Shown here: positions 1 to 64,000 of the stretch, piece by piece
Layout: every line of letters starts with the position of its first letter
Position numbering within the stretch: position 1 is the stretch's first letter
Source: Gimesia alba
Lineage (GTDB): Bacteria; Planctomycetota; Planctomycetia; Planctomycetales; Planctomycetaceae
Reading direction: 5' to 3'
Assembly (NCBI RefSeq): GCF_007744675.1
Contig: NZ_CP036269.1
Coordinates: 1,379,501-1,443,500 of the forward strand
Length of the DNA stretch: 64,000 bases
Made by a program: the position numbers and the translations under genes
The notes under the pieces: generated by a model
The model's database searches: none
The model's input: the letters and a program-made list of their open reading frames with translations, nothing else
What the model was told of the DNA's origin: nothing

Positions 1-357
1 ATCGTAGCTCGCGTAAAAGAAACGCTTCGACGGCTTGTTGTTCGGTCCCCATGTCCAGGCTGGGAACATCACATTAACCAGAATAGATTTCATCGCCCCT
101 GGCGGAACGTTGATCAAAAGTTTCTTGATCAGAAAGTCACGGAGCCCGAGCGTGTCGTCATTCACCGGGTTCACAATCGCTTCCAGGTGCTCGGCAATCG
201 CTTTAATATGCCAGTTGTCAACGAAGGGGGCATCCGGCTCCAGGATGTGCCATGCCTGCTTCGTGAAGTGGTACAGGCTACGCTGGGCCAGCTCCTGCTC
301 CGCTGCCGCCACTAACTTCGATGATATCGCCAGTCGGTTGTTCGGAAGACGGCGCAC
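1..357 (-). CDS. Phage terminase large subunit (TerL), N-terminal part
   Basis: Conceptual translation of the minus strand is open from a GTG at 357 to the window edge (119 codons). It contains features of TerL N-termini: a start like LPNNRLAIS, a stretch FTKQAWHILEP, the ATPase P-loop region INVPPGAMKSILVNV (a Walker A variant with G-x-x-K-S) and FFYASYD at the edge. TerL is the ATP-driven motor and nuclease that packages phage DNA. It overlaps the upstream terS-like gene by 80 nt in another frame. The start is uncertain; a second GTG lies 15 codons downstream. Confidence 0.8.
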   Translation of the reverse strand, partial: MRRLPNNRLAISSKLVAAAEQELAQRSLYHFTKQAWHILEPDAPFVDNWHIKAIAEHLEAIVNPVNDDTLGLRDFLIKKLLINVPPGAMKSILVNVMFPAWTWGPNNKPSKRFFYASYD

Positions 358-877
358 CAGCGACCCCGCTGCTGTCGGCAGCTGGTCCAGCAATTCGATA
401 TGCTTCGACGATAGTTGCGAGCTGATCAATATTCAGTGCTTCCATGCTGAGCAACGGCGGCAGATCTTCACCGTCGATCGAGTGTTCCAGTTTTAGCGTC
501 TTGCTACCAAGGCCGAGTAACTCCCGACGATCCTTGAGGCCCCGCATGACGAGACCAATATCCCCCTGCTCCCATGCCGCACGGATCGCCTCGTTGAGGT
601 CGGCGAGCTGTTCGCCGAAAATCTCATCGGCGTTCTCGCTGGCTCGCTCCCGCCACTGCTGGCGAATGTAATTGATATCATTCTGAACGGTCCCCCTGGT
701 CCACGGCTCGCCGGTCTCAGGGTTCCAGAACGGCTCCTCTTCGCCTGTCACCGGATCGATGTGCTTCACACTGGCCAGTTGGTCTGTAATCTCACGTACT
801 GTCATCCCCCTTGATTTGTAGCGTGAAACAAGTTCGCGGCGACGATCAATCAGGGCTGTGTCGAGATGTGTCTTCAT
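278..877 (-). CDS. Putative phage terminase small subunit
   Basis: 199 aa. The N-terminal ~40 residues look like a helix-turn-helix (SRYKSRGMTVREITDQLA), followed by an acidic/aromatic linker and a helical middle (QQWRERASENADEIFGEQ). The Gly/Ala/Ser-rich C-terminus overlaps the terL-like start. An HTH protein directly upstream of TerL is the classic arrangement of the small subunit, which recognises the packaging site. The assignment is by position and architecture, not a specific signature; it could be another HTH DNA-binding protein. Confidence 0.65.
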   Translation of the reverse strand: MKTHLDTALIDRRRELVSRYKSRGMTVREITDQLASVKHIDPVTGEEEPFWNPETGEPWTRGTVQNDINYIRQQWRERASENADEIFGEQLADLNEAIRAAWEQGDIGLVMRGLKDRRELLGLGSKTLKLEHSIDGEDLPPLLSMEALNIDQLATIVEAYRIAGPAADSSGVAGAPSSEQPTGDIIEVSGGSGAGAGPA

Positions 878-915
878 GACTCAGTCCGTCAAGTCTATAT
901 GTCAAACGGTATAAA

Positions 916-1152
916 CTACTGCAGCGTCAAACCAAAGTGCTTCGCCAGCTTATCCACAGTCGGACCGCTGATCGTTTCCTTTCCTGTGTTGCTGAGCCAA
1001 CGCGACAGCACCGGCTGAGTCACGCCGCTATCGCGTGCGATCTGACTCACCGACATGCCACTGTTGCGTGCCTCAATCACTTTGTCGTACAGGATCTGCT
1101 GCACCGTCCAGTCCGTCTTTTCATCATCCGCCTTCGCGGTTTCCATTGCCAT
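916..1152 (-). CDS. XRE/Cro-family HTH regulator
   Basis: 78 aa. A single helix-turn-helix spans about residues 35-76: VSQIARDSGVTQPVLSRWLS is the HTH core, followed by GPTVDKLAKHFGLTL, the closing helices of a Cro/CI fold. The N-terminal part is charged and probably helical. It stands alone between the terminase genes and the upstream gene block. A copy of the element's shared promoter/operator sequence lies about 20 bp upstream of its start (1172-1190), so it may be co-regulated with the operons starting at 7082 and 18035 or control them. Confidence 0.85.
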   Translation of the reverse strand: MAMETAKADDEKTDWTVQQILYDKVIEARNSGMSVSQIARDSGVTQPVLSRWLSNTGKETISGPTVDKLAKHFGLTLQ

Positions 1153-1171
1153 GTCTCTTGCCTGCTTCTAA

Positions 1172-1190
1172 ATATAACTAACGACATAAA
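1172..1190 (-). promoter_or_regulatory. Shared prophage promoter/operator motif, copy 1 (diverged)
   Basis: Read on the minus strand: TTTATGTCGTTAGTTATAT, matching 7141-7159, 7176-7193 and 18101-18119 with three or four changes. In the other copies it includes a TATAAT -10 box; here the box reads TATATT. It lies 20 bp upstream of the XRE gene at 916-1152. Confidence 0.5.
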
Positions 1191-1218
1191 CTAAATCATA
1201 CTCGATTATGCCGGTTCG

Positions 1219-1690
1219 TCAAGGGTTGGTTTCGCAGGATCGTCGTTCCTCAGAAATAGACGCACAAAGTATCTCGCAGCCGCCCGGAGGCTGCACGGTC
1301 GTTCCGATCACCTTCCCGCCAGAGTCGATGTAGTGAAACCACACCGTGCCCCAAGGTAGCGTGATAATCGGCTTGATTGACACCGCCCGCCTGCGAAGCG
1401 AATTTATCTCGGCGATCTCCACACTGGCATCAGGGAGCATCCTCGGGTCCAGTTCTGATTGTCCGAGACCAATGTAAGTCTGCGAGTACCCGTGCGGTCC
1501 CGCGTTCTTCATGTCAACCACGGTGTCTCCTCCGGATGCTTGTAGACTACTGCACACACCGAGGATCTCGGCCAGCTTGTGCTGCCTTAGACCAAGCTCT
1601 TCTCGCCTTCGTCGAATACGTCGCCCGATTTCCGGCCCGTGAACCGCTCGCCGGCCCGTGAACCGCTCGCCGTTCCTTGCTTTCTGTCAT
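1219..1690 (-). pseudogene. XRE-type HTH gene broken by a 19-bp tandem duplication
   Basis: An ATG at 1690 overlaps the stop of the GroES-like gene (ATGA), suggesting coupled translation. It reads MTESKERRAVHGP, then runs into a 19-bp direct duplication (1632-1669) that shifts the frame. Removing one copy joins it to a frame encoding EIGRRIRRRREELGLRQHKL followed by AEILGV, a recognisable XRE-type start, and on to the stop at 1219 (about 150 aa). The HTH looks incomplete after AEILGV, so the domain may have decayed further. The downstream 100 codons (1219-1521) also have their own GTG at 1521 behind a strong GGAGGAG site, so a separate protein could be made from there. Confidence 0.5.
1632..1669. 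repeat. 19-bp perfect tandem duplication
   Basis: The 19-mer ccggcccgtgaaccgctcg occurs twice head to tail (1632-1650 and 1651-1669). Because 19 is not a multiple of three, the duplication shifts the reading frame of the XRE-like gene on the minus strand. Perfect identity suggests recent origin and easy loss by slippage or recombination. Confidence 0.95.
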
Positions 1691-2004
1691 GGAGTCACCT
1701 CAACCTCTGATTTCTCAATCGGTTCGAAAACAGCGATCACATCATCCACGTGAACGATGTACTGCTTGTTCGTTTGATCGTAGCTGACGGGCGTCGCCGA
1801 TTGTGGTTGAATCAAAACCTTGTCCATCACACGGATCGGAATCAGCGGGTCGTTTTTCACCTGCTGGGATATCTCAATGACGCGACCGGTGATCGTCGGA
1901 ACCTTGCTCGCGTCCGGTAGGATAATACCGCCGCGAGACTGCCTTTGGTCGTCATCCTTTGTGATCAAAACTCGCTCACCGAGTGGGATTGCCTTGTATT
2001 TCAT
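1687..2004 (-). CDS. GroES-like co-chaperonin (Cpn10 fold), phage-borne
   Basis: 105 aa from the ATG at 2004, which overlaps the upstream stop (ATGA); an in-frame ATG lies two codons earlier. The sequence follows the Cpn10 pattern: KAIPLGERVLI at the N-terminus, a mobile-loop-like stretch ending in SRGGIILPD with the hydrophobic Ile-Ile-Leu tripeptide that binds GroEL, then GRVIEIS, a KVLIQP strand and DVIAVFE at the C-terminus. GroES caps the GroEL folding chamber. Phage versions (for example T4 gp31) redirect the host chaperonin to capsid proteins; that role here is inference. Length matches the ~97-110 aa family. Confidence 0.8.
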   Translation of the reverse strand: MKYKAIPLGERVLITKDDDQRQSRGGIILPDASKVPTITGRVIEISQQVKNDPLIPIRVMDKVLIQPQSATPVSYDQTNKQYIVHVDDVIAVFEPIEKSEVEVTP

Positions 2005-2393
2005 TTGCACCTCTCCAACTTTCCCAGAACATCCGGAGCCATCACCTCAATCACGTAAATCGGATCACCTTCGCAGCTCTCCTCTGTCTGAACCAAGCCG
2101 ATGTAGACATTGCCAATCGTCGCCCCTTCGCCCGGCGACAGGCGGATGTATTGCCGCTCATCTTCCTTGACAACCAGGTCGAAACCACGATTGCTTTCAA
2201 GCCGTCTCAGGTAGCCGTCCCGAATCAGCGTATTCACGGTCGGTATTGCCGACGAGTTTTTTATTACACCCATCGCCTGTGCGATCTCGTCGAGTTTTGG
2301 AACTCTGAAATTCGCCACGGTGAAGCGGCAAATGAATTCATAATACTGCTTCTGACGCTCGGTGAGTGGTCGTCGTTCAATTGCTTCCTGCAT
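2001..2393 (-). CDS. LexA-type winged-helix DNA-binding protein without peptidase domain
   Basis: 130 aa. Residues ~10-75 resemble the LexA N-terminal domain: LTERQKQYYEFICRF (compare LT.RQ..V..FI), then VPKLDEIAQAMGV, SSAIPTVNTLIRDGYL and RRLESNRG. The C-terminal half has no Ser-Lys protease motifs of LexA/CI repressors, so it should not self-cleave. Start overlaps the ParB stop (TAATG) and its stop overlaps the GroES-like start, so the three are probably co-translated. Likely a regulator inside the element. Confidence 0.7.
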   Translation of the reverse strand: MQEAIERRPLTERQKQYYEFICRFTVANFRVPKLDEIAQAMGVIKNSSAIPTVNTLIRDGYLRRLESNRGFDLVVKEDERQYIRLSPGEGATIGNVYIGLVQTEESCEGDPIYVIEVMAPDVLGKLERCK

Positions 2394-3337
2394 TACGCGG
2401 TTTCCTTTCGCCGACCCTGATTTCGAGCCTTTTTTATCAGTGTTCGGATGAATTCCGTGTAGGCTGTCATCTCGCTCGCCAGTTCCTCTGCCAGAACATC
2501 CAGGTTGTCCAGTTGCCTCTCATTGCGGTTTGACAAAATCCGCAGTATCCAGTTTTCGTCGATATCCATCAGCGGTTGTAGGTCGCCCAATGTGCGATCC
2601 ACAAAGCGAACTATAACCATCCAGTCGTCGTGAGAATCGCGGTCTTCGGGCCTTGCGATTCCCAGTTGAACCTTTGTGCTTCGAACCCGCTGGCTCAGCT
2701 GATAGGGCCGCATCGACTGACTGACGCAATCTCTCGCAACCTTGATCTGCTCACTCTTTGGTAGTGACGCGATTGCGAAGGCGTGGCTCACTCGCAGTCG
2801 TTTATCTTTCTCAGGGTGGTTCAGAAGCTTCAACACGGAGTCGGATAGCTTTTGCAACGACTGGTAATTACACACCCACGGAACCGACCTCCCGAACAAG
2901 TCGGCGATCTTTTCGATCGTCATCCCGTCTGCCCGCAGCACCTTGATCGCATCGGCGATCTCAAGCGGTGTGTGATCTGCCCGCCCGAAGTTTGAAGCAA
3001 CCGAACGGCGGTACTGATCTGCCTCGCCGGAAGTTTCGACAATCTCACATTTCAGTGTTTCAACACCGGCAAGTTTGCAAGCACGCCAGCGGCGCTCCCC
3101 GTCGACCAGTTCGAAACGATGTTGGCCGCCTTCGGGGAGAGCGATTACTATGGCCGACACCTGCTGGCCCACCACTGAGATCGCACCAGCGAGTTCCTGC
3201 AACTGCTTCGGGTCGAAGTCCTTTCGCGGTTGATTCGCGAAGGGGCGAATCTGTTCGAGAGGAATATGAATTACGCTTCCTGCGTTAATTTGAACTGTCA
3301 CTCTACTAAACCCCTGACCCTGAAATCGTGCCGACAT
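2393..3337 (-). CDS. ParB-family protein (ParB/Srx nuclease-like domain plus HTH)
   Basis: About 314 aa from the chosen ATG at 3337 (MSARFQGQ); the open frame extends to 3406. ParB motifs are clear: IPLEQIRPFANQPRKDF at the start, HRFELVDGERRWRACKLAG (the GERRxRA box, CTP-binding in ParB) and the HTH TIEKIADLFGRSVPWVCNYQ. The C-terminal ~130 residues are unrelated to chromosomal ParB dimerisation tails. ParB proteins bind parS sites in DNA segregation; phage relatives can also be transcription factors or nucleases. No ParA gene is adjacent in the window. Confidence 0.85.
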   Translation of the reverse strand: MSARFQGQGFSRVTVQINAGSVIHIPLEQIRPFANQPRKDFDPKQLQELAGAISVVGQQVSAIVIALPEGGQHRFELVDGERRWRACKLAGVETLKCEIVETSGEADQYRRSVASNFGRADHTPLEIADAIKVLRADGMTIEKIADLFGRSVPWVCNYQSLQKLSDSVLKLLNHPEKDKRLRVSHAFAIASLPKSEQIKVARDCVSQSMRPYQLSQRVRSTKVQLGIARPEDRDSHDDWMVIVRFVDRTLGDLQPLMDIDENWILRILSNRNERQLDNLDVLAEELASEMTAYTEFIRTLIKKARNQGRRKETA

Positions 3338-3566
3338 AACGGTGAGGCGAATCCCAGTGGTTGCCAACAACGTACTCAAAACTGTTTTCGCGTCGATCAT
3401 AAACAAGAAACACGCTCGTCCCCGGCGGCACTCCCTGTTGCTTAAGCTTCTTGACTATCATTTCATCAACCGCCGTTCTCTCGTCCATTGTCAATGGGTC
3501 TGCAGCACTCCACCGGCGAGGCTTGTCGTTCCCTCTGATTTCTATTGGCGGTAGATGGTAACTCAT
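3306..3566 (-). CDS. Small conserved-looking phage protein, unknown function
   Basis: 86 aa from the ATG at 3566 (MSYHLPPIEIRGND), which almost touches the upstream stop. The end overlaps the ParB start in another frame. The middle is helical (DERTAVDEMIVKKLKQQG), followed by a beta-rich part (SVFLVYDRRENSFEYVVGNH). No family recognised. Confidence 0.55.
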   Translation of the reverse strand: MSYHLPPIEIRGNDKPRRWSAADPLTMDERTAVDEMIVKKLKQQGVPPGTSVFLVYDRRENSFEYVVGNHWDSPHRYVGTISGSGV

Positions 3567-3567
3567 T

Positions 3568-3948
3568 TTACTCTTCGAAAACCTCACTAACCTGCTCGGA
3601 TGTCTCGATTTCAAGATTTACAAACTGACCCTCTGGACCGACACACCTAACGATCGTGTCGCCAATCTTGAAACATGAGCCGTTACAGGTCTCGACTTCA
3701 TGCTTTGTGATCACGGGTATTAACGTAATCCCGCGCGAAAGGTAGTGGTCACGTTTGATCCACCCCTTGCGTTCAAGGGCTCGCAGATGGCACAGGACCC
3801 CGTTGGAAGAACGGATTCCGAATTGGTCTCCGATTTCCCGTACCGTCGGCGACACCCTGAGCACAGTGATCTGCCGCTCAATAAAGTCGTAGATCGACTG
3901 CTGCTTTTCGGTCAGTTTCTGACGAGTTGTTGGTTGAGTTGTTTTCAT
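3568..3948 (-). CDS. LexA-like HTH fused to a CsrA-like domain
   Basis: 126 aa from the ATG at 3948 preceded by AAAGG. Residues ~10-70 are a LexA-type winged helix: LTEKQQSIYDFIERQI, SPTVREIGDQFGI, SSNGVLCHLRALERKGWI. The C-terminal ~40 residues (SCFKIGDTIVRCVGPEGQ, then VNLEIETSEQV) follow the CsrA pattern IGDxIxVxVxxxxGxxVxLGIxAP seen in the CsrA gene at 5568-5747. The peptidase domain of LexA is absent. The combination suggests a DNA-binding regulator with an RNA-binding or dimerising add-on; the CsrA-like call is inference from the pattern. Confidence 0.6.
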   Translation of the reverse strand: MKTTQPTTRQKLTEKQQSIYDFIERQITVLRVSPTVREIGDQFGIRSSNGVLCHLRALERKGWIKRDHYLSRGITLIPVITKHEVETCNGSCFKIGDTIVRCVGPEGQFVNLEIETSEQVSEVFEE

Positions 3949-3959
3949 GACACTGCCTT

Positions 3960-4232
3960 TCAGTTGCAGATCGAACACCGATAACCGGCTTCGATCAGTT
4001 TTCGTAAACTGTCATCAAGCGAATGGAACGGAAAGCCGACCTTTGTTACCGGGTCGTCTGAGGATTTCGTCATCGTCGTCAATGTAAGACCCAGCACACG
4101 AGCAGCGATCTCCGCGTCTTCGCGAAACGCTTCGTAGAAGTCGCCCGTGCGAAACAACAGGACTACACCAGGGTTGCTCCGCTTGATCTCATCGTGCCGT
4201 TCAAGCGGTGTTTTTTGCTTTGTTTTCGCCAT
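3960..4232 (-). CDS. Stand-alone MutS domain I (mismatch-recognition domain)
   Basis: 90 aa from the ATG at 4232, nine bases after a run of Gs that can act as ribosome binding site. The sequence matches the first domain of MutS: HDEIKRSNPGVVLLFRTGDF, then YEAFREDAEIAARVLGLTLT, a GFPFHSLDDSLRKLIEAGYR stretch (compare the AGVPYHAxxxYLxKLxxxG block) and a terminal CSIC. The Phe-x-Glu mismatch-reading motif is present in GDFYEAF (F32, E34). The ATPase, lever and clamp domains are absent. A single MutS-I domain could bind DNA or interfere with host mismatch repair; the role is unknown. Confidence 0.8.
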   Translation of the reverse strand: MAKTKQKTPLERHDEIKRSNPGVVLLFRTGDFYEAFREDAEIAARVLGLTLTTMTKSSDDPVTKVGFPFHSLDDSLRKLIEAGYRCSICN

Positions 4233-4237
4233 GGCGA

Positions 4238-4477
4238 TCATCCCCCCCCTGGAATAAATGAACGCCGACCGTAGGTCTGCTTAATCGCTTTACATCGCTT
4301 CGAACAAAACCGTCCCCAGCCACGCTTGCGGTCAGCGACTCTTGCGCGAAACTCCTGCTTAATCGCTTTACATCGCTTCGAACAAAACCGTCCCCAGCCA
4401 CGCTTGCGGTCAGCGACTCTTGCGCGAAACTCCTGCTTGCATCGCTCGCACTTCACAATTACTGTCCTGCCTCTCAT
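4238..4477 (-). CDS. Small zinc-finger-like protein with internal 26-residue duplication
   Basis: 79 aa from the ATG at 4477 (MRGRTVIVKC). It begins with a CERC knuckle and then carries QEFRARVADRKRGWGRFCSK plus RCKAIK twice in a row. One copy together with the N-terminal CxxC would make a four-cysteine zinc site (CxxC...CxxxC); the second CxxxC has no CxxC partner. The duplication is perfect at DNA level (4278-4433), so it is recent. The family is probably a phage Arg/Lys-rich zinc protein; function unknown. Confidence 0.65.
   Translation of the reverse strand: MRGRTVIVKCERCKQEFRARVADRKRGWGRFCSKRCKAIKQEFRARVADRKRGWGRFCSKRCKAIKQTYGRRSFIPGGG
4278..4433. repeat. 78-bp perfect in-frame tandem duplication
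   Basis: Two identical 78-bp copies, 4278-4355 and 4356-4433, lie head to tail inside the zinc-finger gene. The unit is 26 codons, so the frame is kept. A further partial match (tgctt) follows before divergence. Confidence 0.97.
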
Positions 4478-4485
4478 GGCCTCAA

Positions 4486-4773
4486 TCATCCCAAAATACA
4501 AAAAGAGCGCGAGCTCCAATCCCGATAGTGTCCCGGCTGTTCACTGACGTCGCGATCGGGGAAGCTCGTTTTTTGCATGCCGGTGCTCTTTATTCCTCTA
4601 TAGGTAGCTTCTTCACTAACCGCCGCATCTTTGGCTTCGAGCAATTTTCGAAGCGCGACTGTTCTTTCCGGTCCTGGCTCGACAAGTGCGGTCAACGTAC
4701 AAGCGATCGCATAAAACTCTCCGGACACCGCTTTCAGGTCATCTGGTAAGTGACCAAAACCAAACCACCTCAT
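4486..4773 (-). CDS. Acb2/Tad1-like helical hairpin protein (possible anti-CBASS)
   Basis: 95 aa from the second of two adjacent ATGs, seven bases after GAGGA. The N-terminal half reads MRWFGFGHLPDDLKAVSGEF, then YAIACTLTALV, a turn PGP, and a second helix ERTVALRKLLEAKDAAVSEE. This two-helix arrangement with an Arg-x-x-Ala-Leu-x-Lys-Leu-x-Glu-Ala signature recalls small phage proteins of the Acb2/Tad1 hairpin type, which sequester cyclic nucleotide signals of CBASS and Thoeris defence. Attribution is from memory of the pattern. The ~40-residue C-terminal tail is unlike that family. Confidence 0.5.
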   Translation of the reverse strand: MRWFGFGHLPDDLKAVSGEFYAIACTLTALVEPGPERTVALRKLLEAKDAAVSEEATYRGIKSTGMQKTSFPDRDVSEQPGHYRDWSSRSFCILG

Positions 4774-4789
4774 CATTCGGTCCTCTTGA

Positions 4790-4999
4790 TCACCCCCCAT
4801 TGGAAGATAATTGATAGTCCGCAGATGATGCTTTGGGGACCTCACGCACAGTCACTTCGCGGTCGTCGTGAATGCACAACTGATGGGAATGCCCATCTTG
4901 CACAATGTGCGTTTCGCCAGACCCGCCATTCGACACGGCAATTTGGACCTCCGTCGTGCTTGCGTCGCAGTGTGCTTCAACTGTCACTGTTGTCGTCAT
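4790..4999 (-). CDS. Small phage protein, beta-rich, unknown function
   Basis: 69 aa, ATG at 4999 preceded by GGATGTGAG. It reads MTTTVTVEAHCDASTTEVQI, then an acidic, His-containing middle (HIVQDGHSHQLCIHDDREV) and TVREVPKAS. Similar MTTTVTVxAHC...LQDGE...YDDRxITVxE proteins are common in phages and have no assigned role. Confidence 0.65.
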   Translation of the reverse strand: MTTTVTVEAHCDASTTEVQIAVSNGGSGETHIVQDGHSHQLCIHDDREVTVREVPKASSADYQLSSNGG

Positions 5000-5028
5000 C
5001 TCACATCCTTTCTTGAATAGGTATAATT

Positions 5029-5217
5029 TTAAAACCCCGGTCTTTCCCGAGTGTCAGCCGTTGAAACTGCCGTCCCGACCATAGGCTCCGGGCCTTTCGG
5101 CGTGGCTTCTATGTCTGGCATTCCAGTTCGCGCTGGAGCACCTGCAGTGCCGCCTTTAACGTCGACTGCAGCGACGATTACTTCGCAGTTTTTCAGGCTC
5201 CGAGGGTCAATCTGGTT
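5029..5217 (-). CDS. Possible small open frame without a standard start
   Basis: A frame of 62 codons on the minus strand is open between a TAG (inside the end of the preceding gene) and TAA at 5029. Its product (NQIDPRSLKNCEVIVAAVDV, then GGTAGAP, ending TADTRERPGF) has normal protein composition, but no ATG, GTG or TTG lies before an internal ATG at about residue 33. It could be a 3' remnant of a larger gene, a short protein from the internal ATG, or chance. Confidence 0.3.
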   Translation of the reverse strand, partial: NQIDPRSLKNCEVIVAAVDVKGGTAGAPARTGMPDIEATPKGPEPMVGTAVSTADTRERPGF

Positions 5218-5590
5218 CGCCTAGAGCCGCCATCGACTCTCGAATTTTTTCACGTATCACAGAGCGGCAATCCTCCCTCAGCTCGGTGTGACACATAATC
5301 TGCTTTGTGTCGTTTGCGATCTCTGTTGCCATCTTGTTGAATATCGCGTCAGCGATCTTTTGTTCGACCTTCTCGCCAACAATTTCGTACACGCGATTCA
5401 TGTCGATAGATTCATAAACAGCCCGAATGTGGCTTGCTGGTATCTGAATCCTCTCAGTGTAACCCGGACTAATCCAATCGCCTTTCTTCAAGTAGTTCAA
5501 AACCGCCAAGCTAACGGCGTTTTGAACCTCGTCCGAAAACGACAGGATTTTCATTTCCGAATTATCGTTAAGCTGCGTTCTCGTGCTCAT
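5207..5590 (-). CDS. Hypothetical phage protein, mostly helical
   Basis: 127 aa, starting inside the 3' end of the csrA-like gene (22-bp overlap), with GGAG just upstream. Sequence features: FSDEVQNAVSLAVLNYLKKG, then DWISPGYTERI, and long charged helices (VYEIVGEKVEQKIADAIFNK; CRSVIREKIRESMAAL). No signal or membrane segment. Unknown function. Confidence 0.6.
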   Translation of the reverse strand: MSTRTQLNDNSEMKILSFSDEVQNAVSLAVLNYLKKGDWISPGYTERIQIPASHIRAVYESIDMNRVYEIVGEKVEQKIADAIFNKMATEIANDTKQIMCHTELREDCRSVIREKIRESMAALGEPD

Positions 5591-5747
5591 ACTCCGATTC
5601 CTTAACTAGCTCACCCCTGACGATCTTTACTTCATCCGGGGCGGCGATACCGATTTTCACGGCACCACGGGATGTTTTAATGATGACCAGCTCGACGTCG
5701 TTGCCGATCCTGATCCGTTGGTCTACTTTGCGTTCTAATACCAGCAC
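5568..5747 (-). CDS. csrA: CsrA/RsmA-family translational regulator
   Basis: 59 aa from a GTG at 5747, placed six bases after AAAGGA; an ATG five codons upstream is less likely because CsrA proteins begin MLVLxRKxxxxI. The product matches the family end to end: VLVLERKVDQRIRIGNDVEL, VIIKTSRGAVKIGI, AAPDEVKIVRGEL. CsrA dimers bind GGA motifs in mRNA leaders and change translation or stability. A copy on a prophage could redirect host translation or control the phage's own mRNAs. Overlaps the next gene by 22 nt. Confidence 0.88.
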   Translation of the reverse strand: MLVLERKVDQRIRIGNDVELVIIKTSRGAVKIGIAAPDEVKIVRGELVKESEYEHENAA

Positions 5748-5791
5748 TGTGAATCCTTTCACCTTTGGTCTGAAAATTTACTAACAGGGGG

Positions 5792-6049
5792 TTACCCCTT
5801 GAGCTTATTGCCGATCTTCTCCAGAAAGTCGGCCCACTTACGAAAATCCCTGACACAGTCGGCAAGAAGCTCTGTTGAACTGGTAGCCCCCTCAGATTTG
5901 AACGCGACTGTTTCCGCGCCGATCGTGTATTCCATGTTGCCGCAATCGACCACGATACCGCCGGGAACCTCGTAAACAGAGATCACGTTGTCATTAAGCT
6001 CACTGGCCGTGAGCATCTCGATAGCTTCGATCTCAAGACTTGTTACCAT
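5792..6049 (-). CDS. Small hypothetical phage protein
   Basis: 85 aa. N-terminal part is helical (SLEIEAIEMLTASELND), then a beta section (VISVYEVPGGIVVDCGNMEY), then a helical end (DCVRDFRKWADFLEKIGNKL). No recognised family. Lies between csrA and the 194-aa gene in the same direction. Confidence 0.55.
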   Translation of the reverse strand: MVTSLEIEAIEMLTASELNDNVISVYEVPGGIVVDCGNMEYTIGAETVAFKSEGATSSTELLADCVRDFRKWADFLEKIGNKLKG

Positions 6050-6104
6050 CGCCGATTCCTCTTTCGCTTTGATTTAAAAAACCTGAGGTAGCCCGCTTCA
6101 GCGA

Positions 6105-6689
6105 TTAGTGATCGTAATAAGATGGCGTAGCGCTCAGTTCGATAGCGGCTTCTGGATCAGCAGACTCTGTAGCCTCGATAGCCGCTTTAGCAAGGGAGAC
6201 TATCTCACGAAGCTTCGTGAGTCGTTTGCCCCGAATGAGTGCTCCGGCCTTGGTAACCATCTCGCCCCACGGAAGAAGCTCCTCGCCCCAACGTGCGAGC
6301 AGGTATAGCTCTCTGCTACTGCTCCAGGACTCGCCGTTGCAACCGATCAGATAAGGATCTTTCTCGTCTGCGTTTTCAGGATGCCATACCACCAAGTAAT
6401 CAAATAGGTCTTTTGCATGTGCTGCAACCTGAAGTATTCGGAGCGGGATAGCCTGATCGCTGTACTCATTCAGCTTTGTTTCCTTCGGGCAAACTGCCTG
6501 GATAACAACCCCTTGCTCTTTAGTAACTTTGGGATAAGGAACACGCTTCACCTCGCCGTCTTCAGTCTGTCTTGTCAGCTCGCGCTGACCCTCTAGATCG
6601 AGCGATTCAATTAGCTCAAGAGCTTCGGCCTCGCATTCGACTGTTCCCTGTTCGTCTACTTCTGGTGTTTCATAAGTCTCAACTAACAT
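6105..6689 (-). CDS. Hypothetical phage protein
   Basis: 194 aa, acidic N-terminus (EVDEQGTVECEAEALELIES). The middle (LFDYLVVWHPENADEKDPYL; SSSRELYLLARWGEELLPWG) is mixed alpha/beta and rich in Trp and Tyr; the C-terminus is helical and Ala-rich. No membrane segment or catalytic motif recognised. Begins 42 bp left of the terminator at 6732-6757, so it probably has its own promoter there, though I see no convincing box. Confidence 0.55.
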   Translation of the reverse strand: MLVETYETPEVDEQGTVECEAEALELIESLDLEGQRELTRQTEDGEVKRVPYPKVTKEQGVVIQAVCPKETKLNEYSDQAIPLRILQVAAHAKDLFDYLVVWHPENADEKDPYLIGCNGESWSSSRELYLLARWGEELLPWGEMVTKAGALIRGKRLTKLREIVSLAKAAIEATESADPEAAIELSATPSYYDH

Positions 6690-6731
6690 GGTCTTCTCCC
6701 TTGCTATGAAATCTGAATGTTTTTTTAAAAA

Positions 6732-6757
6732 CTCCCCGCCGCCTGCTTGGCGGGGAG
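6732..6757 (-). terminator. Rho-independent terminator after the 94-aa gene
   Basis: CTCCCCGCC (6732-6740) and GGCGGGGAG (6749-6757) form a 9-bp GC stem with an 8-base loop. Read on the minus strand it is followed by TTTTT. It separates the gene at 6798-7082 from the operon to its left. Confidence 0.85.
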
Positions 6758-6797
6758 CGGTGTGGGCCTCCGTTGCCCGGACGATCCCGTCAAGGGA

Positions 6798-7082
6798 CTA
6801 GCTGTAAGCTGCCGCCGTGTCGATCTCCTTGACACAGCACTCTTCGACTCGCTCGATATAGCGAGTCATGATTTCGCTTGTGATTTCCCGCTCCTGCTCA
6901 GGAGTGATGTTAATTACGTTTTCACGTTCTGAATCAAGACACTCAAGGAAAGTCAGTTCGATGTCCTCAACGTAAACCCGACTGTCGTCGGTGTAATGAA
7001 AGAAACCGACTTCGAAGATGTACTCACGTTCGGATTCTTCGCATTCGAAAGTAAACTCGGTTGTTTTGAATTCGCGTCTCAT
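6798..7082 (-). CDS. Small acidic phage protein
   Basis: 94 aa, strongly acidic (EFTFECEESEREYIFEVGFF; ERENVINITPEQEREITSEI). It is the first gene after a pair of near-identical promoter/operator sequences (7141-7193) and is followed by a terminator, so it is probably transcribed alone and early. Small acidic early phage proteins are often host-takeover or DNA-mimic proteins; here that is only a suggestion. Confidence 0.6.
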   Translation of the reverse strand: MRREFKTTEFTFECEESEREYIFEVGFFHYTDDSRVYVEDIELTFLECLDSERENVINITPEQEREITSEIMTRYIERVEECCVKEIDTAAAYS

Positions 7083-7140
7083 GGTCTCACCTCTTTCGTT
7101 TGGAATTACTCGAGTCGTTTGGTTAACTCTTATGTCCTTA

Positions 7141-7193
7141 TTATAACTATCGGCATAAACGATGCAAGGGCATTATATAACTTTCGGCATAAA
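7141..7193 (-). promoter_or_regulatory. Tandem promoter/operator pair, copies 2 and 3
   Basis: Two copies lie in the same orientation about 33 bp apart: TTTATGCCGATAGTTATAA (minus strand, 7141-7159) and TTTATGCCGAAAGTTATA (7176-7193). Each contains a -10 box (TATAAT). For copy 2 a TTGCAT sits 16 bp upstream as a possible -35. The same sequence occurs at 18101-18119 and, diverged, at 1172-1190. The conserved bases outside the -10 box suggest an operator overlapping the promoter spacer. They drive leftward towards 7082. Confidence 0.7.
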
Positions 7194-7270
7194 AAATAAA
7201 AATAATCTGAATTGAGGTGCCGCCGGGCGGGGCAGGGCGAAAAGCACTGGTTTCCGTGCGATTTTACAGG

Positions 7271-7518
7271 GATTAACGCCGCTTCGAGTTGTTGTTAATC
7301 TGTGTGTGATCGACGAGAAATTAACCGCCGTTATAGTTGATGGTATTTTCTGGCCGACCAGCGAGAAAATAAGGACGGGTTCGAGTGGCTGCTAATTACT
7401 GTGCGATCGATCAGAAAATAACCAGGGTTCGATCGTCCGTTAATTTGTGTCGCATCGATCCGGGATTAAGACCAACAATGTTGGCTCTTACTCTCTGTGC
7501 GATGAGCGAGAAGTTAAA
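7271..7518 (+). repeat. Degenerate ~48-bp tandem array 1 (five units)
   Basis: Five consecutive units of 48, 48, 49, 49 and 47 bp start at 7271, 7319, 7367, 7416 and 7465, followed by a partial sixth. Each has a conserved start of type AATTAAC, a variable ~18-bp segment often containing TTCGA, a conserved TTAATnTGTGT block and a moderately conserved GATCGACGAGA end. The start and the TTAAT block are reverse complements. The array lies in a gene-free stretch (7194-7604) between a promoter pair and a hairpin with T-runs on both sides. Unit lengths are not multiples of three, so it is not one open frame. No cas gene is near. Confidence 0.85.
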
Positions 7519-7520
7519 AA

Positions 7521-7546
7521 CCCCTCTATATAGGGAGTTTTTTCAC
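7521..7546. terminator. Bidirectional hairpin terminator beside array 1
   Basis: A short stem (CCCT...AGGG) around ctatat is followed by AGTTTTTT on the plus strand and by GGGGTTTTT on the minus strand. It could end transcripts of the genes at 7605-11412 read leftward, and also a plus-strand transcript of array 1. The stem is only 4-5 bp. Confidence 0.5.
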
Positions 7547-7604
7547 GCATGCACCTCATCGCGCGGGGATATTTGTCGGAAACGCCCCGCGTAAGGGAAA
7601 TCAC

Positions 7605-7895
7605 CTAGGAGTTGCGGTTCTCCAACCACCATATCACGAACCACTCGGTCAGTTTGGGTAGCAGCCACCACAGCAGAGCGATCCAGGTAAGCCCCATGCG
7701 ATCACGTACGTCGTCGAGGACGATCTGCCTCAACTCAACTGGGTCATCAACGTCGCTGTGCTCCTGAGCGATCGAGAGGGCATGCACAAAGACCTCACGC
7801 CGATCAGCGAGGAACCATCGCGACTTAAACCGCTGTTTCGCGGCCTTGTGCAGTCCAACCCATTGACTGTGCTTCTGCTGTGCGGAGTAGGGCAT
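7605..7895 (-). CDS. Small membrane-associated phage protein
   Basis: 96 aa. The N-terminal two thirds are soluble and charged (LHKAAKQRFKSRWFLADRRE); near the end lies one hydrophobic, Trp-rich segment (LTWIALLWWLLPKLTEWFVI) that would insert in a membrane. Start overlaps the upstream stop (TGATG). It is the last gene of the lysis-like block and may take part in it, but no family is recognised. Confidence 0.6.
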   Translation of the reverse strand: MPYSAQQKHSQWVGLHKAAKQRFKSRWFLADRREVFVHALSIAQEHSDVDDPVELRQIVLDDVRDRMGLTWIALLWWLLPKLTEWFVIWWLENRNS

Positions 7896-8194
7896 CAGGC
7901 GTAATTCTCCAATTCCTCGTAAGTGAAAGACATATCAGGAAACAGGGCGAGGTCGATATTGATACCAGTATCGTCCAGCTCGATAGCGTTGACCTCTGGC
8001 ACAACCTTGAAGATCTTTCGGATCTCAACAGTTGGCTTTGGTGCTGCAAATTCGATACGCAACTTCCCTGCGTTGGATGTCATGACAAATTGGAGTCGCT
8101 TGCCGGAATGGCACTTGACCGTCGCGACGTCACTGACACTCACTCCGCCGCTTTCGATCAGCTTTTGCAGGCCGTCGATGATGCGTTTTCTCAT
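7895..8194 (-). CDS. Hypothetical phage protein
   Basis: 99 aa from the ATG at 8194 that overlaps the thioredoxin-like stop (ATGA); a longer frame exists but is inside the upstream gene. It has a helical start (RKRIIDGLQKLIESGGVSVS), then a beta-rich, acidic remainder (IDLALFPDMSFTYEELENYA). Unknown function; tight overlaps on both sides imply co-translation with its neighbours. Confidence 0.55.
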   Translation of the reverse strand: MRKRIIDGLQKLIESGGVSVSDVATVKCHSGKRLQFVMTSNAGKLRIEFAAPKPTVEIRKIFKVVPEVNAIELDDTGINIDLALFPDMSFTYEELENYA

Positions 8195-9027
8195 CGGCAC
8201 CGCCCGCCGCGACACCCGCGCGAAATGATCCGACCTCGCCGCGTCACCATCGCTGGCCGCTGTGGCGGTGACTGCCACGCCGTTTCTGAAACGTCCTCAA
8301 TCGGATCTGCTTCAGGAGCCGGTGGATAACTACTGCGCGGCAACGGCTGGTTGTTATAAAAAAACTCGGCGGTTTCTATAGCGTTTAGGTTATTACCTGT
8401 ATGTCGTGCTACTTCCTGACCTGCCGAGTTTATCATGATAAACACCGGGATCGGACCAACGCCGTACTGGCGAACCAGACTCTGACTCACGTCATAATTG
8501 ATTGTCTGAATGTGATCGTCACGAGACGGGCCGACAGTCCAGCCCTGAGCGTTTAAAGCGGCGACGTTGTTCTGCTTCCACAGTTGGCAAGGCCCGCACC
8601 AGGTTGCCGTAAACATCAACATTCGATTCCCGACAGGTGGACCAACCTTGGCCTCTTCGGTCCGCTGGCACTTACAGTTTTCCCCGCACGAACACGGCAC
8701 CATTGCCAGGCCGTCTCCAGAACGCACCTGCTTCGTGCCTCTGCATTCGTCGCAGGTTGTTTGCACCTTTGGGTTGCTCGCCGGTTGAGGCTCGTAGAAC
8801 GCGATCTGGGATGCGACCTCTGCTTTGATGGTGGTTTTGTCCGGCTCGTAGCCTGAGGCGTTCTGATCGCAACCACAGAGCGTAATAACAAGCATAACCA
8901 AGGTGATCGCGATTAAAGCGTAACGTTGCAGTCTCAAGTTGATGTTGTCACTGATTAGCCCGGTAAACCTTGACTCCAAAAAACCGAGATAGCGAGTCAT
9001 ATCAGCCAATTCTGTTTCACACTTCAT
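8191..9027 (-). CDS. Membrane-anchored thioredoxin-like protein with a Cys-rich linker
   Basis: 278 aa from the ATG at 9027, four bases after the upstream stop; the longer frame to 9276 lies inside the peptidase gene. Residues ~35-52 form one membrane segment (YALIAITLVMLVITLCGC). Next comes a Cys-rich stretch (TTCDECRG; CSCGENCKCQ) that looks like a zinc-binding or DnaJ-type knuckle. A thioredoxin fold follows, with the active-site motif MLMFTATWCGPCQLW and a cis-Pro-like region VGPIPVFIMI. The C-terminus is Arg/Gly-rich. It probably acts in the envelope on disulfides, perhaps on the Cys-dependent peptidase encoded just upstream. Confidence 0.75.
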   Translation of the reverse strand: MKCETELADMTRYLGFLESRFTGLISDNINLRLQRYALIAITLVMLVITLCGCDQNASGYEPDKTTIKAEVASQIAFYEPQPASNPKVQTTCDECRGTKQVRSGDGLAMVPCSCGENCKCQRTEEAKVGPPVGNRMLMFTATWCGPCQLWKQNNVAALNAQGWTVGPSRDDHIQTINYDVSQSLVRQYGVGPIPVFIMINSAGQEVARHTGNNLNAIETAEFFYNNQPLPRSSYPPAPEADPIEDVSETAWQSPPQRPAMVTRRGRIISRGCRGGRCR

Positions 9028-9028
9028 T

Positions 9029-10027
9029 TCATGCTCCGATGGTAAAGCGGTTAAATATTTTCTTGAAATCAGTCCGGTCCCGTCGCCAGTTCGCATAATC
9101 ACCAATTGCCCAGCAGTCACCCGACCGGCAGATCCAGTCCACGTCTCGTGCCGGAATCCACCATGTAAAGCCAGCGATATTGTCAGGCATTGATGCGGGA
9201 TACTTCGGTCCGCTGGCAACGTTCGGCCCCCAGCTTTGGGCACAGAGAGCACCTGGTTTATCAAACCTGACGCCAATCAGACACATCTGGTGCGACCACG
9301 AGCCAGAGCGACTGCAGAAGCCGTTGCGGTCTCTCCGCATTGAACAGCCGTAATCCGATGCAATGGTGACCGGGCATTTTGAAATGGCGATCGCTGCCGC
9401 CACATCATCGAAGCTGTTAACCTTGGAGATCAGCTTGACCGGGTTCCCTTTGGCCACCTGGTCGAGCTTCCCGCCATCGTTTCGACCGCCGCAGCCCCAG
9501 TTGCCCCACTCTTTTTCCTTACTGCCTGAGTATTGGGAGAGGTCATGTTCTGAGATTCCAGTTTCCTGGCTGTAATCTTTGCGATAAACAACGCCCCATT
9601 CTTTCATGAACTGAGCAGCAGCCGCACCATAGGCACCGTCTGAGTAACCACCACGACGCCCGCCATTGGTTTCAACTCGACAACCACCATAAATCGCTTC
9701 AGTTGCCGCCTCTGCGTATCGTTTCTTTGATCGTGACTTATACGCCATCTTTGCAGTGATAAGCGTGGCAGCCAATTCAGCCCCCCATGCAACGCACGAA
9801 CCGATTGCCTGTGCGCCGCGTCGGTAACTTGGGTCAGCCCAGAGTAACGGCTCGTAAAGCAATGTCTCTTCCATATCCGCTGCAAACTGACCACGAAGGT
9901 TGTACGTTGCGTTTGTGAAGTCTGGGAAGGGGTTGCTTGGATCATTGAGAATAGACGTCACGCCTGCTGGGTTGGGTTTCCATCCGCACAGATCTGCGAT
10001 ATCAACGCCATTAACCTGCTGAATCAT
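9029..10027 (-). CDS. Papain-like cysteine peptidase (possible endolysin or processing enzyme)
   Basis: 332 aa. A papain-type triad can be read in order: Cys78 in AIGSCVAWGAE, a His near residue 245 in GSWSHQMCLIGV, and the Asn of AQSWGPN. Trp follows the catalytic Cys closely, as in papain-fold enzymes. There is no signal peptide. Its start overlaps the lipoprotein gene (4 bp), and small membrane proteins lie just upstream, a layout typical of lysis cassettes. It may therefore cut the cell-wall peptide or host envelope proteins; an internal virion protease is an alternative. Confidence 0.7.
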   Translation of the reverse strand: MIQQVNGVDIADLCGWKPNPAGVTSILNDPSNPFPDFTNATYNLRGQFAADMEETLLYEPLLWADPSYRRGAQAIGSCVAWGAELAATLITAKMAYKSRSKKRYAEAATEAIYGGCRVETNGGRRGGYSDGAYGAAAAQFMKEWGVVYRKDYSQETGISEHDLSQYSGSKEKEWGNWGCGGRNDGGKLDQVAKGNPVKLISKVNSFDDVAAAIAISKCPVTIASDYGCSMRRDRNGFCSRSGSWSHQMCLIGVRFDKPGALCAQSWGPNVASGPKYPASMPDNIAGFTWWIPARDVDWICRSGDCWAIGDYANWRRDRTDFKKIFNRFTIGA

Positions 10028-10491
10028 TTCCCACCCCGCAAAGCCTGGGCCATCGCCTGAAACATCTGCACGACTCGCCTGCGTTGACCACTGGAGAGGT
10101 CGACTGCCTCGTTATCCGGTTCCAGTTCTTTACTGAGAGCATTGCTGATTGTGTCAGCGAATGGACCTAAAGCTGGATCGCCGCCGAGCAGATCAAACGA
10201 CATACATTCCGCAAAGACCAGCCCTACATCAGTTGAACTGATGATGTTCGGCTCGTCCTGTTTGCCATCGAACTCAACACGATCGGCGAACGCATTGCAA
10301 ACCGCAGCCACATCGGCGGCGAGCTGTGGCTTGCCGGTGAATTGAGAGGGCAGGGTAGAACCAAACCCCCAGTCATCGGTGACTGAGGGTTGTGGAACGT
10401 CCGGCGAAGGCATTGGCCCGCTTGGATTGCTCGGCCCGACGTAACAGCCGGGAAGCAATAACACAGCTATCAGCAGTAGTTTACGTGTCAT
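10024..10491 (-). CDS. Phage lipoprotein
   Basis: 155 aa. N-terminus MTRKLLLIAVLLLPGC is a lipoprotein signal with lipobox LPGC (Cys16), followed by a Pro/Ser-rich linker (NPSGPMPSPDVPQPS) and a globular acidic domain ending in helices (RRRVVQMFQAMAQALRGGK). It overlaps the genes on both sides. In lysis cassettes a small lipoprotein can be the outer-membrane spanin subunit; this one is larger than typical o-spanins, so the role is uncertain. Confidence 0.65.
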   Translation of the reverse strand: MTRKLLLIAVLLLPGCYVGPSNPSGPMPSPDVPQPSVTDDWGFGSTLPSQFTGKPQLAADVAAVCNAFADRVEFDGKQDEPNIISSTDVGLVFAECMSFDLLGGDPALGPFADTISNALSKELEPDNEAVDLSSGQRRRVVQMFQAMAQALRGGK

Positions 10492-10816
10492 CTCCGTAAA
10501 GCCTTTTTAAGATGCGATTGTGAATGACTTCCAAGGCTTCTTCAGCTTCGTCACACCCTTTGCAGGTCGACGCCAGATGTTTGATGGACTTTACATCTTG
10601 ATCGTAAGTGCTGGGATCAGTACCGGCTCCTTTAAAGTACATGCCTGCTCCGCTGAAACCGAGACCACCGAGCAGACTAACAATGCCTTGGATGAGCACA
10701 CTCAGGTTCGAGGTGTCCATATTCAAAGCATCAGAGAGAGTGAATCCGCCGTTGCCGATCAGAAAAAAACCGACGATGGCGGCGATGATTGGTAGCCAGC
10801 TTTTAAACGTTTGCAT
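10481..10816 (-). CDS. Small membrane protein, holin candidate
   Basis: 111 aa. Two hydrophobic segments: residues ~6-22 (SWLPIIAAIVGFFLIGNG) and ~40-60 (LIQGIVSLLGGLGFSGAGMY), then a charged cytoplasmic tail with CKGC. Size, topology and position beside another two-TM protein and a peptidase suggest a holin or regulator of lysis. Confidence 0.55.
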   Translation of the reverse strand: MQTFKSWLPIIAAIVGFFLIGNGGFTLSDALNMDTSNLSVLIQGIVSLLGGLGFSGAGMYFKGAGTDPSTYDQDVKSIKHLASTCKGCDEAEEALEVIHNRILKRLYGDDT

Positions 10817-11033
10817 TGTTATCCTTTTTCCAACGTCTCAGAGCATCGATCGCATAGCCGGCGGCCAGCCCTACGAAAGACGCGAGCATTTGATTTTCAA
10901 TGTGCAACGCCTGGACCTGTTCCAGAACTGCAATCCCGCCAACAGCAGCGCCATAGATTGCAATGTTCGTAATCCATTCCACTGTGTCAGATTTCAACCA
11001 CTCCCACTTGCCACTGACTTTCTTCTCAGGCAT
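10803..11033 (-). CDS. Small membrane protein, holin candidate
   Basis: 76 aa. Two hydrophobic segments around residues 20-37 (ITNIAIYGAAVGGIAVLEQV) and 46-66 (NQMLASFVGLAAGYAIDALR), flanked by Lys/Arg-rich ends (MPEKKVSGKW; RRWKKD). This resembles class II holins. It overlaps the next gene by 14 bp. Confidence 0.55.
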   Translation of the reverse strand: MPEKKVSGKWEWLKSDTVEWITNIAIYGAAVGGIAVLEQVQALHIENQMLASFVGLAAGYAIDALRRWKKDNNANV

Positions 11034-11067
11034 TTCTCGTTCCTCTTTTTAATCCGGTCTGGGATTT

Positions 11068-11412
11068 TTATTCCGTCTTACCGAAGATCCGACTCTCGAT
11101 CCTCGCCTCAATCTGGTTGATCTGCCGCTGCTGACTGTCGTAAAGCCGTAGCATCAGCTCCTTCTGGGAAAGCATCAGCTCTTTTTGTGAGTCGAGCTTG
11201 TTGCCAATCTGAATCAACTGCTGGCTTTGCACGGTGTCATTCTGCACCTGATCGTTAATCTTGCTCGTGATAAAGGCAGTCGCCCCAACACCTCCAAGAA
11301 CAATCGGGATGATCACTGAGACGATCACCCACTTTGGGATATAGAGCCCGCGTGCAGGAATAACCTCTTCGACTGCATTCTCGACCGTTTCGGTCAACTG
11401 GTCCGTCATCAA
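11068..11412 (-). CDS. Membrane-anchored coiled-coil protein (spanin-like candidate)
   Basis: 114 aa. One membrane segment at ~residues 27-50 (WVIVSVIIPIVLGGVGATAF), then a Gln-rich coiled coil to the end, with a short internal repeat (SQKELML twice in a row). This N-in anchor plus periplasmic coiled coil is the plan of inner-membrane spanins. It is the first gene of the lysis-like block. No sequence family recognised. Confidence 0.55.
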   Translation of the reverse strand: MMTDQLTETVENAVEEVIPARGLYIPKWVIVSVIIPIVLGGVGATAFITSKINDQVQNDTVQSQQLIQIGNKLDSQKELMLSQKELMLRLYDSQQRQINQIEARIESRIFGKTE

Positions 11413-11512
11413 AGAACCTGTGTAGTTATTTAGCTTCTACACCGTGACGGCCATCGCGGCGATTGATCCCCTTCGTCACAGGGGTTGAGTTGGTTAATGT
11501 AAAATTATTACG

Positions 11513-11827
11513 CTATCCAGACTGACTGTCAAGCTTTCTTAGCAACGCTTTCACCTCATCAACACTGGTAACGACGCAACTGACGCCTCCCGCCCTCTGT
11601 ATCTTCTCTATTGTTGCGGTTTGCAAATCGGTTGGTTTACCGCCGGGCTTCTTGACTTCGACCCAGAGCGACTGTCCGCGATAGGTGATATGCCAGTCGG
11701 GGAGACCGGCTTGCTGAAACTTACCGCCGGCGATTTTGACCGACCAGATAGGCAGCCCTGCACGCTGTAGGGTTGTGAGGTAATCCTTAATCGCCTTGGT
11801 GACGCGACCTTCGGGTGTTAATCCCAT
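11513..11827 (-). CDS. VRR-NUC domain nuclease
   Basis: 104 aa from the ATG at 11827, nine bases after GGAG. A PD-(D/E)xK-type core is visible: AGLPDWHITYRGQSLWVEVK, where Asp precedes a strand with the E-x-K pair (VEVK), then KPTDLQTATIEKIQRAGG and CVVTSVDEVKALL. VRR-NUC proteins are small structure-specific nucleases frequent in phage replication modules. Its ribosome binding site lies within the last bases of array 2, which sits directly upstream. Confidence 0.88.
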   Translation of the reverse strand: MGLTPEGRVTKAIKDYLTTLQRAGLPIWSVKIAGGKFQQAGLPDWHITYRGQSLWVEVKKPGGKPTDLQTATIEKIQRAGGVSCVVTSVDEVKALLRKLDSQSG

Positions 11828-11828
11828 T

Positions 11829-12133
11829 GAGAAATTCTCCAATTAGCGCGGGTTATATCGCCTGTTAATTTCTCGTCGATCACACAGAAGTTACTGCCGC
11901 TTCGAGTGGCGACTAATTTCTGTGTGACATCATATAAATTAGCGGAGCCTCGAAGTCTGACTAATTTCTGCCTGATTGGCAACAAATTAACGACACCTGT
12001 ATCGACTCTTAATTTCTCACTGATCTGACAGAAATTACTGCGCGCAACAGTCACTCTTAATTTCTGTCCGCGATGTCTCTGATTAGTGACATCTATACCG
12101 TGCCTTAATCTCTCGCTGGCCGCACAGAAATTA
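11829..12133 (-). repeat. Degenerate 48-bp tandem array 2 (six units)
   Basis: On the plus strand, units begin at 11841, 11888, 11936, 11984, 12032 and 12080 (47, then five of 48 bp) with partial units at both ends. Each starts AAATTA, then 18 variable bases, then CTTAATTTCT, then ~14 partly variable bases ending ACAG. AAATTA and TAATTT are reverse complements. The consensus matches array 1 in the opposite orientation, and 23 bp are identical between the arrays (7303-7325 and the complement of 11864-11886). The minus strand stays open across it (a 16-residue peptide period), but array 1 is not open. It starts at the stop codon of the gene at 12131 and ends at the start of the VRR-NUC gene. 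Confidence 0.88.
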
Positions 12134-12409
12134 GTTGTTACTAAATTCGCAGTCCGAATTTTCATCAAAGAACAGGTTGGACTTGCAATAACAGCAGCAC
12201 TTCGGCAGAAATTCATCACTGCCGTACTGCACGAAAAACAGGTTGCCGCACCCTTCACACATGATCGGCTCCACCTTCGCTGTTTCAAAAGTGTTCTCCG
12301 AGACGCTGTTGCGTTTCAGTGTTCTTGCTTCGATCACAGTTAGCCAAGCGAGCCTCGCGATCAGCAGTCCAGCTGCGGTGATAACTGCTACGTCCCGATA
12401 AAACTCCAT
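12131..12409 (-). CDS. Small membrane protein with a zinc-ribbon-like end
   Basis: 92 aa from the ATG at 12409 behind AGAGGGG. N-terminal membrane segment (VAVITAAGLLIARLAWLTVI), then a soluble part with two Cys pairs (IMCEGCGNLFF; PKCCCYCKSN) that can bind zinc. Its last codons and stop abut array 2. Function unknown. Confidence 0.6.
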   Translation of the reverse strand: MEFYRDVAVITAAGLLIARLAWLTVIEARTLKRNSVSENTFETAKVEPIMCEGCGNLFFVQYGSDEFLPKCCCYCKSNLFFDENSDCEFSNN

Positions 12410-12425
12410 ATCGCACCCCTCTTGT

Positions 12426-12590
12426 TTAATCCGAGGGGTGCTTGTCCCCCTCTCGTTTCTCAAGCTCTTTTTGAATTTCCCCCTTCACCTCTTCGCGAGT
12501 GGCACTGCGGGCCATTGACGCAATGATATAGCCGCAGATCACTGCGAGGGTGAAACGACCAACTGAGCTTTCTGTAAACCATTCAAACAT
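12426..12590 (-). CDS. 54-aa membrane microprotein
   Basis: Starts at ATG 12590 with AAGGAACAGG upstream and stops at 12426, 17 bp before the next gene. The product begins MFEWFTESSV, has one membrane segment (GRFTLAVICGYIIASMA) and a charged helical tail (REEVKGEIQKELEKREGDK). Good ribosome binding site, composition and spacing argue that it is real. Function unknown. Confidence 0.6.
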   Translation of the reverse strand: MFEWFTESSVGRFTLAVICGYIIASMARSATREEVKGEIQKELEKREGDKHPSD

Positions 12591-12662
12591 AACCCTGTTC
12601 CTTAAATAAAATCGTGAACAAGGGTACTATGTATTAATTCAGTAGTAAAAGTCAACCGCAGG

Positions 12663-14303
12663 TCAGTAGTCCATGCCGTGCATCATTGCCATTCCTTTTT
12701 TGACTGAGTTTCGCTCATTGCAAATAATCAGGCGTTCTTTCGCTCGCGTAACTGCAACATACTCGACTCGCCGTTCTTCGTCGAACCCCCCCTGGCTATC
12801 CTGTCCCCGCAAGATCTGGTGACTGATCGATGTCAGCAGCACGACATTGTCTGCTTCAGCCCCCTTGACACTATGGACGGTCCCTACTTTAACCTGCGGT
12901 TCCGCAGTCGCTGCATACCCCCACTGATCCAGGGCTTCCATGTATTCAGAAGTTCCCTCGATGCGAGTTCTCCAGGCGTGAGTCTTGACTAATTTCACGA
13001 AGTCGGCAGTGCCCCCCCAGTCGGCTATGTGCTCCAGATCCGTGAGCATACCGGAAACATCTTTCTGCTCCCACTCCTTTTTTGTGCCGCGACTGAAATA
13101 CACCTTCCCATTGCGGCTTCTGATATTCTTCAGGATCGACAGCCACTCGTCGCCGGTAATCGCCTGACCTCTCTCAAGTGCGAGCAGAGCGAGAATCGTT
13201 TTATGCCTGACCGGTGCGTTCCACTTATTATTCCCCTTTCCAGAGTTTCTCCAGGGGATATTCAATGCATCGAGCCGTTTGCCGATCCGGTTTGCCTGGA
13301 AGTTAGTGCGAGCAATCAGCAGCCAGCTTTGATCCGGTCTGACTGAACTGATCCACGAGCCGTTGAAGATGTCGTTTTCAACAGACCCGCTGTGTTCGGC
13401 GGGTTTTATCCCCCTATCCCAATAATCAGAACACCCCTTTAGAATGCCTTCGCCGAGACGGATGATCGGGGATGGGCAGCGATATGTCTGTTGCAGGATC
13501 TGTTTATTTTTAGGGAGCACATCCCAGTTCATAAAGTGCCCCGGACTGGCCCCACTCCATCCGTAGATTGCCTGAAACGGGTCCGCGACTAAGTAGACGT
13601 ATTTCGACTTCTGGGAGAGCCTGCGGGCCACCGCATCACTCAGGGCACTGTTATCCTGGCACTCATCGAGAAACCAGGCGTCGACTTGCGGAACGTCCCC
13701 CCGAGGGGGTCGCTGCTCTACTCCGTCAATCCTGAACTTATAGCCCGCGTAGCTGCCAAGCAGGTCAGTGAAGTCAACTTTATTATCGAGCACTTTGTAG
13801 TGCTCGTATTTTTCAACGACGCTCCTGCAGAATGAATATGAGGGCGTCCGCTCGTCCGTACAGCTCGCACGCTGCCACGCCGCCTCGTAAGGCTCCAGCC
13901 GGTTCCTCGCGCAGTGCCAGAGCATTAAAGCAATACCGCTTTCTGTATGAGAACTGAACGGGTCAGACTCATCCTCATTGCCGATCTTTTCCCCAATCGC
14001 TTCGGCGATCCATTTTTTCGATTTCTGATCATCCGTGATTAGCGTTTCGGACCGCACATCCAGGAGCATATAACACATCGCGTGCAGAGTTTTGAAGTAG
14101 CCGTCTCGGCTCAGAACGCCGGGGTCGACATTGAATCGACTTCCGGCCCGGTCCGCAGCTTCCTTGACGGCAGCCTTCGTGAATGAGACGAAGCCAATCT
14201 TCATTGGGTCCGCACCTATATCGATCAGCTTGTCCATAACTCCGAGGAGGTAGGTCGTTTTCCCGGTTCCGGCCCCGCCGATTACTTGTGCGATTATTGG
14301 CAT
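12663..14303 (-). CDS. UvrD/PcrA-like superfamily 1 helicase
   Basis: 546 aa. Motif I IGGAGTGKTT (K15), motif Ia-like GFVSFTKAAVKEAADRAG, Walker B FLDECQD, motif III LVADPFQAIYGWSGASP, motif IV QQTYRCPSPI, motif V GTVHSVKGAEADNVVLL and motif VI VEYVAVTRAKERL are all present in order. Shorter than UvrD (~720 aa), with reduced accessory domains. Likely 3'-5' helicase for phage DNA replication or recombination, paired with the primase-polymerase upstream. Confidence 0.92.
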   Translation of the reverse strand: MPIIAQVIGGAGTGKTTYLLGVMDKLIDIGADPMKIGFVSFTKAAVKEAADRAGSRFNVDPGVLSRDGYFKTLHAMCYMLLDVRSETLITDDQKSKKWIAEAIGEKIGNEDESDPFSSHTESGIALMLWHCARNRLEPYEAAWQRASCTDERTPSYSFCRSVVEKYEHYKVLDNKVDFTDLLGSYAGYKFRIDGVEQRPPRGDVPQVDAWFLDECQDNSALSDAVARRLSQKSKYVYLVADPFQAIYGWSGASPGHFMNWDVLPKNKQILQQTYRCPSPIIRLGEGILKGCSDYWDRGIKPAEHSGSVENDIFNGSWISSVRPDQSWLLIARTNFQANRIGKRLDALNIPWRNSGKGNNKWNAPVRHKTILALLALERGQAITGDEWLSILKNIRSRNGKVYFSRGTKKEWEQKDVSGMLTDLEHIADWGGTADFVKLVKTHAWRTRIEGTSEYMEALDQWGYAATAEPQVKVGTVHSVKGAEADNVVLLTSISHQILRGQDSQGGFDEERRVEYVAVTRAKERLIICNERNSVKKGMAMMHGMDY

Positions 14304-14318
14304 GAAGATTTGCTTTCT

Positions 14319-14464
14319 GTAGCCTTGTAGCCTTTTAGTTTTCAGAAAAGGCTACAACATAAGGTACTGTAAACAAACGACTTAACTTCCCTTGTAGCCG
14401 TAGCCTTTATTTTTTTATATTTAACCTGAAAAAACATCGTCAGAAAAGGCTACGAGGCTACAAG
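14319..14464. repeat. Nested inverted repeats with AT-rich core (possible replication origin)
   Basis: The 6-8-mer TTGTAGCC/GGCTACAA recurs at 14319, 14325, 14349 (inverted), 14392, 14400, 14448 (inverted) and 14456 (inverted). TTGTAGCCTTTT (14325-14336) and AAAAGGCTACAA (14345-14356) form a perfect 12-bp stem. A second, longer pair has ~20-bp imperfect arms (14391-14408 and 14445-14464) around an AT-rich loop. The region fills the gap between two co-directional replication genes. Iteron-like repeats beside an AT-rich stretch fit an origin; an RNA structure controlling the helicase gene is the alternative. Confidence 0.6.
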
Positions 14465-14465
14465 A

Positions 14466-16175
14466 CTACATAAGTTGTTGCAGTGAAACGTTTTTCGCTG
14501 TCGCCTTTTCGACGAGTTGTCGCAGTATGTAGTCGACGGTTCCAAATCCGTCTTCGGATGGTGACCCATCCCGAAGGGCATCCATAACATGCAGGGACTC
14601 TGTAGTGATGACCCTGAATTTAGCTACCCTCTTCCTGTCTTCTCCGTACCTTGAGTTCTTAACCTGCACGCCGATTCGACCAAGCACGTCCGAAAGTTCT
14701 CTTTCGGACACCTTATCATCGAAGTACATGAACTCAGTGCTCGTGAGAATCTTCCTAACCTTAAAATAGATCGAGCCATCGTTCCGCTTTGTCATCACCC
14801 CGCTGGGGTCAGGGTAATCGTTCTCGTCGCTATCTTTGGCTTTCATCGCCAGCTCGTAGAGCACATCCAGAATGATATGGCTTCTCTTCTCGTCGTCCGG
14901 CGCTTCAATATAAATCTGGTCGTCCGCCAGGATCTGCGCGAAGGACGGGTTATCCTTCGAGCCTTCCCAGAACGGTGTGAGTAATTTACGATTCAAGATC
15001 ATCGGCGGGTTTAACTGGGTCGCGAAGACGTTTCGCATTTTCGCGCCCGACGGGAAGTCTTCGGGTGGGATTTTTAAAAACTTATTAATAGCCTTGTATT
15101 TCCCCGTGATAAATGAGCTTGAATACAGAAGCTTCATGGGCGGCTCTGAGTTATAGTGAGCTAATACAAAGCAATTGTGGTCAGGCTCTCCTGTTTCCGG
15201 GTCCATCGGAACAAGGTGACTCAACCCTTGGTTCATATTCGACAGTGAACGTTTCTTCCGCTCTGTCGCAAGGATTTCTTCAAATGTCGTCCTTAGCTCA
15301 CTGACGGACAGTGGGGGCTTATTGTAATTCTCGTTCCAAAAGCATAGTGACTCCCATCGCGATTTGACGGATACCCTACTTTCAATGTTAGGACACTCAG
15401 CCGCACACAGTAGTTTGCCTGCGTAGCTCGCTGCCGCGTTGTTTCTGCCACCTTCCGCAACACCAGATTGGATATCCTTCCAGTACTCATCCGGCTTCGC
15501 TTCGAATTCTCCACTACTGCCGATTTCGATTCCTTCGCCCATCGTATCTGCATAGAAGTTGGCGAGGAAAATATCCGGTAATTCCGCGATCGGAAAATCT
15601 TCTGGATCACAGACGAGTTGATACTGCTCGCCGGTTCGGGGGTGGATGCTAGGCGGTGCTTGCGCATACGTTCCTGCGTTCCCGCCGAGCTTGAAGTCGA
15701 TGTCATGCTTTTTTCCCTGAGAGTCGGTATAAGGCCAGTGTGCCCTTCTCAGAACATCCGCAGGCAACCCATCGCACCATCGGAAAACATAGTGATTTCC
15801 GCGAGCTGTTCGCCACTTCACAGTTTCAGGAATATTTTCCGGTCCACCGAACAGGCTGATGAACTTTTCTTCACCTTCCTCGCTGTCGGTATCAATAACG
15901 ATAATGCCCGACTTCGGCCCCATTAGAATGCCGATGTTCGCACGAGGCCACTTGCCCCACCAGGCTGCAATTTTCCTGGGGTCGTCAGTTGCCTTATGTT
16001 GCCATTCTTTAATACGCGGCTTTTTGATCGCCTCTTCTTTTGGTCGCGGAAACTGCGTGCCGACGGGTGGCTCCAATACCGGAAAGACCTTCCAGCCTAA
16101 CAAAGCGTATTCCAACGCTGCTTGCAGCATTGAGTTCTCTTCAGCTGATTCCTGCTGTCGCTTCGGGGCGTCCAT
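14466..16175 (-). CDS. Bifunctional DNA primase/polymerase (Prim-Pol)
   Basis: 569 aa; a second start at 16130 (MLQAALEY) has a better upstream site. The N-terminal ~200 residues carry the Prim-Pol signature of archaeo-eukaryotic primases: ALLGWKVFPVLEPP, WWGKWPRANIGILMGPKSGI, the catalytic VIDTDSEEG acidic motif, a TARGNHYVFR stretch and HDIDFKLGGNAGTYAQAPPS. The rest lacks a recognisable helicase Walker motif, so unwinding is probably done by the adjacent SF1 helicase. It would prime, and perhaps extend, phage DNA. Confidence 0.88.
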   Translation of the reverse strand: MDAPKRQQESAEENSMLQAALEYALLGWKVFPVLEPPVGTQFPRPKEEAIKKPRIKEWQHKATDDPRKIAAWWGKWPRANIGILMGPKSGIIVIDTDSEEGEEKFISLFGGPENIPETVKWRTARGNHYVFRWCDGLPADVLRRAHWPYTDSQGKKHDIDFKLGGNAGTYAQAPPSIHPRTGEQYQLVCDPEDFPIAELPDIFLANFYADTMGEGIEIGSSGEFEAKPDEYWKDIQSGVAEGGRNNAAASYAGKLLCAAECPNIESRVSVKSRWESLCFWNENYNKPPLSVSELRTTFEEILATERKKRSLSNMNQGLSHLVPMDPETGEPDHNCFVLAHYNSEPPMKLLYSSSFITGKYKAINKFLKIPPEDFPSGAKMRNVFATQLNPPMILNRKLLTPFWEGSKDNPSFAQILADDQIYIEAPDDEKRSHIILDVLYELAMKAKDSDENDYPDPSGVMTKRNDGSIYFKVRKILTSTEFMYFDDKVSERELSDVLGRIGVQVKNSRYGEDRKRVAKFRVITTESLHVMDALRDGSPSEDGFGTVDYILRQLVEKATAKNVSLQQLM

Positions 16176-16192
16176 GCGATGTGATACCAGTT

Positions 16193-16483
16193 CTAAATAT
16201 ATACGACTTCAGTGTTGGCCTGTTGCATCAGGTCCGCTATAGTATCATCCCAGAGGTCCCAGAATGACTTCTTGAGATACACACCTGCTTGCCGGATTAC
16301 CTCTGCCTTGACCCGGCGGTTAGATGCGAGATCCTCGTGACACAGTCGCACGAAACCACCGCTCACTCCCGCTTTGCCGCTGTCCCATTCCGGCATTCGC
16401 AGATTCCAATATTCATATAAGAATGGCCCATCTTTGTCGTGTTTGCTCTTGACGGTAACCCTGACGAGCTGCGGTTTACCCAT
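16193..16483 (-). CDS. Hypothetical phage protein of the replication block
   Basis: 96 aa from the ATG at 16483, seven bases after AGGAA. It reads MGKPQLVRVTVKSKHDKDGP, then LYEYWNLRMPEWDSGKAG, and ends with Trp-rich helices (KKSFWDLWDDTIADLMQQAN). No family recognised. The C-terminus recalls that of the 281-aa gene upstream (ENFWDVLHSGVAKQ), hinting at a shared interaction motif. Confidence 0.5.
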   Translation of the reverse strand: MGKPQLVRVTVKSKHDKDGPFLYEYWNLRMPEWDSGKAGVSGGFVRLCHEDLASNRRVKAEVIRQAGVYLKKSFWDLWDDTIADLMQQANTEVVYI

Positions 16484-16588
16484 AATGTCGTTCCTGACTT
16501 TAGCGATGAAAATCAAACCTGCCTCGGATCAATGATCACCGAGGCAGGCTCCAAACATGGGCGGTGAAACCCAATTCGAGGACGCGGA

Positions 16589-17434
16589 TTATTCCGCGTC
16601 GGTGTATGCGGCGTCGTCCGACTCAGTCAGCTCCTCGTCAGCCTGCTTTGCTACGCCTGAGTGTAGAACATCCCAGAAGTTTTCCTTGATCAACTCGCCG
16701 TCAGCTCTATCGAGGATACCGACGAGTTTCGCATGGATCTGAGAGAAGTCCTTCCCGCCTTGGCTCTTCTCCTTAGTGAGAGACAATTCGATTTCGCATC
16801 GAAAATACGGAACCTTCGCAACTGCAGGGATCTGCTTGATAAACTTCGTGATGTTCTTCAAGCTCCCCGGCTGAACGCGAATCATCAACGGGTAGATATC
16901 GTCCTTCCGAAGGATGAACAGAACCCGCTGGTCTTTACATCGCTTGCCGTGACCGTCTTTGCCAGATCCGAACTGATTGTAGGGCAATCCTTCCCAATTG
17001 TAGATCGCGGGTTCTGTCTCAGTTGCATCGGCCAGTTTGTAGTCTTCGAGAACGTCGATCATTTCGTCGGGAACTTCTTCAGGGTCGCACATCAGCTGCG
17101 CTGTCTTAAAGTCGTAGGTCTGAAGAACGCGATTTCCGCTGCCGTCTGGATCAAAGCTTGGCCAGAGGACTCCTGACCGCTGGACGTAAACAAGGATGCC
17201 GCGAATCGTTTTTTCAACCTGCTCCCCGGCGATTGTTTCGATCGTCCAGTTAGTTCCCCCAGCCGCTGGCGTTTTGACAACAATCAAGTCGCCAACGCCG
17301 AAATCTTCGTCGCAATAATCCATCGCTTCCTGCAGTTCATTGTTGCTGAAGCGAGCCAGCTCGCTGGACTTTAGGACGGTTAATCCGTTGATCGTGCCGT
17401 CGCCCGCTGGTTCTGTTTCTTCTTTTGAGCTCAT
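16589..17434 (-). CDS. Phage replication/recombination-associated protein
   Basis: 281 aa from the ATG at 17434 behind GAAGGAAAT. The central part (LPYNQFGSGKDGHGKRCKDQ, then RVLFILRKDDIYPLMIRVQP and GSLKNITKFIKQ) matches a phage family from memory that usually has paired Cys around PYNxFGSxxxGxGKxCK; here only part of the Cys set remains. Family members lie next to primases or recombinases and may bind ssDNA. The C-terminal 30 residues are acidic, as in ssDNA-binding proteins. Confidence 0.5.
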   Translation of the reverse strand: MSSKEETEPAGDGTINGLTVLKSSELARFSNNELQEAMDYCDEDFGVGDLIVVKTPAAGGTNWTIETIAGEQVEKTIRGILVYVQRSGVLWPSFDPDGSGNRVLQTYDFKTAQLMCDPEEVPDEMIDVLEDYKLADATETEPAIYNWEGLPYNQFGSGKDGHGKRCKDQRVLFILRKDDIYPLMIRVQPGSLKNITKFIKQIPAVAKVPYFRCEIELSLTKEKSQGGKDFSQIHAKLVGILDRADGELIKENFWDVLHSGVAKQADEELTESDDAAYTDAE

Positions 17435-17501
17435 CGCTATTTCCTTCATGAAGTGTGAAAAGTGTAAACCGCAATATTTCGCTGCAGCACCCCGCTGCAG
17501 A

Positions 17502-18035
17502 TTAACCTCGCTTCGTTGATGTCAGCGTCACCTTCTCGCCGATATTCAGCAGTCCGGCGACCTGACTTGGAACTTCCTTCCCCTCGTTCATCAACTCTTT
17601 GATATGAGCCTTGAGGGATGCGGCGGAGTAGCTGTCTGCGTTCTTAACCAGGAAGTCCATACCGCTGCTCTTCAAGGCTTCGCAGACCGCCTCGTTTGTC
17701 GCACCGTCCTTATCAGCCCTCTTGCTGACGTAGAAGATTTTCTTTTGATGAATATTCAGGCCGTCTGCATTGATCGAGGTTGTACCGGACTCGGCCATAT
17801 CTTCGAGCAATTCACCGCCGAGCTTCTCGGTCTGTGATTTACAGAGCTTCAGGGCCTCTTCGAGATCCCGCCGCAGGTTCTCCAGCCGGGCGAACATCTT
17901 CACTCGCTGCTGGTGTGTCATCGTGTTGCGGGGGTCGCTCAACTCTTGAGTGATAGACTGCCCTTCGCCAATGGACTGCTGCATTTCATCCAGCTGATCA
18001 AGCACGCTGGACTGCATCGCTTCGCCGATACTCAT
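17502..18035 (-). CDS. Coiled-coil phage protein, first gene of the replication operon
   Basis: 177 aa with AAAGGTGAG upstream. Residues ~5-80 are strongly helical/coiled coil (RLENLRRDLEEALKLCKSQT), followed by a basic alpha/beta domain (IHQKKIFYVSKRADKDGATN; SGMDFLVKNADSYSAASLKA). A shared promoter/operator copy (18101-18119) lies 66 bp upstream, so this gene probably heads the leftward replication operon. Function unknown; a Gam-like or recombination helper is possible. Confidence 0.55.
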   Translation of the reverse strand: MSIGEAMQSSVLDQLDEMQQSIGEGQSITQELSDPRNTMTHQQRVKMFARLENLRRDLEEALKLCKSQTEKLGGELLEDMAESGTTSINADGLNIHQKKIFYVSKRADKDGATNEAVCEALKSSGMDFLVKNADSYSAASLKAHIKELMNEGKEVPSQVAGLLNIGEKVTLTSTKRG

Positions 18036-18100
18036 GATCTCACCTTTCTGTTTGGATTAAAGACTCACCAGGGTCGTTTGAATGACCAGCTCTCGCTAGA

Positions 18101-18119
18101 TTATAACTATCGGCATAAA
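18101..18119 (-). promoter_or_regulatory. Shared prophage promoter/operator motif, copy 4
   Basis: Minus strand TTTATGCCGATAGTTATAA, identical over 19 bp to 7141-7159. The -10 box TATAAT ends it, and a TTGCTC sits 17 bp upstream as -35. Drives leftward into the gene at 17502-18035. Confidence 0.7.
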
Positions 18120-18176
18120 TAGGAGCAAGAGGCAATCATAAAAATAAAGTAAAAATATTGCAATTCCAAAATGGCG

Positions 18177-18746
18177 TTAATTTGCATGGAAGTACTTCGC
18201 GATGCGGTTTTTGTAAATCTTACCACCAGGTAGGGTGTATCGAAATCCGACGCACAGGCTCTCTTCATCTACGTTGCCAACGAGGCTCTGTACGTCCACG
18301 CGTCTTGAATTAAACCCGCAAGCGGCAAAGAACCGGCACGCCTTAACTTTGCCACTGCCGCGAACCTGATCCTCGACCGCCAGTCGGATTCGCGAAACCC
18401 CCTGATGGCTCAGTTGATCCTTTACGGCGTCGAGCAGTAGAGACCCGACGCCATTACGCTGGTAGGCAGGGAGCACGGCGATGCGGTAAAGGTAAAGATG
18501 CTTGAAACCAGCGTGTCCATTACACACCTGTGGATCGGTCATATCGAAGTTCGCATAGCCGATCACTTTGCTGCCGACCTTCGCCACGATCGTGAAGTTA
18601 AACGGGTCCTGCATCGACTGCTCGAAGTCAATGCTTCGCCACGGTCGATGCATGCAGGTGCTTTCGATATTGAGGATCTGCCCGCGATCGGTTGCCTCGT
18701 TGTACGTGCAGATCGTCAGGTTCACTGGTTGTGATTGATTGCTCAT
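18177..18746 (-). CDS. GNAT-family N-acetyltransferase
   Basis: 189 aa with AGGAACGG upstream. Acetyl-CoA binding motif A is visible: YRIAVLPAYQRNGVGSLLLD (RxxGxG-type), followed by AVKDQLSHQGVSRIRLAVED and the C-terminal CRFFAACGF. Early strands include FTIVAKVGSKVIGYANF. Substrate unknown. On phages such enzymes can modify host proteins, DNA-binding proteins or small molecules. Confidence 0.85.
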   Translation of the reverse strand: MSNQSQPVNLTICTYNEATDRGQILNIESTCMHRPWRSIDFEQSMQDPFNFTIVAKVGSKVIGYANFDMTDPQVCNGHAGFKHLYLYRIAVLPAYQRNGVGSLLLDAVKDQLSHQGVSRIRLAVEDQVRGSGKVKACRFFAACGFNSRRVDVQSLVGNVDEESLCVGFRYTLPGGKIYKNRIAKYFHAN

Positions 18747-18776
18747 GAAACCGTTCCTGGTTCAAAGGGTTATGAA

Positions 18777-20486
18777 TTAGCCTGTTTGCAGAATACGCTG
18801 CTGCTTTTCTTTGAGGTAACTTAGTACGCCTTCGTTGATCTCCTGGCGTCTCTCCAGGGTTTTGTAAATTAATTCATCGATCGTGTCTCGCACTGTCAGG
18901 TGCCAGAATCGGCAAGGGCGAGTCTGACCCGGCCTACTGAGTCGAGCGGCACTCTGCTGGAAGTCATCCAGTGAGTAGCCGATGGAGTAGTACGCCGCAC
19001 AGCAAGCTCGGGTAAGGTCAATCCCAATGCCCCCCGATTGGATCTGAACCCCCATCAGGTCGATCCCTTCGGGCATCTTGGCGTCGGGGGTGAGATCTTT
19101 ACGGTCACCGCTGATTTCGCCGTACCGACGGCCTAGTTCTTGCGCGATCTCCCGAATAGCGACGAGGTCTTGTTTAAACTTACAGAACACAACAAATGGT
19201 TCGTCAGCAGGAAAGTCCTGCAGCAGTTCGAGCAGACCCTTCCGTTTCGCATCTGAGATAAATTCCCACTCAGTCGCGACCACTTCGTACTCACCACCGG
19301 GGCCGAGCACATACTCCGGGTCGAGTGGCACCATGCCAGACGTCATCTGCTGGAGCCGCAGCAGTTTCACCAGAATGTTGTCGGCACTCAGTATGTTGTC
19401 ACCAAACGACGTGACGCACTCCTGCTCGAAGATCTTATACGTCTGCATTGCCTTTTTATCGAACTCAACAGGCCGTTCGATATCAAGCACCGGCGGCAAG
19501 TCAAGGGCATCTTGCCCGACCGTGAATGTCAGCAGGCTGATCAGGTCACTCAACTCGTCGGTGTTCTTATAACCGACGATGTGATTGTCGCCGAAGTTAC
19601 CCTTAATGCCGTAGCGGTCACGAAACCGCGTCCAGCTCGTTCCAAAGACGCCACGGTCCAGGAACTTGAATTGACCAAACACACTGAGTGGATCTTTCTT
19701 GAGCGGTGTACCCGACAGGCAGAGGCGAAAATCAGAATTCATGCCAAGCTTCGCACAGTACCGACTCTGATTTGTGTTCGCGTTTGCAATCTTCTGGGAT
19801 TCATCGCAGATCGCCATGTTCCAATGAACGCCGAGGCTCCATTTTTCGAATGCCGTCCGCCACGCCGACTCGTAATTAATTACGATGATCGCGCATTTGC
19901 CGCTGCCTTCGCACTGCTTCAGAAACTGATCGGCTTCTTTCGCTTTCCGCTTCGAAGTCCAACTCTGTTTATCAAGGATCAGCGTGCGACAGGAATCGGG
20001 GACACCCCACTGCGCGAACTCACGCCGCCAGACGCCGAGCACGGCGGACGGGCACAGTACAATCACCCGTTTACACTTTTTATTGATCGCCAGTTCAACC
20101 GTTGGTTTACTCTTCCCGGTTCCCATCCACATATTAAATAGGGCTGAGTCACGATGGTACGCGAACCAATACGCCTGCCGCTGGTGCTCCCATGAATCGA
20201 GCACGCGAACGGGAGGCTGCTCACCGGTATCCTCGAACATTTCGTATCGTCGCAGAAAGCGGTGTGACAGCTCGGTGACTTCGTCGGACGCCGAGACATC
20301 GCAGGGGGAGTGCGACAGAATATTCCAGGCAGTCGCAGGAGTCGCGTCGCACGTATGGAGATTCTTCTCAGGCCACCAGCGACTGTTCGGTAGCGACTCA
20401 ATGAAGTTCTGCAGCTCGCGAGGCTTCGGTCCCGGCAATTGCAGTTTGCGCCCGTGCAGAGTGACGGGCAGGATGTATTCAGACAT
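18777..20486 (-). CDS. SNF2-family DNA helicase/translocase
   Basis: 569 aa from the ATG at 20486 (MSEYILPVTLHG), overlapping the upstream stop by 8 bp; the frame continues to 20648 but inside that gene. Motifs: NMWMGTGKSKPTVE (Walker A, ~121), VLCPSAVLGVWRREF, the DEAH-like CDESQKI, LSGTPLKKDPLSVF (motif III), VVFCKFKQDLVAI (motif IV region) and SAARLSRPGQTRPCRFWHL (motif VI). A ~100-residue N-terminal domain precedes the helicase. Phage SNF2 proteins accompany VRR-NUC and primase genes in replication modules. Confidence 0.92.
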   Translation of the reverse strand: MSEYILPVTLHGRKLQLPGPKPRELQNFIESLPNSRWWPEKNLHTCDATPATAWNILSHSPCDVSASDEVTELSHRFLRRYEMFEDTGEQPPVRVLDSWEHQRQAYWFAYHRDSALFNMWMGTGKSKPTVELAINKKCKRVIVLCPSAVLGVWRREFAQWGVPDSCRTLILDKQSWTSKRKAKEADQFLKQCEGSGKCAIIVINYESAWRTAFEKWSLGVHWNMAICDESQKIANANTNQSRYCAKLGMNSDFRLCLSGTPLKKDPLSVFGQFKFLDRGVFGTSWTRFRDRYGIKGNFGDNHIVGYKNTDELSDLISLLTFTVGQDALDLPPVLDIERPVEFDKKAMQTYKIFEQECVTSFGDNILSADNILVKLLRLQQMTSGMVPLDPEYVLGPGGEYEVVATEWEFISDAKRKGLLELLQDFPADEPFVVFCKFKQDLVAIREIAQELGRRYGEISGDRKDLTPDAKMPEGIDLMGVQIQSGGIGIDLTRACCAAYYSIGYSLDDFQQSAARLSRPGQTRPCRFWHLTVRDTIDELIYKTLERRQEINEGVLSYLKEKQQRILQTG

Positions 20487-20991
20487 TCGGCACCCCGCCC
20501 GATTCGACAGAGTAGATTGCCGTGCCGTCCTGAACTGCGTCGAGACGAAGGTGGTGCCCTTCGTGAAAAATATTAAAAGGCACGACGTCACCAAGGATTT
20601 CGATTTCAACTCGTCGTGCTTCGGGGTCTTCCTCGAAAGCATCGACAATCTGCCCAGACGTAAAGTCGAAGTCGTCCTTGATGACGTGTGCCATCATTGA
20701 CCGCTTGGCAATTTTCAAGAGTGATTCGTATCCGACCGCCATTGAATGCACGCACTCGAAGTCTTCGAGGCGTGCATTCAAGTCGGACTCACCTGTGCCG
20801 TTTGGAGCACCGGGGCCGTTTGGATTAGCAGTGTTGTATTGAATATTCTCTAGCTGAGACTTGATTCGCTCAATCTCAGTTGCGAGCCCGTCAGCAGGAT
20901 ATCCGGTATATTCCTCTTCGATTTCCCGGATCTGCTCTGGCAGTGACGGTTTCGGATTGCTTTGTATTTCAGAGTTGAGTACCGTAGACAT
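20479..20991 (-). CDS. Hypothetical phage protein upstream of SNF2 helicase
   Basis: 170 aa from the second of two ATGs, six bases after GGGAG. N-terminal helical part (PSLPEQIREIEEEYTGYPAD; LATEIERIKSQLENIQY), an Asn/Gly/Pro-rich linker (NPNGPGAPNGTGES), and a mixed C-terminal domain (EARRVEIEILGDVVPFNIF). No family recognised. Its leader (21000-21220) contains several hairpins and operator-like repeats. Confidence 0.5.
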   Translation of the reverse strand: MSTVLNSEIQSNPKPSLPEQIREIEEEYTGYPADGLATEIERIKSQLENIQYNTANPNGPGAPNGTGESDLNARLEDFECVHSMAVGYESLLKIAKRSMMAHVIKDDFDFTSGQIVDAFEEDPEARRVEIEILGDVVPFNIFHEGHHLRLDAVQDGTAIYSVESGGVPNV

Positions 20992-21023
20992 CATAAGCTC
21001 CCTTGAAAAAGGGTCGTTTTGAG

Positions 21024-21163
21024 AGGCCCGCCGAGCTGTTTGGCGATAGGACGGCGGGCCTCGTTACAACAAAAATAGCCCCGATCAGTGTTGCTCTAAA
21101 CTGTCACGCTTGAGCGACCACCGACGGGGCTTTGTTATTGTACCTGTCTCTCAAACGTGACAG
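21024..21163. promoter_or_regulatory. Structured leader: hairpins and inverted 14-mer pair
   Basis: Three nested elements lie between the XRE gene and the 170-aa gene: a 10-bp stem AGGCCCGCCG/CGGCGGGCCT (21024-21061), a stem AGCCCCG/CGGGGCT (21077-21131), and an inverted pair CTGTCACGCTTGAG (21101-21114) and CTCAAACGTGACAG (21150-21163) with one mismatch. The first could be a terminator or attenuator for leftward transcription; the 14-mer pair looks like a protein-binding dyad. Confidence 0.5.
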
Positions 21164-21177
21164 GGTTATTTTACACA

Positions 21178-21220
21178 ATGGACGATAAATGTCCATAGAA
21201 AATGGACGAAAATTGTCTAT
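21178..21220. promoter_or_regulatory. Two tandem operator-like palindromes
   Basis: ATGGACGATAAATGTCCAT (21178-21196) is a dyad with 6-bp arms and a 7-bp centre; ATGGACGAAAATTGTCTAT (21202-21220) repeats it with one arm change. The two start 24 bp apart, so they would lie on nearly one face of the helix. They sit directly after the XRE gene stop and upstream of the leftward operon, as expected for repressor sites. Confidence 0.6.
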
Positions 21221-21477
21221 TATTTTGAAGAAAGTATCTCGTTTGGTTTCTTCACTCCGTAAAGCTTTGCGAGAACTGGGAATACAGAAATAGGCGGGTC
21301 GCTCTCTGCTGTCTCCCACCGGAGGATCGATCGATAACTCACTGACATTTTCTTTTTCGTTAAGTGTTCCGCAACCTGTTTCGCAGAAAGCCCACTCTCT
21401 GATCGTAGTTCTCGCAGTCTTGCTGCACACCGCCCGCTGTACGTCTTTAGGTCTGCTTCTTTTTTCGCAGGTGCCAT
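21220..21477 (-). CDS. XRE-family HTH regulator
   Basis: 85 aa, AAGGCGG upstream. HTH at residues ~18-60: CAARLRELRSESGLSAKQVA, then SYRSILRWETAESDPPI and FPVLAKLYGVKKPNEILS. Related at its start to the regulator at 21638-22036 (TYSxxxAARLRELR). Likely binds the dyads next to its own stop codon. Confidence 0.85.
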   Translation of the reverse strand: MAPAKKEADLKTYSGRCAARLRELRSESGLSAKQVAEHLTKKKMSVSYRSILRWETAESDPPISVFPVLAKLYGVKKPNEILSSK

Positions 21478-21637
21478 GGTTCACCGCCTTCGTTTGAGTT
21501 GTAATTACAGGTACAGCAGGCATTTTCGCAAATCCTTAAAATTGCTGCAACAGCAGCATGAGAGCGTCGATAATGAAATAATATTACATTACGGCGATTT
21601 TGCAACAGAGATCTCGTGTAATCCACGGGGGATGGGG

Positions 21638-22036
21638 TTAAATATCCAGGTACTTTGGAGTCCACCTTGGGAGCCACTCGTGCGGGTACTTGTACCCATA
21701 GACGGCAGCAATGATCGGGTAGAAGTCGATGGGCATATCGGCGCCGTTTGCCTGCTTACCTTTTTCCCAGAAGAACATCAGTCGAGTCGCAACGATCAGT
21801 TGCTCTTTCTTCGTCGAACCGCCGCAGTAGGGGCATTTTACGGGGCGTGACGTAGTCAGCCCTTCGTGCGATTTGCCGCACTTCTTTGATCGGCATACGT
21901 AGAGTGAACCGCAAAGTGCGATACGGTCAATCACATCTTCGACCAGCCAGTCGCGTTCGTCGCGCAGCTCCCTCAACCTGGCAGCGATGGCCATCGAGTA
22001 GGTTCGCACGATCACTTCTTTACGAGGTCTGGGCAT
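21638..22036 (-). CDS. HTH regulator with inserted zinc ribbon
   Basis: 132 aa from the ATG at 22036 (MPRPRKEVIVRTYS); another ATG 12 codons upstream is possible. It begins like an XRE protein (AIAARLRELRDERDWLVEDV) but where the recognition helix would follow it has a four-Cys stretch (VCRSKKCGKSHEG; VKCPYCGGSTKK), then ends like an HTH protein (FYPIIAAVYGYKYPHEWLPR). It may be a paralogue of the adjacent XRE gene that gained a zinc ribbon. Direct role unknown; excisionase-like control near the integrase is possible. Confidence 0.65.
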   Translation of the reverse strand: MPRPRKEVIVRTYSMAIAARLRELRDERDWLVEDVIDRIALCGSLYVCRSKKCGKSHEGLTTSRPVKCPYCGGSTKKEQLIVATRLMFFWEKGKQANGADMPIDFYPIIAAVYGYKYPHEWLPRWTPKYLDI

Positions 22037-22077
22037 TTCAACTAGACTACCGGGCATTCTGAATTCTTTCAAGTAAA

Positions 22078-22100
22078 GGGGCTCGCGACGTGCGAGCCCC
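22078..22100. terminator. Terminator after the integrase gene
   Basis: GGGGCTCGC (22078-22086) and GCGAGCCCC (22092-22100) form a 9-bp GC stem with a 5-base loop; read leftward it is followed by TTTACTT. It lies 11 bp past the integrase stop. Confidence 0.75.
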
Positions 22101-22111
22101 GTGATTAAATA

Positions 22112-22993
22112 TCACCCAGCAACGAAGGTTGCTTCGGTTTTCATCTGTTCCGGAACCGGCATTTTAGGAACGCACGATTCCAGCAGCATCAGGGGGTCGA
22201 GATAAAAATCCAGTACGCCAAGCCCGGTGCCGTGGATCATTTTCCCAGCATCAGGGTTAACACTGGTCCAAGTATTTATACTCAGCCTACGGATCTGTTG
22301 CGGAGAGACAGGGCGGCGGAGATCGACCCCGCTGCACATGCGGGCCAGTTCCCGCCGGATGCGATTGTCCGACCAGCGGGGCACGCTGAACAGCCTGTCG
22401 TCACCAGAGCCACTGACTGCGTCGATATGCCTTCCCAGCCACTCGGGGACGGGATAGATATGCTCCTTACTGGTCTTGTTTGCCATCGCGATCAGAGTGC
22501 CTTCAGCGGCATTGAAGTCAGAAGACCGCAGCTCTTTCATGTCGCCAAGTCTAAGCCCGGTCCAGTAAGAGACCGCCAGCCATGACTGCCAAAAAGCTTC
22601 TGTGCTGCAGTAGTCAAGCACCGGCCAGATTGTTCTGCTGACGTTCGTGTACATCGTATCGAGCACGTTCCAGGGCGGCACGACCGGTCTTCGCTTACGC
22701 ACTTTACCAGTGCGGATTACGGGAACTTCGCTGATCCAGCCTTTTTGTTTTGCATGACGCAGGATTGCCCGGATATTCCGCCAACTGCTTTGGAATGTCG
22801 TCGCAGCGAGCCCTGACGATTTGCACCCTTGGTAGAATTCAAGGATCGCAGCCTTGTTGATATCATCGAGGCTTGGATCGTCAGTCAGCCTTTCCCAGCG
22901 GTTACAGTGATGCAGGTAGGATTCTGCGGTTCGCGGTGCAAGCTCGACTTCAGGGTCGTTGATGTACTCCTCAGTTGCCTGTCTCAGCTTCAT
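22112..22993 (-). CDS. int: Tyrosine-family site-specific integrase
   Basis: 293 aa with GAGGTAAAG upstream. The N-terminal SAM-like core-binding domain (LAPRTAESYLHHCNRWERLT) is followed by the catalytic domain: Arg I in YWTGLRLGDMKEL, the Lys turn MANKTSKEHIYPVP, Arg II in VSPQQIRRLSINTW and the Tyr nucleophile in GVLDFYLDP. The first His of the usual HxxR box is replaced by Gln (PQQIR), and the third box reads MIHGTGLGV rather than LGHSS. It should integrate the element at the adjacent tRNA-His. Confidence 0.92.
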   Translation of the reverse strand: MKLRQATEEYINDPEVELAPRTAESYLHHCNRWERLTDDPSLDDINKAAILEFYQGCKSSGLAATTFQSSWRNIRAILRHAKQKGWISEVPVIRTGKVRKRRPVVPPWNVLDTMYTNVSRTIWPVLDYCSTEAFWQSWLAVSYWTGLRLGDMKELRSSDFNAAEGTLIAMANKTSKEHIYPVPEWLGRHIDAVSGSGDDRLFSVPRWSDNRIRRELARMCSGVDLRRPVSPQQIRRLSINTWTSVNPDAGKMIHGTGLGVLDFYLDPLMLLESCVPKMPVPEQMKTEATFVAG

Positions 22994-23156
22994 AGTCTTT
23001 ACCTCGTTTCAAAAGAAAGTTAAGAAGCGTGCCTGCTCGCTGAAAGGTAAGGTACAACCCTGCACCGTCGACTGAAATTCAGGTGTTTTCCTGTATTTAA
23101 GACGTTAAAATACTCAGTATTTCAGGGTTTTTCCGGCGTGTTCATAAGCAACAAAA

Positions 23157-23184
23157 AAACCCTATGCCGTTTAACATAGGGTTT
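23157..23184 (-). terminator. Terminator after the repressor gene
   Basis: AAACCCTATG and CATAGGGTTT form a perfect 10-bp stem with an 8-base loop; on the minus strand it is followed by TTTTG. It isolates the repressor gene from the integrase gene. Confidence 0.85.
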
Positions 23185-23231
23185 ACACTACTTGGGAATT
23201 CGCAATTAGTCAAGTCTGTACAAGGGAAATT

Positions 23232-23462
23232 TTACGCAATAGCGTTTTCCTTCATGATCTCGTCCAGACTGACATCGAGCGCATCCGCTGCCCGCATTAG
23301 GAATCCAGCACTGGGGATGGACTCAAGGCTGATTATCCGGCTGATTTTCGACTGGTCATCCCCTGTTTGCTTCGACAACCAGTAGCGGGAGTGACCCTGC
23401 TCATCGAGTAAGCGTGTGAGATTCGCAGAGACGATCGCTTTTGCTTCGGTGTCAGAGACCAT
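23232..23462 (-). CDS. CI/XRE-type lysogeny repressor candidate
   Basis: 76 aa from the ATG at 23462, eight bases after GGGAG; the longer frame to 23531 is unlikely. Single HTH domain: LTRLLDEQGHSRYWLSKQTG, then DDQSKISRIISLESIPSAGF and LMRAADALDVSLDEIM. Its place at the att end beside the integrase suggests the lysogeny regulator, though it has no cleavable C-terminal domain. Confidence 0.8.
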   Translation of the reverse strand: MVSDTEAKAIVSANLTRLLDEQGHSRYWLSKQTGDDQSKISRIISLESIPSAGFLMRAADALDVSLDEIMKENAIA

Positions 23463-23596
23463 GGCTGAAGCTCCCTTCGGTTTGCGTATAGAGATCGCGA
23501 GTGGTCCAAACGACCCCGGTGAGGGGGGCATTCGAGGGCCTCGCGGACACCTCCCACTCGCGAAGCACTTAAATACTGTGCTGTTTGCGGTTTAGG

Positions 23597-23671
23597 GGTG
23601 AGTAACGGGATTTGAACCCGCGACCTCCGGAATCACAATCCGGCGCTCTAACCAACTGAGCTATACCCACC
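23597..23671 (-). tRNA. tRNA-His (GTG)
   Basis: The minus strand folds as a tRNA: acceptor GTGGGTA pairs with TACTCAC, the D-arm contains AGCTCAGTTGGTTAGAG, the anticodon arm has GATTGTGATTCC with anticodon GTG, and the T-arm has GGGTTCAAATCCC. A G at -1 facing C73 is encoded, the hallmark of tRNA-His. CCA is not encoded. Its 3' end faces the prophage, so it is the likely attB. Confidence 0.97.
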
Positions 23672-23944
23672 ATATGCAGCCAAGTGGCTGAAAATTCGAC
23701 CAGCTTCTCTCAGAATTCTACTGATTCTAACCAATTCTCATACACCTGAAAAGACATTGGTTGCGAGAAATGATTCAACTGCTACGTTATCGAAGCTGAT
23801 TTCGGGATGCAAGTATTCCAAGGCACGGAATCAAGAATATTTCCTCTATACGTGCATCTCCTGCGAACAATCTGTAGAATTGATACTTCAAAGTTCCCCG
23901 ATGAATTTACATTGATTTAACAGATTAAAACAGGGAAAAAGCGC

Positions 23945-24985
23945 ATGAAAACTATTAGATTCACCTGCATGATTCTCGCGACTTTCGCATTGAGCCTTTC
24001 TCAATCAGAAGTTCAGGCTCAGGATTCAACCAATTATCCCACCATTGGCGAAATCGTTCGTCTCGATCCACGCCTCGATCAACTGATAGACAAGGATACG
24101 AAGATTGAGGTTCTCTCTTCCGGATTTGACTGGTCCGAAGGCCCGGTCTGGGTGGGAGATGCTAAAGATGGATTTCTACTGTTTTCAGATATTCCCCGCA
24201 ACTCCGTCATGAAGTGGAAAGAAGGGGAAGGAGCCAGCCTGTTTATGAAACCCTCAGGTTATACAGGAGTCACCCCCTACGGAAACGAACCCGGCTGCAA
24301 TGGACTGTTCCTTGATCCGAAAGGGCGTCTGGTCTCGTGCGAGCATGGCGATCGTCGCGTTTCTGTAATGACTAAAGATGGCGGCAAGCGGACGCTGGTT
24401 GATAACTATATGGGCAAGCGGTTAAACAGCCCTAACGATGGTACATTCAAATCAAACGGCGACCTGTATTTTACCGACCCTCCTTACGGGCTGCCCAATC
24501 GGTATGATGATCCACGTCGTGAACTCGACTTCTGTGGCGTCTACCGTCTGGCGACCGATGGAACGCTGACCCTGCTCACGAAAGAAATGACCCGTCCCAA
24601 CGGAATCGCATTCTCACCCGACGAAAAAACATTGTACGTCGCACAGTCCGATCCAGAAGCGGCGATTTGGAAAGCATTTCCTGTCAACAAAGATGGAACG
24701 CTCGGAACCGGCAAAGTATTCTATGATGCAACGAAATCAGTCGGCAAACTGCCCGGCCTGCCCGACGGTTTAAAAACGGATTTAAAAGGTAACGTCTTCG
24801 CGACCGGTCCTGGTGGCTGTTATGTCTTTACTCCGGATGGGGACTTGTTAGGCCGCATCAGTACGGGCGAACGTACTGCCAACTGTGCCTGGGGCAATGA
24901 TGGTTCGACCTTGTATCTGACCGCAGATACTTACCTCGTCCGCATTCCGACCAAAACCAAAGGTCGCGTCGGTCCTGCAAAGTAA
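23945..24985 (+). CDS. SMP-30/gluconolactonase family protein, exported
   Basis: 346 aa. A Sec signal is present (MKTIRFTCMILATFALSLSQ, cut near VQAQD). Beta-propeller SMP-30 features: FDWSEGPVWVG (metal-ligand Glu), GEGASLFMKPSGYTG, NGLFLDPKGRLVSCEHGDRR, LNSPNDGTFKSNGDLYFTDP (metal-ligand Asn-Asp), PNGIAFSPDEKTLYVAQSDP and LPGLPDGLKTDLKGN. The family hydrolyses sugar lactones in the periplasm. First host gene beside the prophage; a hairpin CCCGGCAC...GTGCCGGG follows it at 25021-25049. Confidence 0.88.
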   Translation: MKTIRFTCMILATFALSLSQSEVQAQDSTNYPTIGEIVRLDPRLDQLIDKDTKIEVLSSGFDWSEGPVWVGDAKDGFLLFSDIPRNSVMKWKEGEGASLFMKPSGYTGVTPYGNEPGCNGLFLDPKGRLVSCEHGDRRVSVMTKDGGKRTLVDNYMGKRLNSPNDGTFKSNGDLYFTDPPYGLPNRYDDPRRELDFCGVYRLATDGTLTLLTKEMTRPNGIAFSPDEKTLYVAQSDPEAAIWKAFPVNKDGTLGTGKVFYDATKSVGKLPGLPDGLKTDLKGNVFATGPGGCYVFTPDGDLLGRISTGERTANCAWGNDGSTLYLTADTYLVRIPTKTKGRVGPAK

Positions 24986-25033
24986 TAACAGGAATCGATT
25001 CTGCTCACACCATGCCACTTCCCGGCACAACCA

Positions 25034-26656
25034 TTAGTTTGGTGCCGGGGGTGTGGCGGGAGTGGCTGTGCCTTTGAAGACAAACAGAACCTTCACGGGC
25101 GAATTAGAAACGGGTGTCTTACCCAGATATTGCCACTGGGTATTGGGGCTCAGACCCGGCTTTGAAGCCACTAGAGGTTGATTGTTAACAGAGGTCTCCA
25201 ATTTACTAACTGCGTTTCTGGAGGGGGCACCTTGCTGAACCACTCTTGCTTTTCGGTTCAGTGTTTCCGCCGGAAGTTGCATCCGGTAGCGTGTCTGGTA
25301 GGAGCGTTGTTTTTTGGGTTCGCTTTCAAGCAATTTCTGCTTCACATCGGCTGCAGCAAATTTCTTAACTGGGGCGCCTCTTGCCAACGGTTTGCGAGCT
25401 TCATTCTGTTTATTCAATGTCAGGTCAGAAACCCTTTTGGATTCTCGTTCTTTGATTGTCGTATTCGTTGACTGTTGCTGATATGCCAGCAGTTGGGGTA
25501 ATTCTCCAACCGCTTCTGTTAATGAAGATTCATTAATGGCCGGCTGCAAAGTCAGACCGACAAGCTGATCTTGTTTGAGGTCTTTCTGAAATTCCTGCAA
25601 CGCAGATGCCAGTTGCGTATCTGTGGCTTCCACGTAGACAGCAAATAATTCGTGATCAGAATTGTCTACACCCTGAGCATCTTGCACCTTCTGGCCAACC
25701 GTTTTGGTTTTTAAATTGCGTGTACTTTGAAGTTGACGCTCGATATCAGACTGCTTCTGCTGATTCACGGGAATATTGTTCCGAGCCAGCAGAAATTCCA
25801 TCGTTCCCAATGCCTGTTTGACGTCCACCACGCGGACTTCAATCACGGCGACTTTTCCGTTGATTTCACTGAAGTAAGGAAATGCATCTCCGATACGAAT
25901 GGAATCAACGGGAATATGACTGGGGATTCCCGATGCAGGCTGAGGTTCAACGGGCATACTGAAGTCGGATAGTTTTTCAGCAACTTTCGATTCGGCGAAG
26001 GAATTCGTGACCGAAAAATCCCCTTTCATTTTTCGTGTATCGGGTGTAGGCATCACGATCCCCTCATTGCGATCGAGCTCTGTAGCAGGAGGCAGGGCGG
26101 CTGAACGTAAAGCGACCGAAGGAGCAGTCGTAACTGTTGCTTTGCCTTGTTTGCCGGAGGATACAGAATCATTCAGAGCAACATTGTAATCGTCTTGGGG
26201 GATAGTCTTGTGCCGTGAAAATACAAGCGTTTCCTTTTCGGCCTCAGCAGGAGTCTTAGCTGCAAGCCCGTCGACATTTGCGAATTGCTGTGCAGGATCA
26301 GGGATATTCATCAATAAAATAAATAAGACCAGTGCGGCCACTGAAGAGCAAGTGCTGATCGCAACGGCAATCCGATAACGCAACATCGAAGGGGCGCGTT
26401 TGACAGTTGCAGGCGTTGTTTCTGTCAACAGGGTTTCCTGTTCGATGCGACGTCGGATCGAAGCCGCCAGCTCGGGAGGCGCCGATTCCGTCGCGGTTTC
26501 CTGCAGCAGCCGGGAAAGTTCTCCGAATTCATGCAGCTCCTGTCGCGTTTCCGGAGATTCCTCCAGCAGCGCTTCCAGTTCGCGGCGTTCCTCGGGCGAG
26601 ACTTCATGATCGAAGTAGGCCGACAGGTTTTCGTTTGAAGGTGGTTGACTACTCAT
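25034..26656 (-). CDS. Membrane anti-sigma factor-like protein
   Basis: 540 aa. The N-terminus (ENLSAYFDHEVSPEERRELE; ESPETRQELHEFGELSRLLQ) follows the anti-sigma-domain pattern without zinc ligands. One membrane segment lies near residues 95-118 (VAISTCSSVAALVLFILLMN). The long C-terminal extracytoplasmic part is Gln/Ser/Lys-rich without known domains. It overlaps the ECF sigma gene stop by 4 bp, so the two are translated together and the protein probably holds that sigma factor. Confidence 0.8.
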   Translation of the reverse strand: MSSQPPSNENLSAYFDHEVSPEERRELEALLEESPETRQELHEFGELSRLLQETATESAPPELAASIRRRIEQETLLTETTPATVKRAPSMLRYRIAVAISTCSSVAALVLFILLMNIPDPAQQFANVDGLAAKTPAEAEKETLVFSRHKTIPQDDYNVALNDSVSSGKQGKATVTTAPSVALRSAALPPATELDRNEGIVMPTPDTRKMKGDFSVTNSFAESKVAEKLSDFSMPVEPQPASGIPSHIPVDSIRIGDAFPYFSEINGKVAVIEVRVVDVKQALGTMEFLLARNNIPVNQQKQSDIERQLQSTRNLKTKTVGQKVQDAQGVDNSDHELFAVYVEATDTQLASALQEFQKDLKQDQLVGLTLQPAINESSLTEAVGELPQLLAYQQQSTNTTIKERESKRVSDLTLNKQNEARKPLARGAPVKKFAAADVKQKLLESEPKKQRSYQTRYRMQLPAETLNRKARVVQQGAPSRNAVSKLETSVNNQPLVASKPGLSPNTQWQYLGKTPVSNSPVKVLFVFKGTATPATPPAPN

Positions 26657-27276
26657 TTTGTTTCACTTATCGATGACTCGTGGTCAGACTCAGGAACATG
26701 CGATTCCGGTTGATCTTGAAAAAGCATATTCAGTTTCTGTTTCAGTTCATTCCTTCCTCTAAAAATACGGCTCCTGACAGTTCCCAAAGGAATTTCCGTG
26801 ATTTCGGCAATCTCTCCGTACGACATCCCTTCCAGCTCTCGTAAGATTAAAGGGGTGCGATATTCTTCTTGTAGTTCATTCAATGCCTGGTGAACGATTT
26901 TTTTTCGCTCAGAAAGCTCTACGACATCGGGGGGATGAGTTTCGGGGTGTGAATCAACCAGCCATTGGCTGGCAGGATTGTCTTGTGTATCCAGTGTTGT
27001 GGACGTCCGTTTGGTTTTTCGTTTTTGTGTGATTGCCGCATTAAAGGAAATGCGGAACAACCAGGAATAAAAGGCGGCCGTCCCTCGAAAAGTCTTTAAT
27101 TTAAAGAATGCCTGTGTAAAACCTTCCTGGGCGGCATCGCGCGCATCATCACTAGAGCCCAGAATCCGCACTAACGTTCGGTACAGGCGATCCTGATATT
27201 TCAGGACCAGTTGATCAAACGCTTCAGTACGACCTGCCAAACATTCTTGAATCAGGTATTGATCATTGTTGGTCAC
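26653..27276 (-). CDS. ECF RNA polymerase sigma factor
   Basis: 207 aa. Region 2: FDQLVLKYQDRLYRTLVRIL, SSDDARDAAQEGFTQAFFKL, FYSWLFRISFNAAITQKRK. Region 4: TPLILRELEGMSYGEIAEIT, then IPLGTVRSRIFRGRNELKQK. RpoE-like. A long acidic/Ser tail follows region 4. Controlled by the anti-sigma encoded directly downstream. Confidence 0.92.
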   Translation of the reverse strand: MTNNDQYLIQECLAGRTEAFDQLVLKYQDRLYRTLVRILGSSDDARDAAQEGFTQAFFKLKTFRGTAAFYSWLFRISFNAAITQKRKTKRTSTTLDTQDNPASQWLVDSHPETHPPDVVELSERKKIVHQALNELQEEYRTPLILRELEGMSYGEIAEITEIPLGTVRSRIFRGRNELKQKLNMLFQDQPESHVPESDHESSISETK

Positions 27277-27435
27277 AGTATGTAATGGACGAACAGAGGC
27301 CGAACTTAGTTCCCGCTCTTCTCAGGAAAATCGGGGTTTAGAGAGAACCTACACAAACGGTTATTGAGTATCTTCTTATTTTCGAAGGTGTTACGTCAAT
27401 ATCATTTCAGCAGAACCAGACAGAAAAACCCGGTT

Positions 27436-28317
27436 TTATTGTGCTGAATCCACCGAAAGAGGGCAGTTGTCGATCAAGCGGGTAGCACCAGCATAGGCGG
27501 CGACCAACGCGACCATGGCTGGCTGTGGGGTGGAAATCTCTTCTAGTGTGTCTGCATCGACGATCGTGGCATAATCCAGTTTTAACAGCGGTGTTGAGCT
27601 GATCAGTTGCTGCATTTCTGCTTTGAGTTGATTCAGATCTGTCTCTCCGGCGTTCACTAGTTCCTCGGCCAGTATCAGAGCACGTGAAAGCGATAAGGCT
27701 GATTCACGTTCTGACTCAGAAAGATAAGCATTGCGGCTGCTTAAAGCTAAGCCATCCGTATCTCTGATGATCGGACAGGTTTTGATCTCCACAGGGATAT
27801 TTAAATCGAGACACATGCGACGAACAATCGCCTGCTGTTGATAGTCCTTGGCGCCGAAGTACGCGACATCCGGCAAACAACTCAACAGGAGTTTGGTGAC
27901 GACTGTGGTCACGCCTTCAAAGTGATCAGGGCGTGTTTTTCCTTCCAGAACTTGCGACAGCGTTTTGACGGTGACACAGGTTGAGAAATTCTCCGGGTAC
28001 ATGATCTCAGTGGTAGGCAGCCAGACAAGGTCAGCTCCTGCCTTGTGACATTGGGCCAGATCCTGTTCCACTACACGAGGATATTTTTCAAAGTCTTCGC
28101 TGGGACCAAATTGTGTCGGATTGACGAAGATTGAAACCACGACAAAATCGCAGTCACGCCGTGCTGCTTCAATCAGGCTGACATGACCTGCGTGCAGAGC
28201 TCCCATGGTAGGCACAAAACCAATCGATGCATTCTGCTTGCGTTGCGCATCAACCAGTTTTCTCAGTGCCGGAATCTCTGAGACTGTTTCCACAGGTGAA
28301 GAAAATGGCTCTGACAT
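27436..28317 (-). CDS. panC: Pantothenate synthetase
   Basis: 293 aa, usual family length. Cytoplasmic enzyme that joins pantoate and beta-alanine using ATP. Motifs: GFVPTMGALHAGHVSLIEAA (HIGH-type ATP site), VSIFVNPTQFGPSEDFEKYP, FEGVTTVVTKLL, AYFGAKDYQQQAIVRRM and DGLALSSRNAYLS (KMSKS-like). No other pan gene is adjacent. Confidence 0.96.
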   Translation of the reverse strand: MSEPFSSPVETVSEIPALRKLVDAQRKQNASIGFVPTMGALHAGHVSLIEAARRDCDFVVVSIFVNPTQFGPSEDFEKYPRVVEQDLAQCHKAGADLVWLPTTEIMYPENFSTCVTVKTLSQVLEGKTRPDHFEGVTTVVTKLLLSCLPDVAYFGAKDYQQQAIVRRMCLDLNIPVEIKTCPIIRDTDGLALSSRNAYLSESERESALSLSRALILAEELVNAGETDLNQLKAEMQQLISSTPLLKLDYATIVDADTLEEISTPQPAMVALVAAYAGATRLIDNCPLSVDSAQ

Positions 28318-28399
28318 GACAAAACACTTTCAGATCAGGCTATCGTCCCGCACCTAAAATCGAAGCAAGATGAAGCCAGGTTTCCTCAGGCAGAGATGA

Positions 28400-29758
28400 T
28401 TATTTTTCTTTTGGAGTCTGACGACGATTTCCACCTCCGCCCCGCTTATTTGATGGGCGGCGTGATGAGCGTTTCGGTCGTCTGCGACTCTGGTCATCTG
28501 CAGTAGAGGATGGGGATGAACTTTTCCCCTCATCACCGTCTTTGCTGGATTTACCGCCACCGACCAGTTTGGGGTTCAGCAGATAAGAGATCGCTTCTTC
28601 CCAGCTGGGAACGTTCGGATATTTATTTTCCGCCGTTTGCTTACCAGGATGAGAGGTTTCTTCGTCGTCCGATTCCTCTTCGGAATCTGATGATTCGGCT
28701 TCAACCGGACTTTTGCGTCTGCGAGATCGTCGTCGTGAACGCTTGGGTTTACGTTCTTCTTCCGCTTCCTGAACGTCAGAATCACTCTCGGCTTCAAGCT
28801 CTGGTTCTTCTTCTGATTGTTCCTCTTCAGAACTTTCAGCAGAATCTTCACTTTTACGAGAACGACCTCGTCTGCGGCGTCGGCGTCGGCGTGGTCGTTT
28901 GGTTTCTACAGCTTCTTCGGTTTCTTCCTCAGTTTCAATGCTTTCTTCAGCAACTGCCTCTGATTCGTCTTCGAGATCTTCATCTTCTTCATCTTCTTCG
29001 TCGGAATCAAAGGCTACTTCTTGAGAAATGAGACCAAAGCCGAACGAGTCGTCATCGTCGAGACGCTCGTCGGTGCGAGCGACCGGTTTACTTTTTGAAG
29101 GCTTCTGCTTTTGGGGCTTCTTAGATCGCGACTTTGCTCGTTTCTTCCGAACAGGTTCTGGTGTTTCAGCAACCTCTTCTTCAACCTCAGATTCATCGTC
29201 ATCTTCATCAGATGCTTCGGGCTCATCCACTTTGGCCAGGGAGGAATCTTCTTCGTCCCAGTTCCAGCCATCCAAAGCGTCCCAATAGGTGTCTTCTTCT
29301 TCGACAGCACTGGTTTTTTCTTCGGTCGAAGCAGCGGGAACGAAATCCTCTTCGATTTCTTCTTCCTCGTCCTCATCATCAAAGACGTCGAGAATGTCTT
29401 CTGTTACATCCTCGTCTTCTTCAAGTTCCAGCTCAGCTTCAGCGGGACTTTCCTCTTCGTCGGCTGTGGTCTCGTCTTCGTCAAAAAGAGAGGCACCGAA
29501 AAAGTCATCGTCCTCATCATTGTCAGAATCTTGGGGTGATTCTGATTTCGCTGATACGGGAACCGGTTCCTGTTCAGCGGCTTCTGGTTCGTCGGGAGTT
29601 TCCTCTTCGATTTCTTCAGACAGACTATCATCGAAGTCCGTAGGCACCGGTTCGACTTGCTGGTCGAAATCGATGCCAAACAGATCACCTGCGAGGGACT
29701 CCCAGGAGTCACCTTCACCCGACGGATTGATGCCAAAAGGCTCTTTGCTTTTATTCAT
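28400..29758 (-). CDS. Large acidic low-complexity protein
   Basis: 452 aa from the ATG at 29758. The N-terminal ~30 residues are ordinary (KEPFGINPSGEGDSWESLAG); the rest is Glu/Asp/Ser runs alternating with Arg/Lys clusters (RRRRRRRGRSRK; KRSRRRSRRRKS), and the end is basic (RRPSNKRGGGGNRRQTPK). A less acidic patch near residue 390 (NVPSWEEAISYLLNPKLVGG) may be a conserved motif. Probably disordered, possibly RNA- or DNA-binding. The many overlapping frames on the other strand are Ser/Leu-rich shadows. Confidence 0.75.
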   Translation of the reverse strand: MNKSKEPFGINPSGEGDSWESLAGDLFGIDFDQQVEPVPTDFDDSLSEEIEEETPDEPEAAEQEPVPVSAKSESPQDSDNDEDDDFFGASLFDEDETTADEEESPAEAELELEEDEDVTEDILDVFDDEDEEEEIEEDFVPAASTEEKTSAVEEEDTYWDALDGWNWDEEDSSLAKVDEPEASDEDDDESEVEEEVAETPEPVRKKRAKSRSKKPQKQKPSKSKPVARTDERLDDDDSFGFGLISQEVAFDSDEEDEEDEDLEDESEAVAEESIETEEETEEAVETKRPRRRRRRRRGRSRKSEDSAESSEEEQSEEEPELEAESDSDVQEAEEERKPKRSRRRSRRRKSPVEAESSDSEEESDDEETSHPGKQTAENKYPNVPSWEEAISYLLNPKLVGGGKSSKDGDEGKSSSPSSTADDQSRRRPKRSSRRPSNKRGGGGNRRQTPKEK

Positions 29759-29831
29759 ATGCGCAAAGTACACGTTCTTCGCAGATTTATCAAGATTTGC
29801 GCCTGTGCGGAATAAGGGATATCAGCAGAAA

Positions 29832-30335
29832 TCAGCGACCTTCCGAGTACTCGATATGATGGATTACAGCCTGTAATTTACGGGCTTTTTCCAGCATGGA
29901 GTGGTATCGGGGGACCTTCGAGTAGCCCACTTGTCGGGCCAGCAGGTCGGCTTCTGAACTCAGAACGACTGTGCAGGGGATCGACTTTACCTTCAAAACG
30001 TCGGCGATTTTCCGGTCTTTGTCGAAATCCAGGTGAACAGGTTCGAATGCCTGATTCAGATAACGGGCCATTCTGGGGTCGGAAAGTGTGTCTTTTTCCA
30101 GTTTTCGGCAGTAAGTACACCAGCTGGCATCAAACACGATGAAAACCGGTTTATTGCTTTTGAGTGAAGCCTGATGAGCGGTTTCCAGATCGGCGTGCCA
30201 TTTGATGAAATTGGCAGACGAACTGGCTGATTCGTCTTTTGTCCCTGCTTTGGAGAGTTCAATAGACAATCCGACTAATAAAACGACTGAAAAGCCGATA
30301 ATCCCCCATTGGATTCTATTGGGAAGTCTTTTCAT
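29832..30335 (-). CDS. Thioredoxin-like protein, membrane-anchored
   Basis: 167 aa. N-terminal signal anchor (WGIIGFSVVLLVGLSIELSK). Thioredoxin fold with active site FIVFDASWCTYCRKLEKDTL (CxxC), YLNQAFEPVHLDFDKD and cis-Pro loop VKSIPCTVVL. Resembles DsbD-gamma/DUF255-type periplasmic reductants that use host chaperone partners. Stands alone. Confidence 0.85.
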   Translation of the reverse strand: MKRLPNRIQWGIIGFSVVLLVGLSIELSKAGTKDESASSSANFIKWHADLETAHQASLKSNKPVFIVFDASWCTYCRKLEKDTLSDPRMARYLNQAFEPVHLDFDKDRKIADVLKVKSIPCTVVLSSEADLLARQVGYSKVPRYHSMLEKARKLQAVIHHIEYSEGR

Positions 30336-30577
30336 TTCTGTGACTCCTTCACAAGTACGAACTGCAATTCCTTTGCAGCTGGACCTATGTAATTAATGAC
30401 GTGTTGACCCGGTTAAGAGTGAGCAACTTACAGAATCGTTATAAATCGTTCATTAAGCTTTATCGGGAGGATAGGAGGATGTACTGTGAACGATTCGACC
30501 GGAATCACCCGAATAACAGGAACATGGCCGGCAAAGTTTACCTAACCGGAACAGAGTCGGTTCTGGATCTGTAAAAA

Positions 30578-30632
30578 AAGCCAAAACTGCGGAAAAGACC
30601 TCTGATTTGAGGCTTTTCACAGCTTTGGCTTG
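30578..30632 (-). terminator. Strong terminator after the DUF4340 gene
   Basis: Outer arms AAGCCAAA/TTTGGCTT and inner arms GAAAAGaCCTC/GAGGcTTTTC form one long stem around tgattt. On the minus strand it is followed by TTTTTTT. It closes the DUF4340-GldFG-ABC operon. The rest of the gap (30336-30656) shows no gene. Confidence 0.85.
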
Positions 30633-30656
30633 ATCACGGAGTAACTGAGTTAATGA

Positions 30657-32483
30657 TCAGTTCTTCTTGGGGGAGGCTGATGGTGGAGTGGGTTTGGTTT
30701 CCGGTTTGGCAGCCTCTGTTTTACCGGCGCTCGGCTTCGCGGCGGGCTTATCCGGTTTACCATTCGCATCCGTTTTTGAGGGTGCGGGTTTTTTGACCGG
30801 AGCAGGTGCAGGATTGGTCGCGGGACCTGCTGGCTGAGCTGCCGGTTTTCCACCGGTCGGATTATTCGCAGGGCCTGTTTTCCCCGCCTCTTCTTTCGGC
30901 TTCTCAATGGGTTCAATCAGAGCTTTGCGCGACATGCGAAGCGTCTCGAAGCTGTTCGCTGAAATCACATAATACCAGTTTGCAAATCGTTCATTCAGCT
31001 GTTGAACCAGTTCGTTCCCTTTCACCACTTTCTCATCATATTCTTTCAATTGCTTCTCGTAGGTCTTCAATTCAGACTGATATTTTTTCATCGCGATTTC
31101 ATACTCAGCTTCCGGGCTGGGTTTTTCTTCCGCTTTGGCTTTATCCTCTTTTTTATCTTTATCAGCTGGCTTGGACTCTTCTTTTTTCTCACTGTCGGTT
31201 TTCTCTTTCAGTCCAGCTGGTTTTTTCGGTTCGACCGGTTTTTGTGGGGGATCACCAATAAAGGACGGGTCGAATGTTACCGTGACAAACAGGTAACGGC
31301 TGGTTTTCAGAGCACCATCATCAGTTTTTTCATCCGCTTTTTTCTCTGGTTGCTTGGTGTCTGCTGAATCAGATGCCTTCGTCTTATCTTCTGATTTCGG
31401 TTTTTCGTCTTTCTTGCTCCCACTGTTCCCCACTTCAATATCCAGCGCGCTGCCGGTAAAAATTTCACCGAAGTACAGCGAATACACGACTCCCTGGTTT
31501 GTCGCTGCAATCACTTCCCCTTCGTTTGAAACCAGTTGTTGATTTCCCTGGGGGTCGCTGGCTAAGATAAATCCTTTGCTTTGCAAATCGACAAAGTCGA
31601 GTGGATCCAGACGCAGGTTACCGGATTTTTTCAACTCAGCAGCGATGCCCGTGGGTTTGGGGCGAATCCCCTGAATCTTTAAATCATCCAGTGTGTTGAT
31701 CATCTGGTTGACATCGCTGGTATTCAGCTTCTCGGTTTCTGGGTTTAATCCTTCCAACTCCCAGGGGGCTGTCGAATTCTTCCGAGTGAGGGTAGATAGC
31801 TCTCGGTTCACAATCCGCCGCTTGCCTTCATCAATTGAGTATTTATTGACGATGATTTCAACCAGGCGGTCTCGATCGACTTTCAGCAAGTCGGGTTCAA
31901 TCCAGTCCGAAAAGTTGGAGGAAAGGTCAACGTTGAGTTTTGTACGATAGACGGAATCTTCATCTACTTTGCGAACGAAGTACTCGTTTGGTTCATCTGG
32001 AACCTGTTTCCCCACAATAAAGTCAACCAGCGGTGCGCCCCCTTCTTTCGAGAGTGTCAGCCGCTGGCCGCGTCCTTTCAGGTTGGTATTCGATTCATCG
32101 AGCGGATCAATCACCCCAAAACGTTCGTGATCACTTTTACGTCGGCTTTCTAATGCTCCGCGAACCACGCCCACCAGTGAAGCGGCGGTTTCAGCCAGTT
32201 CATCTTCCGCATCAGCCGGGTAATCGTGGTGCGAAGGGATTTTCCATACTCCGTCCTTGAATTCCACATTGAAGACTTTCAGTGTGGCGGAGTCTTCATT
32301 GTAACTGACAACGCGTAGCGACTTCGCCTGCGTCGGGTCGGCAAAGTCGGGGTAGAATTCTTCTCCCACATTCTCGTAGCCTGTCAACTCCGTTGGCTGA
32401 GATGCGCGATCGGTCACGTAAGCGGCGATCAGGGCAGCCACCGCAATCCCTACAAAGGTCAGTGTTCTGGTCGTTTCATTCAT
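30657..32483 (-). CDS. DUF4340 domain protein, membrane-anchored
   Basis: 608 aa. N-terminal membrane anchor (TLTFVGIAVAALIAAYVTDR), then the DUF4340 domain (LRVVSYNEDSATLKVFNVEF; DGVWKIPSHHDYPADAEDEL; RLTLSKEGGAPLVDFIVGKQ). Two Lys/Glu/Pro-rich low-complexity stretches follow (around residues 370-480 and 560-608). DUF4340 genes habitually follow gldA/gldFG-type transporters, as here, and are thought to act with them in the envelope. Confidence 0.88.
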   Translation of the reverse strand: MNETTRTLTFVGIAVAALIAAYVTDRASQPTELTGYENVGEEFYPDFADPTQAKSLRVVSYNEDSATLKVFNVEFKDGVWKIPSHHDYPADAEDELAETAASLVGVVRGALESRRKSDHERFGVIDPLDESNTNLKGRGQRLTLSKEGGAPLVDFIVGKQVPDEPNEYFVRKVDEDSVYRTKLNVDLSSNFSDWIEPDLLKVDRDRLVEIIVNKYSIDEGKRRIVNRELSTLTRKNSTAPWELEGLNPETEKLNTSDVNQMINTLDDLKIQGIRPKPTGIAAELKKSGNLRLDPLDFVDLQSKGFILASDPQGNQQLVSNEGEVIAATNQGVVYSLYFGEIFTGSALDIEVGNSGSKKDEKPKSEDKTKASDSADTKQPEKKADEKTDDGALKTSRYLFVTVTFDPSFIGDPPQKPVEPKKPAGLKEKTDSEKKEESKPADKDKKEDKAKAEEKPSPEAEYEIAMKKYQSELKTYEKQLKEYDEKVVKGNELVQQLNERFANWYYVISANSFETLRMSRKALIEPIEKPKEEAGKTGPANNPTGGKPAAQPAGPATNPAPAPVKKPAPSKTDANGKPDKPAAKPSAGKTEAAKPETKPTPPSASPKKN

Positions 32484-32582
32484 GGCAAACGATTTTACTT
32501 AAAACAGTGGTTTAAATTGAATTCAAACAAGACGCAGTTTTATGTTTTCAAATCAGAGGCAATTCTGAGAATCGGCCTCCGA

Positions 32583-35231
32583 CTATTTCTTCAGTCTCCG
32601 GTCAGGAGAGATATTCTGGTTTTCATTTTTCATACGGAAAAACAGGAAGCAGATTCCAAGTAGAATCGCCGGGAAGGGGGGCACGAGAATCGCATACCAG
32701 CGGATGCGATCTTCGATTTCTCGAATCTGACGCTCCGTCTGGGCTTTGATTTTTTCGACCTGCTGTTGTTTTTCTCGTTCAATTTTGGCTTCATCCACTT
32801 CCAGGCGTCGGCTTTCGTTTTCTTCAGCCATTCGCAGCATGATCTGTTTGGTGCGATTATCGAGCGATTTATCCTGCTCAATTTTATCTCGCTCGGATTT
32901 CAGCCGATCACGCGCTTCTGCCAGTTTGGCTTCCGCATCTTTCGTAGCTTTTTCGCGTTCTTCGTTTCGTTCTTTTACAAACACAGATGTTTCCCGCTCT
33001 ACCAGAGTCAGGGTACGGTGCTTTTCTCGACGTTTGCGAAGTGCGATGTAAGAGTCATCGCCCGCTAGTTGGTCGACACAGTTCAGCAGGAACGTTACGT
33101 TGTCGATTTTTAAGCCAAACGCCTGGCGTTCTCGGATATTGAATAATTCATCCGAAATCAGGTCCGCATCAGCGACAAAGATGACATTAATATTTTTCTC
33201 TTTTGATTTCGGTGTCGAAGTGATGTGCGCTGCCAGCACGTGCGCATGTTCGTCAATCACACGCAGTGGATCTTGGGCAATTCGAATCGAATTGAAAAAC
33301 GGACTGGTGATTTCTCCCCAGGCTAAGAGCCCCGAGTTCGGCCCGGTCCGAAGCAGCGGCTCGAAGTTCAGATCTCTATCTTTCCGCGGACGAATACTAC
33401 CGGGGAAGAAGGTCAGGATTTCCTGCAATCCGCTGGTAATATTACTATTCAAGCTGAATGCACTGCGCGTGCCACTTTTCGGGCTGATGAAGATCAACTC
33501 GGGACGCACGACTTCGGCGAATTCCGGATGCGGATTAAAGTAATCAAAGACGACTTCACCATTATCCCAGGCAATCTGCAGGACGTTCAGCAAGGACGTC
33601 AGACGTCCTTCATCAGCTTTGGGAGTGGGCGGTGGTTGACGCATGCCGAACATGCCTCCTCCTGGACTCGGCTTGGGCATGCGTGGTGCATTTTGGATTC
33701 CCCGGCCGCCACCGTAGACAGGTAGTGGGTCGTCACAGATTAGAGTCGGTTTTCCTTTTTTGACATAATCGACCAGATTCTTCAGTTGTGGTTGTGTCAG
33801 TGAAGAAGGCAGGACCGCGATCAGAACATCATAAGCGCTATCGCTGATAGGAGAATCAGGTGAGACCTGTTCGACTTTGTATTGTTTCTTGAGCTCACTC
33901 ACAATCAACCAGGGGGGCTGATTGCCTCCCATACCCATATTCAGACCGCCAAAGATGCTGGCATCGGTGTTTAAAATTCCCACGGTCAAACGTTCGTCTT
34001 TTGAGACCGTGCGAATCGAACGCGTTAATTCATATTCAATGGGCGTTCCCATATTAAAGAAGGGGATCACCACTTCATCCGTGCCGCTTTTGACGACAGC
34101 ACCCATGAAAATCGTATCGACAAACGCCCGCCCGCCCCGTTCGGTTTGAACCCTTTCGGGAGAAATATTCAGCAATCGGGCTTCTTCTTCCTCTTTACTG
34201 AATGGGACTACGTCGACGAAGCGAACCTGCAGACGTTTTCCACCCAGCTGATTGTATTCTCTCAATAGTCCAATCAACCGTTTACGAATCGGCACATATT
34301 CCCTTGATACTTCCGGGCTGATAAAGGCTTCAATCGTGATCGGGTTTTTCTCATCGATTTTGGCGATCAGATCTTTTGTGGTTTGTGAGAGACTGTAGAC
34401 CTTTTCACTGGTCACATCGATGCGGCTACTGCCATAGGAAGCAATCACATTCGCACTGATCAGAATGACCGCCAGAGAGACCGTACGTACCAGGTACTGC
34501 AGACCCATCGAGTTTTGTTCTTGAGCACTCCAGTGCCGGCGTGTAATCAGAATCCGGTTCAAGTACAGCATCATCACAGCCAGTGAGATGAAATACAGAA
34601 TCGCGCCCAGTGGTAGAACACCGGCACTAAAATCCTGGAATTGTTCGACCAGACTCAAGCCCTGAATCAGATTACTGGAGGGCGCTACCTGACCAATGAA
34701 GACCGGGACAGCGCAGATCACCGTTCCCAATACAAATGCCACAGTGGTACTGCTGGTTAAAGCTGAAGCGAACATGCCCGCCGCCAGTAAGGAAGCGCCG
34801 GCCAGCCAGTAACCAAAATAAGTAGTAAACATCACTCCGAGATCAGGGTTTCCAATACTCCATAGCACAAAGATATGAGTCACCGAAAACAACAGAGCAA
34901 TCGTATATACGGCTAGAACTGCAAGGAATTTTCCGAGCAGGATTTCCAGATCAGAGGCAGGCATGGTAAACAGCAGTTCGTCCGTTCCCATCTTTTTCTC
35001 ATCGGCCCAGGCGCCCATTGTAATCGCAGGGATAATGAATAAGAGCAGTAAAGGATACCATAGACTCAGCTGGTCCAGATTGGCCTGGTTGTTGGCGAAA
35101 AATTGTTGATTGAAGGCAGCAAAGGCGCCTGCCACCACAAACACAACAATAAATAGATAACCCAGCACTCCGGAAAAGTAACTTTGTACGTTTCGCTTGA
35201 ATACGGCCAATACAACGTTGTTCCGCAACAT
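32583..35231 (-). CDS. GldF-GldG fusion (ABC-2 permease plus auxiliary domain)
   Basis: 882 aa. Residues 1-~240 are an ABC-2 permease with six membrane segments (LGYLFIVVFVVAGAFAAFNQ; LYPLLLLFIIPAITMGAWAD-type region). The Gldg-type extracytoplasmic domain follows (VTSEKVYSLSQTTKDLIAKI; ITIEAFISPEVSREYVPIRK; TVGILNTDASIFGG), then a Lys/Glu-rich coiled coil and a final membrane helix (WYAILVPPFPAILLGICFLF). In Bacteroidetes these two proteins are separate gliding genes; fusion is common in planctomycetes. Partner of the ATPase just upstream. Confidence 0.9.
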   Translation of the reverse strand: MLRNNVVLAVFKRNVQSYFSGVLGYLFIVVFVVAGAFAAFNQQFFANNQANLDQLSLWYPLLLLFIIPAITMGAWADEKKMGTDELLFTMPASDLEILLGKFLAVLAVYTIALLFSVTHIFVLWSIGNPDLGVMFTTYFGYWLAGASLLAAGMFASALTSSTTVAFVLGTVICAVPVFIGQVAPSSNLIQGLSLVEQFQDFSAGVLPLGAILYFISLAVMMLYLNRILITRRHWSAQEQNSMGLQYLVRTVSLAVILISANVIASYGSSRIDVTSEKVYSLSQTTKDLIAKIDEKNPITIEAFISPEVSREYVPIRKRLIGLLREYNQLGGKRLQVRFVDVVPFSKEEEEARLLNISPERVQTERGGRAFVDTIFMGAVVKSGTDEVVIPFFNMGTPIEYELTRSIRTVSKDERLTVGILNTDASIFGGLNMGMGGNQPPWLIVSELKKQYKVEQVSPDSPISDSAYDVLIAVLPSSLTQPQLKNLVDYVKKGKPTLICDDPLPVYGGGRGIQNAPRMPKPSPGGGMFGMRQPPPTPKADEGRLTSLLNVLQIAWDNGEVVFDYFNPHPEFAEVVRPELIFISPKSGTRSAFSLNSNITSGLQEILTFFPGSIRPRKDRDLNFEPLLRTGPNSGLLAWGEITSPFFNSIRIAQDPLRVIDEHAHVLAAHITSTPKSKEKNINVIFVADADLISDELFNIRERQAFGLKIDNVTFLLNCVDQLAGDDSYIALRKRREKHRTLTLVERETSVFVKERNEEREKATKDAEAKLAEARDRLKSERDKIEQDKSLDNRTKQIMLRMAEENESRRLEVDEAKIEREKQQQVEKIKAQTERQIREIEDRIRWYAILVPPFPAILLGICFLFFRMKNENQNISPDRRLKK

Positions 35232-35288
35232 AATTGAAGGGTCCTTACGTCAGCTTTATATGAAACTAAATTGGTCGGTGAAAAGAAA

Positions 35289-36056
35289 TTACGCGTATGT
35301 GAGTTTATGGAAACTGGCTTCCATATCTTCCTGACTGCTTCCCAGTTCATCTACAGATCCGTCAAACACGACTGATCCCTGATTGATCAGAATCACGCGG
35401 CTGCAGACTGCTTTGACTTCCTGCAGGATGTGTGTTGAAAGCAGAATGGTTTTCGTTTTTCCCAGACTGCGAATCAAGTCGCGCACTGATTGATTCTGGT
35501 TCGGGTCCAGTCCGCTGGTGGGTTCATCCAGAATTAAAATATCCGGATCGTGCAGTAGAGCCTGCGCCATGCCCACACGTTGTCGGAAACCACGGGACAG
35601 TTTGCGGATCGGTTTTTTCCAGACACTGCTCAAGTCGCATTTATCCATGACAAACTCCAGCCGGTTACTGAGTTCCGCACGCGACATGCCACGCACGCCT
35701 CCGGCATATTTCAGAAAACCCTGGGGCGTCATCTCTTCATAGAGCGGGCCGTTTTCCGGCAGGTAACCCAGTTTCTGGCTGGCTTCAATGCGGTGAGTAC
35801 TCACATCAAAACCGCCCACCCGTGCTTGACCTTCACTCGGGGAGAGAAAGCCCGTCAAAAGCTTCATCGTGGTTGACTTGCCCGCACCGTTCGGCCCCAG
35901 AAAGGCGGCAACCTGACCGCGTGGGACAGAAAATGTCACATCTTTCGTGGCAGTGAACTGGCCATAGAATTTGCTCAATCCGATGGCTTCGATCATGTTC
36001 TCCTGCGATGAGCCTGTCGCCTGCCCGGCAGGAGATTGCTGAACCTGTTCCGACAT
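35289..36056 (-). CDS. ABC transporter ATP-binding protein (GldA-like)
   Basis: 255 aa. Walker A FLGPNGAGKSTTMKLLTGFL, Q-loop LGYLPENGPLYEEMTP, signature LSRGFRQRVGMAQALLHDP, Walker B ILILDEPTSGLDPNQ and the H-loop LLSTHILQEV. First gene of the operon with the GldFG fusion and DUF4340 protein; powers that transporter. Confidence 0.93.
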   Translation of the reverse strand: MSEQVQQSPAGQATGSSQENMIEAIGLSKFYGQFTATKDVTFSVPRGQVAAFLGPNGAGKSTTMKLLTGFLSPSEGQARVGGFDVSTHRIEASQKLGYLPENGPLYEEMTPQGFLKYAGGVRGMSRAELSNRLEFVMDKCDLSSVWKKPIRKLSRGFRQRVGMAQALLHDPDILILDEPTSGLDPNQNQSVRDLIRSLGKTKTILLSTHILQEVKAVCSRVILINQGSVVFDGSVDELGSSQEDMEASFHKLTYA

Positions 36057-36459
36057 TGCAATAATACTCCCGATGATTGTCTCGTGGGTTGATTCAACAG
36101 AATAAGTGAATACTTAAGGGACTCGCTGCATTTCAAAAGTATAGCGGCACTGTTTGAAAAACGGCAAGCTTATTGAACTCGTTCATTTTTAACTGGATCT
36201 TGTTAAAAACACAACAAAGGATGAGAGTCCCTTTTGAGTTAGCTGGATCTTCCTTTAACTTGAATGGTTGCGGCCTTGCATTGCTGCGCCCTGAAATCAG
36301 ATTTGTCTATCGGAGGCATCAGGCAGTCCTAGACACAAGTAAAACCCAACCCGTTTCTCTATGATTAATCACCAATTTTCCTGATGTCCAGACCTTTTTT
36401 CACTGGTTTTGCAAAAAATAATTCCGAAAGCAGTCAAAATCAAGGCAGGGAAAATAAAA
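36057..36459. other. Gene-free stretch
   Basis: About 400 bp between the ABC ATPase start and a terminator. It should carry the leftward promoter of the transport operon. I see no convincing ORF, RNA or repeat. Confidence 0.6.
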
Positions 36460-36491
36460 AATCGGTTGTACCAGTTAAGGCACAACCGATT
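36460..36491 (-). terminator. Terminator after the SurA/PpiD-like gene
   Basis: AATCGGTTGT (36460-36469) and ACAACCGATT (36482-36491) form a perfect 10-bp stem; on the minus strand TTTTTATTTT follows. Confidence 0.88.
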
Positions 36492-36519
36492 CTGAATTCA
36501 TTGGTTTTGTGGGGCGTAT

Positions 36520-38949
36520 TTATTCGACCCGTTCTTCTGTTTCTGCCAGTTCCTGGAAGAATTTTTGCACCTGATATTTTTCTTCCAGCTCGCGGCTCCA
36601 TTCAAAATTCGTCTGCTGTTGCTCCATTTGAGCCAATGGTAGATACGGCGAGAAGAAGAAGAACAGGTCAGTTTTCAGAAATTCCTGGTACATAGCGGTC
36701 AAACCACCCTCTGTCGAAGGAATGCGGTTCATGACTTTCGCAACATAACAGACCGATTTGTCGGCATTCATGAGCACGCCCACGTCTCCGTCGTCCATGT
36801 TGTCGAAGATCTGCTCCATAAACTCATTGCCGGCACCATCAATGGCGGAAATGCTCGAGAGTTCCGGACGAGGCATCGAGAACGGGTTGCTGGCGCCTGC
36901 CGTCGAGGTTCGCATCCAGCTGAACGACTCGGTTGTCGTTGTGGAAAGTTCCGTTCCCTCTTTTTTTCCGGTAATTGTCTGGCCGGAGAGCGCTTCGGAC
37001 ATCCCTTTGTCACCGGCATCTAAGATCAGCTTTTTCAGTTCTTCTCCCCGCTTCATGGCGATTGGCCGAGCCGCTTCCAGTTTTAACTGCTCGGTAATCT
37101 GTTCGTCGATCTTGGGGTCATCAAATTTCGGAATCGTAGCGTCGACATGTTTGACTTTCCAGTAGGAGATCAAAGCGCTGGAGAATGAGTCTTCCGCTTC
37201 ATAAGCGGAGTAAAGCAGGTCGACGGGAGTCTCAAACAGCTGCTCGATCACAGTTCGGGGTTGAGCGGCAAACTGATTCAATGACGGCTCTTTCGCCGTA
37301 CCCAGAGGATACTTCTCTGACTCTTCCATCTCCTGTGCAGACATCATCGGCGTGATGTTGTAAATCAGCTGATGTTTGGCAGCGTACTCTTTCAGCAGTT
37401 TGGTGGTCTCTTCCGGAGTGGGAGGAGCCACGCCTTCAGCCGGGCTGGTAATGCGATAGCTGAGGTCGTTCATGTATGTGACGGCAGCGGTAATTTTTTC
37501 CTTCATTAGCGTCAGCGTCCGTTCTCGTAACAGCTGATCGCGAATTTCATTTTTTAGATCGTCGTTCAGCGGACGGTACGGCTCCAGTGGTGCCGGGGCA
37601 GTTGTCGCATTCTCCGGTTTGGTCGTCGCTGGTGTCGCTCCTGGTTTCGGAGCTACCACAGGTGCTTCAACTGGCTTTTCGTCTAAGAGGGAAACAAAGG
37701 TCGTAAGTTCTGAATCAAGGGCACTTGATTCTTCTTTCTTCTCTGTTTTTGTTTCTGTTTTCTTTTCAGGGCTCTCTTTTGGTTTTTCTGGAGCTGCCTT
37801 GGGTTTAGTTTCCTTGACCGGTGCCGGTTGAGGTGCTGTTGGTTTCTTGTCGCTATTACCCGGTTTAGCTGCTTCCACAGGCTCGTTGGTTTTTGGAGCT
37901 GCTGGGTTCTGAGGTGCAAGCGGTGCAGGAAAATCAGGCGAATCCGGAATCGGATTATTCTTGTAAAGCCGTTCTTTATTTTCTTCGTAGAAGGCCTTGA
38001 TTTCAGCGTCCGTTACAGGCGGAACCAATTTTTCGGTTTCTTCATAGTCAACCATCAGGTACTCGACCTGCACGCGTTGCGGTTGACGTAATCCGGGAGA
38101 GCCGGGGCCGGTCTCGTTGGGGAAGACCCCTTTGTATTTTTCATAAAACGCTTTTTTCTCAGCTTCGGTGGGGGCAGTTACTTGAGCTTCAAAATCTTTG
38201 ACCGGCAGGCCAACGACTTCCAGTTCTTCGCGGACATTGAATTTTTTGTAGAAGTTCCAGTACTGATCCGGCGTCAGAGAAACTTCTGGCCGGAGTAATT
38301 GAAAAGCGAGCCGCGCTTTGAGCTGGTCTTTGAGAATATCATAAATCCCACCTTCCGTGACTCCCATGCTTTGACAGGCCTTCCGGAAGCCATCCCGGCT
38401 GAGTTTGCTATTCGTATAGCGGGAAACATACTGAGTGACCGCATCGTCAGAGACAACCAGATTCATCTTGTCCGCTTCTTTACGGAACAGATATTCGAGG
38501 ATGATGTCGTCTTCAGTGTCCCGACCAAAACCGAACAGCGCCCCGCGTGGTGGTTGGGCACGTTCTCGTTCTTCTTCCGGCAAAGATTCATAGTAAGTTC
38601 GGATCACAAACTGGTTAGCAATCTGACGGTTTTTGACAAGGGTCTGAAATTCCATCTGGTCAATATTACCGGCGGTTGTCTTCACGACCATTGCGGCGCC
38701 CTGGCGGGGCATTACGGTATATCCCACAAAAAGGCCAACGACACCTCCGATGACGGCGAACAGCATTCCCTTGCCGCGATCTTTCCCCAGATACCAGAAC
38801 AGGCCACCAAATAACAACATGCCCACGATGGGCGGAGCCTGATTGGGGTTCAACTGGTCCATCACGATAAACGCGAACATAGCCAGGATGGTGAGCGGAA
38901 CCATTAATACTTTTTGGTTTTTACGAAACAATTCCAGTGGCGAGGCCAT
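36520..38949 (-). CDS. SurA/PpiD-like membrane-anchored protein
   Basis: 809 aa from the ATG at 38949, six bases after GAAGGAA. Two or three membrane segments near the N-terminus (VLMVPLTILAMFAFIVMDQL; AVIGGVVGLFVGYTVM), then a SurA-N-like helical chaperone region (VVSDDAVTQYVSRYTNSKLS; DGFRKACQSMGVTEGGIYDI) and long helical parts separated by a Pro/Lys/Glu/Ala linker (~350-480). A clear parvulin active site is not seen. Probably a periplasmic folding factor for exported proteins. Confidence 0.75.
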   Translation of the reverse strand: MASPLELFRKNQKVLMVPLTILAMFAFIVMDQLNPNQAPPIVGMLLFGGLFWYLGKDRGKGMLFAVIGGVVGLFVGYTVMPRQGAAMVVKTTAGNIDQMEFQTLVKNRQIANQFVIRTYYESLPEEERERAQPPRGALFGFGRDTEDDIILEYLFRKEADKMNLVVSDDAVTQYVSRYTNSKLSRDGFRKACQSMGVTEGGIYDILKDQLKARLAFQLLRPEVSLTPDQYWNFYKKFNVREELEVVGLPVKDFEAQVTAPTEAEKKAFYEKYKGVFPNETGPGSPGLRQPQRVQVEYLMVDYEETEKLVPPVTDAEIKAFYEENKERLYKNNPIPDSPDFPAPLAPQNPAAPKTNEPVEAAKPGNSDKKPTAPQPAPVKETKPKAAPEKPKESPEKKTETKTEKKEESSALDSELTTFVSLLDEKPVEAPVVAPKPGATPATTKPENATTAPAPLEPYRPLNDDLKNEIRDQLLRERTLTLMKEKITAAVTYMNDLSYRITSPAEGVAPPTPEETTKLLKEYAAKHQLIYNITPMMSAQEMEESEKYPLGTAKEPSLNQFAAQPRTVIEQLFETPVDLLYSAYEAEDSFSSALISYWKVKHVDATIPKFDDPKIDEQITEQLKLEAARPIAMKRGEELKKLILDAGDKGMSEALSGQTITGKKEGTELSTTTTESFSWMRTSTAGASNPFSMPRPELSSISAIDGAGNEFMEQIFDNMDDGDVGVLMNADKSVCYVAKVMNRIPSTEGGLTAMYQEFLKTDLFFFFSPYLPLAQMEQQQTNFEWSRELEEKYQVQKFFQELAETEERVE

Positions 38950-39213
38950 TCTGTTTCCTTCTTCAGTCTGCAAGTCGAATAAAATCGATTTCCTAAAGTG
39001 AAATTCACGCGTCAACCAGATTCGGTTGACGAGATCACCGCTTTTCGTATCTTCAAATTGGAAAAGAGTTTTCCGATTATTTTATGTGTTGTAATTTATT
39101 CGGGCCATTCGTGAAAGTCTTCTCTCAAAGAATCCTGTTGTTTCCTGCCTGTTCTTATTCCAAAAAGTGCCCCATTCAAGCCGATCATCCGGCGTGAAAA
39201 AATAAATACAGGC

Positions 39214-39242
39214 TTGACAGAGAGTTTTGTGGCGGGTATGGA
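39214..39242 (+). promoter_or_regulatory. Candidate promoter of topA
   Basis: TTGACA (39214-39219), a 17-bp spacer and TATGGA (39237-39242) match a housekeeping promoter, about 140 bp before the topA start. The rest of the 39016-39380 gap is AT-rich with no gene. Confidence 0.6.
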
Positions 39243-39380
39243 TTGCCGGATAAAGTTATCGAGTTGATCCGGTGAAGCGAATCAAAAAAAGTAAAATACA
39301 GGAACAATTGAGCCGCGTATTGTAGTCAGGATGGCCTTGGTGACAAGGTTTACGTCGGTTTCTCAGGAAGGGCAAGTCTG

Positions 39381-42095
39381 GTGGCAAAGAAGAAGCTGAA
39401 AGCATTAGTGATCGTTGAATCACCGGCTAAAGCCAAGAAAATCGGCAGCTATCTAGGTAGTAAATATAAGGTCCTGGCCAGTATGGGGCACGTTCGTGAT
39501 CTGCCCACCAAAGCCTCCGATGTCCCTTCCGAATTCAAGAAAAAACACAAATGGGCCACATTAGGCGTCAATGTTGAGTCCGAATTTGAGCCGTATTACC
39601 TGGTTCCCAAAGAGAAGAAAAAAACGGTTAAGGAACTCAAGGACGCCCTGAAAGATGCAGAAGAATTGATTCTCGCGACCGACGAAGACCGCGAAGGAGA
39701 AAGCATCGGCTGGCATCTGACCGAATTGCTCAAGCCCAAAGTGCCCGTGAAACGCATGGTTTTCTCGGAAATTACAGAAGAAGCCATTCAGGAAGCGATT
39801 GCCAATCCCCGGGAACTCGACTTAAATCTGGTCTCGGCTCAAGAGACCCGCCGTGTTCTGGACCGTTTGTACGGATTTACATTGAGCCCGCTACTCTGGA
39901 AGAAAATTGCCCGCGGTCTCTCTGCCGGTCGTGTGCAATCGGTAGCGGTTCGGATTCTAGTACAACGTGAGCTGGAGCGGCTGGCATTTAAAAGTGGTAC
40001 CTACTGGGATTTGAAGGCGCAGCTCAAAACTGACGCAGGCGCCGAGTTTGAATCGATGTTATCCACAGTAGGCGGCAAGAAAGTCGCCAGCGGAAAAGAC
40101 TTCGATGAGTCGACGGGGAAATTGAAAGAGGGGGCGAATGTCCTCTTGCTCAATGAACAGCAGGCCGATGACTTACTGGAACGTGTCAAGAAGTCGGATT
40201 GGAAAGTGACTTCAGTCGAGCAGCGTCTGCAGTCGCGGAAACCCCCCGCGCCGTTTACGACCAGTACACTGCAACAGGAGGGGAACCGAAAGCTGAATAT
40301 GTCGGCTCGGGAAACCATGCAGGTGGCGCAGCGACTGTACGAAGACGGTCACATTACTTATATGCGTACTGACAGTGTCAACCTCTCGAACGAAGCCGTC
40401 TCTGCCTCACGCCAGCGGATTGAAGATTTATACGGCAAAGACTATCTCTACCCGGAAATCCGCCGCTTCGATACGAAATCCAAAGGAGCACAGGAAGCTC
40501 ACGAAGCGATTCGTCCTGCGGGAAAGCAGATGAAAACCGCCGAAGAAATCGGTTTGAAAGGGCAACAGGCCAAACTGTATTCGATGATCTGGAAGCGGAC
40601 GATGGCCACTCAAATGGAAGAAGCCAAACTGCGTTTTCAAACTGTGACAATCACCGCCGCGGATGCCGAATTTCGGGCTACCGGACGTCATGTTGAATTT
40701 CCCGGTTTCTTCCGGGCTTATGTTGAAGGTTCCGATGATCCGGAAGCAGCTTTGGATGACAGTGAATCCATGCTGCCACCTCTGGAAGAAAATCAGGCGC
40801 TGGAAGCCAGTCAGGTCGAACCGCTCAAACACGAAACGAAACCTCCCGCGCGTTATACGGAAGCCAGCATTGTTCGCAAACTGGAAAGCGAAGGCGTCGG
40901 CCGTCCAAGTACGTATGCTTCCATTATCGGTACGATTCAGGATCGTGGTTACGTGAAAAAGTCAGGTAGTCAGCTCGTCCCGACATTTACCGCGTTGGCA
41001 GTCACACGTCTGCTCGAAAAGTTTTTCCCGAACCTGGTCGACTTGCAGTTTACCGCTGCCATGGAACAGGAACTGGATGATATTGCCGTTGGCGAAGGGG
41101 ATCGACTACCATATTTGAACCAGTTCTATCGGGGCAAAGAAGGCCTGGATGAGCAGGTGAAATCTAAAGAGGAAACCATCGACGCACGTGAAATATGCAC
41201 GTTGGATCTGGAAGGGATCGAGTCTGCGGTCCGTGTGGGCCGCTATGGTCCTTATGTCTCTGATGAATCAGAAGAAGAGCCTGTTTCCGCCTCCATTCCC
41301 GATGATATTGCACCCGCCGACCTGACCAATGAACTGGCACAGAAATTAATTCGCCTGAAGAGTGAAGGGCCAAAGTCTCTCGGAATGCATCCCGAGGAGA
41401 ATACACCCATTTATAAGCTGCACGGTCCCTTTGGTCCTTATTTGCAGTTAGGGGATGTCATTGAAGATGGTCCCAAGCCTAAACGTGTCAGTATTCCCAA
41501 GAACGTCGATCCGGATTCCATTGATTTTGAATTAGCGTTGAAATATTTGAGTCTGCCACGGTTCTTAGGCGAGCATCCCGAAACCGGAAAGAAGGTCAAC
41601 GCAGGCATCGGTCGCTTTGGCCCTTATGTGCTACACGACAAAGTTTATAAGTCGCTGGGCAAGGAAGACGATATTCTGACGATCGGCCTGGACCGGGCAG
41701 TCGAGTTACTGAAGCAGGCCCGCAAACGCAGTGCTCCGACGCCGATTCGCGATCTGGGGAAACATCCGGAAGACGAAGAACAGGTTGCCATCTTTGATGG
41801 TCGTTATGGTCCTTATGTCAAGCACGGCAAAATCAACGCGACTATTCCCAAAGGGTATGAAGTCGAAACAGTAACATTGGAGCAGGCACTCGAATGGATT
41901 GAAGCCAAAGCGGCGAAAAAAGGAACAAAGAAAGCTGCAGGCAAAAAGAAGGCCGCGAAAAAGACGACCAAAAAAGCGGCTGCAAAAAAGAAGACCACCA
42001 AGAAAGCGGCGACAAAAAAGACAGCTGCTAAGAAAACAGCGAAGAAGAAAACAGCGAAGAAGAAAACAGCGAAGAAAAAAACGGCTGAAGAATAA
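39381..42095 (+). CDS. topA: DNA topoisomerase I with histone-H1-like tail
   Basis: 904 aa from a GTG preceded by AGGAAGGG. TOPRIM domain: LVIVESPAKAKKIGSYLGSK and LATDEDREGESIGWHL. Catalytic core: RGLSAGRVQSVAVRILVQRE, active Tyr in ITYMRTDSVNLS, ARYTEASIVRKLESEGVGRP. The C-terminus has no Cys zinc fingers but GRYGPYV-type repeats (four copies), then ~65 residues of Lys/Ala/Thr repeats (KKAAGKKKAAKK). It relaxes negative supercoils. The H1-like tail may bind DNA more tightly, as in other planctomycetes and actinobacteria. Confidence 0.95.
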   Translation: MAKKKLKALVIVESPAKAKKIGSYLGSKYKVLASMGHVRDLPTKASDVPSEFKKKHKWATLGVNVESEFEPYYLVPKEKKKTVKELKDALKDAEELILATDEDREGESIGWHLTELLKPKVPVKRMVFSEITEEAIQEAIANPRELDLNLVSAQETRRVLDRLYGFTLSPLLWKKIARGLSAGRVQSVAVRILVQRELERLAFKSGTYWDLKAQLKTDAGAEFESMLSTVGGKKVASGKDFDESTGKLKEGANVLLLNEQQADDLLERVKKSDWKVTSVEQRLQSRKPPAPFTTSTLQQEGNRKLNMSARETMQVAQRLYEDGHITYMRTDSVNLSNEAVSASRQRIEDLYGKDYLYPEIRRFDTKSKGAQEAHEAIRPAGKQMKTAEEIGLKGQQAKLYSMIWKRTMATQMEEAKLRFQTVTITAADAEFRATGRHVEFPGFFRAYVEGSDDPEAALDDSESMLPPLEENQALEASQVEPLKHETKPPARYTEASIVRKLESEGVGRPSTYASIIGTIQDRGYVKKSGSQLVPTFTALAVTRLLEKFFPNLVDLQFTAAMEQELDDIAVGEGDRLPYLNQFYRGKEGLDEQVKSKEETIDAREICTLDLEGIESAVRVGRYGPYVSDESEEEPVSASIPDDIAPADLTNELAQKLIRLKSEGPKSLGMHPEENTPIYKLHGPFGPYLQLGDVIEDGPKPKRVSIPKNVDPDSIDFELALKYLSLPRFLGEHPETGKKVNAGIGRFGPYVLHDKVYKSLGKEDDILTIGLDRAVELLKQARKRSAPTPIRDLGKHPEDEEQVAIFDGRYGPYVKHGKINATIPKGYEVETVTLEQALEWIEAKAAKKGTKKAAGKKKAAKKTTKKAAAKKKTTKKAATKKTAAKKTAKKKTAKKKTAKKKTAEE

Positions 42096-42109
42096 GCGAA
42101 TGAACTCGG

Positions 42110-42904
42110 TCAGGCGGAAGCATTGGATTCATCCACTTCCACCGCGCCCGGGGGGAGGGTTTCCTGTTCTGCTTCCTCTTCGCATCTCTTCCGATCTGCT
42201 GCTTTGACTTCTGAATCGTTCAGGTCGAATTCTTCAATCAACTCACGTCTGCGAAGCGTGACCTGCCGATCAAATTCGGAGAGCACATCCAGTGCACGAT
42301 CACGCGACGTCACCAGGCCAATGATCAGGTACTGAGTGATTGCTATTCCATAACAGACCCAGCCTACAGTATCAACGGCGATCGCAGAGAGGATGGCAAA
42401 TACTGGAGAAGATCGGTTAACATGCTGACAAACAATCCCCTTCAGAATCGCCCGCCATTTCTCTTTCAATTCTCGGAAAATCCCGTACTCTCTTGATAAC
42501 TTCAAGACCGGTGGACCAGGGTGGATGATCGAAAATAATTCCTGATCCGGCATCGCTTCAATCACACCGATGGCCAACATGATCCGAAAGCCCATTAAAA
42601 CCCAGCCTTCGGTTCCCTGCAGACTCATGGGGACCCAACCGAACAGAGCCGCTTCCATATTCGCGGTGGCCGCCAGCAATAACAGCGAACCGCGGAACCA
42701 TTGCTCAAGGTCTTTTTCCAGTTCCTCATCAATGTCCTGAACGCGTACGATTTTGTTGAGAATCAGGTGAAAGATCGGGATCGCAATCAATCCGACAAAG
42801 AATCGTGTTAAAGGCTTTAACAGATTTCTAAAGTAGGGATTGTTAAACAGGATACGAAGAAATCCACCCACAATAATTCCTAACTGATCGAACGGTGTTA
42901 GCAC
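42110..42904 (-). CDS. Multi-pass membrane protein of unknown function
   Basis: 264 aa from the GTG at 42904 behind GGGAGGCGA; the frame extends upstream without a good start. Hydrophobic segments near the N-terminus (LGIIVGGFLRILF; RFFVGLIAIPIFHLILNKIV), middle (GSLLLLAATANMEAALFGWV; GFRIMLAIGVIEAM) and later (ILSAIAVDTVGWVCYGIAIT). A soluble Glu/Arg-rich tail follows. Converges with topA. No family recognised. Confidence 0.7.
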   Translation of the reverse strand: MLTPFDQLGIIVGGFLRILFNNPYFRNLLKPLTRFFVGLIAIPIFHLILNKIVRVQDIDEELEKDLEQWFRGSLLLLAATANMEAALFGWVPMSLQGTEGWVLMGFRIMLAIGVIEAMPDQELFSIIHPGPPVLKLSREYGIFRELKEKWRAILKGIVCQHVNRSSPVFAILSAIAVDTVGWVCYGIAITQYLIIGLVTSRDRALDVLSEFDRQVTLRRRELIEEFDLNDSEVKAADRKRCEEEAEQETLPPGAVEVDESNASA

Positions 42905-43661
42905 GAACTCGCCTCCCTGATTGAAAAAACGAAGTCCGTTCAAACAGGGATCAAAAAAAACTCATTGTTTCCACGGTGGAAGGGGAAACACTTAAAACGG
43001 TATTTCCTGGGAGAGTGTTTAGAGGTCTTGCTTTGAGTTTCTTTTTAGCAGATCAAACCTGAGGACGAAAATACCAAATCAAGAATTCATTTCACTGGAA
43101 TTCTGATTCACTCAGAGGGAACGGTTTTGAACTAAGGTTTCGAATTGAAAAAAGGTAGATTGAACAGTGGATGATTGACTTAGAAAGACTGGGGATTTGA
43201 GATCGAACAAGAATCATCTTTTGAAGTTGCGTCAAAACGTCAAGATCTTGAATGAGTAGGTAGAAGGTAAGTCGATATATTTTAATAGTTTAGGGGGTGT
43301 GAGTGTTTGCGGGTTTAGTGCTGAGCTTGAATCTTGGTACAGCTTTGATATAGTAAGAGAAATCTGGATTTAAGCAATTTTTCATTTCTTCTTAATCTAA
43401 GTTCCTTTGATCTAAAGGGATTCTATCCAGAGCAAAAAGTGGATGTGTCCGCTCGGATATATCTTTGAACGATAAATTCAGTTCTGCTTTACAAATTTAA
43501 GGAAAGTTTAAACAAACAACGATTACTTCGTGTTTCTCTAACTACTTAAACCAGTTTTATCTGAAAGCTTAAGTCTGTTCGAAATCCGTCTTCGAGTACA
43601 GATTTCTTTCGATTGAGATAAGTTAGCACTAATTCTTATTCCTTATTTTTATGGAGGTTGC
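42905..43661. other. Gene-free stretch upstream of DUF1559 gene
   Basis: About 750 bp, AT-rich, without a convincing ORF on either strand. It holds the leftward start region of the membrane protein and the rightward leader of the DUF1559 gene, ending in GGAGG at 43652. I see no strong hairpin or repeat. Confidence 0.55.
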
Positions 43662-44594
43662 GTGATGCAGGATTCTCAAAAGAAGTCTGTGAGAAAAAGA
43701 GGCTTTACCCTGATTGAGCTTCTGGTAGTGATTGCGATTATTGCGATTTTAATCGCCTTGCTCTTACCCGCCGTTCAACAGGCACGTGAAGCAGCCCGCC
43801 GAAGTTCCTGTAAAAACAATTTAAAGCAATGGGGACTGGCGCTGCATAACTATCATGAGACGCATTCAGGATTTCCTCCCGGATATTTTGGGAACGGAAA
43901 CCGCATGGGCTTCCATGTCATGCTGCTGCCCTTTGTAGATCAGGCGCCACTGTATAACAAATTTAATTTTGACATACATTATGATATGACAACGCCGACA
44001 AATAACAGGGTCCTGAAAGAACAGACTTTTGCACTATTGCACTGTCCCAGCTACGGAAAAAGAGACATCTCTGGGAATACAAAGCAGTATACGATACATT
44101 ACTACGGTGTCATGGGGGCGAAAGGGACCAAGCCTGGCGGAGGAACATATGATATTAAGGGTTATACCACTCAAAATCATGGTGGCTGGGCGATCAATGG
44201 GATCCTTTATCGTAACTCAAGTATCAAGATACGCGATATTCACGACGGAACTACAAATACATTCATCATGGGGGAATTATCTTGGGACCCACAAAAAGTT
44301 GCGGGAGCTGGCTATACCAATCAGCGTCGAGGTTGGACACAGGGCACGCAAACGACTGATTCCAATACTTCGGCCTGTTATTCCTGCCGCAACATCGCGA
44401 CGGTGATGAATTCAGCCGGTTATAAGTCAGGAAGTGCCTTGTTCAATGACGCCAGCTTTGGCAGTAAACACGTGGGGGGCTGTCATTTCATGCTGGCCGA
44501 TGGTTCGGTCCGCTTCATCTCAGAAAACATTGACTTCGCGACGTATCTGGCTGCCGGCAGCCGTGATGATGGCGAAACTCTAACCTTAGAGTAG
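43662..44594 (+). CDS. DUF1559 protein with type IV pilin-like N-terminus
   Basis: 310 aa, ATGGAGG upstream. Prepilin signal [20 protein letters not shown] with Gly-Phe cleavage point and Glu5, then the DUF1559 hallmark [20 protein letters not shown] and [16 protein letters not shown]; near the end comes the H[14 protein letters not shown] box ([20 protein letters not shown]). DUF1559 proteins are hugely expanded in planctomycetes and are probably exported pseudopilins; their job is unknown. Confidence 0.95.
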
Positions 44595-44605
44595 TCTACT
44601 TCTTT

Positions 44606-44637
44606 CCAAAGCTCCTCGTCATGTTGAGGAGCTTTGG
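44606..44637 (+). terminator. Terminator after the DUF1559 gene
   Basis: CCAAAGCTCCTC and GAGGAGCTTTGG form a perfect 12-bp stem with an 8-base loop, 12 bp past the stop codon. The T-tail is short (TGTTT). Confidence 0.75.
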
Positions 44638-44682
44638 TGTTTGAGTAACTGGAACTTGCTGAGAAGAGCGCCACACGCGAGC

Positions 44683-45174
44683 CTATGGTTCGTTGGCAGC
44701 TCTTCTTTTCTTTTTGCCATACGGGCTTTGCTTGGCAGCATCCGCGGGAATTGTCAGATCCTGCGTCGCTTCTTCTTCGGGCAAATCGAGTTCCGTACGA
44801 TAGCCAAAGAACAACGTCTTCCCGTTCGCCAGGTATTCCGTTTCTTCTTCGGAATTTTCCCCCGTGGGAGGTGTGCCTTGAGTGACGCCGTCAAAGCCAC
44901 TGATTTCCAGAATATGCGGGCCACCCATCGTGCCCTTTCCGTTTTTTGCGGTATCATATTCTCCCTCAATAATTTCCGCGAAGCCACCCCCGCCTTTGTT
45001 GTCTTTGGATGAATCGGGAATGAATTTGATTTGACCATAGGGTAGTGGTTTCCCATCAAATTCTACTTTTCCTTTCACGTTGTATAACGTGACATCACTG
45101 CCACAACCCGTAAGTGTTCCCGCAAACAAGAGAAGTAGACCAGGAACCGATATTCTTGGAAACATTCTGGGCAT
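44683..45174 (-). CDS. Small lipoprotein with carboxypeptidase-regulatory-like fold
   Basis: 163 aa. Lipoprotein signal with lipobox LTGC (ISVPGLLLLFAGTLTGC), then a beta-sandwich start typical of planctomycete lipoproteins (VKGKVEFDGKPLPYGQIKFI) and a region with GGPHILEISGFDG. Genes of this kind often lie beside DUF1559 genes, as here (convergent). Confidence 0.8.
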   Translation of the reverse strand: MPRMFPRISVPGLLLLFAGTLTGCGSDVTLYNVKGKVEFDGKPLPYGQIKFIPDSSKDNKGGGGFAEIIEGEYDTAKNGKGTMGGPHILEISGFDGVTQGTPPTGENSEEETEYLANGKTLFFGYRTELDLPEEEATQDLTIPADAAKQSPYGKKKRRAANEP

Positions 45175-45443
45175 GTAACAATCTTTCTATAATGCAATGA
45201 GACATGAGATGGAAAAGTCTGAGAACGGTTTATTGAATCGAGCGTTCCTTCGTCAGTAAGACTAACATCGAGAGAGAGTCAGGATGGTGCTTATTCATGA
45301 GATGATTTATGAACGCTCATTAGAACATATTCAGCGTTTAAAAGTCAAACTGATTCCACCTGGTTCGCCAGTATTGGCAAGAACGGAATGTCTCTGTATC
45401 AGAAAGCAGAACAGGATTGATTGAGAGTGACTGTGCGCTGGTG

Positions 45444-46736
45444 TTACCAGCGAATCTGTTCATAGAGCTGCAGCAGTCGCTGGCCGCGATTCGGGTTGAG
45501 TTGTTGCACATAGGCAATTCGCCCGCGCAGATGGCTGGCAAAATCGGGATGCTGTTCCCGGTTCTGGCCCGCTGGTCCCTGGCGTATGCAATTAGTGAGA
45601 ATGGCTTTCAGCAGATCGAATTCTTTTCGCGGGACATTCGTGTGTTCGTTGACAACAACGCCGGTTACTTTTTGCTGTTGATTGTCCCGCAGTACGCGCC
45701 GCTTCGATTGATTCGCCTGAAATCGTTCGGAACGAATAATCTGATTCACGAGTGGAATAAATACACGCAGTGATCGCAGAAACTGATCGGATCCGGAAAA
45801 CGTCAGGTCGTCGGCGTAACGTGTGTAGTCTGCATCAAAGGAACGTGCTAACCCAGAGAGTCTGACATCCAGCGAAAAGGCAGACAGGTTCGCGAGTGCA
45901 GGGGAAGTCGATGCCCCTTGTGGCAGGTGGCGTGAAAGATACGGTAACAGCGGGCGCAGGCTTCCATCAGGAAATGGCATATTTATGGGAATCGCAGTAG
46001 TGGTTAACCGGGCCAGCCAGAGTGCAGCTTCGCGACAATAGCCGACGCTGCGAAAGATTGAAACGACGCGTGCAAAATTCACGCTGGCATAAAAATTTTC
46101 CAGATCAAATTTGACAACCACACGTTTGCCCGTGTGCGGTATTGCATTTGTGACAGGGGAATGGCCGGTGACAAAGCCATGTGCCGCGTCATGAACGGGA
46201 ATCTGGTTCAGGATTTCCAGTAAGATCTGCTGCTGCGCCAGTTTGATAAAAGGACGCGGGGCTTCGATCAGCCGAAACCCATTTCGTTTCGGCAACCAAT
46301 GATATGTGTAATGCGATTCCTTCACATCATCTGGACGATCTGACTGATTGAACCGGTGAGTCAACCAGGCAAGTTTTCCTAGTGGAAGATTCAACCAGTG
46401 CGCGATATCTTCCGGAGTTGAAAAAACGGGTAGATCAAAGCGACCCAGTTTTGCTGCATCTCCATCCTGGGTCATATCCAGATAATGATCGGTTTCCGAT
46501 CGATAGCGCAGCAATTCATAAGGGCGAGCGAGTTTGTATGGCAGGGATTCTACATCAGCGCTTTCAGGTGCTGTAAAAGTTTTCTTTTTATTGTATCGCA
46601 GAGGGCTCAGACGGGGTTTGCGAAAGACTCGGGGGGCTTTCGTCTGTTCTGCATTCGCGCTCGTCTCAGGCCGCGCAACAGACCGATCTGGTGCGGGGCC
46701 AAAAAAAAGTTGGCGTATGAAATCAAAGAAGCCCAT
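45444..46736 (-). CDS. Retron-type reverse transcriptase
   Basis: 430 aa. The first ~140 residues are an N-terminal extension. RT motifs follow: AAHGFVTGHSPVTNAIPH with the retron NAxxH box (197-201), FDLENFYAS (210-218), LPQGASTSPALANL (271-284), TRYADDLTFSG with catalytic YADD (307-310) and the retron VTG box (KVTGVVVN, ~357). The layout resembles myxobacterial Mx162-like retron RTs, from memory. It would copy its msr-msd RNA, found just upstream, into msDNA. No separate effector gene is adjacent: downstream is a lipoprotein, upstream a divergent protease. Confidence 0.92.
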   Translation of the reverse strand: MGFFDFIRQLFFGPAPDRSVARPETSANAEQTKAPRVFRKPRLSPLRYNKKKTFTAPESADVESLPYKLARPYELLRYRSETDHYLDMTQDGDAAKLGRFDLPVFSTPEDIAHWLNLPLGKLAWLTHRFNQSDRPDDVKESHYTYHWLPKRNGFRLIEAPRPFIKLAQQQILLEILNQIPVHDAAHGFVTGHSPVTNAIPHTGKRVVVKFDLENFYASVNFARVVSIFRSVGYCREAALWLARLTTTAIPINMPFPDGSLRPLLPYLSRHLPQGASTSPALANLSAFSLDVRLSGLARSFDADYTRYADDLTFSGSDQFLRSLRVFIPLVNQIIRSERFQANQSKRRVLRDNQQQKVTGVVVNEHTNVPRKEFDLLKAILTNCIRQGPAGQNREQHPDFASHLRGRIAYVQQLNPNRGQRLLQLYEQIRW

Positions 46737-46800
46737 TCAGAAATCCTGCAGTCAGGTCAGTTTGGTGATCGTCAGAAAAGTGATAAAAAATAGAAATGGC

Positions 46801-46970
46801 CAGCGGGCCGCACAACCGATCCTGTGGCGAAGTATTGCTACGATAACCATCTATCGTAGCGATACTTCACGTGTCGTAGAATGGTCAATACTTCTCCCAC
46901 GGGGTATCCCCGCAGAGCCCTGAGTGATCCGTCAGGATACAGTCAGAGTCAAAACTTGTGCGACCCACTG
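46801..46970 (-). ncRNA. Candidate retron msr-msd RNA
   Basis: Read on the minus strand, CAGTGGGTCGCACAA (46970-46956, a1) pairs with TTGTGCGGCCCGCTG (46815-46801, a2) over 15 bp with two G-U pairs. The base right after a1 is G, as for the branching guanosine of known retrons. The msr part has two small hairpins (ATCC-tgac-GGAT and GGGG-ata-CCCC). The msd part has a 17-bp stem with a 6-base loop and one mismatch (46829-46868). The RNA ends 64 bp before the RT start, the standard retron spacing. Confidence 0.82.
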
Positions 46971-47287
46971 CCCATTATGGTGCAAATCGTATCCTTTTCG
47001 TGAGATGCGTCAATGTTAAGTCTTGTGAATCTGGATAAAGCCTTAAGATTCCAGCACGAATTCCACTCCAGCAATGGAGCAACTAAAAACTGGTATAAAA
47101 AATAACACGCAAGGTATTAGGAGAACTGCAATTGCCATGATTTCAGGACCACGATACATTTCTGCAGAATCGGAAATGTTGCGGGAGTGCATTCCCGGCG
47201 GTGATCGAGTACGCTGTCTCTGTTCCATCCGATTTCTGTCTGATTCGGGGACAAACTGGAAGATAGTGAAAACAGAAAGTTTTGAAA
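46971..47287. other. Divergent intergenic region between retron and protease
   Basis: About 320 bp. It must hold the leftward retron promoter and the rightward start signals of the M50 gene. Short ORFs on both strands have no support. No terminator or repeat seen. Confidence 0.5.
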
Positions 47288-47983
47288 ATGCTGGGAAATG
47301 TGGCTCCCACTGAGTTTGATTTGCGGTTTTCGATGTTTGGGATTCCCGTACGCGTTCACCCGCTATTCTGGGCAGTATCAGCATTTATGGGCTGGAACCC
47401 CAATGATATTAAAATGACGTTGATCTGGATCGCCTGTGTCTTTGTCTCCATTCTGGTGCATGAGCTCGGGCATGCATTGACGGCACGACACTTTGGCTGG
47501 CCTCCGGAAATTGTCCTGTATCACTTCGGTGGACTGGCCATGTTTCAACCGTATTCCGGGATGACAACCCGCCGCTCGATTATCGTGTCTGCCGCAGGGC
47601 CGTTTGCTGGCTTTGCGTTGCTGGGCGCGGTCATGTTTTTTAAGATGATCTCAGTCAAGTTTGGCTTGTGGGATCAGTTCAGCCCTGAAGGACGAGATTA
47701 TGTGAGAGCCACATTTTACTTCCTGTATTTCATCAACCTGTATTGGGGGTTAATCAATCTCGCCCCGGTGCTGCCGCTGGATGGGGGGCATATTTGCGAA
47801 GATATCTGCAAAGCAGTCAAACGCTATCGCGGTGATGTCCTGGCGCTGCAGATCTCAATGGTGGTTGCGGGGCTGCTGGCCTTCTATTTTTTCAAGCAGC
47901 AGTTGCGTTTTGCCGGCATCATGTTTGCTCTGTTCGCCTTCTTCAATTTTCAGGCGTACCAGCAGCGTAATAGTACCTGGTAA
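47288..47983 (+). CDS. Site-2 protease family (M50) membrane metalloprotease
   Basis: 231 aa from the ATG at 47288. Zinc motif in FVSILVHELGHALTARHFGW (HExxH) and the second ligand in NLAPVLPLDGGHI (LDG). Several membrane segments. Compact, like the rhomboid-sized M50B branch; no PDZ or CBS domain. Substrates unknown. Confidence 0.9.
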   Translation: MLGNVAPTEFDLRFSMFGIPVRVHPLFWAVSAFMGWNPNDIKMTLIWIACVFVSILVHELGHALTARHFGWPPEIVLYHFGGLAMFQPYSGMTTRRSIIVSAAGPFAGFALLGAVMFFKMISVKFGLWDQFSPEGRDYVRATFYFLYFINLYWGLINLAPVLPLDGGHICEDICKAVKRYRGDVLALQISMVVAGLLAFYFFKQQLRFAGIMFALFAFFNFQAYQQRNSTW

Positions 47984-48002
47984 CAGAAACTCTGCCTGAT
48001 TC

Positions 48003-49355
48003 TTAGAATCCTAAGCCATCACCGTTGAGTTCGGCCGTTTTGACCGTCCCATCTGTGATGTTGAACATACCGGGATAAGACCGCGTCCATTTTTTATTCG
48101 GTCCCGGGCAGTACTGTCGTCCATTGCCTTCAATCGCAGCGATTGTCGGAATGCGGGCCGCCAGACTGGCAGAATGCAGGAATGAATAACCGCAGCAGGT
48201 CAGGTCCTGAACGCAAAGGAACATATCAAACTTCTGGGCCGCGGCACCCAGGAACAGCGATTCGGTTTGGCCTTTGCAGGCTTTCAGAGCAACACCCGAG
48301 TAACCGAGTTCGCGGCTGAGCAGTAACGATTCATAATCCACCAGCGATTCATCGATCACCACCGGTTTGATCTTGGCCGCTTCGTGCATTTTATTTTCAG
48401 GGTTGGCTTTGAGGTCGCGGTTGGTTGGTTGTTCGATGTACTGTACCCGGTCGAAGGCAGCCGGTGTCTGCTCACGGATTTTGTTCAGAAAATCGAGTAC
48501 GTAGTCTACGTTTTCACATTTCTCATTGAAATCCAATGAATAGCACCAGGTATCCTGTCCGCGTTCGGCCTGCGCTTTGGCTGCTTCGTTTTCGACAGCA
48601 ACCACGCGGCTGACATCCCAATCCATGTTATCACCGGATAGTTTGATCTTCAGGTGAGTCAAGCCGTCGGCTTTAATCCACTCGCCCAGGGTTTCCGGCA
48701 GTCCGTCATTAATACGTTCGCTGATGTCCGCTTCGGTAATCGGATCGAGCGCGCCTACCAGATGGTATAACGGTAGATTCGGTTTGGGATCGCGAAGCGT
48801 GTATTGATCCAAATATTCCCCCTTGAATTGATCATCCAGATACTCTGCCAGATCGTGAGTCATATATTCTGAAGAGAGGCCATTGTAGCTGTTGATATGA
48901 TTCGCTCGCCCAAATCCATCATGAATGGCTGCATCCAGAGGGCTTGAAGCAACGAGTTGCGCCAACTCGGGAATTTCTTCCTCCAAGCCCAGACGTTTCG
49001 ACAGTTTCTTGGCCATGAAGTGATATTCAGCCGAAATATGGTACATCAGATCGATCGGATGCGCGACTTCCGGACAGATATTGGCAATCTCCACTGCCTC
49101 CTCCAGAAATTCAATCATCGCTTTCAACGCGTCTTCCGGACTGACGACCGAGGAGGGCCAGGCCCAGATATTTCCGGCCGGCATGCTGCCAATTCCGATA
49201 CCCTGTTTTCCATTGCGTGTTTCAACGATGACTTCCACATTCAATAGCGTACTGCTATCCATCACCCGCCCACCGAATTTCAGGGGGGTCCGAAAAGGAA
49301 CTTCTTCGGTTGAAAATTTTGCCTCAACAATTTTGATATCTGTTGACTTGGGCAT
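48003..49355 (-). CDS. Enolase-superfamily enzyme (mandelate racemase/muconate lactonizing type)
   Basis: 450 aa. N-terminal capping domain (VPFRTPLKFGGRVMDSSTLL), then the barrel with K-x-K (LTHLKIKLSGD), metal ligands in CYSLDFNEKC, YIEQPTNRD and KPVVIDESLVD, and a late GVALKACKGQTES. This preserves the acid-base and metal pattern of the superfamily, but the substrate cannot be told. Longer than the ~380 aa average. Confidence 0.85.
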   Translation of the reverse strand: MPKSTDIKIVEAKFSTEEVPFRTPLKFGGRVMDSSTLLNVEVIVETRNGKQGIGIGSMPAGNIWAWPSSVVSPEDALKAMIEFLEEAVEIANICPEVAHPIDLMYHISAEYHFMAKKLSKRLGLEEEIPELAQLVASSPLDAAIHDGFGRANHINSYNGLSSEYMTHDLAEYLDDQFKGEYLDQYTLRDPKPNLPLYHLVGALDPITEADISERINDGLPETLGEWIKADGLTHLKIKLSGDNMDWDVSRVVAVENEAAKAQAERGQDTWCYSLDFNEKCENVDYVLDFLNKIREQTPAAFDRVQYIEQPTNRDLKANPENKMHEAAKIKPVVIDESLVDYESLLLSRELGYSGVALKACKGQTESLFLGAAAQKFDMFLCVQDLTCCGYSFLHSASLAARIPTIAAIEGNGRQYCPGPNKKWTRSYPGMFNITDGTVKTAELNGDGLGF

Positions 49356-49469
49356 CGGTCTAAAATTATTCCTTCATGTAAACTGATAAAACAGTGAGAC
49401 AGTTCAACTGTGTTTTATATGTCGTCTTGGAGAATACCAATACTAAACTCGATTTTATAACCAATGAGT

Positions 49470-50810
49470 TCAATCTTCAAGAAACGAACCCGATTCATTC
49501 CGGCTTGAGAAAAAACCTGTAAAAAACTGGTTTTCCGATGTCTTTACAGGCCAGAGCTTGCTAAAGGCGCTGGAAGCGGTCTTATCCTGGCAGGCTTGAA
49601 GATCAAAGTGCCGCTCAAACCAGGCAATTCGATCAGCCAGTGATTTCAAGCAGGACTCATGGTTCTCCCCTACTCCATAAATAGTACAGACAGGTGAACC
49701 GGCTGGGATGGCTGTTCCTGCGCAGGGGATGTCTCCACATTCTGGAATATGATAACGAGGTCGAAAATCCAGTCGATTCCCAACGGTTTGAGAGGAGACG
49801 GAATCCCGACTGGCATACAAAATGCCTTTGGAAATGTAGGGTAACGGCTGTTTTTCTGCTCTCTCAACGCACTTTTGAAGTTTTGGGGCGGTCGTTGTGT
49901 CAATTTGATGTTCCTCAAAAGACCGGCAAGCAGTCAGATGCCAGTCGAGGAGTGGCGTGCGGTGTTGCAGTTCCAGAAGTTCCGTAAGTGCCGTATAACG
50001 CGGATTAACTTCATTCAACCAAAGCGAATCGGTCTGTGTGGGGTCCAGCAGCAGGTCGCAGCCGAAGATCCCCTGGATTTCACAGCTTTCGGCTACGGTT
50101 CTCCCCAGTTCTTCCAGTGGATTTCGCAAAGGGGCAAGAGCGGGAGAGACAGTCATCCCGCCACAAAATTGAAATGCTTCTGCATTGAGAGCAGCATTTC
50201 CAATCAATTGCAGGCAAACTCCTATCAGAACTGTGGTCTGACGAAACGCAATAAACAGGGCAGACAAGGGAATCCCAGGTTGATATCGTTGCAGATAGCA
50301 GTCCCCGTTGATCACAATATCAGGCGAAATCGAATCCAGGAATCGGATTCCCATCCCGCCCGCTCCCTTAAGTGGTTTATGCAACCAGCGGGTATTGTCA
50401 TCAGGAATGAAACCAACAGGCCTGCAGGGGACGGCCTGAATCGGTTTGTCTTTCAAGAGCCGTTCCAGATAAAAGGGGTCACGGGCTCGATACAGGCTTT
50501 CCGGACCGCAGCCTCGCAGTCGGTGCTTCTGATTGATTTGTTCAATGAGATCAGGATGATTTTCCATGCCCCCGGTATAAATCCAATCCAGCGTCGGGAA
50601 TTGGTACAGCGATTCGATCCAATGAGCGGGGGCCTCGGTTTTGGGGATCACTTCGGCGATTTCCCGCAGGTCCTGATCTGCATATTGATCAACACAAACC
50701 GGCTGCCAGCCTGCACGCACTGCCGAAAATGCGGCAGCCCGCGTACTGGCACCCACGATCAGCAGACGCGGTTTCCCGGAATTATCAAAGGGGTTTTGTT
50801 GATTCATCAA
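49470..50810 (-). CDS. ATP-grasp protein of the C1/H4MPT cluster
   Basis: 446 aa. N-terminal Rossmann-like part (PRLLIVGASTRAAAFSAVRA; GWQPVCVDQYADQDL), then ATP-grasp: WLHKPLKGAGGMGIRF (phosphate loop), DCYLQRYQPGIPLSALFIAF, and metal-binding GCDLLLDP...LWLNEVNPRYT. ATP-grasp proteins of this kind are found with fae, mtdB and beta-RFAP synthase in methylotrophs and planctomycetes, and are suspected in methanopterin biosynthesis. Divergent from fae. Confidence 0.8.
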   Translation of the reverse strand: MMNQQNPFDNSGKPRLLIVGASTRAAAFSAVRAGWQPVCVDQYADQDLREIAEVIPKTEAPAHWIESLYQFPTLDWIYTGGMENHPDLIEQINQKHRLRGCGPESLYRARDPFYLERLLKDKPIQAVPCRPVGFIPDDNTRWLHKPLKGAGGMGIRFLDSISPDIVINGDCYLQRYQPGIPLSALFIAFRQTTVLIGVCLQLIGNAALNAEAFQFCGGMTVSPALAPLRNPLEELGRTVAESCEIQGIFGCDLLLDPTQTDSLWLNEVNPRYTALTELLELQHRTPLLDWHLTACRSFEEHQIDTTTAPKLQKCVERAEKQPLPYISKGILYASRDSVSSQTVGNRLDFRPRYHIPECGDIPCAGTAIPAGSPVCTIYGVGENHESCLKSLADRIAWFERHFDLQACQDKTASSAFSKLWPVKTSENQFFTGFFSSRNESGSFLED

Positions 50811-51046
50811 ATCGCATTTTAGAGGGATGTCATGATAATTTTATGAGGAATTAGTGTGAATACCAGCGGATTACTGGCAATCCTGTTCTCAAATTGTTAT
50901 TACATAGCATAGGCTACGAATGATCCAAGGCGAAGCTTACATCTGTTTGATTCGCCGTCCGTTCAGGACTGCGGTATTCGTGATCCGTTTTAAATTTGTG
51001 CTTAATGCATAACTGTGAGAACCTAATACGAAATGGAGAACGAAGA

Positions 51047-51544
51047 ATGTCAATGTTTGTCGGTGAGTCACTTGTTGGTGAAGGTAATGAAGTTGCTCAT
51101 ATCGATTTGTTGATTGGTGACAAAAATGGTCCTGTCGGGACAGCGTTTGCAAACGCTCTGTCCAGCCAGAAAATGGGTCATAGTAACCTGTTGGCTGTAT
51201 TATCACCAAATCTGGCTGTAAAGCCAGCAACAGTCATGATCACCAAGGTCACAATTAAAGGTGCAAAGCAGGCCGTTCAGATGTTTGGCCCCGCTCAATA
51301 CGCCGTTGCAAAGGCTGTCGCAGACAGCGTTGAAGCGGGCGTCATTCCAAAAGATCAATGCGAAGATCTGGTTATCGTCTGTGGTGTCTTCATTCACTGG
51401 GAAGCCGATGACGACACCAAAATCTTCGAATACAACTACGAAGCCACTAAAGAAGCGATTGCTCGTGCAATGAAAAATGAGCCTTCTGCTGACGAAATGC
51501 TGGCTAAGAAGAGTGAAGCTTCTCACCCCTTCTATGCTGGTTAA
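51047..51544 (+). CDS. fae: Formaldehyde-activating enzyme
   Basis: 165 aa from the ATG at 51047 behind GGAGAACG. Typical sequence: MFVGESLVGEGNEVAHIDLL, GPVGTAFANALSSQKMGHSN (with the catalytic His region AHID), LLAVLSPNLAVKPATVMITK, GPAQYAVAKAVADSVEAGVI and CGVFIHWEADDD. It condenses formaldehyde with tetrahydromethanopterin to methylene-H4MPT, the entry to the C1 oxidation pathway. Confidence 0.97.
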   Translation: MSMFVGESLVGEGNEVAHIDLLIGDKNGPVGTAFANALSSQKMGHSNLLAVLSPNLAVKPATVMITKVTIKGAKQAVQMFGPAQYAVAKAVADSVEAGVIPKDQCEDLVIVCGVFIHWEADDDTKIFEYNYEATKEAIARAMKNEPSADEMLAKKSEASHPFYAG

Positions 51545-51574
51545 TATTTCTGACTTGGTGGAAAGATCGAATTC

Positions 51575-51603
51575 ATACCCCTGTTCTTTCGGAACAGGGG
51601 TAT
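51575..51603 (+). terminator. Terminator after fae
   Basis: ATACCCCTGTTC and GAACAGGGGTAT form a perfect 12-bp stem with loop tttcg, followed by TTCGTTT. A strong stop between fae and mtdB. Confidence 0.9.
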
Positions 51604-51654
51604 TTCGTTTGGGCATTTCCGATTTCCTGTAATGAATAGTGCTGGGGAATTCTC

Positions 51655-52518
51655 ATGAAAAAAATACTGATTCAACTGGATACCGATGCGCATCCCAGTT
51701 CGTTTGATCGCGTGGTTGCCGTCGATGCCGAAATTGATGAAATAATGAGCTACGGTGATGTGACTCCCGTTAATGTCGAACCACTCGTACATGGCGCCAT
51801 GTTTACGCGAGGACCCAAGGAATTACATCATACTGCAATATTTGTCGGCGGGAGCGATGTCTCTTCCGGCGAAACCTTATTCAAAAAAATTAAGGAGACG
51901 TTTTTTGGTCCCGTGCGGGTCTCTGTGATGATGGATTCGAATGGATCCAATACCACAGCCGCAGCGGCAGTTCTGGCAGCGGGCAAGCATCTTGACTTTT
52001 CGGAAACAACGGCATTGATTCTGGGGGGGACCGGCCCTGTAGGGCAGCGTGCGGCACAGTTGCTTGCAAAGCGGGGGGCGACCGTGATCGTGGCGTCCCG
52101 TTCGGAAGAACGTGCTCAGGCGACTTGCGATGCGGTTAAGGCGATTGTGGATGACGCAAAACTGAAGCCACTGTCACTCAAAGACCACAAGCAGATGGAA
52201 GATACCAATCGGGATACTAATCTGATCATCGCCGCCGGCGCAGCAGGGGTCAAACTAATCCCGGCCGCTTGCTGGAAACCGATGAAACAGCTTAAGGTCG
52301 CCATTGATCTGAATGCGGTGCCTCCCGCTGGGATTGAGGACGTGGATGTCATGGATAAAGCGACCGAGCGAGAGGGAGTTCTCTGTTACGGGGCAATTGG
52401 AGTGGGCGGGACCAAGATGAAAATTCATAAAGCCGCCCTCCGTCAGCTCTTCGAAACGAATGACCTGCTGCTCGATACGGAAGAAATCTATCAAATCGGT
52501 GCGAATCTGAGTTCATGA
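51655..52518 (+). CDS. mtdB: Methylene-tetrahydromethanopterin dehydrogenase
   Basis: 287 aa. Matches MtdB/MtdA: KKILIQLDTDAHPSSFDRVV, VHGAMFTRGPKELHHTAIFV, VSVMMDSNGSNTTAAAAV, NAD(P)-binding ALILGGTGPVGQRAAQLLAK and KVAIDLNAVPPAGIEDVDV. It oxidises methylene-H4MPT to methenyl-H4MPT, the step after Fae. mch and fhc genes are not in the window. Confidence 0.95.
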   Translation: MKKILIQLDTDAHPSSFDRVVAVDAEIDEIMSYGDVTPVNVEPLVHGAMFTRGPKELHHTAIFVGGSDVSSGETLFKKIKETFFGPVRVSVMMDSNGSNTTAAAAVLAAGKHLDFSETTALILGGTGPVGQRAAQLLAKRGATVIVASRSEERAQATCDAVKAIVDDAKLKPLSLKDHKQMEDTNRDTNLIIAAGAAGVKLIPAACWKPMKQLKVAIDLNAVPPAGIEDVDVMDKATEREGVLCYGAIGVGGTKMKIHKAALRQLFETNDLLLDTEEIYQIGANLSS

Positions 52519-52663
52519 TTGCTATCGGGAACTGTCTGAGAATGAAATTGTTCAGGTTGCATTCTCCTCACGGAACCCGATAGAATTGGATCAAAGAAAA
52601 TCGTTTGTAAACAAGCCTTTATTGCTGCCTGGAGTGATCTGGCAGGCCATTTGGGAAACATCC

Positions 52664-53248
52664 ATGTTGGACGATGCCACCATCATGAAACGCATCTGTG
52701 CAGGAGAATATCTTCTGTTCGATGAGTTAGTGATGCGCTATCGTGATCGGTTGCTACGATTTGCCTGGAGTAAATACGGCAAGCAGGCCGCTGTAGAAGA
52801 TCTGGTACAGGAAGCATTCTTATCTGCATTTGCGGCACGCGAGTCCTATAATCCTGAGTTTGCTTTTTCGACCTGGCTCTGGACGATTTTTTTGAACCTG
52901 TGTCGACGGCATTATAAGCGGGAGTTACGCCAACCCCGTGAAATGGTGCGGTCCTCATTTGATACTGCTACTGATACGATGATTCCCGAACCCAGTTCGT
53001 CAGAGACACCTTTGCAGGCAGTGCTCAAGACAGAACAGTTTGAACTGCTGGCTTTGTATTTGAGCGAACTACCGGAAGTCCAGGCCGATTCGTTGCGGCT
53101 CCGTTTCTTTGGCGGCATGAAATTTTCAGAGATTGCATTAACGATGGATTGCAGTTTGTCTGCGGCAAAAATACGTGTGAAAAACGGATTGCTTCAATTG
53201 GCTCATCGTTTTTCTGAAGGACTGACTTCGGAAGGAGATGTCTCATGA
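52664..53248 (+). CDS. ECF RNA polymerase sigma factor
   Basis: 194 aa from the ATG at 52664; the frame is open further upstream. Region 2: LLFDELVMRYRDRLLRFAWS, AAVEDLVQEAFLSAFAARES, FSTWLWTIFLNLCRRHYKRE. Region 4: LYLSELPEVQADSLRLRFFG, MKFSEIALTMDCSLSAAKIR. Its stop overlaps the anti-sigma start (ATGA). Confidence 0.9.
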   Translation: MLDDATIMKRICAGEYLLFDELVMRYRDRLLRFAWSKYGKQAAVEDLVQEAFLSAFAARESYNPEFAFSTWLWTIFLNLCRRHYKRELRQPREMVRSSFDTATDTMIPEPSSSETPLQAVLKTEQFELLALYLSELPEVQADSLRLRFFGGMKFSEIALTMDCSLSAAKIRVKNGLLQLAHRFSEGLTSEGDVS

Positions 53249-53853
53249 ATTGTGACGAAGCGTTTGAATTAATGACTCATCCCACAGATCATCAATGTGA
53301 GGAGTTACTCTGGCATCTGCAGATGTGCCCGCGTTGTCAGCAGATGAAGGAAACGCTGGCGCCGGCGCTGGAATCGTTTCAGCAGATTCTCGATGAACCA
53401 ACGGATCTGGATGGCTTTGACAAATTTCATGCCGACTTTCATCAGACCGCCGCTCCGGAAACCGCGTCCATTTTCCCGAAAACCGGACAGCCGTTTCTGT
53501 CTGCCGAGACAGTCCGCATGGCTGAACAGGCGGCAACACGTTTACGCGCAGAAGCTGGTGTGAGCCAGACAGTACAACCTCCTCAGAGAAAGCAGTATCA
53601 AAAACGACTGTTACATGCAGCATTGATTTTAGTAGCCGGTTTTCTGATGGGGTGGGGAATCTCTCTGAATACACCTGAGAGTCAACTTTCACCGACGGCC
53701 AACAGCCTTCCAAGTCAGCAGCCATGCCTCTGGATTGCACAGCGCGAAACCGGCGCAAATTCGATCGCTGCTAAAACAGGCCGTGAAAAGGTTTCCGTTC
53801 AGAGCGTGGTACTCTCTTGTGTCGCCTGTCACTTACAGTCGACCGCTGAGTAA
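53245..53853 (+). CDS. Zinc-finger anti-sigma factor, membrane-anchored
   Basis: 202 aa. ASD-type zinc motif at the N-terminus: MNCDEAFELMTHPTDHQCEE, then LLWHLQMCPRCQQMKETL (H-x3-C-x2-C). One membrane segment near residues 116-135 (LLHAALILVAGFLMGWGISL) and a periplasmic tail ending in CVACH, a haem- or metal-like CxxCH. Translationally coupled to the sigma factor, which it should inhibit. Confidence 0.85.
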   Translation: MNCDEAFELMTHPTDHQCEELLWHLQMCPRCQQMKETLAPALESFQQILDEPTDLDGFDKFHADFHQTAAPETASIFPKTGQPFLSAETVRMAEQAATRLRAEAGVSQTVQPPQRKQYQKRLLHAALILVAGFLMGWGISLNTPESQLSPTANSLPSQQPCLWIAQRETGANSIAAKTGREKVSVQSVVLSCVACHLQSTAE

Positions 53854-54214
53854 GCACATTTTTTCCTGAATTACCAGCACCCATTCAGCTCAACAGAGTT
53901 CGCTATTTCATGATGAAATACGTGAATTTATGGGCAATTCTTGTAATTCTTACACGCAAATCAGTGGTGCTGCGTACTTTTTTCAATCGATGTCAGCAAA
54001 TCTGATTGTCATTGAAAAACTCGTCTTGCGGCTGTTTTCGATTTTCGTTATTTCTACGCAACCCACTTTTTACCAGAGGGTAACTTTCCTGTCTTACACT
54101 CCCTTTTCTCATATCCTCCCTGAGATCACAGGGCCATTGAAAAAGAGAATTCCGACCTGTCACATTAAAGTGAACCTCATATCTTTTCTCGCAAAAATTA
54201 CAATTGGACTCGCC
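53854..54214. other. Gene-free stretch before the BamA-like gene
   Basis: About 360 bp. The BamA frame is open through it, but the encoded peptide has no signal and the real start is most likely at 54215, where a signal peptide begins. No other gene or strong hairpin seen. Confidence 0.5.
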
Positions 54215-56860
54215 ATGATAAGAGGTGTCTTGTCTGACACCAGATGCGGCAGCGCATTCAGATGGGCGTTTAGCCTGATCCTGGTACAGATCATATTATT
54301 CGGAGCCTGCAGCAACGGGATTGCCCCGGTGCTGAGCTCAGCCTTCGCGCAGGAAAAAGAACAGCGTTCGATTTCACTGAACGACCCGCTGTTTGATATT
54401 CGCGTGGAAGGTAACGAATCCATTCCAGCACTCGCCATTTTACAAAAAACAAAAATACAACGCGGCCGACCTGCGACTCGAGATCAAGTCTTGGAAGATG
54501 TTCGGCTACTGTTTGCTACACGCTGGTTCTCCAGTGTCCAGCCAGTCTATCGAAAAACCGAACAGGGACTGGTGCTGATCTTCAAAGTCAAAGAACGTCC
54601 AATCGTTGAGAAGGTCGAATTTCGCGGAAACAAGAAAGTCAAAACCAAACGTCTGGCAGCGACCACCGGGTTAAAAGTCGGTTCCCCCTTTGATGTTTCT
54701 GCCAATCTGGAATCCGTGCATCGGTTAAAACAGCTCTACGTTGAACGTGGTTATCGATTTGTTGAAATCAATTTGAGCAAAGGCGGAGACCCCAATGATC
54801 GTGAAGTGATCTTTGAAATTAAAGAAGGTCCCAAAGTTGTTGTTTCCGGCATTAAGTTTCGGGGAAATAAATTTGTCAGCTCAGGCGTACTCAAAACAAA
54901 ACTGCTCACGAAAAAAGCACCTCTCGGCTTAAGCGTTCTGGGAGGGAAATATGATCCTTCCACCGTGGAAGACGATCTGGTTGCTCTCAAGCAGTATTAT
55001 AACAGCCTGGGTTTCTTCGATGTGAAAATTGATGAGAAAGTTGGCTATAACAAAGGCCGTTCCCGTGTGCAGATCGAATATACGGTGAATGAAGGCAAAC
55101 GTTATAAGGTCCGCGATATTCTGATCGAGGGGAATCGAATCTTCTCGGAAGATGAAATTCGCGATGACATCAAACTTGCTTCGGGTGAGTTTTTCAACAG
55201 CCGAGCTTTATCAACCGATGTCGAAAAATTGACAGCGAAATACGGTGAACGCGGTCATCTGTTTGCCAAGGTGAATCCTGTGCCCCGTTTTTTGGAAGCA
55301 CCAGGCGAAGTCGATTTGGTTTATCAAATTAACGAAGACAAACCTTGGCGGATTCGAAAGATTACTCCCCACATCTCAGGTGATAACCCGCGAACCAAGA
55401 GTTCGGTTTTGACGAATCCTTTATTAGTCGCACCTGGCGATCTGGCAAACCCACGACTGATTGCTAAAAGTAAGCGTCGCATTGAAGGAGGCAAAGTCTT
55501 CCAGGCAGGACCCCAGCAAGGGCCACGCATCAATATCAAGCGGGTTGACCCACAAAAAGAACTTGCAGCCATGCGAAAGGATGATGTAGTTCGTGGGCAA
55601 AACCATGAACGGGAGCAAAATCAGGTTTCCCGACGTAATCGCTATCAGGCTCCTCTAAAAACACTTTCCGGCCAGGAAGAAGTCTTCCGGGCACAGAACT
55701 ATGACAATGGGATCCCGGAAGCTTTGAATCCCCTCTTCGGAAACAGTCCTCTGGGCGATCCGATGGGAACCGAATTCCCCCAACAACAACCCGGTTGGGT
55801 TGACCTGGATGTGTATGCCTCGGAAAGCCGAACCGGTCGTTTGATGTTCGGCGTGGGTGTAAACAGTGATGCGGGTGTGGTCGGTTCGATCGTTCTGCAG
55901 GAAGAAAATTTTGATATCCTCAGGCCACCACGCAGTTTTGAAGATATTCTGGATGGAACCGCCTGGCGCGGTGGTGGACAACGCTTCAGAGCAGAAGCCG
56001 TCCCCGGTGATCAGGTCAGCCGTTATCTGGTAAACTGGACTGATCCCTATTTCTTGGATACGAACTTCAGTCTGGGAGTCAGTGGATTCTATTTCACTCG
56101 CTTCTATACAGACTGGGATGAAGAACGCGTTGGAATGCGTCTTTCACTGGGACGTCAACTGACGCAGGAATGGTCTATCAACGGTCAATTCCGTCTGGAA
56201 AATGTCGACTTGCGAAATCCACGCACGCCGACACCCGCGATCGTTCAGCAGTCTGTCGGAAATAATTTACTGAATACATTCCGCCTTGCAGCCACTCATG
56301 ACACTCGTGATGCCGCGTTCCTGCCTGCGGAAGGACATATTCTTGAGTTTGCTGCAGAGCAGGCTGTTGGTGATTTCGATTACAGTCGTCTGGAAACAAA
56401 CGCCAGTCAATACTTCACGATCTACAAGCGACCCGATGGTGGCGGACGTCACATTCTTTCGTTGAGTGCCTCATTGGGTTGGACCGATTCTGATACACCT
56501 GTTTTTGAACGGTACTATGCCGGTGGTTTCCAAACTTTCCGCGGTTTCGAATTCCGGGGAGTGACTCCTCGCGAAAACGGCGTCGCCGTTGGTGGTCGCT
56601 GGAGCTTCCTGGGTAGTGCCCAATACATGGTTCCAATTACCGCTGACGAGATGATCCAGATGGTCTTCTTCAGTGACTTCGGTACAGTGGAAGATCATGT
56701 CTCTCTCGATCAGTTCCGTGTTTCTGTCGGTGCCGGCCTGCGGTTAACAGTGCCTGCAATGGGGCCTGTCCCCGTGGCGTTGGACTTCTCAGTGCCATTG
56801 GCTAAGGAGTCTTTCGACGAAACACAGGTCTTCAGTTTCTATGTCGGGTTTACCCGATAA
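54215..56860 (+). CDS. bamA: BamA/Omp85-family outer-membrane assembly protein
   Basis: 881 aa from the ATG at 54215. Signal peptide (FSLILVQIILFGACSNGIAP...AFAQ). Several POTRA domains: IRVEGNESIPALAILQKTKI, VEKVEFRGNKKVKTKRLAAT, VVSGIKFRGNKFVSSGVLKT, VRDILIEGNRIFSEDEIRDD. A linker with charged and Gln-rich residues (~450-540) is unusual; then comes the C-terminal beta-barrel with GGFQTFRGFEFRG, a variant of the VRGF/Y motif, and a terminal Phe-x-Arg (SFYVGFTR). Supports a diderm envelope in this planctomycete. Confidence 0.9.
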   Translation: MIRGVLSDTRCGSAFRWAFSLILVQIILFGACSNGIAPVLSSAFAQEKEQRSISLNDPLFDIRVEGNESIPALAILQKTKIQRGRPATRDQVLEDVRLLFATRWFSSVQPVYRKTEQGLVLIFKVKERPIVEKVEFRGNKKVKTKRLAATTGLKVGSPFDVSANLESVHRLKQLYVERGYRFVEINLSKGGDPNDREVIFEIKEGPKVVVSGIKFRGNKFVSSGVLKTKLLTKKAPLGLSVLGGKYDPSTVEDDLVALKQYYNSLGFFDVKIDEKVGYNKGRSRVQIEYTVNEGKRYKVRDILIEGNRIFSEDEIRDDIKLASGEFFNSRALSTDVEKLTAKYGERGHLFAKVNPVPRFLEAPGEVDLVYQINEDKPWRIRKITPHISGDNPRTKSSVLTNPLLVAPGDLANPRLIAKSKRRIEGGKVFQAGPQQGPRINIKRVDPQKELAAMRKDDVVRGQNHEREQNQVSRRNRYQAPLKTLSGQEEVFRAQNYDNGIPEALNPLFGNSPLGDPMGTEFPQQQPGWVDLDVYASESRTGRLMFGVGVNSDAGVVGSIVLQEENFDILRPPRSFEDILDGTAWRGGGQRFRAEAVPGDQVSRYLVNWTDPYFLDTNFSLGVSGFYFTRFYTDWDEERVGMRLSLGRQLTQEWSINGQFRLENVDLRNPRTPTPAIVQQSVGNNLLNTFRLAATHDTRDAAFLPAEGHILEFAAEQAVGDFDYSRLETNASQYFTIYKRPDGGGRHILSLSASLGWTDSDTPVFERYYAGGFQTFRGFEFRGVTPRENGVAVGGRWSFLGSAQYMVPITADEMIQMVFFSDFGTVEDHVSLDQFRVSVGAGLRLTVPAMGPVPVALDFSVPLAKESFDETQVFSFYVGFTR

Positions 56861-57012
56861 TCTCTCAGTCTGATCTGATCAAGATGCTGTTCTCTCCAGC
56901 AAACTGCTGGCCGGTCCTGATTTCAAAGTGTTCGCTGGTTTCACTAGAGCCGACTCTGGACTATGATAGTAGCTTGTTAAGTGCGTCTATCTTACTTTAG
57001 AGAGCAGCGTCG

Positions 57013-57588
57013 ATGATTCTGGAAGGCATTGTAACCAGTCAAAATCAGCAGGGTGAATTGAATATTGCGCCGATGGGGCCGGTGGTGAATTCTGAGATGT
57101 CCCAGTTTGTGTTGCGTCCGTTTCAGACATCACGCACATTCAGCAATTTGAAAGAAACCCGTTGCGGAGTCCTGCACGTAGTTGATGATGTTTTATTACT
57201 GGCAAAAGCCGCGATCGGCCAGCTAGATGAAATTCCGGAAACATTTCCCGCCGAAAAAATTGACGGGAAGGTTCTGCAGTCTGCCTGTCGCTGGTACGAA
57301 TTTGAGATCGAGAGCATTGACGAAACCCAGGCTCGTACTGTGATGCAGGCAACCGTGGTGCATCAGGGCCGGATTCGTGATTATTTCGGTCTCAATCGTG
57401 CCAAGCATGCTGTGTTAGAAGCTGCGATTCTGGCAACGCGTACGCATCTGATTGAACAAAGCGAATTAGAGGCTCAGTATCAGTCCCTGGCGGAAATTGT
57501 CAAAAAAACAGCAGGTCCTCAGGAAGAGACAGCGTTTTGTTTACTGGAAGAATATATTTCCAAGGCATATGCTGAAATCAAATCGTAA
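57013..57588 (+). CDS. DUF447 family protein of the C1 cluster
   Basis: 191 aa. Starts MILEGIVTSQNQQGELNIAP, with the DUF447 pattern (IAPMGP, FVLRPFQTSRTFSNLKETR, GVLHVVDDVLLLAKAAIGQL) of a flavin-binding split barrel. DUF447 genes travel with beta-RFAP synthase and other H4MPT genes, as here (52 bp upstream). Function in cofactor synthesis is suspected, not known. Confidence 0.9.
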   Translation: MILEGIVTSQNQQGELNIAPMGPVVNSEMSQFVLRPFQTSRTFSNLKETRCGVLHVVDDVLLLAKAAIGQLDEIPETFPAEKIDGKVLQSACRWYEFEIESIDETQARTVMQATVVHQGRIRDYFGLNRAKHAVLEAAILATRTHLIEQSELEAQYQSLAEIVKKTAGPQEETAFCLLEEYISKAYAEIKS

Positions 57589-57640
57589 TCATTTGTGCCT
57601 TCCTGTCACTTAATTGAAACAGTCGCAGAAAATATTGATC

Positions 57641-58624
57641 ATGCCACACGAAGTGAGGATTACAACCGGAAGCCGATTGCATTGGGGGTTGCTCTCACTG
57701 GCTCCCATGACGGGCCGCGAATTTGGTGGCATCGGCTTGATGGTAGATGCACCACATTTTGTGCTTTCCGCAAAAGAGTCGTCCGCTGGTCAGGATCACA
57801 TCACATGCAGTGATGCTTACTACTCAAAAGTGGAAGCAGCTCTCATAGCGGCCCGGAAGTATCTTCCTGATGCTTCACACTCGCGTTTCTTCACATTGGA
57901 ATTTCAATCCGAGATTCCAATGCATTGTGGCTTTGGTTCAGGAACTCAGTTAAGTCTGGCAGTGGCACGCGCGGTTTCATTGCTTTATGGAGAGCAGGAG
58001 CCCTCTTCCGTCGAACTGGCACTACGGGTTGGACGCGGGGCGCGATCGGCACTGGGAGTTCACGGTTTTGATTGGGGTGGCTTTCTGGTTGAGGGGGGCA
58101 AGCGGAATTCAGAGCAGATCAGTCCTCTCGTGGCACATGCTGACTTTCCGGAAGATTGGAGAATTCTGTTGATCACACCCAAAGATCAGGCGGGGATCTC
58201 TGGTACCATTGAAGTGGAGGCAATTCAACGGCTGGGGCCGATGCCGGTTGCCATCACAGAACAACTCTGTCGACTAGTATTGATGCAACTTCTGCCAGCG
58301 GTTCTGTCACACGATTTTCCCGAGTTCAGCGCCGGTTTAACCACTTTTGGGCGGACTGTCGGTGAGTTTTTTAAGCCCGCACAGGGTGGAATTTATGCCC
58401 ATCCGCAGATGGCAGAGCTGGAATCACTCTTAATTGCCAATGGGATCCAGGGGATCGCCCAAACATCCTGGGGGCCGACTTTATCAGTTGTCTGTTCCAG
58501 TTCTGCTGAGGCTGAATACGTTTCAAGTCTATTGCTGGATAATGGTTACGGCGAATTATGTTCTCTGCGAACGGTCAATCCGCTCAATCGGGGTGCCCAG
58601 ATTCATATCAAAGAGTCTACATGA
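57641..58624 (+). CDS. Beta-ribofuranosylaminobenzene 5'-phosphate synthase
   Basis: 327 aa from the ATG at 57641 (MPHEVRITTGSRLHWG). GHMP-kinase fold: RITTGSRLHWGLLSLAPMTG, GGIGLMVDAPHF, substrate/ATP-like MHCGFGSGTQLSLAVARAVS and RSALGVHGFDWGGFLVEGG. It catalyses the first committed step of methanopterin synthesis, from PRPP and p-hydroxy- or p-aminobenzoate. Completes the evidence for an H4MPT pathway with fae and mtdB. Confidence 0.93.
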   Translation: MPHEVRITTGSRLHWGLLSLAPMTGREFGGIGLMVDAPHFVLSAKESSAGQDHITCSDAYYSKVEAALIAARKYLPDASHSRFFTLEFQSEIPMHCGFGSGTQLSLAVARAVSLLYGEQEPSSVELALRVGRGARSALGVHGFDWGGFLVEGGKRNSEQISPLVAHADFPEDWRILLITPKDQAGISGTIEVEAIQRLGPMPVAITEQLCRLVLMQLLPAVLSHDFPEFSAGLTTFGRTVGEFFKPAQGGIYAHPQMAELESLLIANGIQGIAQTSWGPTLSVVCSSSAEAEYVSSLLLDNGYGELCSLRTVNPLNRGAQIHIKEST

Positions 58625-58762
58625 ACTTTTGAATTTGGTTTCGAAGTTTCTGAAACAGGTTGAATTCCAGGGGAGGAATTCTTCGACTATAGACCAAGGC
58701 TGGTATAATAGTACCACCCCAGAAAAGACATCACATTCTGAAAAGAACTGGTAAGATAGGTT

Positions 58763-59941
58763 ATGAACTCCAAGCAAAATCAATCTGAAGTCTCCCGCCG
58801 GGATTTTCTCCGCGTGGGAAGTTTGAGCTTCGTTGGGTTGTCCATGTCCGAACGGGCGGCGTTATCTGCTGCCCAAAGTGATCGTTCGCAGAAGAACTGT
58901 ATTTTGATCATGATGACAGGGGGCGCTAGCCAACTGGAAACATTCGATCCCAAACCGGAAGCGCCGGCTGAAATTCGAGGACCGCTCAAAGCGATCGAGA
59001 CGTCAGTACCGGGGCTGTTAGTGAGTGAAGCTTTTCCGCAACTGGCGCAGCGTGCCAGTCAGTTCTCACTCGTCCGTTCCTTGTATCATGATGCAGCCCC
59101 GATTCACGAAACTGGTTACCAGCTCATTCAGACAGGCAGGTTATCAAAAGGGGCATTGAATTATCCCTGTTTTGGATCGGTGATTTCGCGCCAATTTGGA
59201 CCGCGTGGCGATGCACCTCCCTTTGTGGTCCTGCCACGCTTGGTGAGTTCATTGGGCGTGAACATGTATCGTGGACAGCAGGCAACATTTCTGGGAGAGG
59301 AGTTTGACCCTGCGACTACCGTTGGCGAGTCTTCTGCCAGTGGAGAATATGAGATCAAAATTGAGGGGGAATCCAAGGCGATTCAGCAGCAGTATGGAAA
59401 GCATCGATTCGGCCGACTGATGCTGCAGGCACGTCAACTGGTTGAACGGGGCACCCGCTGTGTGATCGTCAATTTATTCGATGATCTACATCAGCAATTG
59501 ACCTGGGATTGCCACGGCACCGGCACAGGGACTTCCGGAAAAGTATACGAGTACCGTGATTCACTGGGACCTGCGTTTGACAAAGCGCTATCGACCCTGC
59601 TTGATGATCTCTCTTCCAAAGGATTGCTGGACGACACACTGGTGGTTGCGTCTGGTGAATTCGGTCGCACGCCTCAGATCAATGCGCATGGCGGCCGTGA
59701 TCATTGGCCACATGTCTGGTCGGCATTGGTTGCAGGCGGCGGAACACCCGGAGGTCAGGTCGTGGGGGCCAGCGATGCTCGAGCCAGTGCGCCGGTGGAA
59801 CGTCCGGTTCACGCTTCCGAACTGACGGCGACGATTTATCATCATCTGGGACTCAATCCCGCTAGCAGTCTGGCACAGCTGGATGATCGGGAACTGAAAC
59901 TGGTAGATGCATCACCGATCGAGGAATTGATCACTGGATAA
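58763..59941 (+). CDS. DUF1501 family protein, Tat-exported
   Basis: 392 aa. A Tat signal is visible: SRRDFLRVGSLSFVGLSMSE. DUF1501 features: CILIMMTGGASQLETFDPKP, EIRGPLKAIETSVPGLLVSE, FPQLAQRASQFSLVRSLYHD, DTLVVASGEFGRTPQINAHG and GRDHWPHVWSALVAGGG (sulfatase-like metal sites). Typical of planctomycetes, usually near cytochrome-like genes. Substrate unknown. Confidence 0.93.
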   Translation: MNSKQNQSEVSRRDFLRVGSLSFVGLSMSERAALSAAQSDRSQKNCILIMMTGGASQLETFDPKPEAPAEIRGPLKAIETSVPGLLVSEAFPQLAQRASQFSLVRSLYHDAAPIHETGYQLIQTGRLSKGALNYPCFGSVISRQFGPRGDAPPFVVLPRLVSSLGVNMYRGQQATFLGEEFDPATTVGESSASGEYEIKIEGESKAIQQQYGKHRFGRLMLQARQLVERGTRCVIVNLFDDLHQQLTWDCHGTGTGTSGKVYEYRDSLGPAFDKALSTLLDDLSSKGLLDDTLVVASGEFGRTPQINAHGGRDHWPHVWSALVAGGGTPGGQVVGASDARASAPVERPVHASELTATIYHHLGLNPASSLAQLDDRELKLVDASPIEELITG

Positions 59942-59971
59942 ACTGACGGCGAAACACAGTGCACTTCGTGT

Positions 59972-60514
59972 TCAAGCAGTCTCAGTATTGGGGGGCTCGT
60001 TTTCTTCAGCGATAATGGTTTCGATTTCTGACTGATCGCACTGGAAACAGTTACTGATTTCTCGTGAGGAAAAACCTGCCTGACTCAGATAAACGATCAT
60101 CATACGCCGCTCTGCCGCCGCGGTGATTTTGCGGGAATTGTCATAGACTAAAATGTCCGGCCCCGGTTCCTCAGAGGATGCTGACGACGTATCCGTATTC
60201 TGTTGCGCCAGTGCCAGTTGTTGACGCAGCCGATTAATTTCCCGGTCAGCGTCGCGCAGCAATGTATCCAGCATTTGCAGGCGGTCATCGCTACGGGATT
60301 CGACTTCTCTGCCGTATTCGTAGAGTTTGACTTCAAGTTGATCGAGCCGATTCAACTGGCTTTGTTCGCGGGTGGCAATTTCCTTCTGGGCTTCTTCCAG
60401 TGGATCTCGACTGCTGATTCGAGACTGTTCACGAAAGCTTCTTCTGAGAGACCAGGCGACAAGCAGGATCAACACGCCGGTTATAATGGTGTTGGTATCA
60501 CTAAGCTCAAACAT
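59972..60514 (-). CDS. Membrane-anchored coiled-coil protein with C-terminal HTH
   Basis: 180 aa from the ATG at 60514. One N-terminal membrane segment (TNTIITGVLILLVAWSLRRS), then a coiled coil (QSQLNRLDQLEVKLYEYGRE; MLDTLLRDADREINRLRQQL), a linker, and a short HTH-like end (AERRMMIVYLSQAGFSSREI). A planctomycete-specific family is likely; function unknown. Confidence 0.65.
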   Translation of the reverse strand: MFELSDTNTIITGVLILLVAWSLRRSFREQSRISSRDPLEEAQKEIATREQSQLNRLDQLEVKLYEYGREVESRSDDRLQMLDTLLRDADREINRLRQQLALAQQNTDTSSASSEEPGPDILVYDNSRKITAAAERRMMIVYLSQAGFSSREISNCFQCDQSEIETIIAEENEPPNTETA

Positions 60515-60613
60515 GATTGGTAAGTCATCCTTTACTTCCAAACAAAATCGAATTGACGCAATTTGTATCTGATTTGCTCTGGTAATCTTCCTGATCAAAC
60601 TAAGAGAGCTAGC

Positions 60614-61909
<1,296 letters not shown>

Positions 61910-62172
61910 GGTCGGTTATCCAAGGGTGTTAAGATGGGAAGTAAACAGGTCATTCGCAACAGCGGATTCTAAAGATAACCGGCTGGTTCTCCAAGGTCAA
62001 TTCGGTGCCCCTGATCTCTGTATGATAAGGGTAACTCTATTGGTAGCAAGCAGATAGTCGAAGGGTTGATTTGAGTGAGTCGAACCAATCGACGCGATTT
62101 CAACGAGATTCTAGGGATCGAACTGTTTCCAGGGCGCTTTGATATCAGATGTATCAGAGCTGCAGGGTGAAT

Positions 62173-63213
62173 TCAGCGTTGATAGATGGGCAGATACTGG
62201 TATTCGACGGCGAGTGCGAGGACAGCCAGCGTGGTGGCATAAACTTTGCCGGCTTCTTTTTCGCTGCCTTTGTTCGCCAGCCAGCTGCCATCATGTTTTT
62301 GCATTTCCAGCAACTGGGGCACGATCGTGGCGCGGGTCTTTTTCCAGTATTCGCCCCCCATCTGAAACATGCCAACACTGCAGTAGTAAGCGCCATAAAA
62401 ATAATAGAATTCATCCGGATGCAACGGGCGCTGTACGAGATAATCACCCGCTTGCAAGGCATCTTGGGTATGATGTTTCCCGCAAATTTCCAGAGCGAGA
62501 ATACCCGTACCGGTTCGCGTGGCACTGGGGGCTCCGCCGGGTTGATAAGCAAACCCGATATTGTTACGGCCGCGACAGTGCCGCACATAGGCGACTGCTT
62601 TATCGATATGGTCGGCGGAAATATCACAGCCGATATTTTTTGCAGCACGCAGCGCTAATAATTGCCAGCCGGTGACACTGAGGTCACTGTCTTTGCTGGT
62701 CTGAGTGTAACGCCAACCGCCGATGTTTCTTTTATCTTTGGAAACATCCTGTGCAGACACAATCAACTTAATAGCACGTTCCAGAACCTGGCGGCACTTT
62801 TTTTCACGTTCCCCGGTGAGCATTCCCGCAACTTCCGCCAGCATCAGAGTACTGATGCCGTGGCTATACATGGGCCCGTGACTTTTATGATGCACGACTA
62901 ACCCATTGTCGAGTTGATGTGCCAGTACCCAGTCGATGCCTTTGTTAATCTGATCACCGTAAGGACCTTCCTCCGGAACATAACCGGCGGCCATGAAGGC
63001 CATAATGGCCAGCGAAGTTGCAGCCGTCGATTCTCCATAAGAGTTAAATGACCAGGCGCCAGAAGGCTGTTGAGATTTCGATAAGAACTGCACGGCCCGT
63101 TGAATGCTTGCGTCGAGCTGTTTTTTTTGTTGATCCACTCCCTGCGCCCGGCAAACTGCGGTCATTTGCAGAGAGGATCCCAAAAGCAGTAATACGGTCA
63201 ACCAGCGCGACAT
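62173..63213 (-). CDS. Terpene-cyclase-like (prenyltransferase/squalene-oxidase repeat) exported protein
   Basis: 346 aa. Signal peptide (WLTVLLLLGSSLQMTAVCRA). Alpha/alpha-barrel repeats of the QW type: AVQFLSKSQQPSGAWSFNSY, GWRYTQTSKDSDLSVTGWQL, FAYQPGGAPSATRTGTGILA and LLEMQKHDGSWLANKGSEKE. The catalytic DxDD of true cyclases is not evident. Such exported proteins are abundant in planctomycetes; role unknown. Confidence 0.85.
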   Translation of the reverse strand: MSRWLTVLLLLGSSLQMTAVCRAQGVDQQKKQLDASIQRAVQFLSKSQQPSGAWSFNSYGESTAATSLAIMAFMAAGYVPEEGPYGDQINKGIDWVLAHQLDNGLVVHHKSHGPMYSHGISTLMLAEVAGMLTGEREKKCRQVLERAIKLIVSAQDVSKDKRNIGGWRYTQTSKDSDLSVTGWQLLALRAAKNIGCDISADHIDKAVAYVRHCRGRNNIGFAYQPGGAPSATRTGTGILALEICGKHHTQDALQAGDYLVQRPLHPDEFYYFYGAYYCSVGMFQMGGEYWKKTRATIVPQLLEMQKHDGSWLANKGSEKEAGKVYATTLAVLALAVEYQYLPIYQR

Positions 63214-63248
63214 CGGTATGTTCCTCTAGTTCAAAACACAAAACATTC

Positions 63249-64000
63249 TTACTTGCTGTCGGATTTGGATTTGGCGATTGCTTCAAAATAATGTTTGATC
63301 AAACGGGCATACTCCGGATCGGTTCGACTACGAGAGCCCTGCAGAATTTCCGTGTCGAGATGACCGGGAAGTTCGCCCCAGTTACGATTTGACATCGCCA
63401 TCAGTTTGGTTTTGAGTTGGGTAAAGTCCACACTGGTTTTAGCGCCACCTCCCTCGCTTTCGCCTTGCCCTTTGCCTGGAGCCATATTTTTAGAAGCGGT
63501 CTGCGACTGTTGTCCTTTACCAGGATCGGAACCCTGTTGGGCTTTCGATTTCAATTCGGTAGCTGCTTGTGAAAGTGATTCTGCGGCCCGTTTAAGCGCT
63601 TCGGCTGCTTCTTTGGAAGCGGACGGTTTTCCTTTCTCTGACTGCTGGCTCTGGTTTTGGGAATTCTCGGAAACCTGCTGTTCACTGGATTGTGAATCGT
63701 CGCCGGGTTCTGCTTTCGCCTGGCTGTTCTGGTCTTGCCCTTGGGAACCGTCTTGTTTCTGGTCAGCCGCTTTTGCCTGTTTCGGATCGGAATTTCCTTC
63801 GGAAGGAGCGGCCTGTTTTTTCTGGGCCATGTTTTGATCGCCGGCGTTTTTGAATTCGGGAGTCTGTTCCAACTGCTTCTGTGCATTGCGCAGCTGTCTA
63901 GCAGCATCGGTAACCTGATCGCCTACTTTTTCAGGAACAGGCGATTCTTTCTGAAATTCTCTTTTTGCATGTTGTGCTTTGCGGGCGGCGTCCTGAAGTG
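63249..64000 (-). CDS. Gln/Lys-rich, helical protein, C-terminal part
   Basis: The frame is open from 63249 to the window edge (250 codons), so the start lies outside. It begins here with helices (LQDAARKAQHAKREFQKESP; VTDAARQLRNAQKQLEQTPE), then a Gln/Ser/Lys low-complexity stretch, and ends with a compact part (NRNWGELPGHLDTEILQGSR; YARLIKHYFEAIAKSKSDSK). This ending resembles the tail of large planctomycete DUF4175-like membrane proteins, but the family is not certain. Lies upstream of the terpene-cyclase-fold gene in the same direction. Confidence 0.75.
   Translation of the reverse strand, partial: LQDAARKAQHAKREFQKESPVPEKVGDQVTDAARQLRNAQKQLEQTPEFKNAGDQNMAQKKQAAPSEGNSDPKQAKAADQKQDGSQGQDQNSQAKAEPGDDSQSSEQQVSENSQNQSQQSEKGKPSASKEAAEALKRAAESLSQAATELKSKAQQGSDPGKGQQSQTASKNMAPGKGQGESEGGGAKTSVDFTQLKTKLMAMSNRNWGELPGHLDTEILQGSRSRTDPEYARLIKHYFEAIAKSKSDSK

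Follow-up and report, generated by a model that had tools for sequence, protein, structure and literature searches.

The region from 11829 to 12137 of the window (the 64,000-nucleotide stretch of the Gimesia alba genome analyzed here) contains an array, array 2, in which a half-site of 11 bp, CASAAAWTARY, alternates with its mirror image at distances of 22 and 26 bp, giving a 48-bp period. Judged from the sequence, this array and its relatives may represent a spacing-constrained scaffold of dyad sites for a putative dimeric or oligomeric DNA-binding protein, an interpretation that we hold with moderate confidence.

The 48-bp period that the initial annotation had described in this region was confirmed. 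The autocorrelation was 0.51-0.52 at 48, 96 and 144 bp, a level reached by none of 300 shuffles of the region (top shuffle 0.38), and a dyad-chain detector joined 12 half-sites into a single chain, as compared to two chains of three and none of four or more in its background, a shuffled 1.58-Mb source. The scored left half-sites are located at 11845L, 11893L, 11941L, 11989L, 12037L and 12133L, and the right half-sites at 11867R, 11915R, 11963R, 12011R, 12059R and 12107R. Same-sided neighbours are 48 bp apart, or 96 bp where a half-site is missing; the left half-site near 12085 is below the threshold. The unit phase had been given as 47, 48, 48, 48, 48, 48, of which the 48-bp steps were recovered, but no 47-bp step was seen among the scored half-sites. 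Each unit consists of a left half-site, an arm, a roughly palindromic centre, a second arm, a right half-site and a 12-bp linker. Since the units are inverted repeats, and the model described below matches both strands of arrays 1 and 2, the opposite orientation ascribed to array 2 relative to array 1 is not established. By reading, AAATTA is exact in four of seven left half-sites and the companion motif TAATTTCT in five of six right half-sites; the earlier wording "nearly invariant" is too strong. The segment between them does differ from unit to unit as proposed, but its length is 20 rather than 18 bases between the 8-mers, comprising two arms and a centre that is often TATA or TTCGA. The two ends were correctly placed at the stop codon of one gene and at the ribosome binding site of the VRR-NUC gene, where a Shine-Dalgarno-like GGAG on the minus strand falls inside the first half-site, CTAATTGGAG. 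The features are as follows (array features carry no strand):

11513..11827, minus strand, VRR-NUC-like nuclease gene with ATG at 11827 (open reading frame 11513-11842)
11837..11884, array 2 unit 0, degenerate left half-site CTCCAATTAG, arms, right half-site TTAATTTCT and linker (from the sequence; half-sites 11845L/11867R)
11885..11932, array 2 unit 1, AGAAGTTA-20-TAATTTCT and 12-bp linker (autocorrelation, half-site scores)
11933..11980, array 2 unit 2 (autocorrelation, half-site scores)
11981..12028, array 2 unit 3 (46.5 bits with model R1, of which it is a training member)
12029..12076, array 2 unit 4, perfect AGAAATTA/TAATTTCT dyad
12077..12124, array 2 unit 5, left half-site below threshold, right half-site TAATCTCT
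12125..12135, array 2 terminal half-site CAGAAATTAGT, which holds the TAA stop of the following gene
12131..12463, minus strand, flanking gene of 110 aa without Pfam or PHROG family, its stop inside the terminal half-site

The VRR-NUC-like reading frame matched Pfam PF08774 with E=5.3e-4 and 20.5 bits, under the cut-off of 23.8, and among the PHROG families phrog_93 (endonuclease, 1.8e-18) and phrog_5702 (Holliday junction resolvase, 1.5e-8).

Array 2 is part of a prophage of about 61.5 kb at C1:1341634-1403143, inserted in tRNA-His in a genome of 7.77 Mb on a single contig, on which the window spans C1:1379501-1443500. The prophage encodes a terminase, portal and tail proteins, a ParB-like, a UvrD-like and a Prim-Pol protein and a ribbon-helix-helix (RHH) protein. 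Two further stretches of the same genome, L004 and L005, were included, of which L004 carries the other end of the prophage. The following features complete the picture:

2393-3406, ParB-like protein
7267..7517, no strand, array 1, five dyad units and a terminal half-site with a 48/49-bp period
22112..22993, minus strand, tyrosine-recombinase integrase (PF13102 5.7e-8; phrog_1 9.4e-18)
23596-23643, identical to L004 2134-2181, no strand, attachment site in tRNA-His (23595-23670), one of the two exact 48-bp direct repeats that bound the prophage
L005 18211-18528, outside the window, array 3, one small gene away from the large terminase gene
L004 2504-2561, fourth array, three half-sites, under the chain threshold, at the other end of the prophage
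L004 2552-2884, RHH gene, its last codons and stop inside a half-site of the fourth array

Model R1, built from 11 units of arrays 1 and 2, gave 22 matches at E<=0.1 in its own genome among the 150 of 1517 candidates that were scored, and these fell in four places, all within the prophage; arrays 3 and 4 were detected in this way. Some units appear as perfect hairpins by eye (L004 2522-2563; L005 18210-18241).

Other repeats and genes of the prophage were recorded alongside. A terminator-like hairpin was seen by eye after array 1, at about 7516-7543. A separate 20-bp repeat of the ATTATAACTATCGGCATAAA type occurs at 1171-1190, 7140-7159, 7174-7193 and 18100-18119, two copies being identical and two 85%; the copies lie upstream of minus-strand reading frames, the identical ones ending in a -10-like TATAAT on the minus strand, and they are candidate promoter or operator sites of the prophage. 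A 78-bp segment is present in two exact tandem copies and a partial third at 4277-4446, in a region covered by reading frames, and an SNF2-type helicase at 18777-20648 resembles the ZorD/DpdE helicase models of defence systems.

The spacing of the half-sites was surveyed at 15 loci by recording every opposite-sided pair 10-45 bp apart. The units used to train the matrix had been chosen at start-to-start spacings of 28 or 38 bp, a requirement from which the survey itself was free. On the centre side, the spacing was 22 bp in 72 pairs, 23 bp in 4 and 31/32 bp in 14, the rest being 10 bp (3 pairs), 35, 36 and 42 bp (1 each), with none at 24-30 bp. On the linker side, it was 26 bp in 77 pairs, 27 bp in 6 and 35-38 bp in 5, with single pairs at 13 and 22 bp and none at 28-34 bp. 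Same-sided half-sites were mainly 48 bp (124) and 58 bp (32) apart. The array in virus record L213, which stood outside the models and the matrix and is independent of the training, displayed centre-side spacings of 22 bp (6), 23 bp (1) and 11 bp (1) and linker-side spacings of 26 bp (6) and 38 bp (1). It supports the 22/26 spacing but not the centre-side +10 class.

Within the half-site, positions 4, 5, 6, 8 and 9 hardly vary; G or C occupies position 3 in 98% of half-sites, and T or A occupies position 7 in 92%. Identity within a source was calculated for the nine sources that offered three or more usable units, which left out G012, L091, L139 and L186. It was 0.73-0.96 for the half-sites; both this range and the position percentages are inflated by the choice of units according to half-site score and 28/38 spacing. 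The arms reached 0.30-0.65 against a chance level of 0.25-0.31 (30-52% without L077), and the linkers 0.25-0.64 against 0.25-0.38 (25-45% without L077). The contrast between half-sites and spacers is large despite the selection bias: the half-sites are conserved, the arms are moderately above chance and the linkers are near chance. The sequence between the half-sites has diverged, and its length has been kept save for steps of about 10 bp. A selected function, for which the initial annotation had argued from two arrays, is supported by this contrast, by the lack of small indels of more than 1 bp except in the +9/+10-bp class, by the additional arrays in the prophage and by the equal geometry in other viruses.

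A pattern scan of viral contigs matched at least 120 stretches, of which eight (L077, L090, L091, L126, L139, L150, L170 and L173) contained an array according to the chain detector; no chain of four or more was found in the others listed. Further scans added L188/L189, which represent one virus (99.8% identical over 4350 bp), and L213; no array was found in L214 and L215 from the scan that gave L213. One strict-pattern scan of bacterial genome contigs yielded three matches, in MAGs titled Gimesia, Bacteroidetes (L186) and Nitrosomonas (L187), titles that may misname the host. In total, the carriers are ten environmental virus records (L188/L189 counted once), one further Gimesia genome and two MAG contigs that bear chromosomal genes. 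L170 and L173 come from one metagenome. Some records are distantly related, namely L139/L173, L090/L091 and, by the terminase, L213 and the prophage. Because chromosomal genes are present on the two MAG contigs (Tex and RecQ-like genes on L186; Mur ligase, tRNA synthetase-like, oxidoreductase and other genes on L187), the array family is not strictly viral. The L187 array has eight units at 1871-2256, and the looser L186 array, outside the chain list, has extra half-sites and a 68-bp spacing.

Among the best 30 or 15 candidates per genome, model R2 matched one of 199 genomes of its own phylum, which was the genome itself, and one of 395 genomes of the phylum of the Bacteroidetes MAG, which was the same MAG. 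Outside its own genome, model R1 had a match at E<=0.1 in one of 16 genomes from the genus. The places per genome are few: four in the Gimesia alba genome (G000) and one contig each seen in G012, G156 and G157. A blastn search with four arrays against 50,697 phage records, and with two arrays against 72,556 plasmid records, gave nothing or single matches of 20-37 bases and no array, a method that is weak for units as divergent as these. No family, and no paper among those listed from the open-access literature on 48-bp or palindromic phage repeats, was found to match the arrays, and a search for relatives of the primase found none.

The arrays occupy intergenic gaps, now and then running into the end of a neighbouring reading frame. 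In L173, they lie in the gaps between terL and portal and between portal and head genes. The longest array seen, in L188 (2697-3666, about 1 kb and 28 half-sites), consists almost wholly of 48- and 58-bp units in the terS-terL gap. The L213 array, a chain of 16, lies between terS and a small gene adjoining terL, and that of L150/L212 follows a gene for a virion structural-like protein and precedes one for a head-protease-like protein, with small reading frames between. Other arrays are located directly upstream of a helicase gene (L170), after a glycosyltransferase gene (L091) and downstream of a DNA polymerase gene and small reading frames (L077). Several arrays fall in the packaging block, but an enrichment there is unsafe because the sampling was by short contigs.

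Comparison of the proteins of the carriers, most of which are fragments, revealed no protein common to those compared (L213 was compared in a separate later run). Sharing was partial: three genes between L139 and L173, two between L090 and L091, one each between L090 and L188 and between L091 and L188, the helicases of G000, L077 and L170, and in L213 the G000 terminase and one gene of the L126 record. The ParB-like protein had been suggested as a partner to survey. ParB_N is present in the prophage itself and was found in none of 11 other carrier records, mostly fragments and two of them one virus; RHH_1 was found in none of 10, again mostly fragments, in which RHH domains are easy to miss. 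With these counts, ParB and RHH proteins were rejected as general partners of the array. Several protein matches between carriers turned out to be translated arrays, which can match as proteins because the 48-bp period is divisible by 3; a peptide-coding reading was rejected, and the 58-bp units break the reading frame.

The main alternative, which we regard as possible although not favoured, is an extragenic palindromic repeat of a mobile or selfish kind (REP/BIME- or MITE-like), which would pass between phages and chromosomes, grow by unequal exchange and keep its half-sites because a mobilising enzyme needs them. Such an element would be consistent with the scattered occurrence across diverse viruses and the MAG contigs with the titles Gimesia, Bacteroidetes and Nitrosomonas, and with the re-use of arms in new combinations and inverted, seen chiefly in L077 and also in L170. 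It would also agree with the differing positions in two syntenic phages: the head, portal and terL genes of L139 are syntenic with those of L173, but in L139 the head gene directly adjoins the portal gene, the portal-terL interval is free of arrays, and a short array sits elsewhere. However, decaying copies would not be expected to keep half-sites and spacing while the spacers diverge, the arrays occupy few places per genome as compared to the many copies of REP elements, and no gene is common to the carriers compared.

If the arrays were instead transcribed into tandem RNA hairpins with a role in the stability, processing or regulation of polycistronic mRNA, paired positions should depend on each other. 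In 70 units, of which 67 were informative at each position, the degenerate positions 3 and 7 showed no association with those of the partner half-site (Fisher p=0.58 and 1.0), and there was none across 39 linkers, of which 36 and 38 were informative (p=0.25 and 0.41). This speaks against an RNA hairpin, in which a G at position 3 would need a C as its partner. In alignment A2, the named pairs formed in 69.8% of cells, as compared to 68.1% in shuffles (14 of 500 as high), both-side changes amounted to 83 cells against 64.7 (7 of 500) and the covariation score was 0.190 against 0.155 (3 of 500); pair types were not raised (128 of 500), the four other measures ranging from 3 to 35 of 500. This small excess could be explained by kinship of the units or by quasi-palindrome template switching. 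The array 2 strand folded more favourably than its shuffles (z=-3.27, equalled by none of 100), a score that is not diagnostic because any inverted repeat yields one. Several arrays do lie between co-directional genes and some units are perfect hairpins, but with partner-independent degeneracy, a small pairing gain and no Rfam match other than tRNA in the window, L004 and L005, RNA hairpins were rejected as the main reading and we consider them unlikely. Based on the sequence patterns, the arrays are taken to act mainly as double-stranded DNA.

A transcription roadblock is similarly improbable. Here, a prophage repressor bound to arrays in lytic operons would halt elongation, as at stoperators, and the location of arrays between co-directional genes and in several regions of one prophage would fit. 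The sites are, however, symmetric, tandem and confined to few places, whereas the 13-bp core of Cluster A phages is mostly in one orientation (PMC6550527). Moreover, the prophage has its separate operator-like 20-mers, and an equal motif across phages of different hosts would need one repressor.

Promoters or promoter decoys for T7-family RNA polymerases are very unlikely. In promoters of this family, one block sets the specificity. The half unit AAATTAGTnnnnACTATAG presumably resembles SP6/K11-type promoters in its length and both conserved blocks, and the consensus and geometry of the TATA-centre units point the same way. Yet the specificity block varies inside one array, the two halves face each other and many units, including some in the prophage itself, are TTCGA-centred; T7-like promoters were rejected for lack of a fixed specificity block or TATA centre. 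PF00940 gave one sub-threshold match in the genome itself (E=0.016) and none in 10 records, a weak point, as control genomes were silent in both. LexA/SOS boxes, with the consensus CTGT-N8-ACAG, were rejected in the linker dyads, the consensus occurring four times in 18 array stretches.

A functional link between the array and the VRR-NUC nuclease, in which the array would serve for example as its target or guide, is hardly credible: the adjacency that favours it is limited to array 2, and arrays elsewhere adjoin terminase, portal, head, helicase, glycosyltransferase and chromosomal genes. The nuclease link raised in the initial annotation is unsupported: the gene turned up in records with no array, and arrays in records with no such gene, although the records may be incomplete. 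This is largely the outcome for which the initial annotation had said that the link would fall. The VRR-NUC protein had no match at E<=0.01 among the reading frames of other carriers (best E 0.2 or worse), and two viral relatives of it (41-44% identical) had no array by R2 at E<=0.1 in records of 47.7 and 43.5 kb that are possibly incomplete. The gene was found in one of 150 genomes of the family, which is the genome itself, so that no close relative was available for comparison. Because similar arrays occur in further viruses, most of them unrelated, and in a small number of bacteria, the VRR-NUC gene is probably a bystander of array 2.

Returning to the scaffold of dyad sites, this interpretation is favoured by the geometry, the conservation of the half-sites, the spacing classes, the partner-independent degeneracy, the mostly intergenic location and the recurrence in other viruses, as well as by the confinement of R1 matches to the prophage and the end of the RHH gene within the fourth array. 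A candidate dimeric or oligomeric protein would assemble on half-sites separated by 22 bp over the centre and by 26 bp over the linker, sometimes with an additional 9-10 bp. The putative binder may read positions 3 (G/C) and 7 (A/T) partly via the minor groove, a readout that would leave the S/W degeneracy observed there. As the array occupies an intergenic gap, the nucleoprotein patch would form inside an operon with the reading frames intact. Several arrays in one genome might act jointly, either as an address resembling a centromere or scaffold or as a roadblock. Candidate binders in the prophage are the RHH protein that ends in the fourth array and the ParB-like protein at 2393-3406. Against the scaffold stand the lack of a binder common to the carriers (ParB_N 0/11, RHH_1 0/10, mostly fragments), the absence of the +9/+10 class from the centre side of L213, arms somewhat above chance, the slightly raised pairing measures in A2 and the perfect hairpins. 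Binding sites within operons, such as in the terS-terL gap, are unusual, the arrays on two MAG contigs with chromosomal genes make the element not purely viral, an integrated prophage needs no partition in that state, and, with 10.5 bp to a turn, a 48-bp period does not correspond to an integral number of turns.

More tentatively, the arrays could represent a common DNA address system across diverse phages and some bacterial chromosomes, in at least three phyla by MAG titles, with runs of CASAAAWTARY at helically stepped spacing in the gaps of packaging, replication and other operons. Its reader might be a broadly conserved host protein or a fast-evolving viral factor unrecognised by sequence. 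If so, the arrays would form an apparently undescribed class of cis-acting DNA, with a geometry common to viruses in which no common gene was found. This would imply a common reader, host-encoded or viral, that could be retrieved by using the array as bait. The tempting connection with the nuclease would be corrected as well, and a simple sequence rule for finding further phage arrays would be gained.

Among known systems, iterons are direct repeats near one initiator gene, and the P4 origin has two sites. Like iteron origins, the arrays appear to be repeated protein-binding sites, which in the prophage lie near replication genes (Prim-Pol, helicases), but their half-sites are inverted and are found at places that include the terS-terL and portal-head gaps. 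REP, BIME and REPIN elements are palindromic intergenic units, sometimes in arrays. The arrays described here are likewise palindromic and extragenic, but they differ by the few places per genome, the occurrence in both phages and chromosomal contigs, the strict spacing and the lack of a common gene in the carriers compared. Mycobacteriophage stoperators are asymmetric, with a 13-bp core in one prevailing orientation (PMC6550527). They resemble the arrays in being sites (for a repressor) within operons, at several places per phage genome, but the arrays are palindromic and tandem, and the model matches both strands. The sopC centromere of F is a run of twelve repeats of 43 bp, in each of which a ParB dimer binds a 16-bp inverted repeat (PMC9178275); another source puts the tandem copies at 10 and gives four inverted-repeat centromere sites for prophage N15 (PMC7205306). 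The likeness lies in tandem or dispersed inverted repeats of similar length, with a ParB-like protein and dyad sites at four places in the prophage. The sopC repeats are near-identical, whereas the arms and linkers of the arrays diverge strongly, there are two dyad classes per unit and +9/+10-bp variants, and, in contrast to these type Ia ParABS systems, the other records yielded no ParB and the prophage is in the integrated state. Because this defining partner was not found in other records, the arrays are not filed as a centromere of this type, but by analogy the F/N15 centromere is their closest working analogue.
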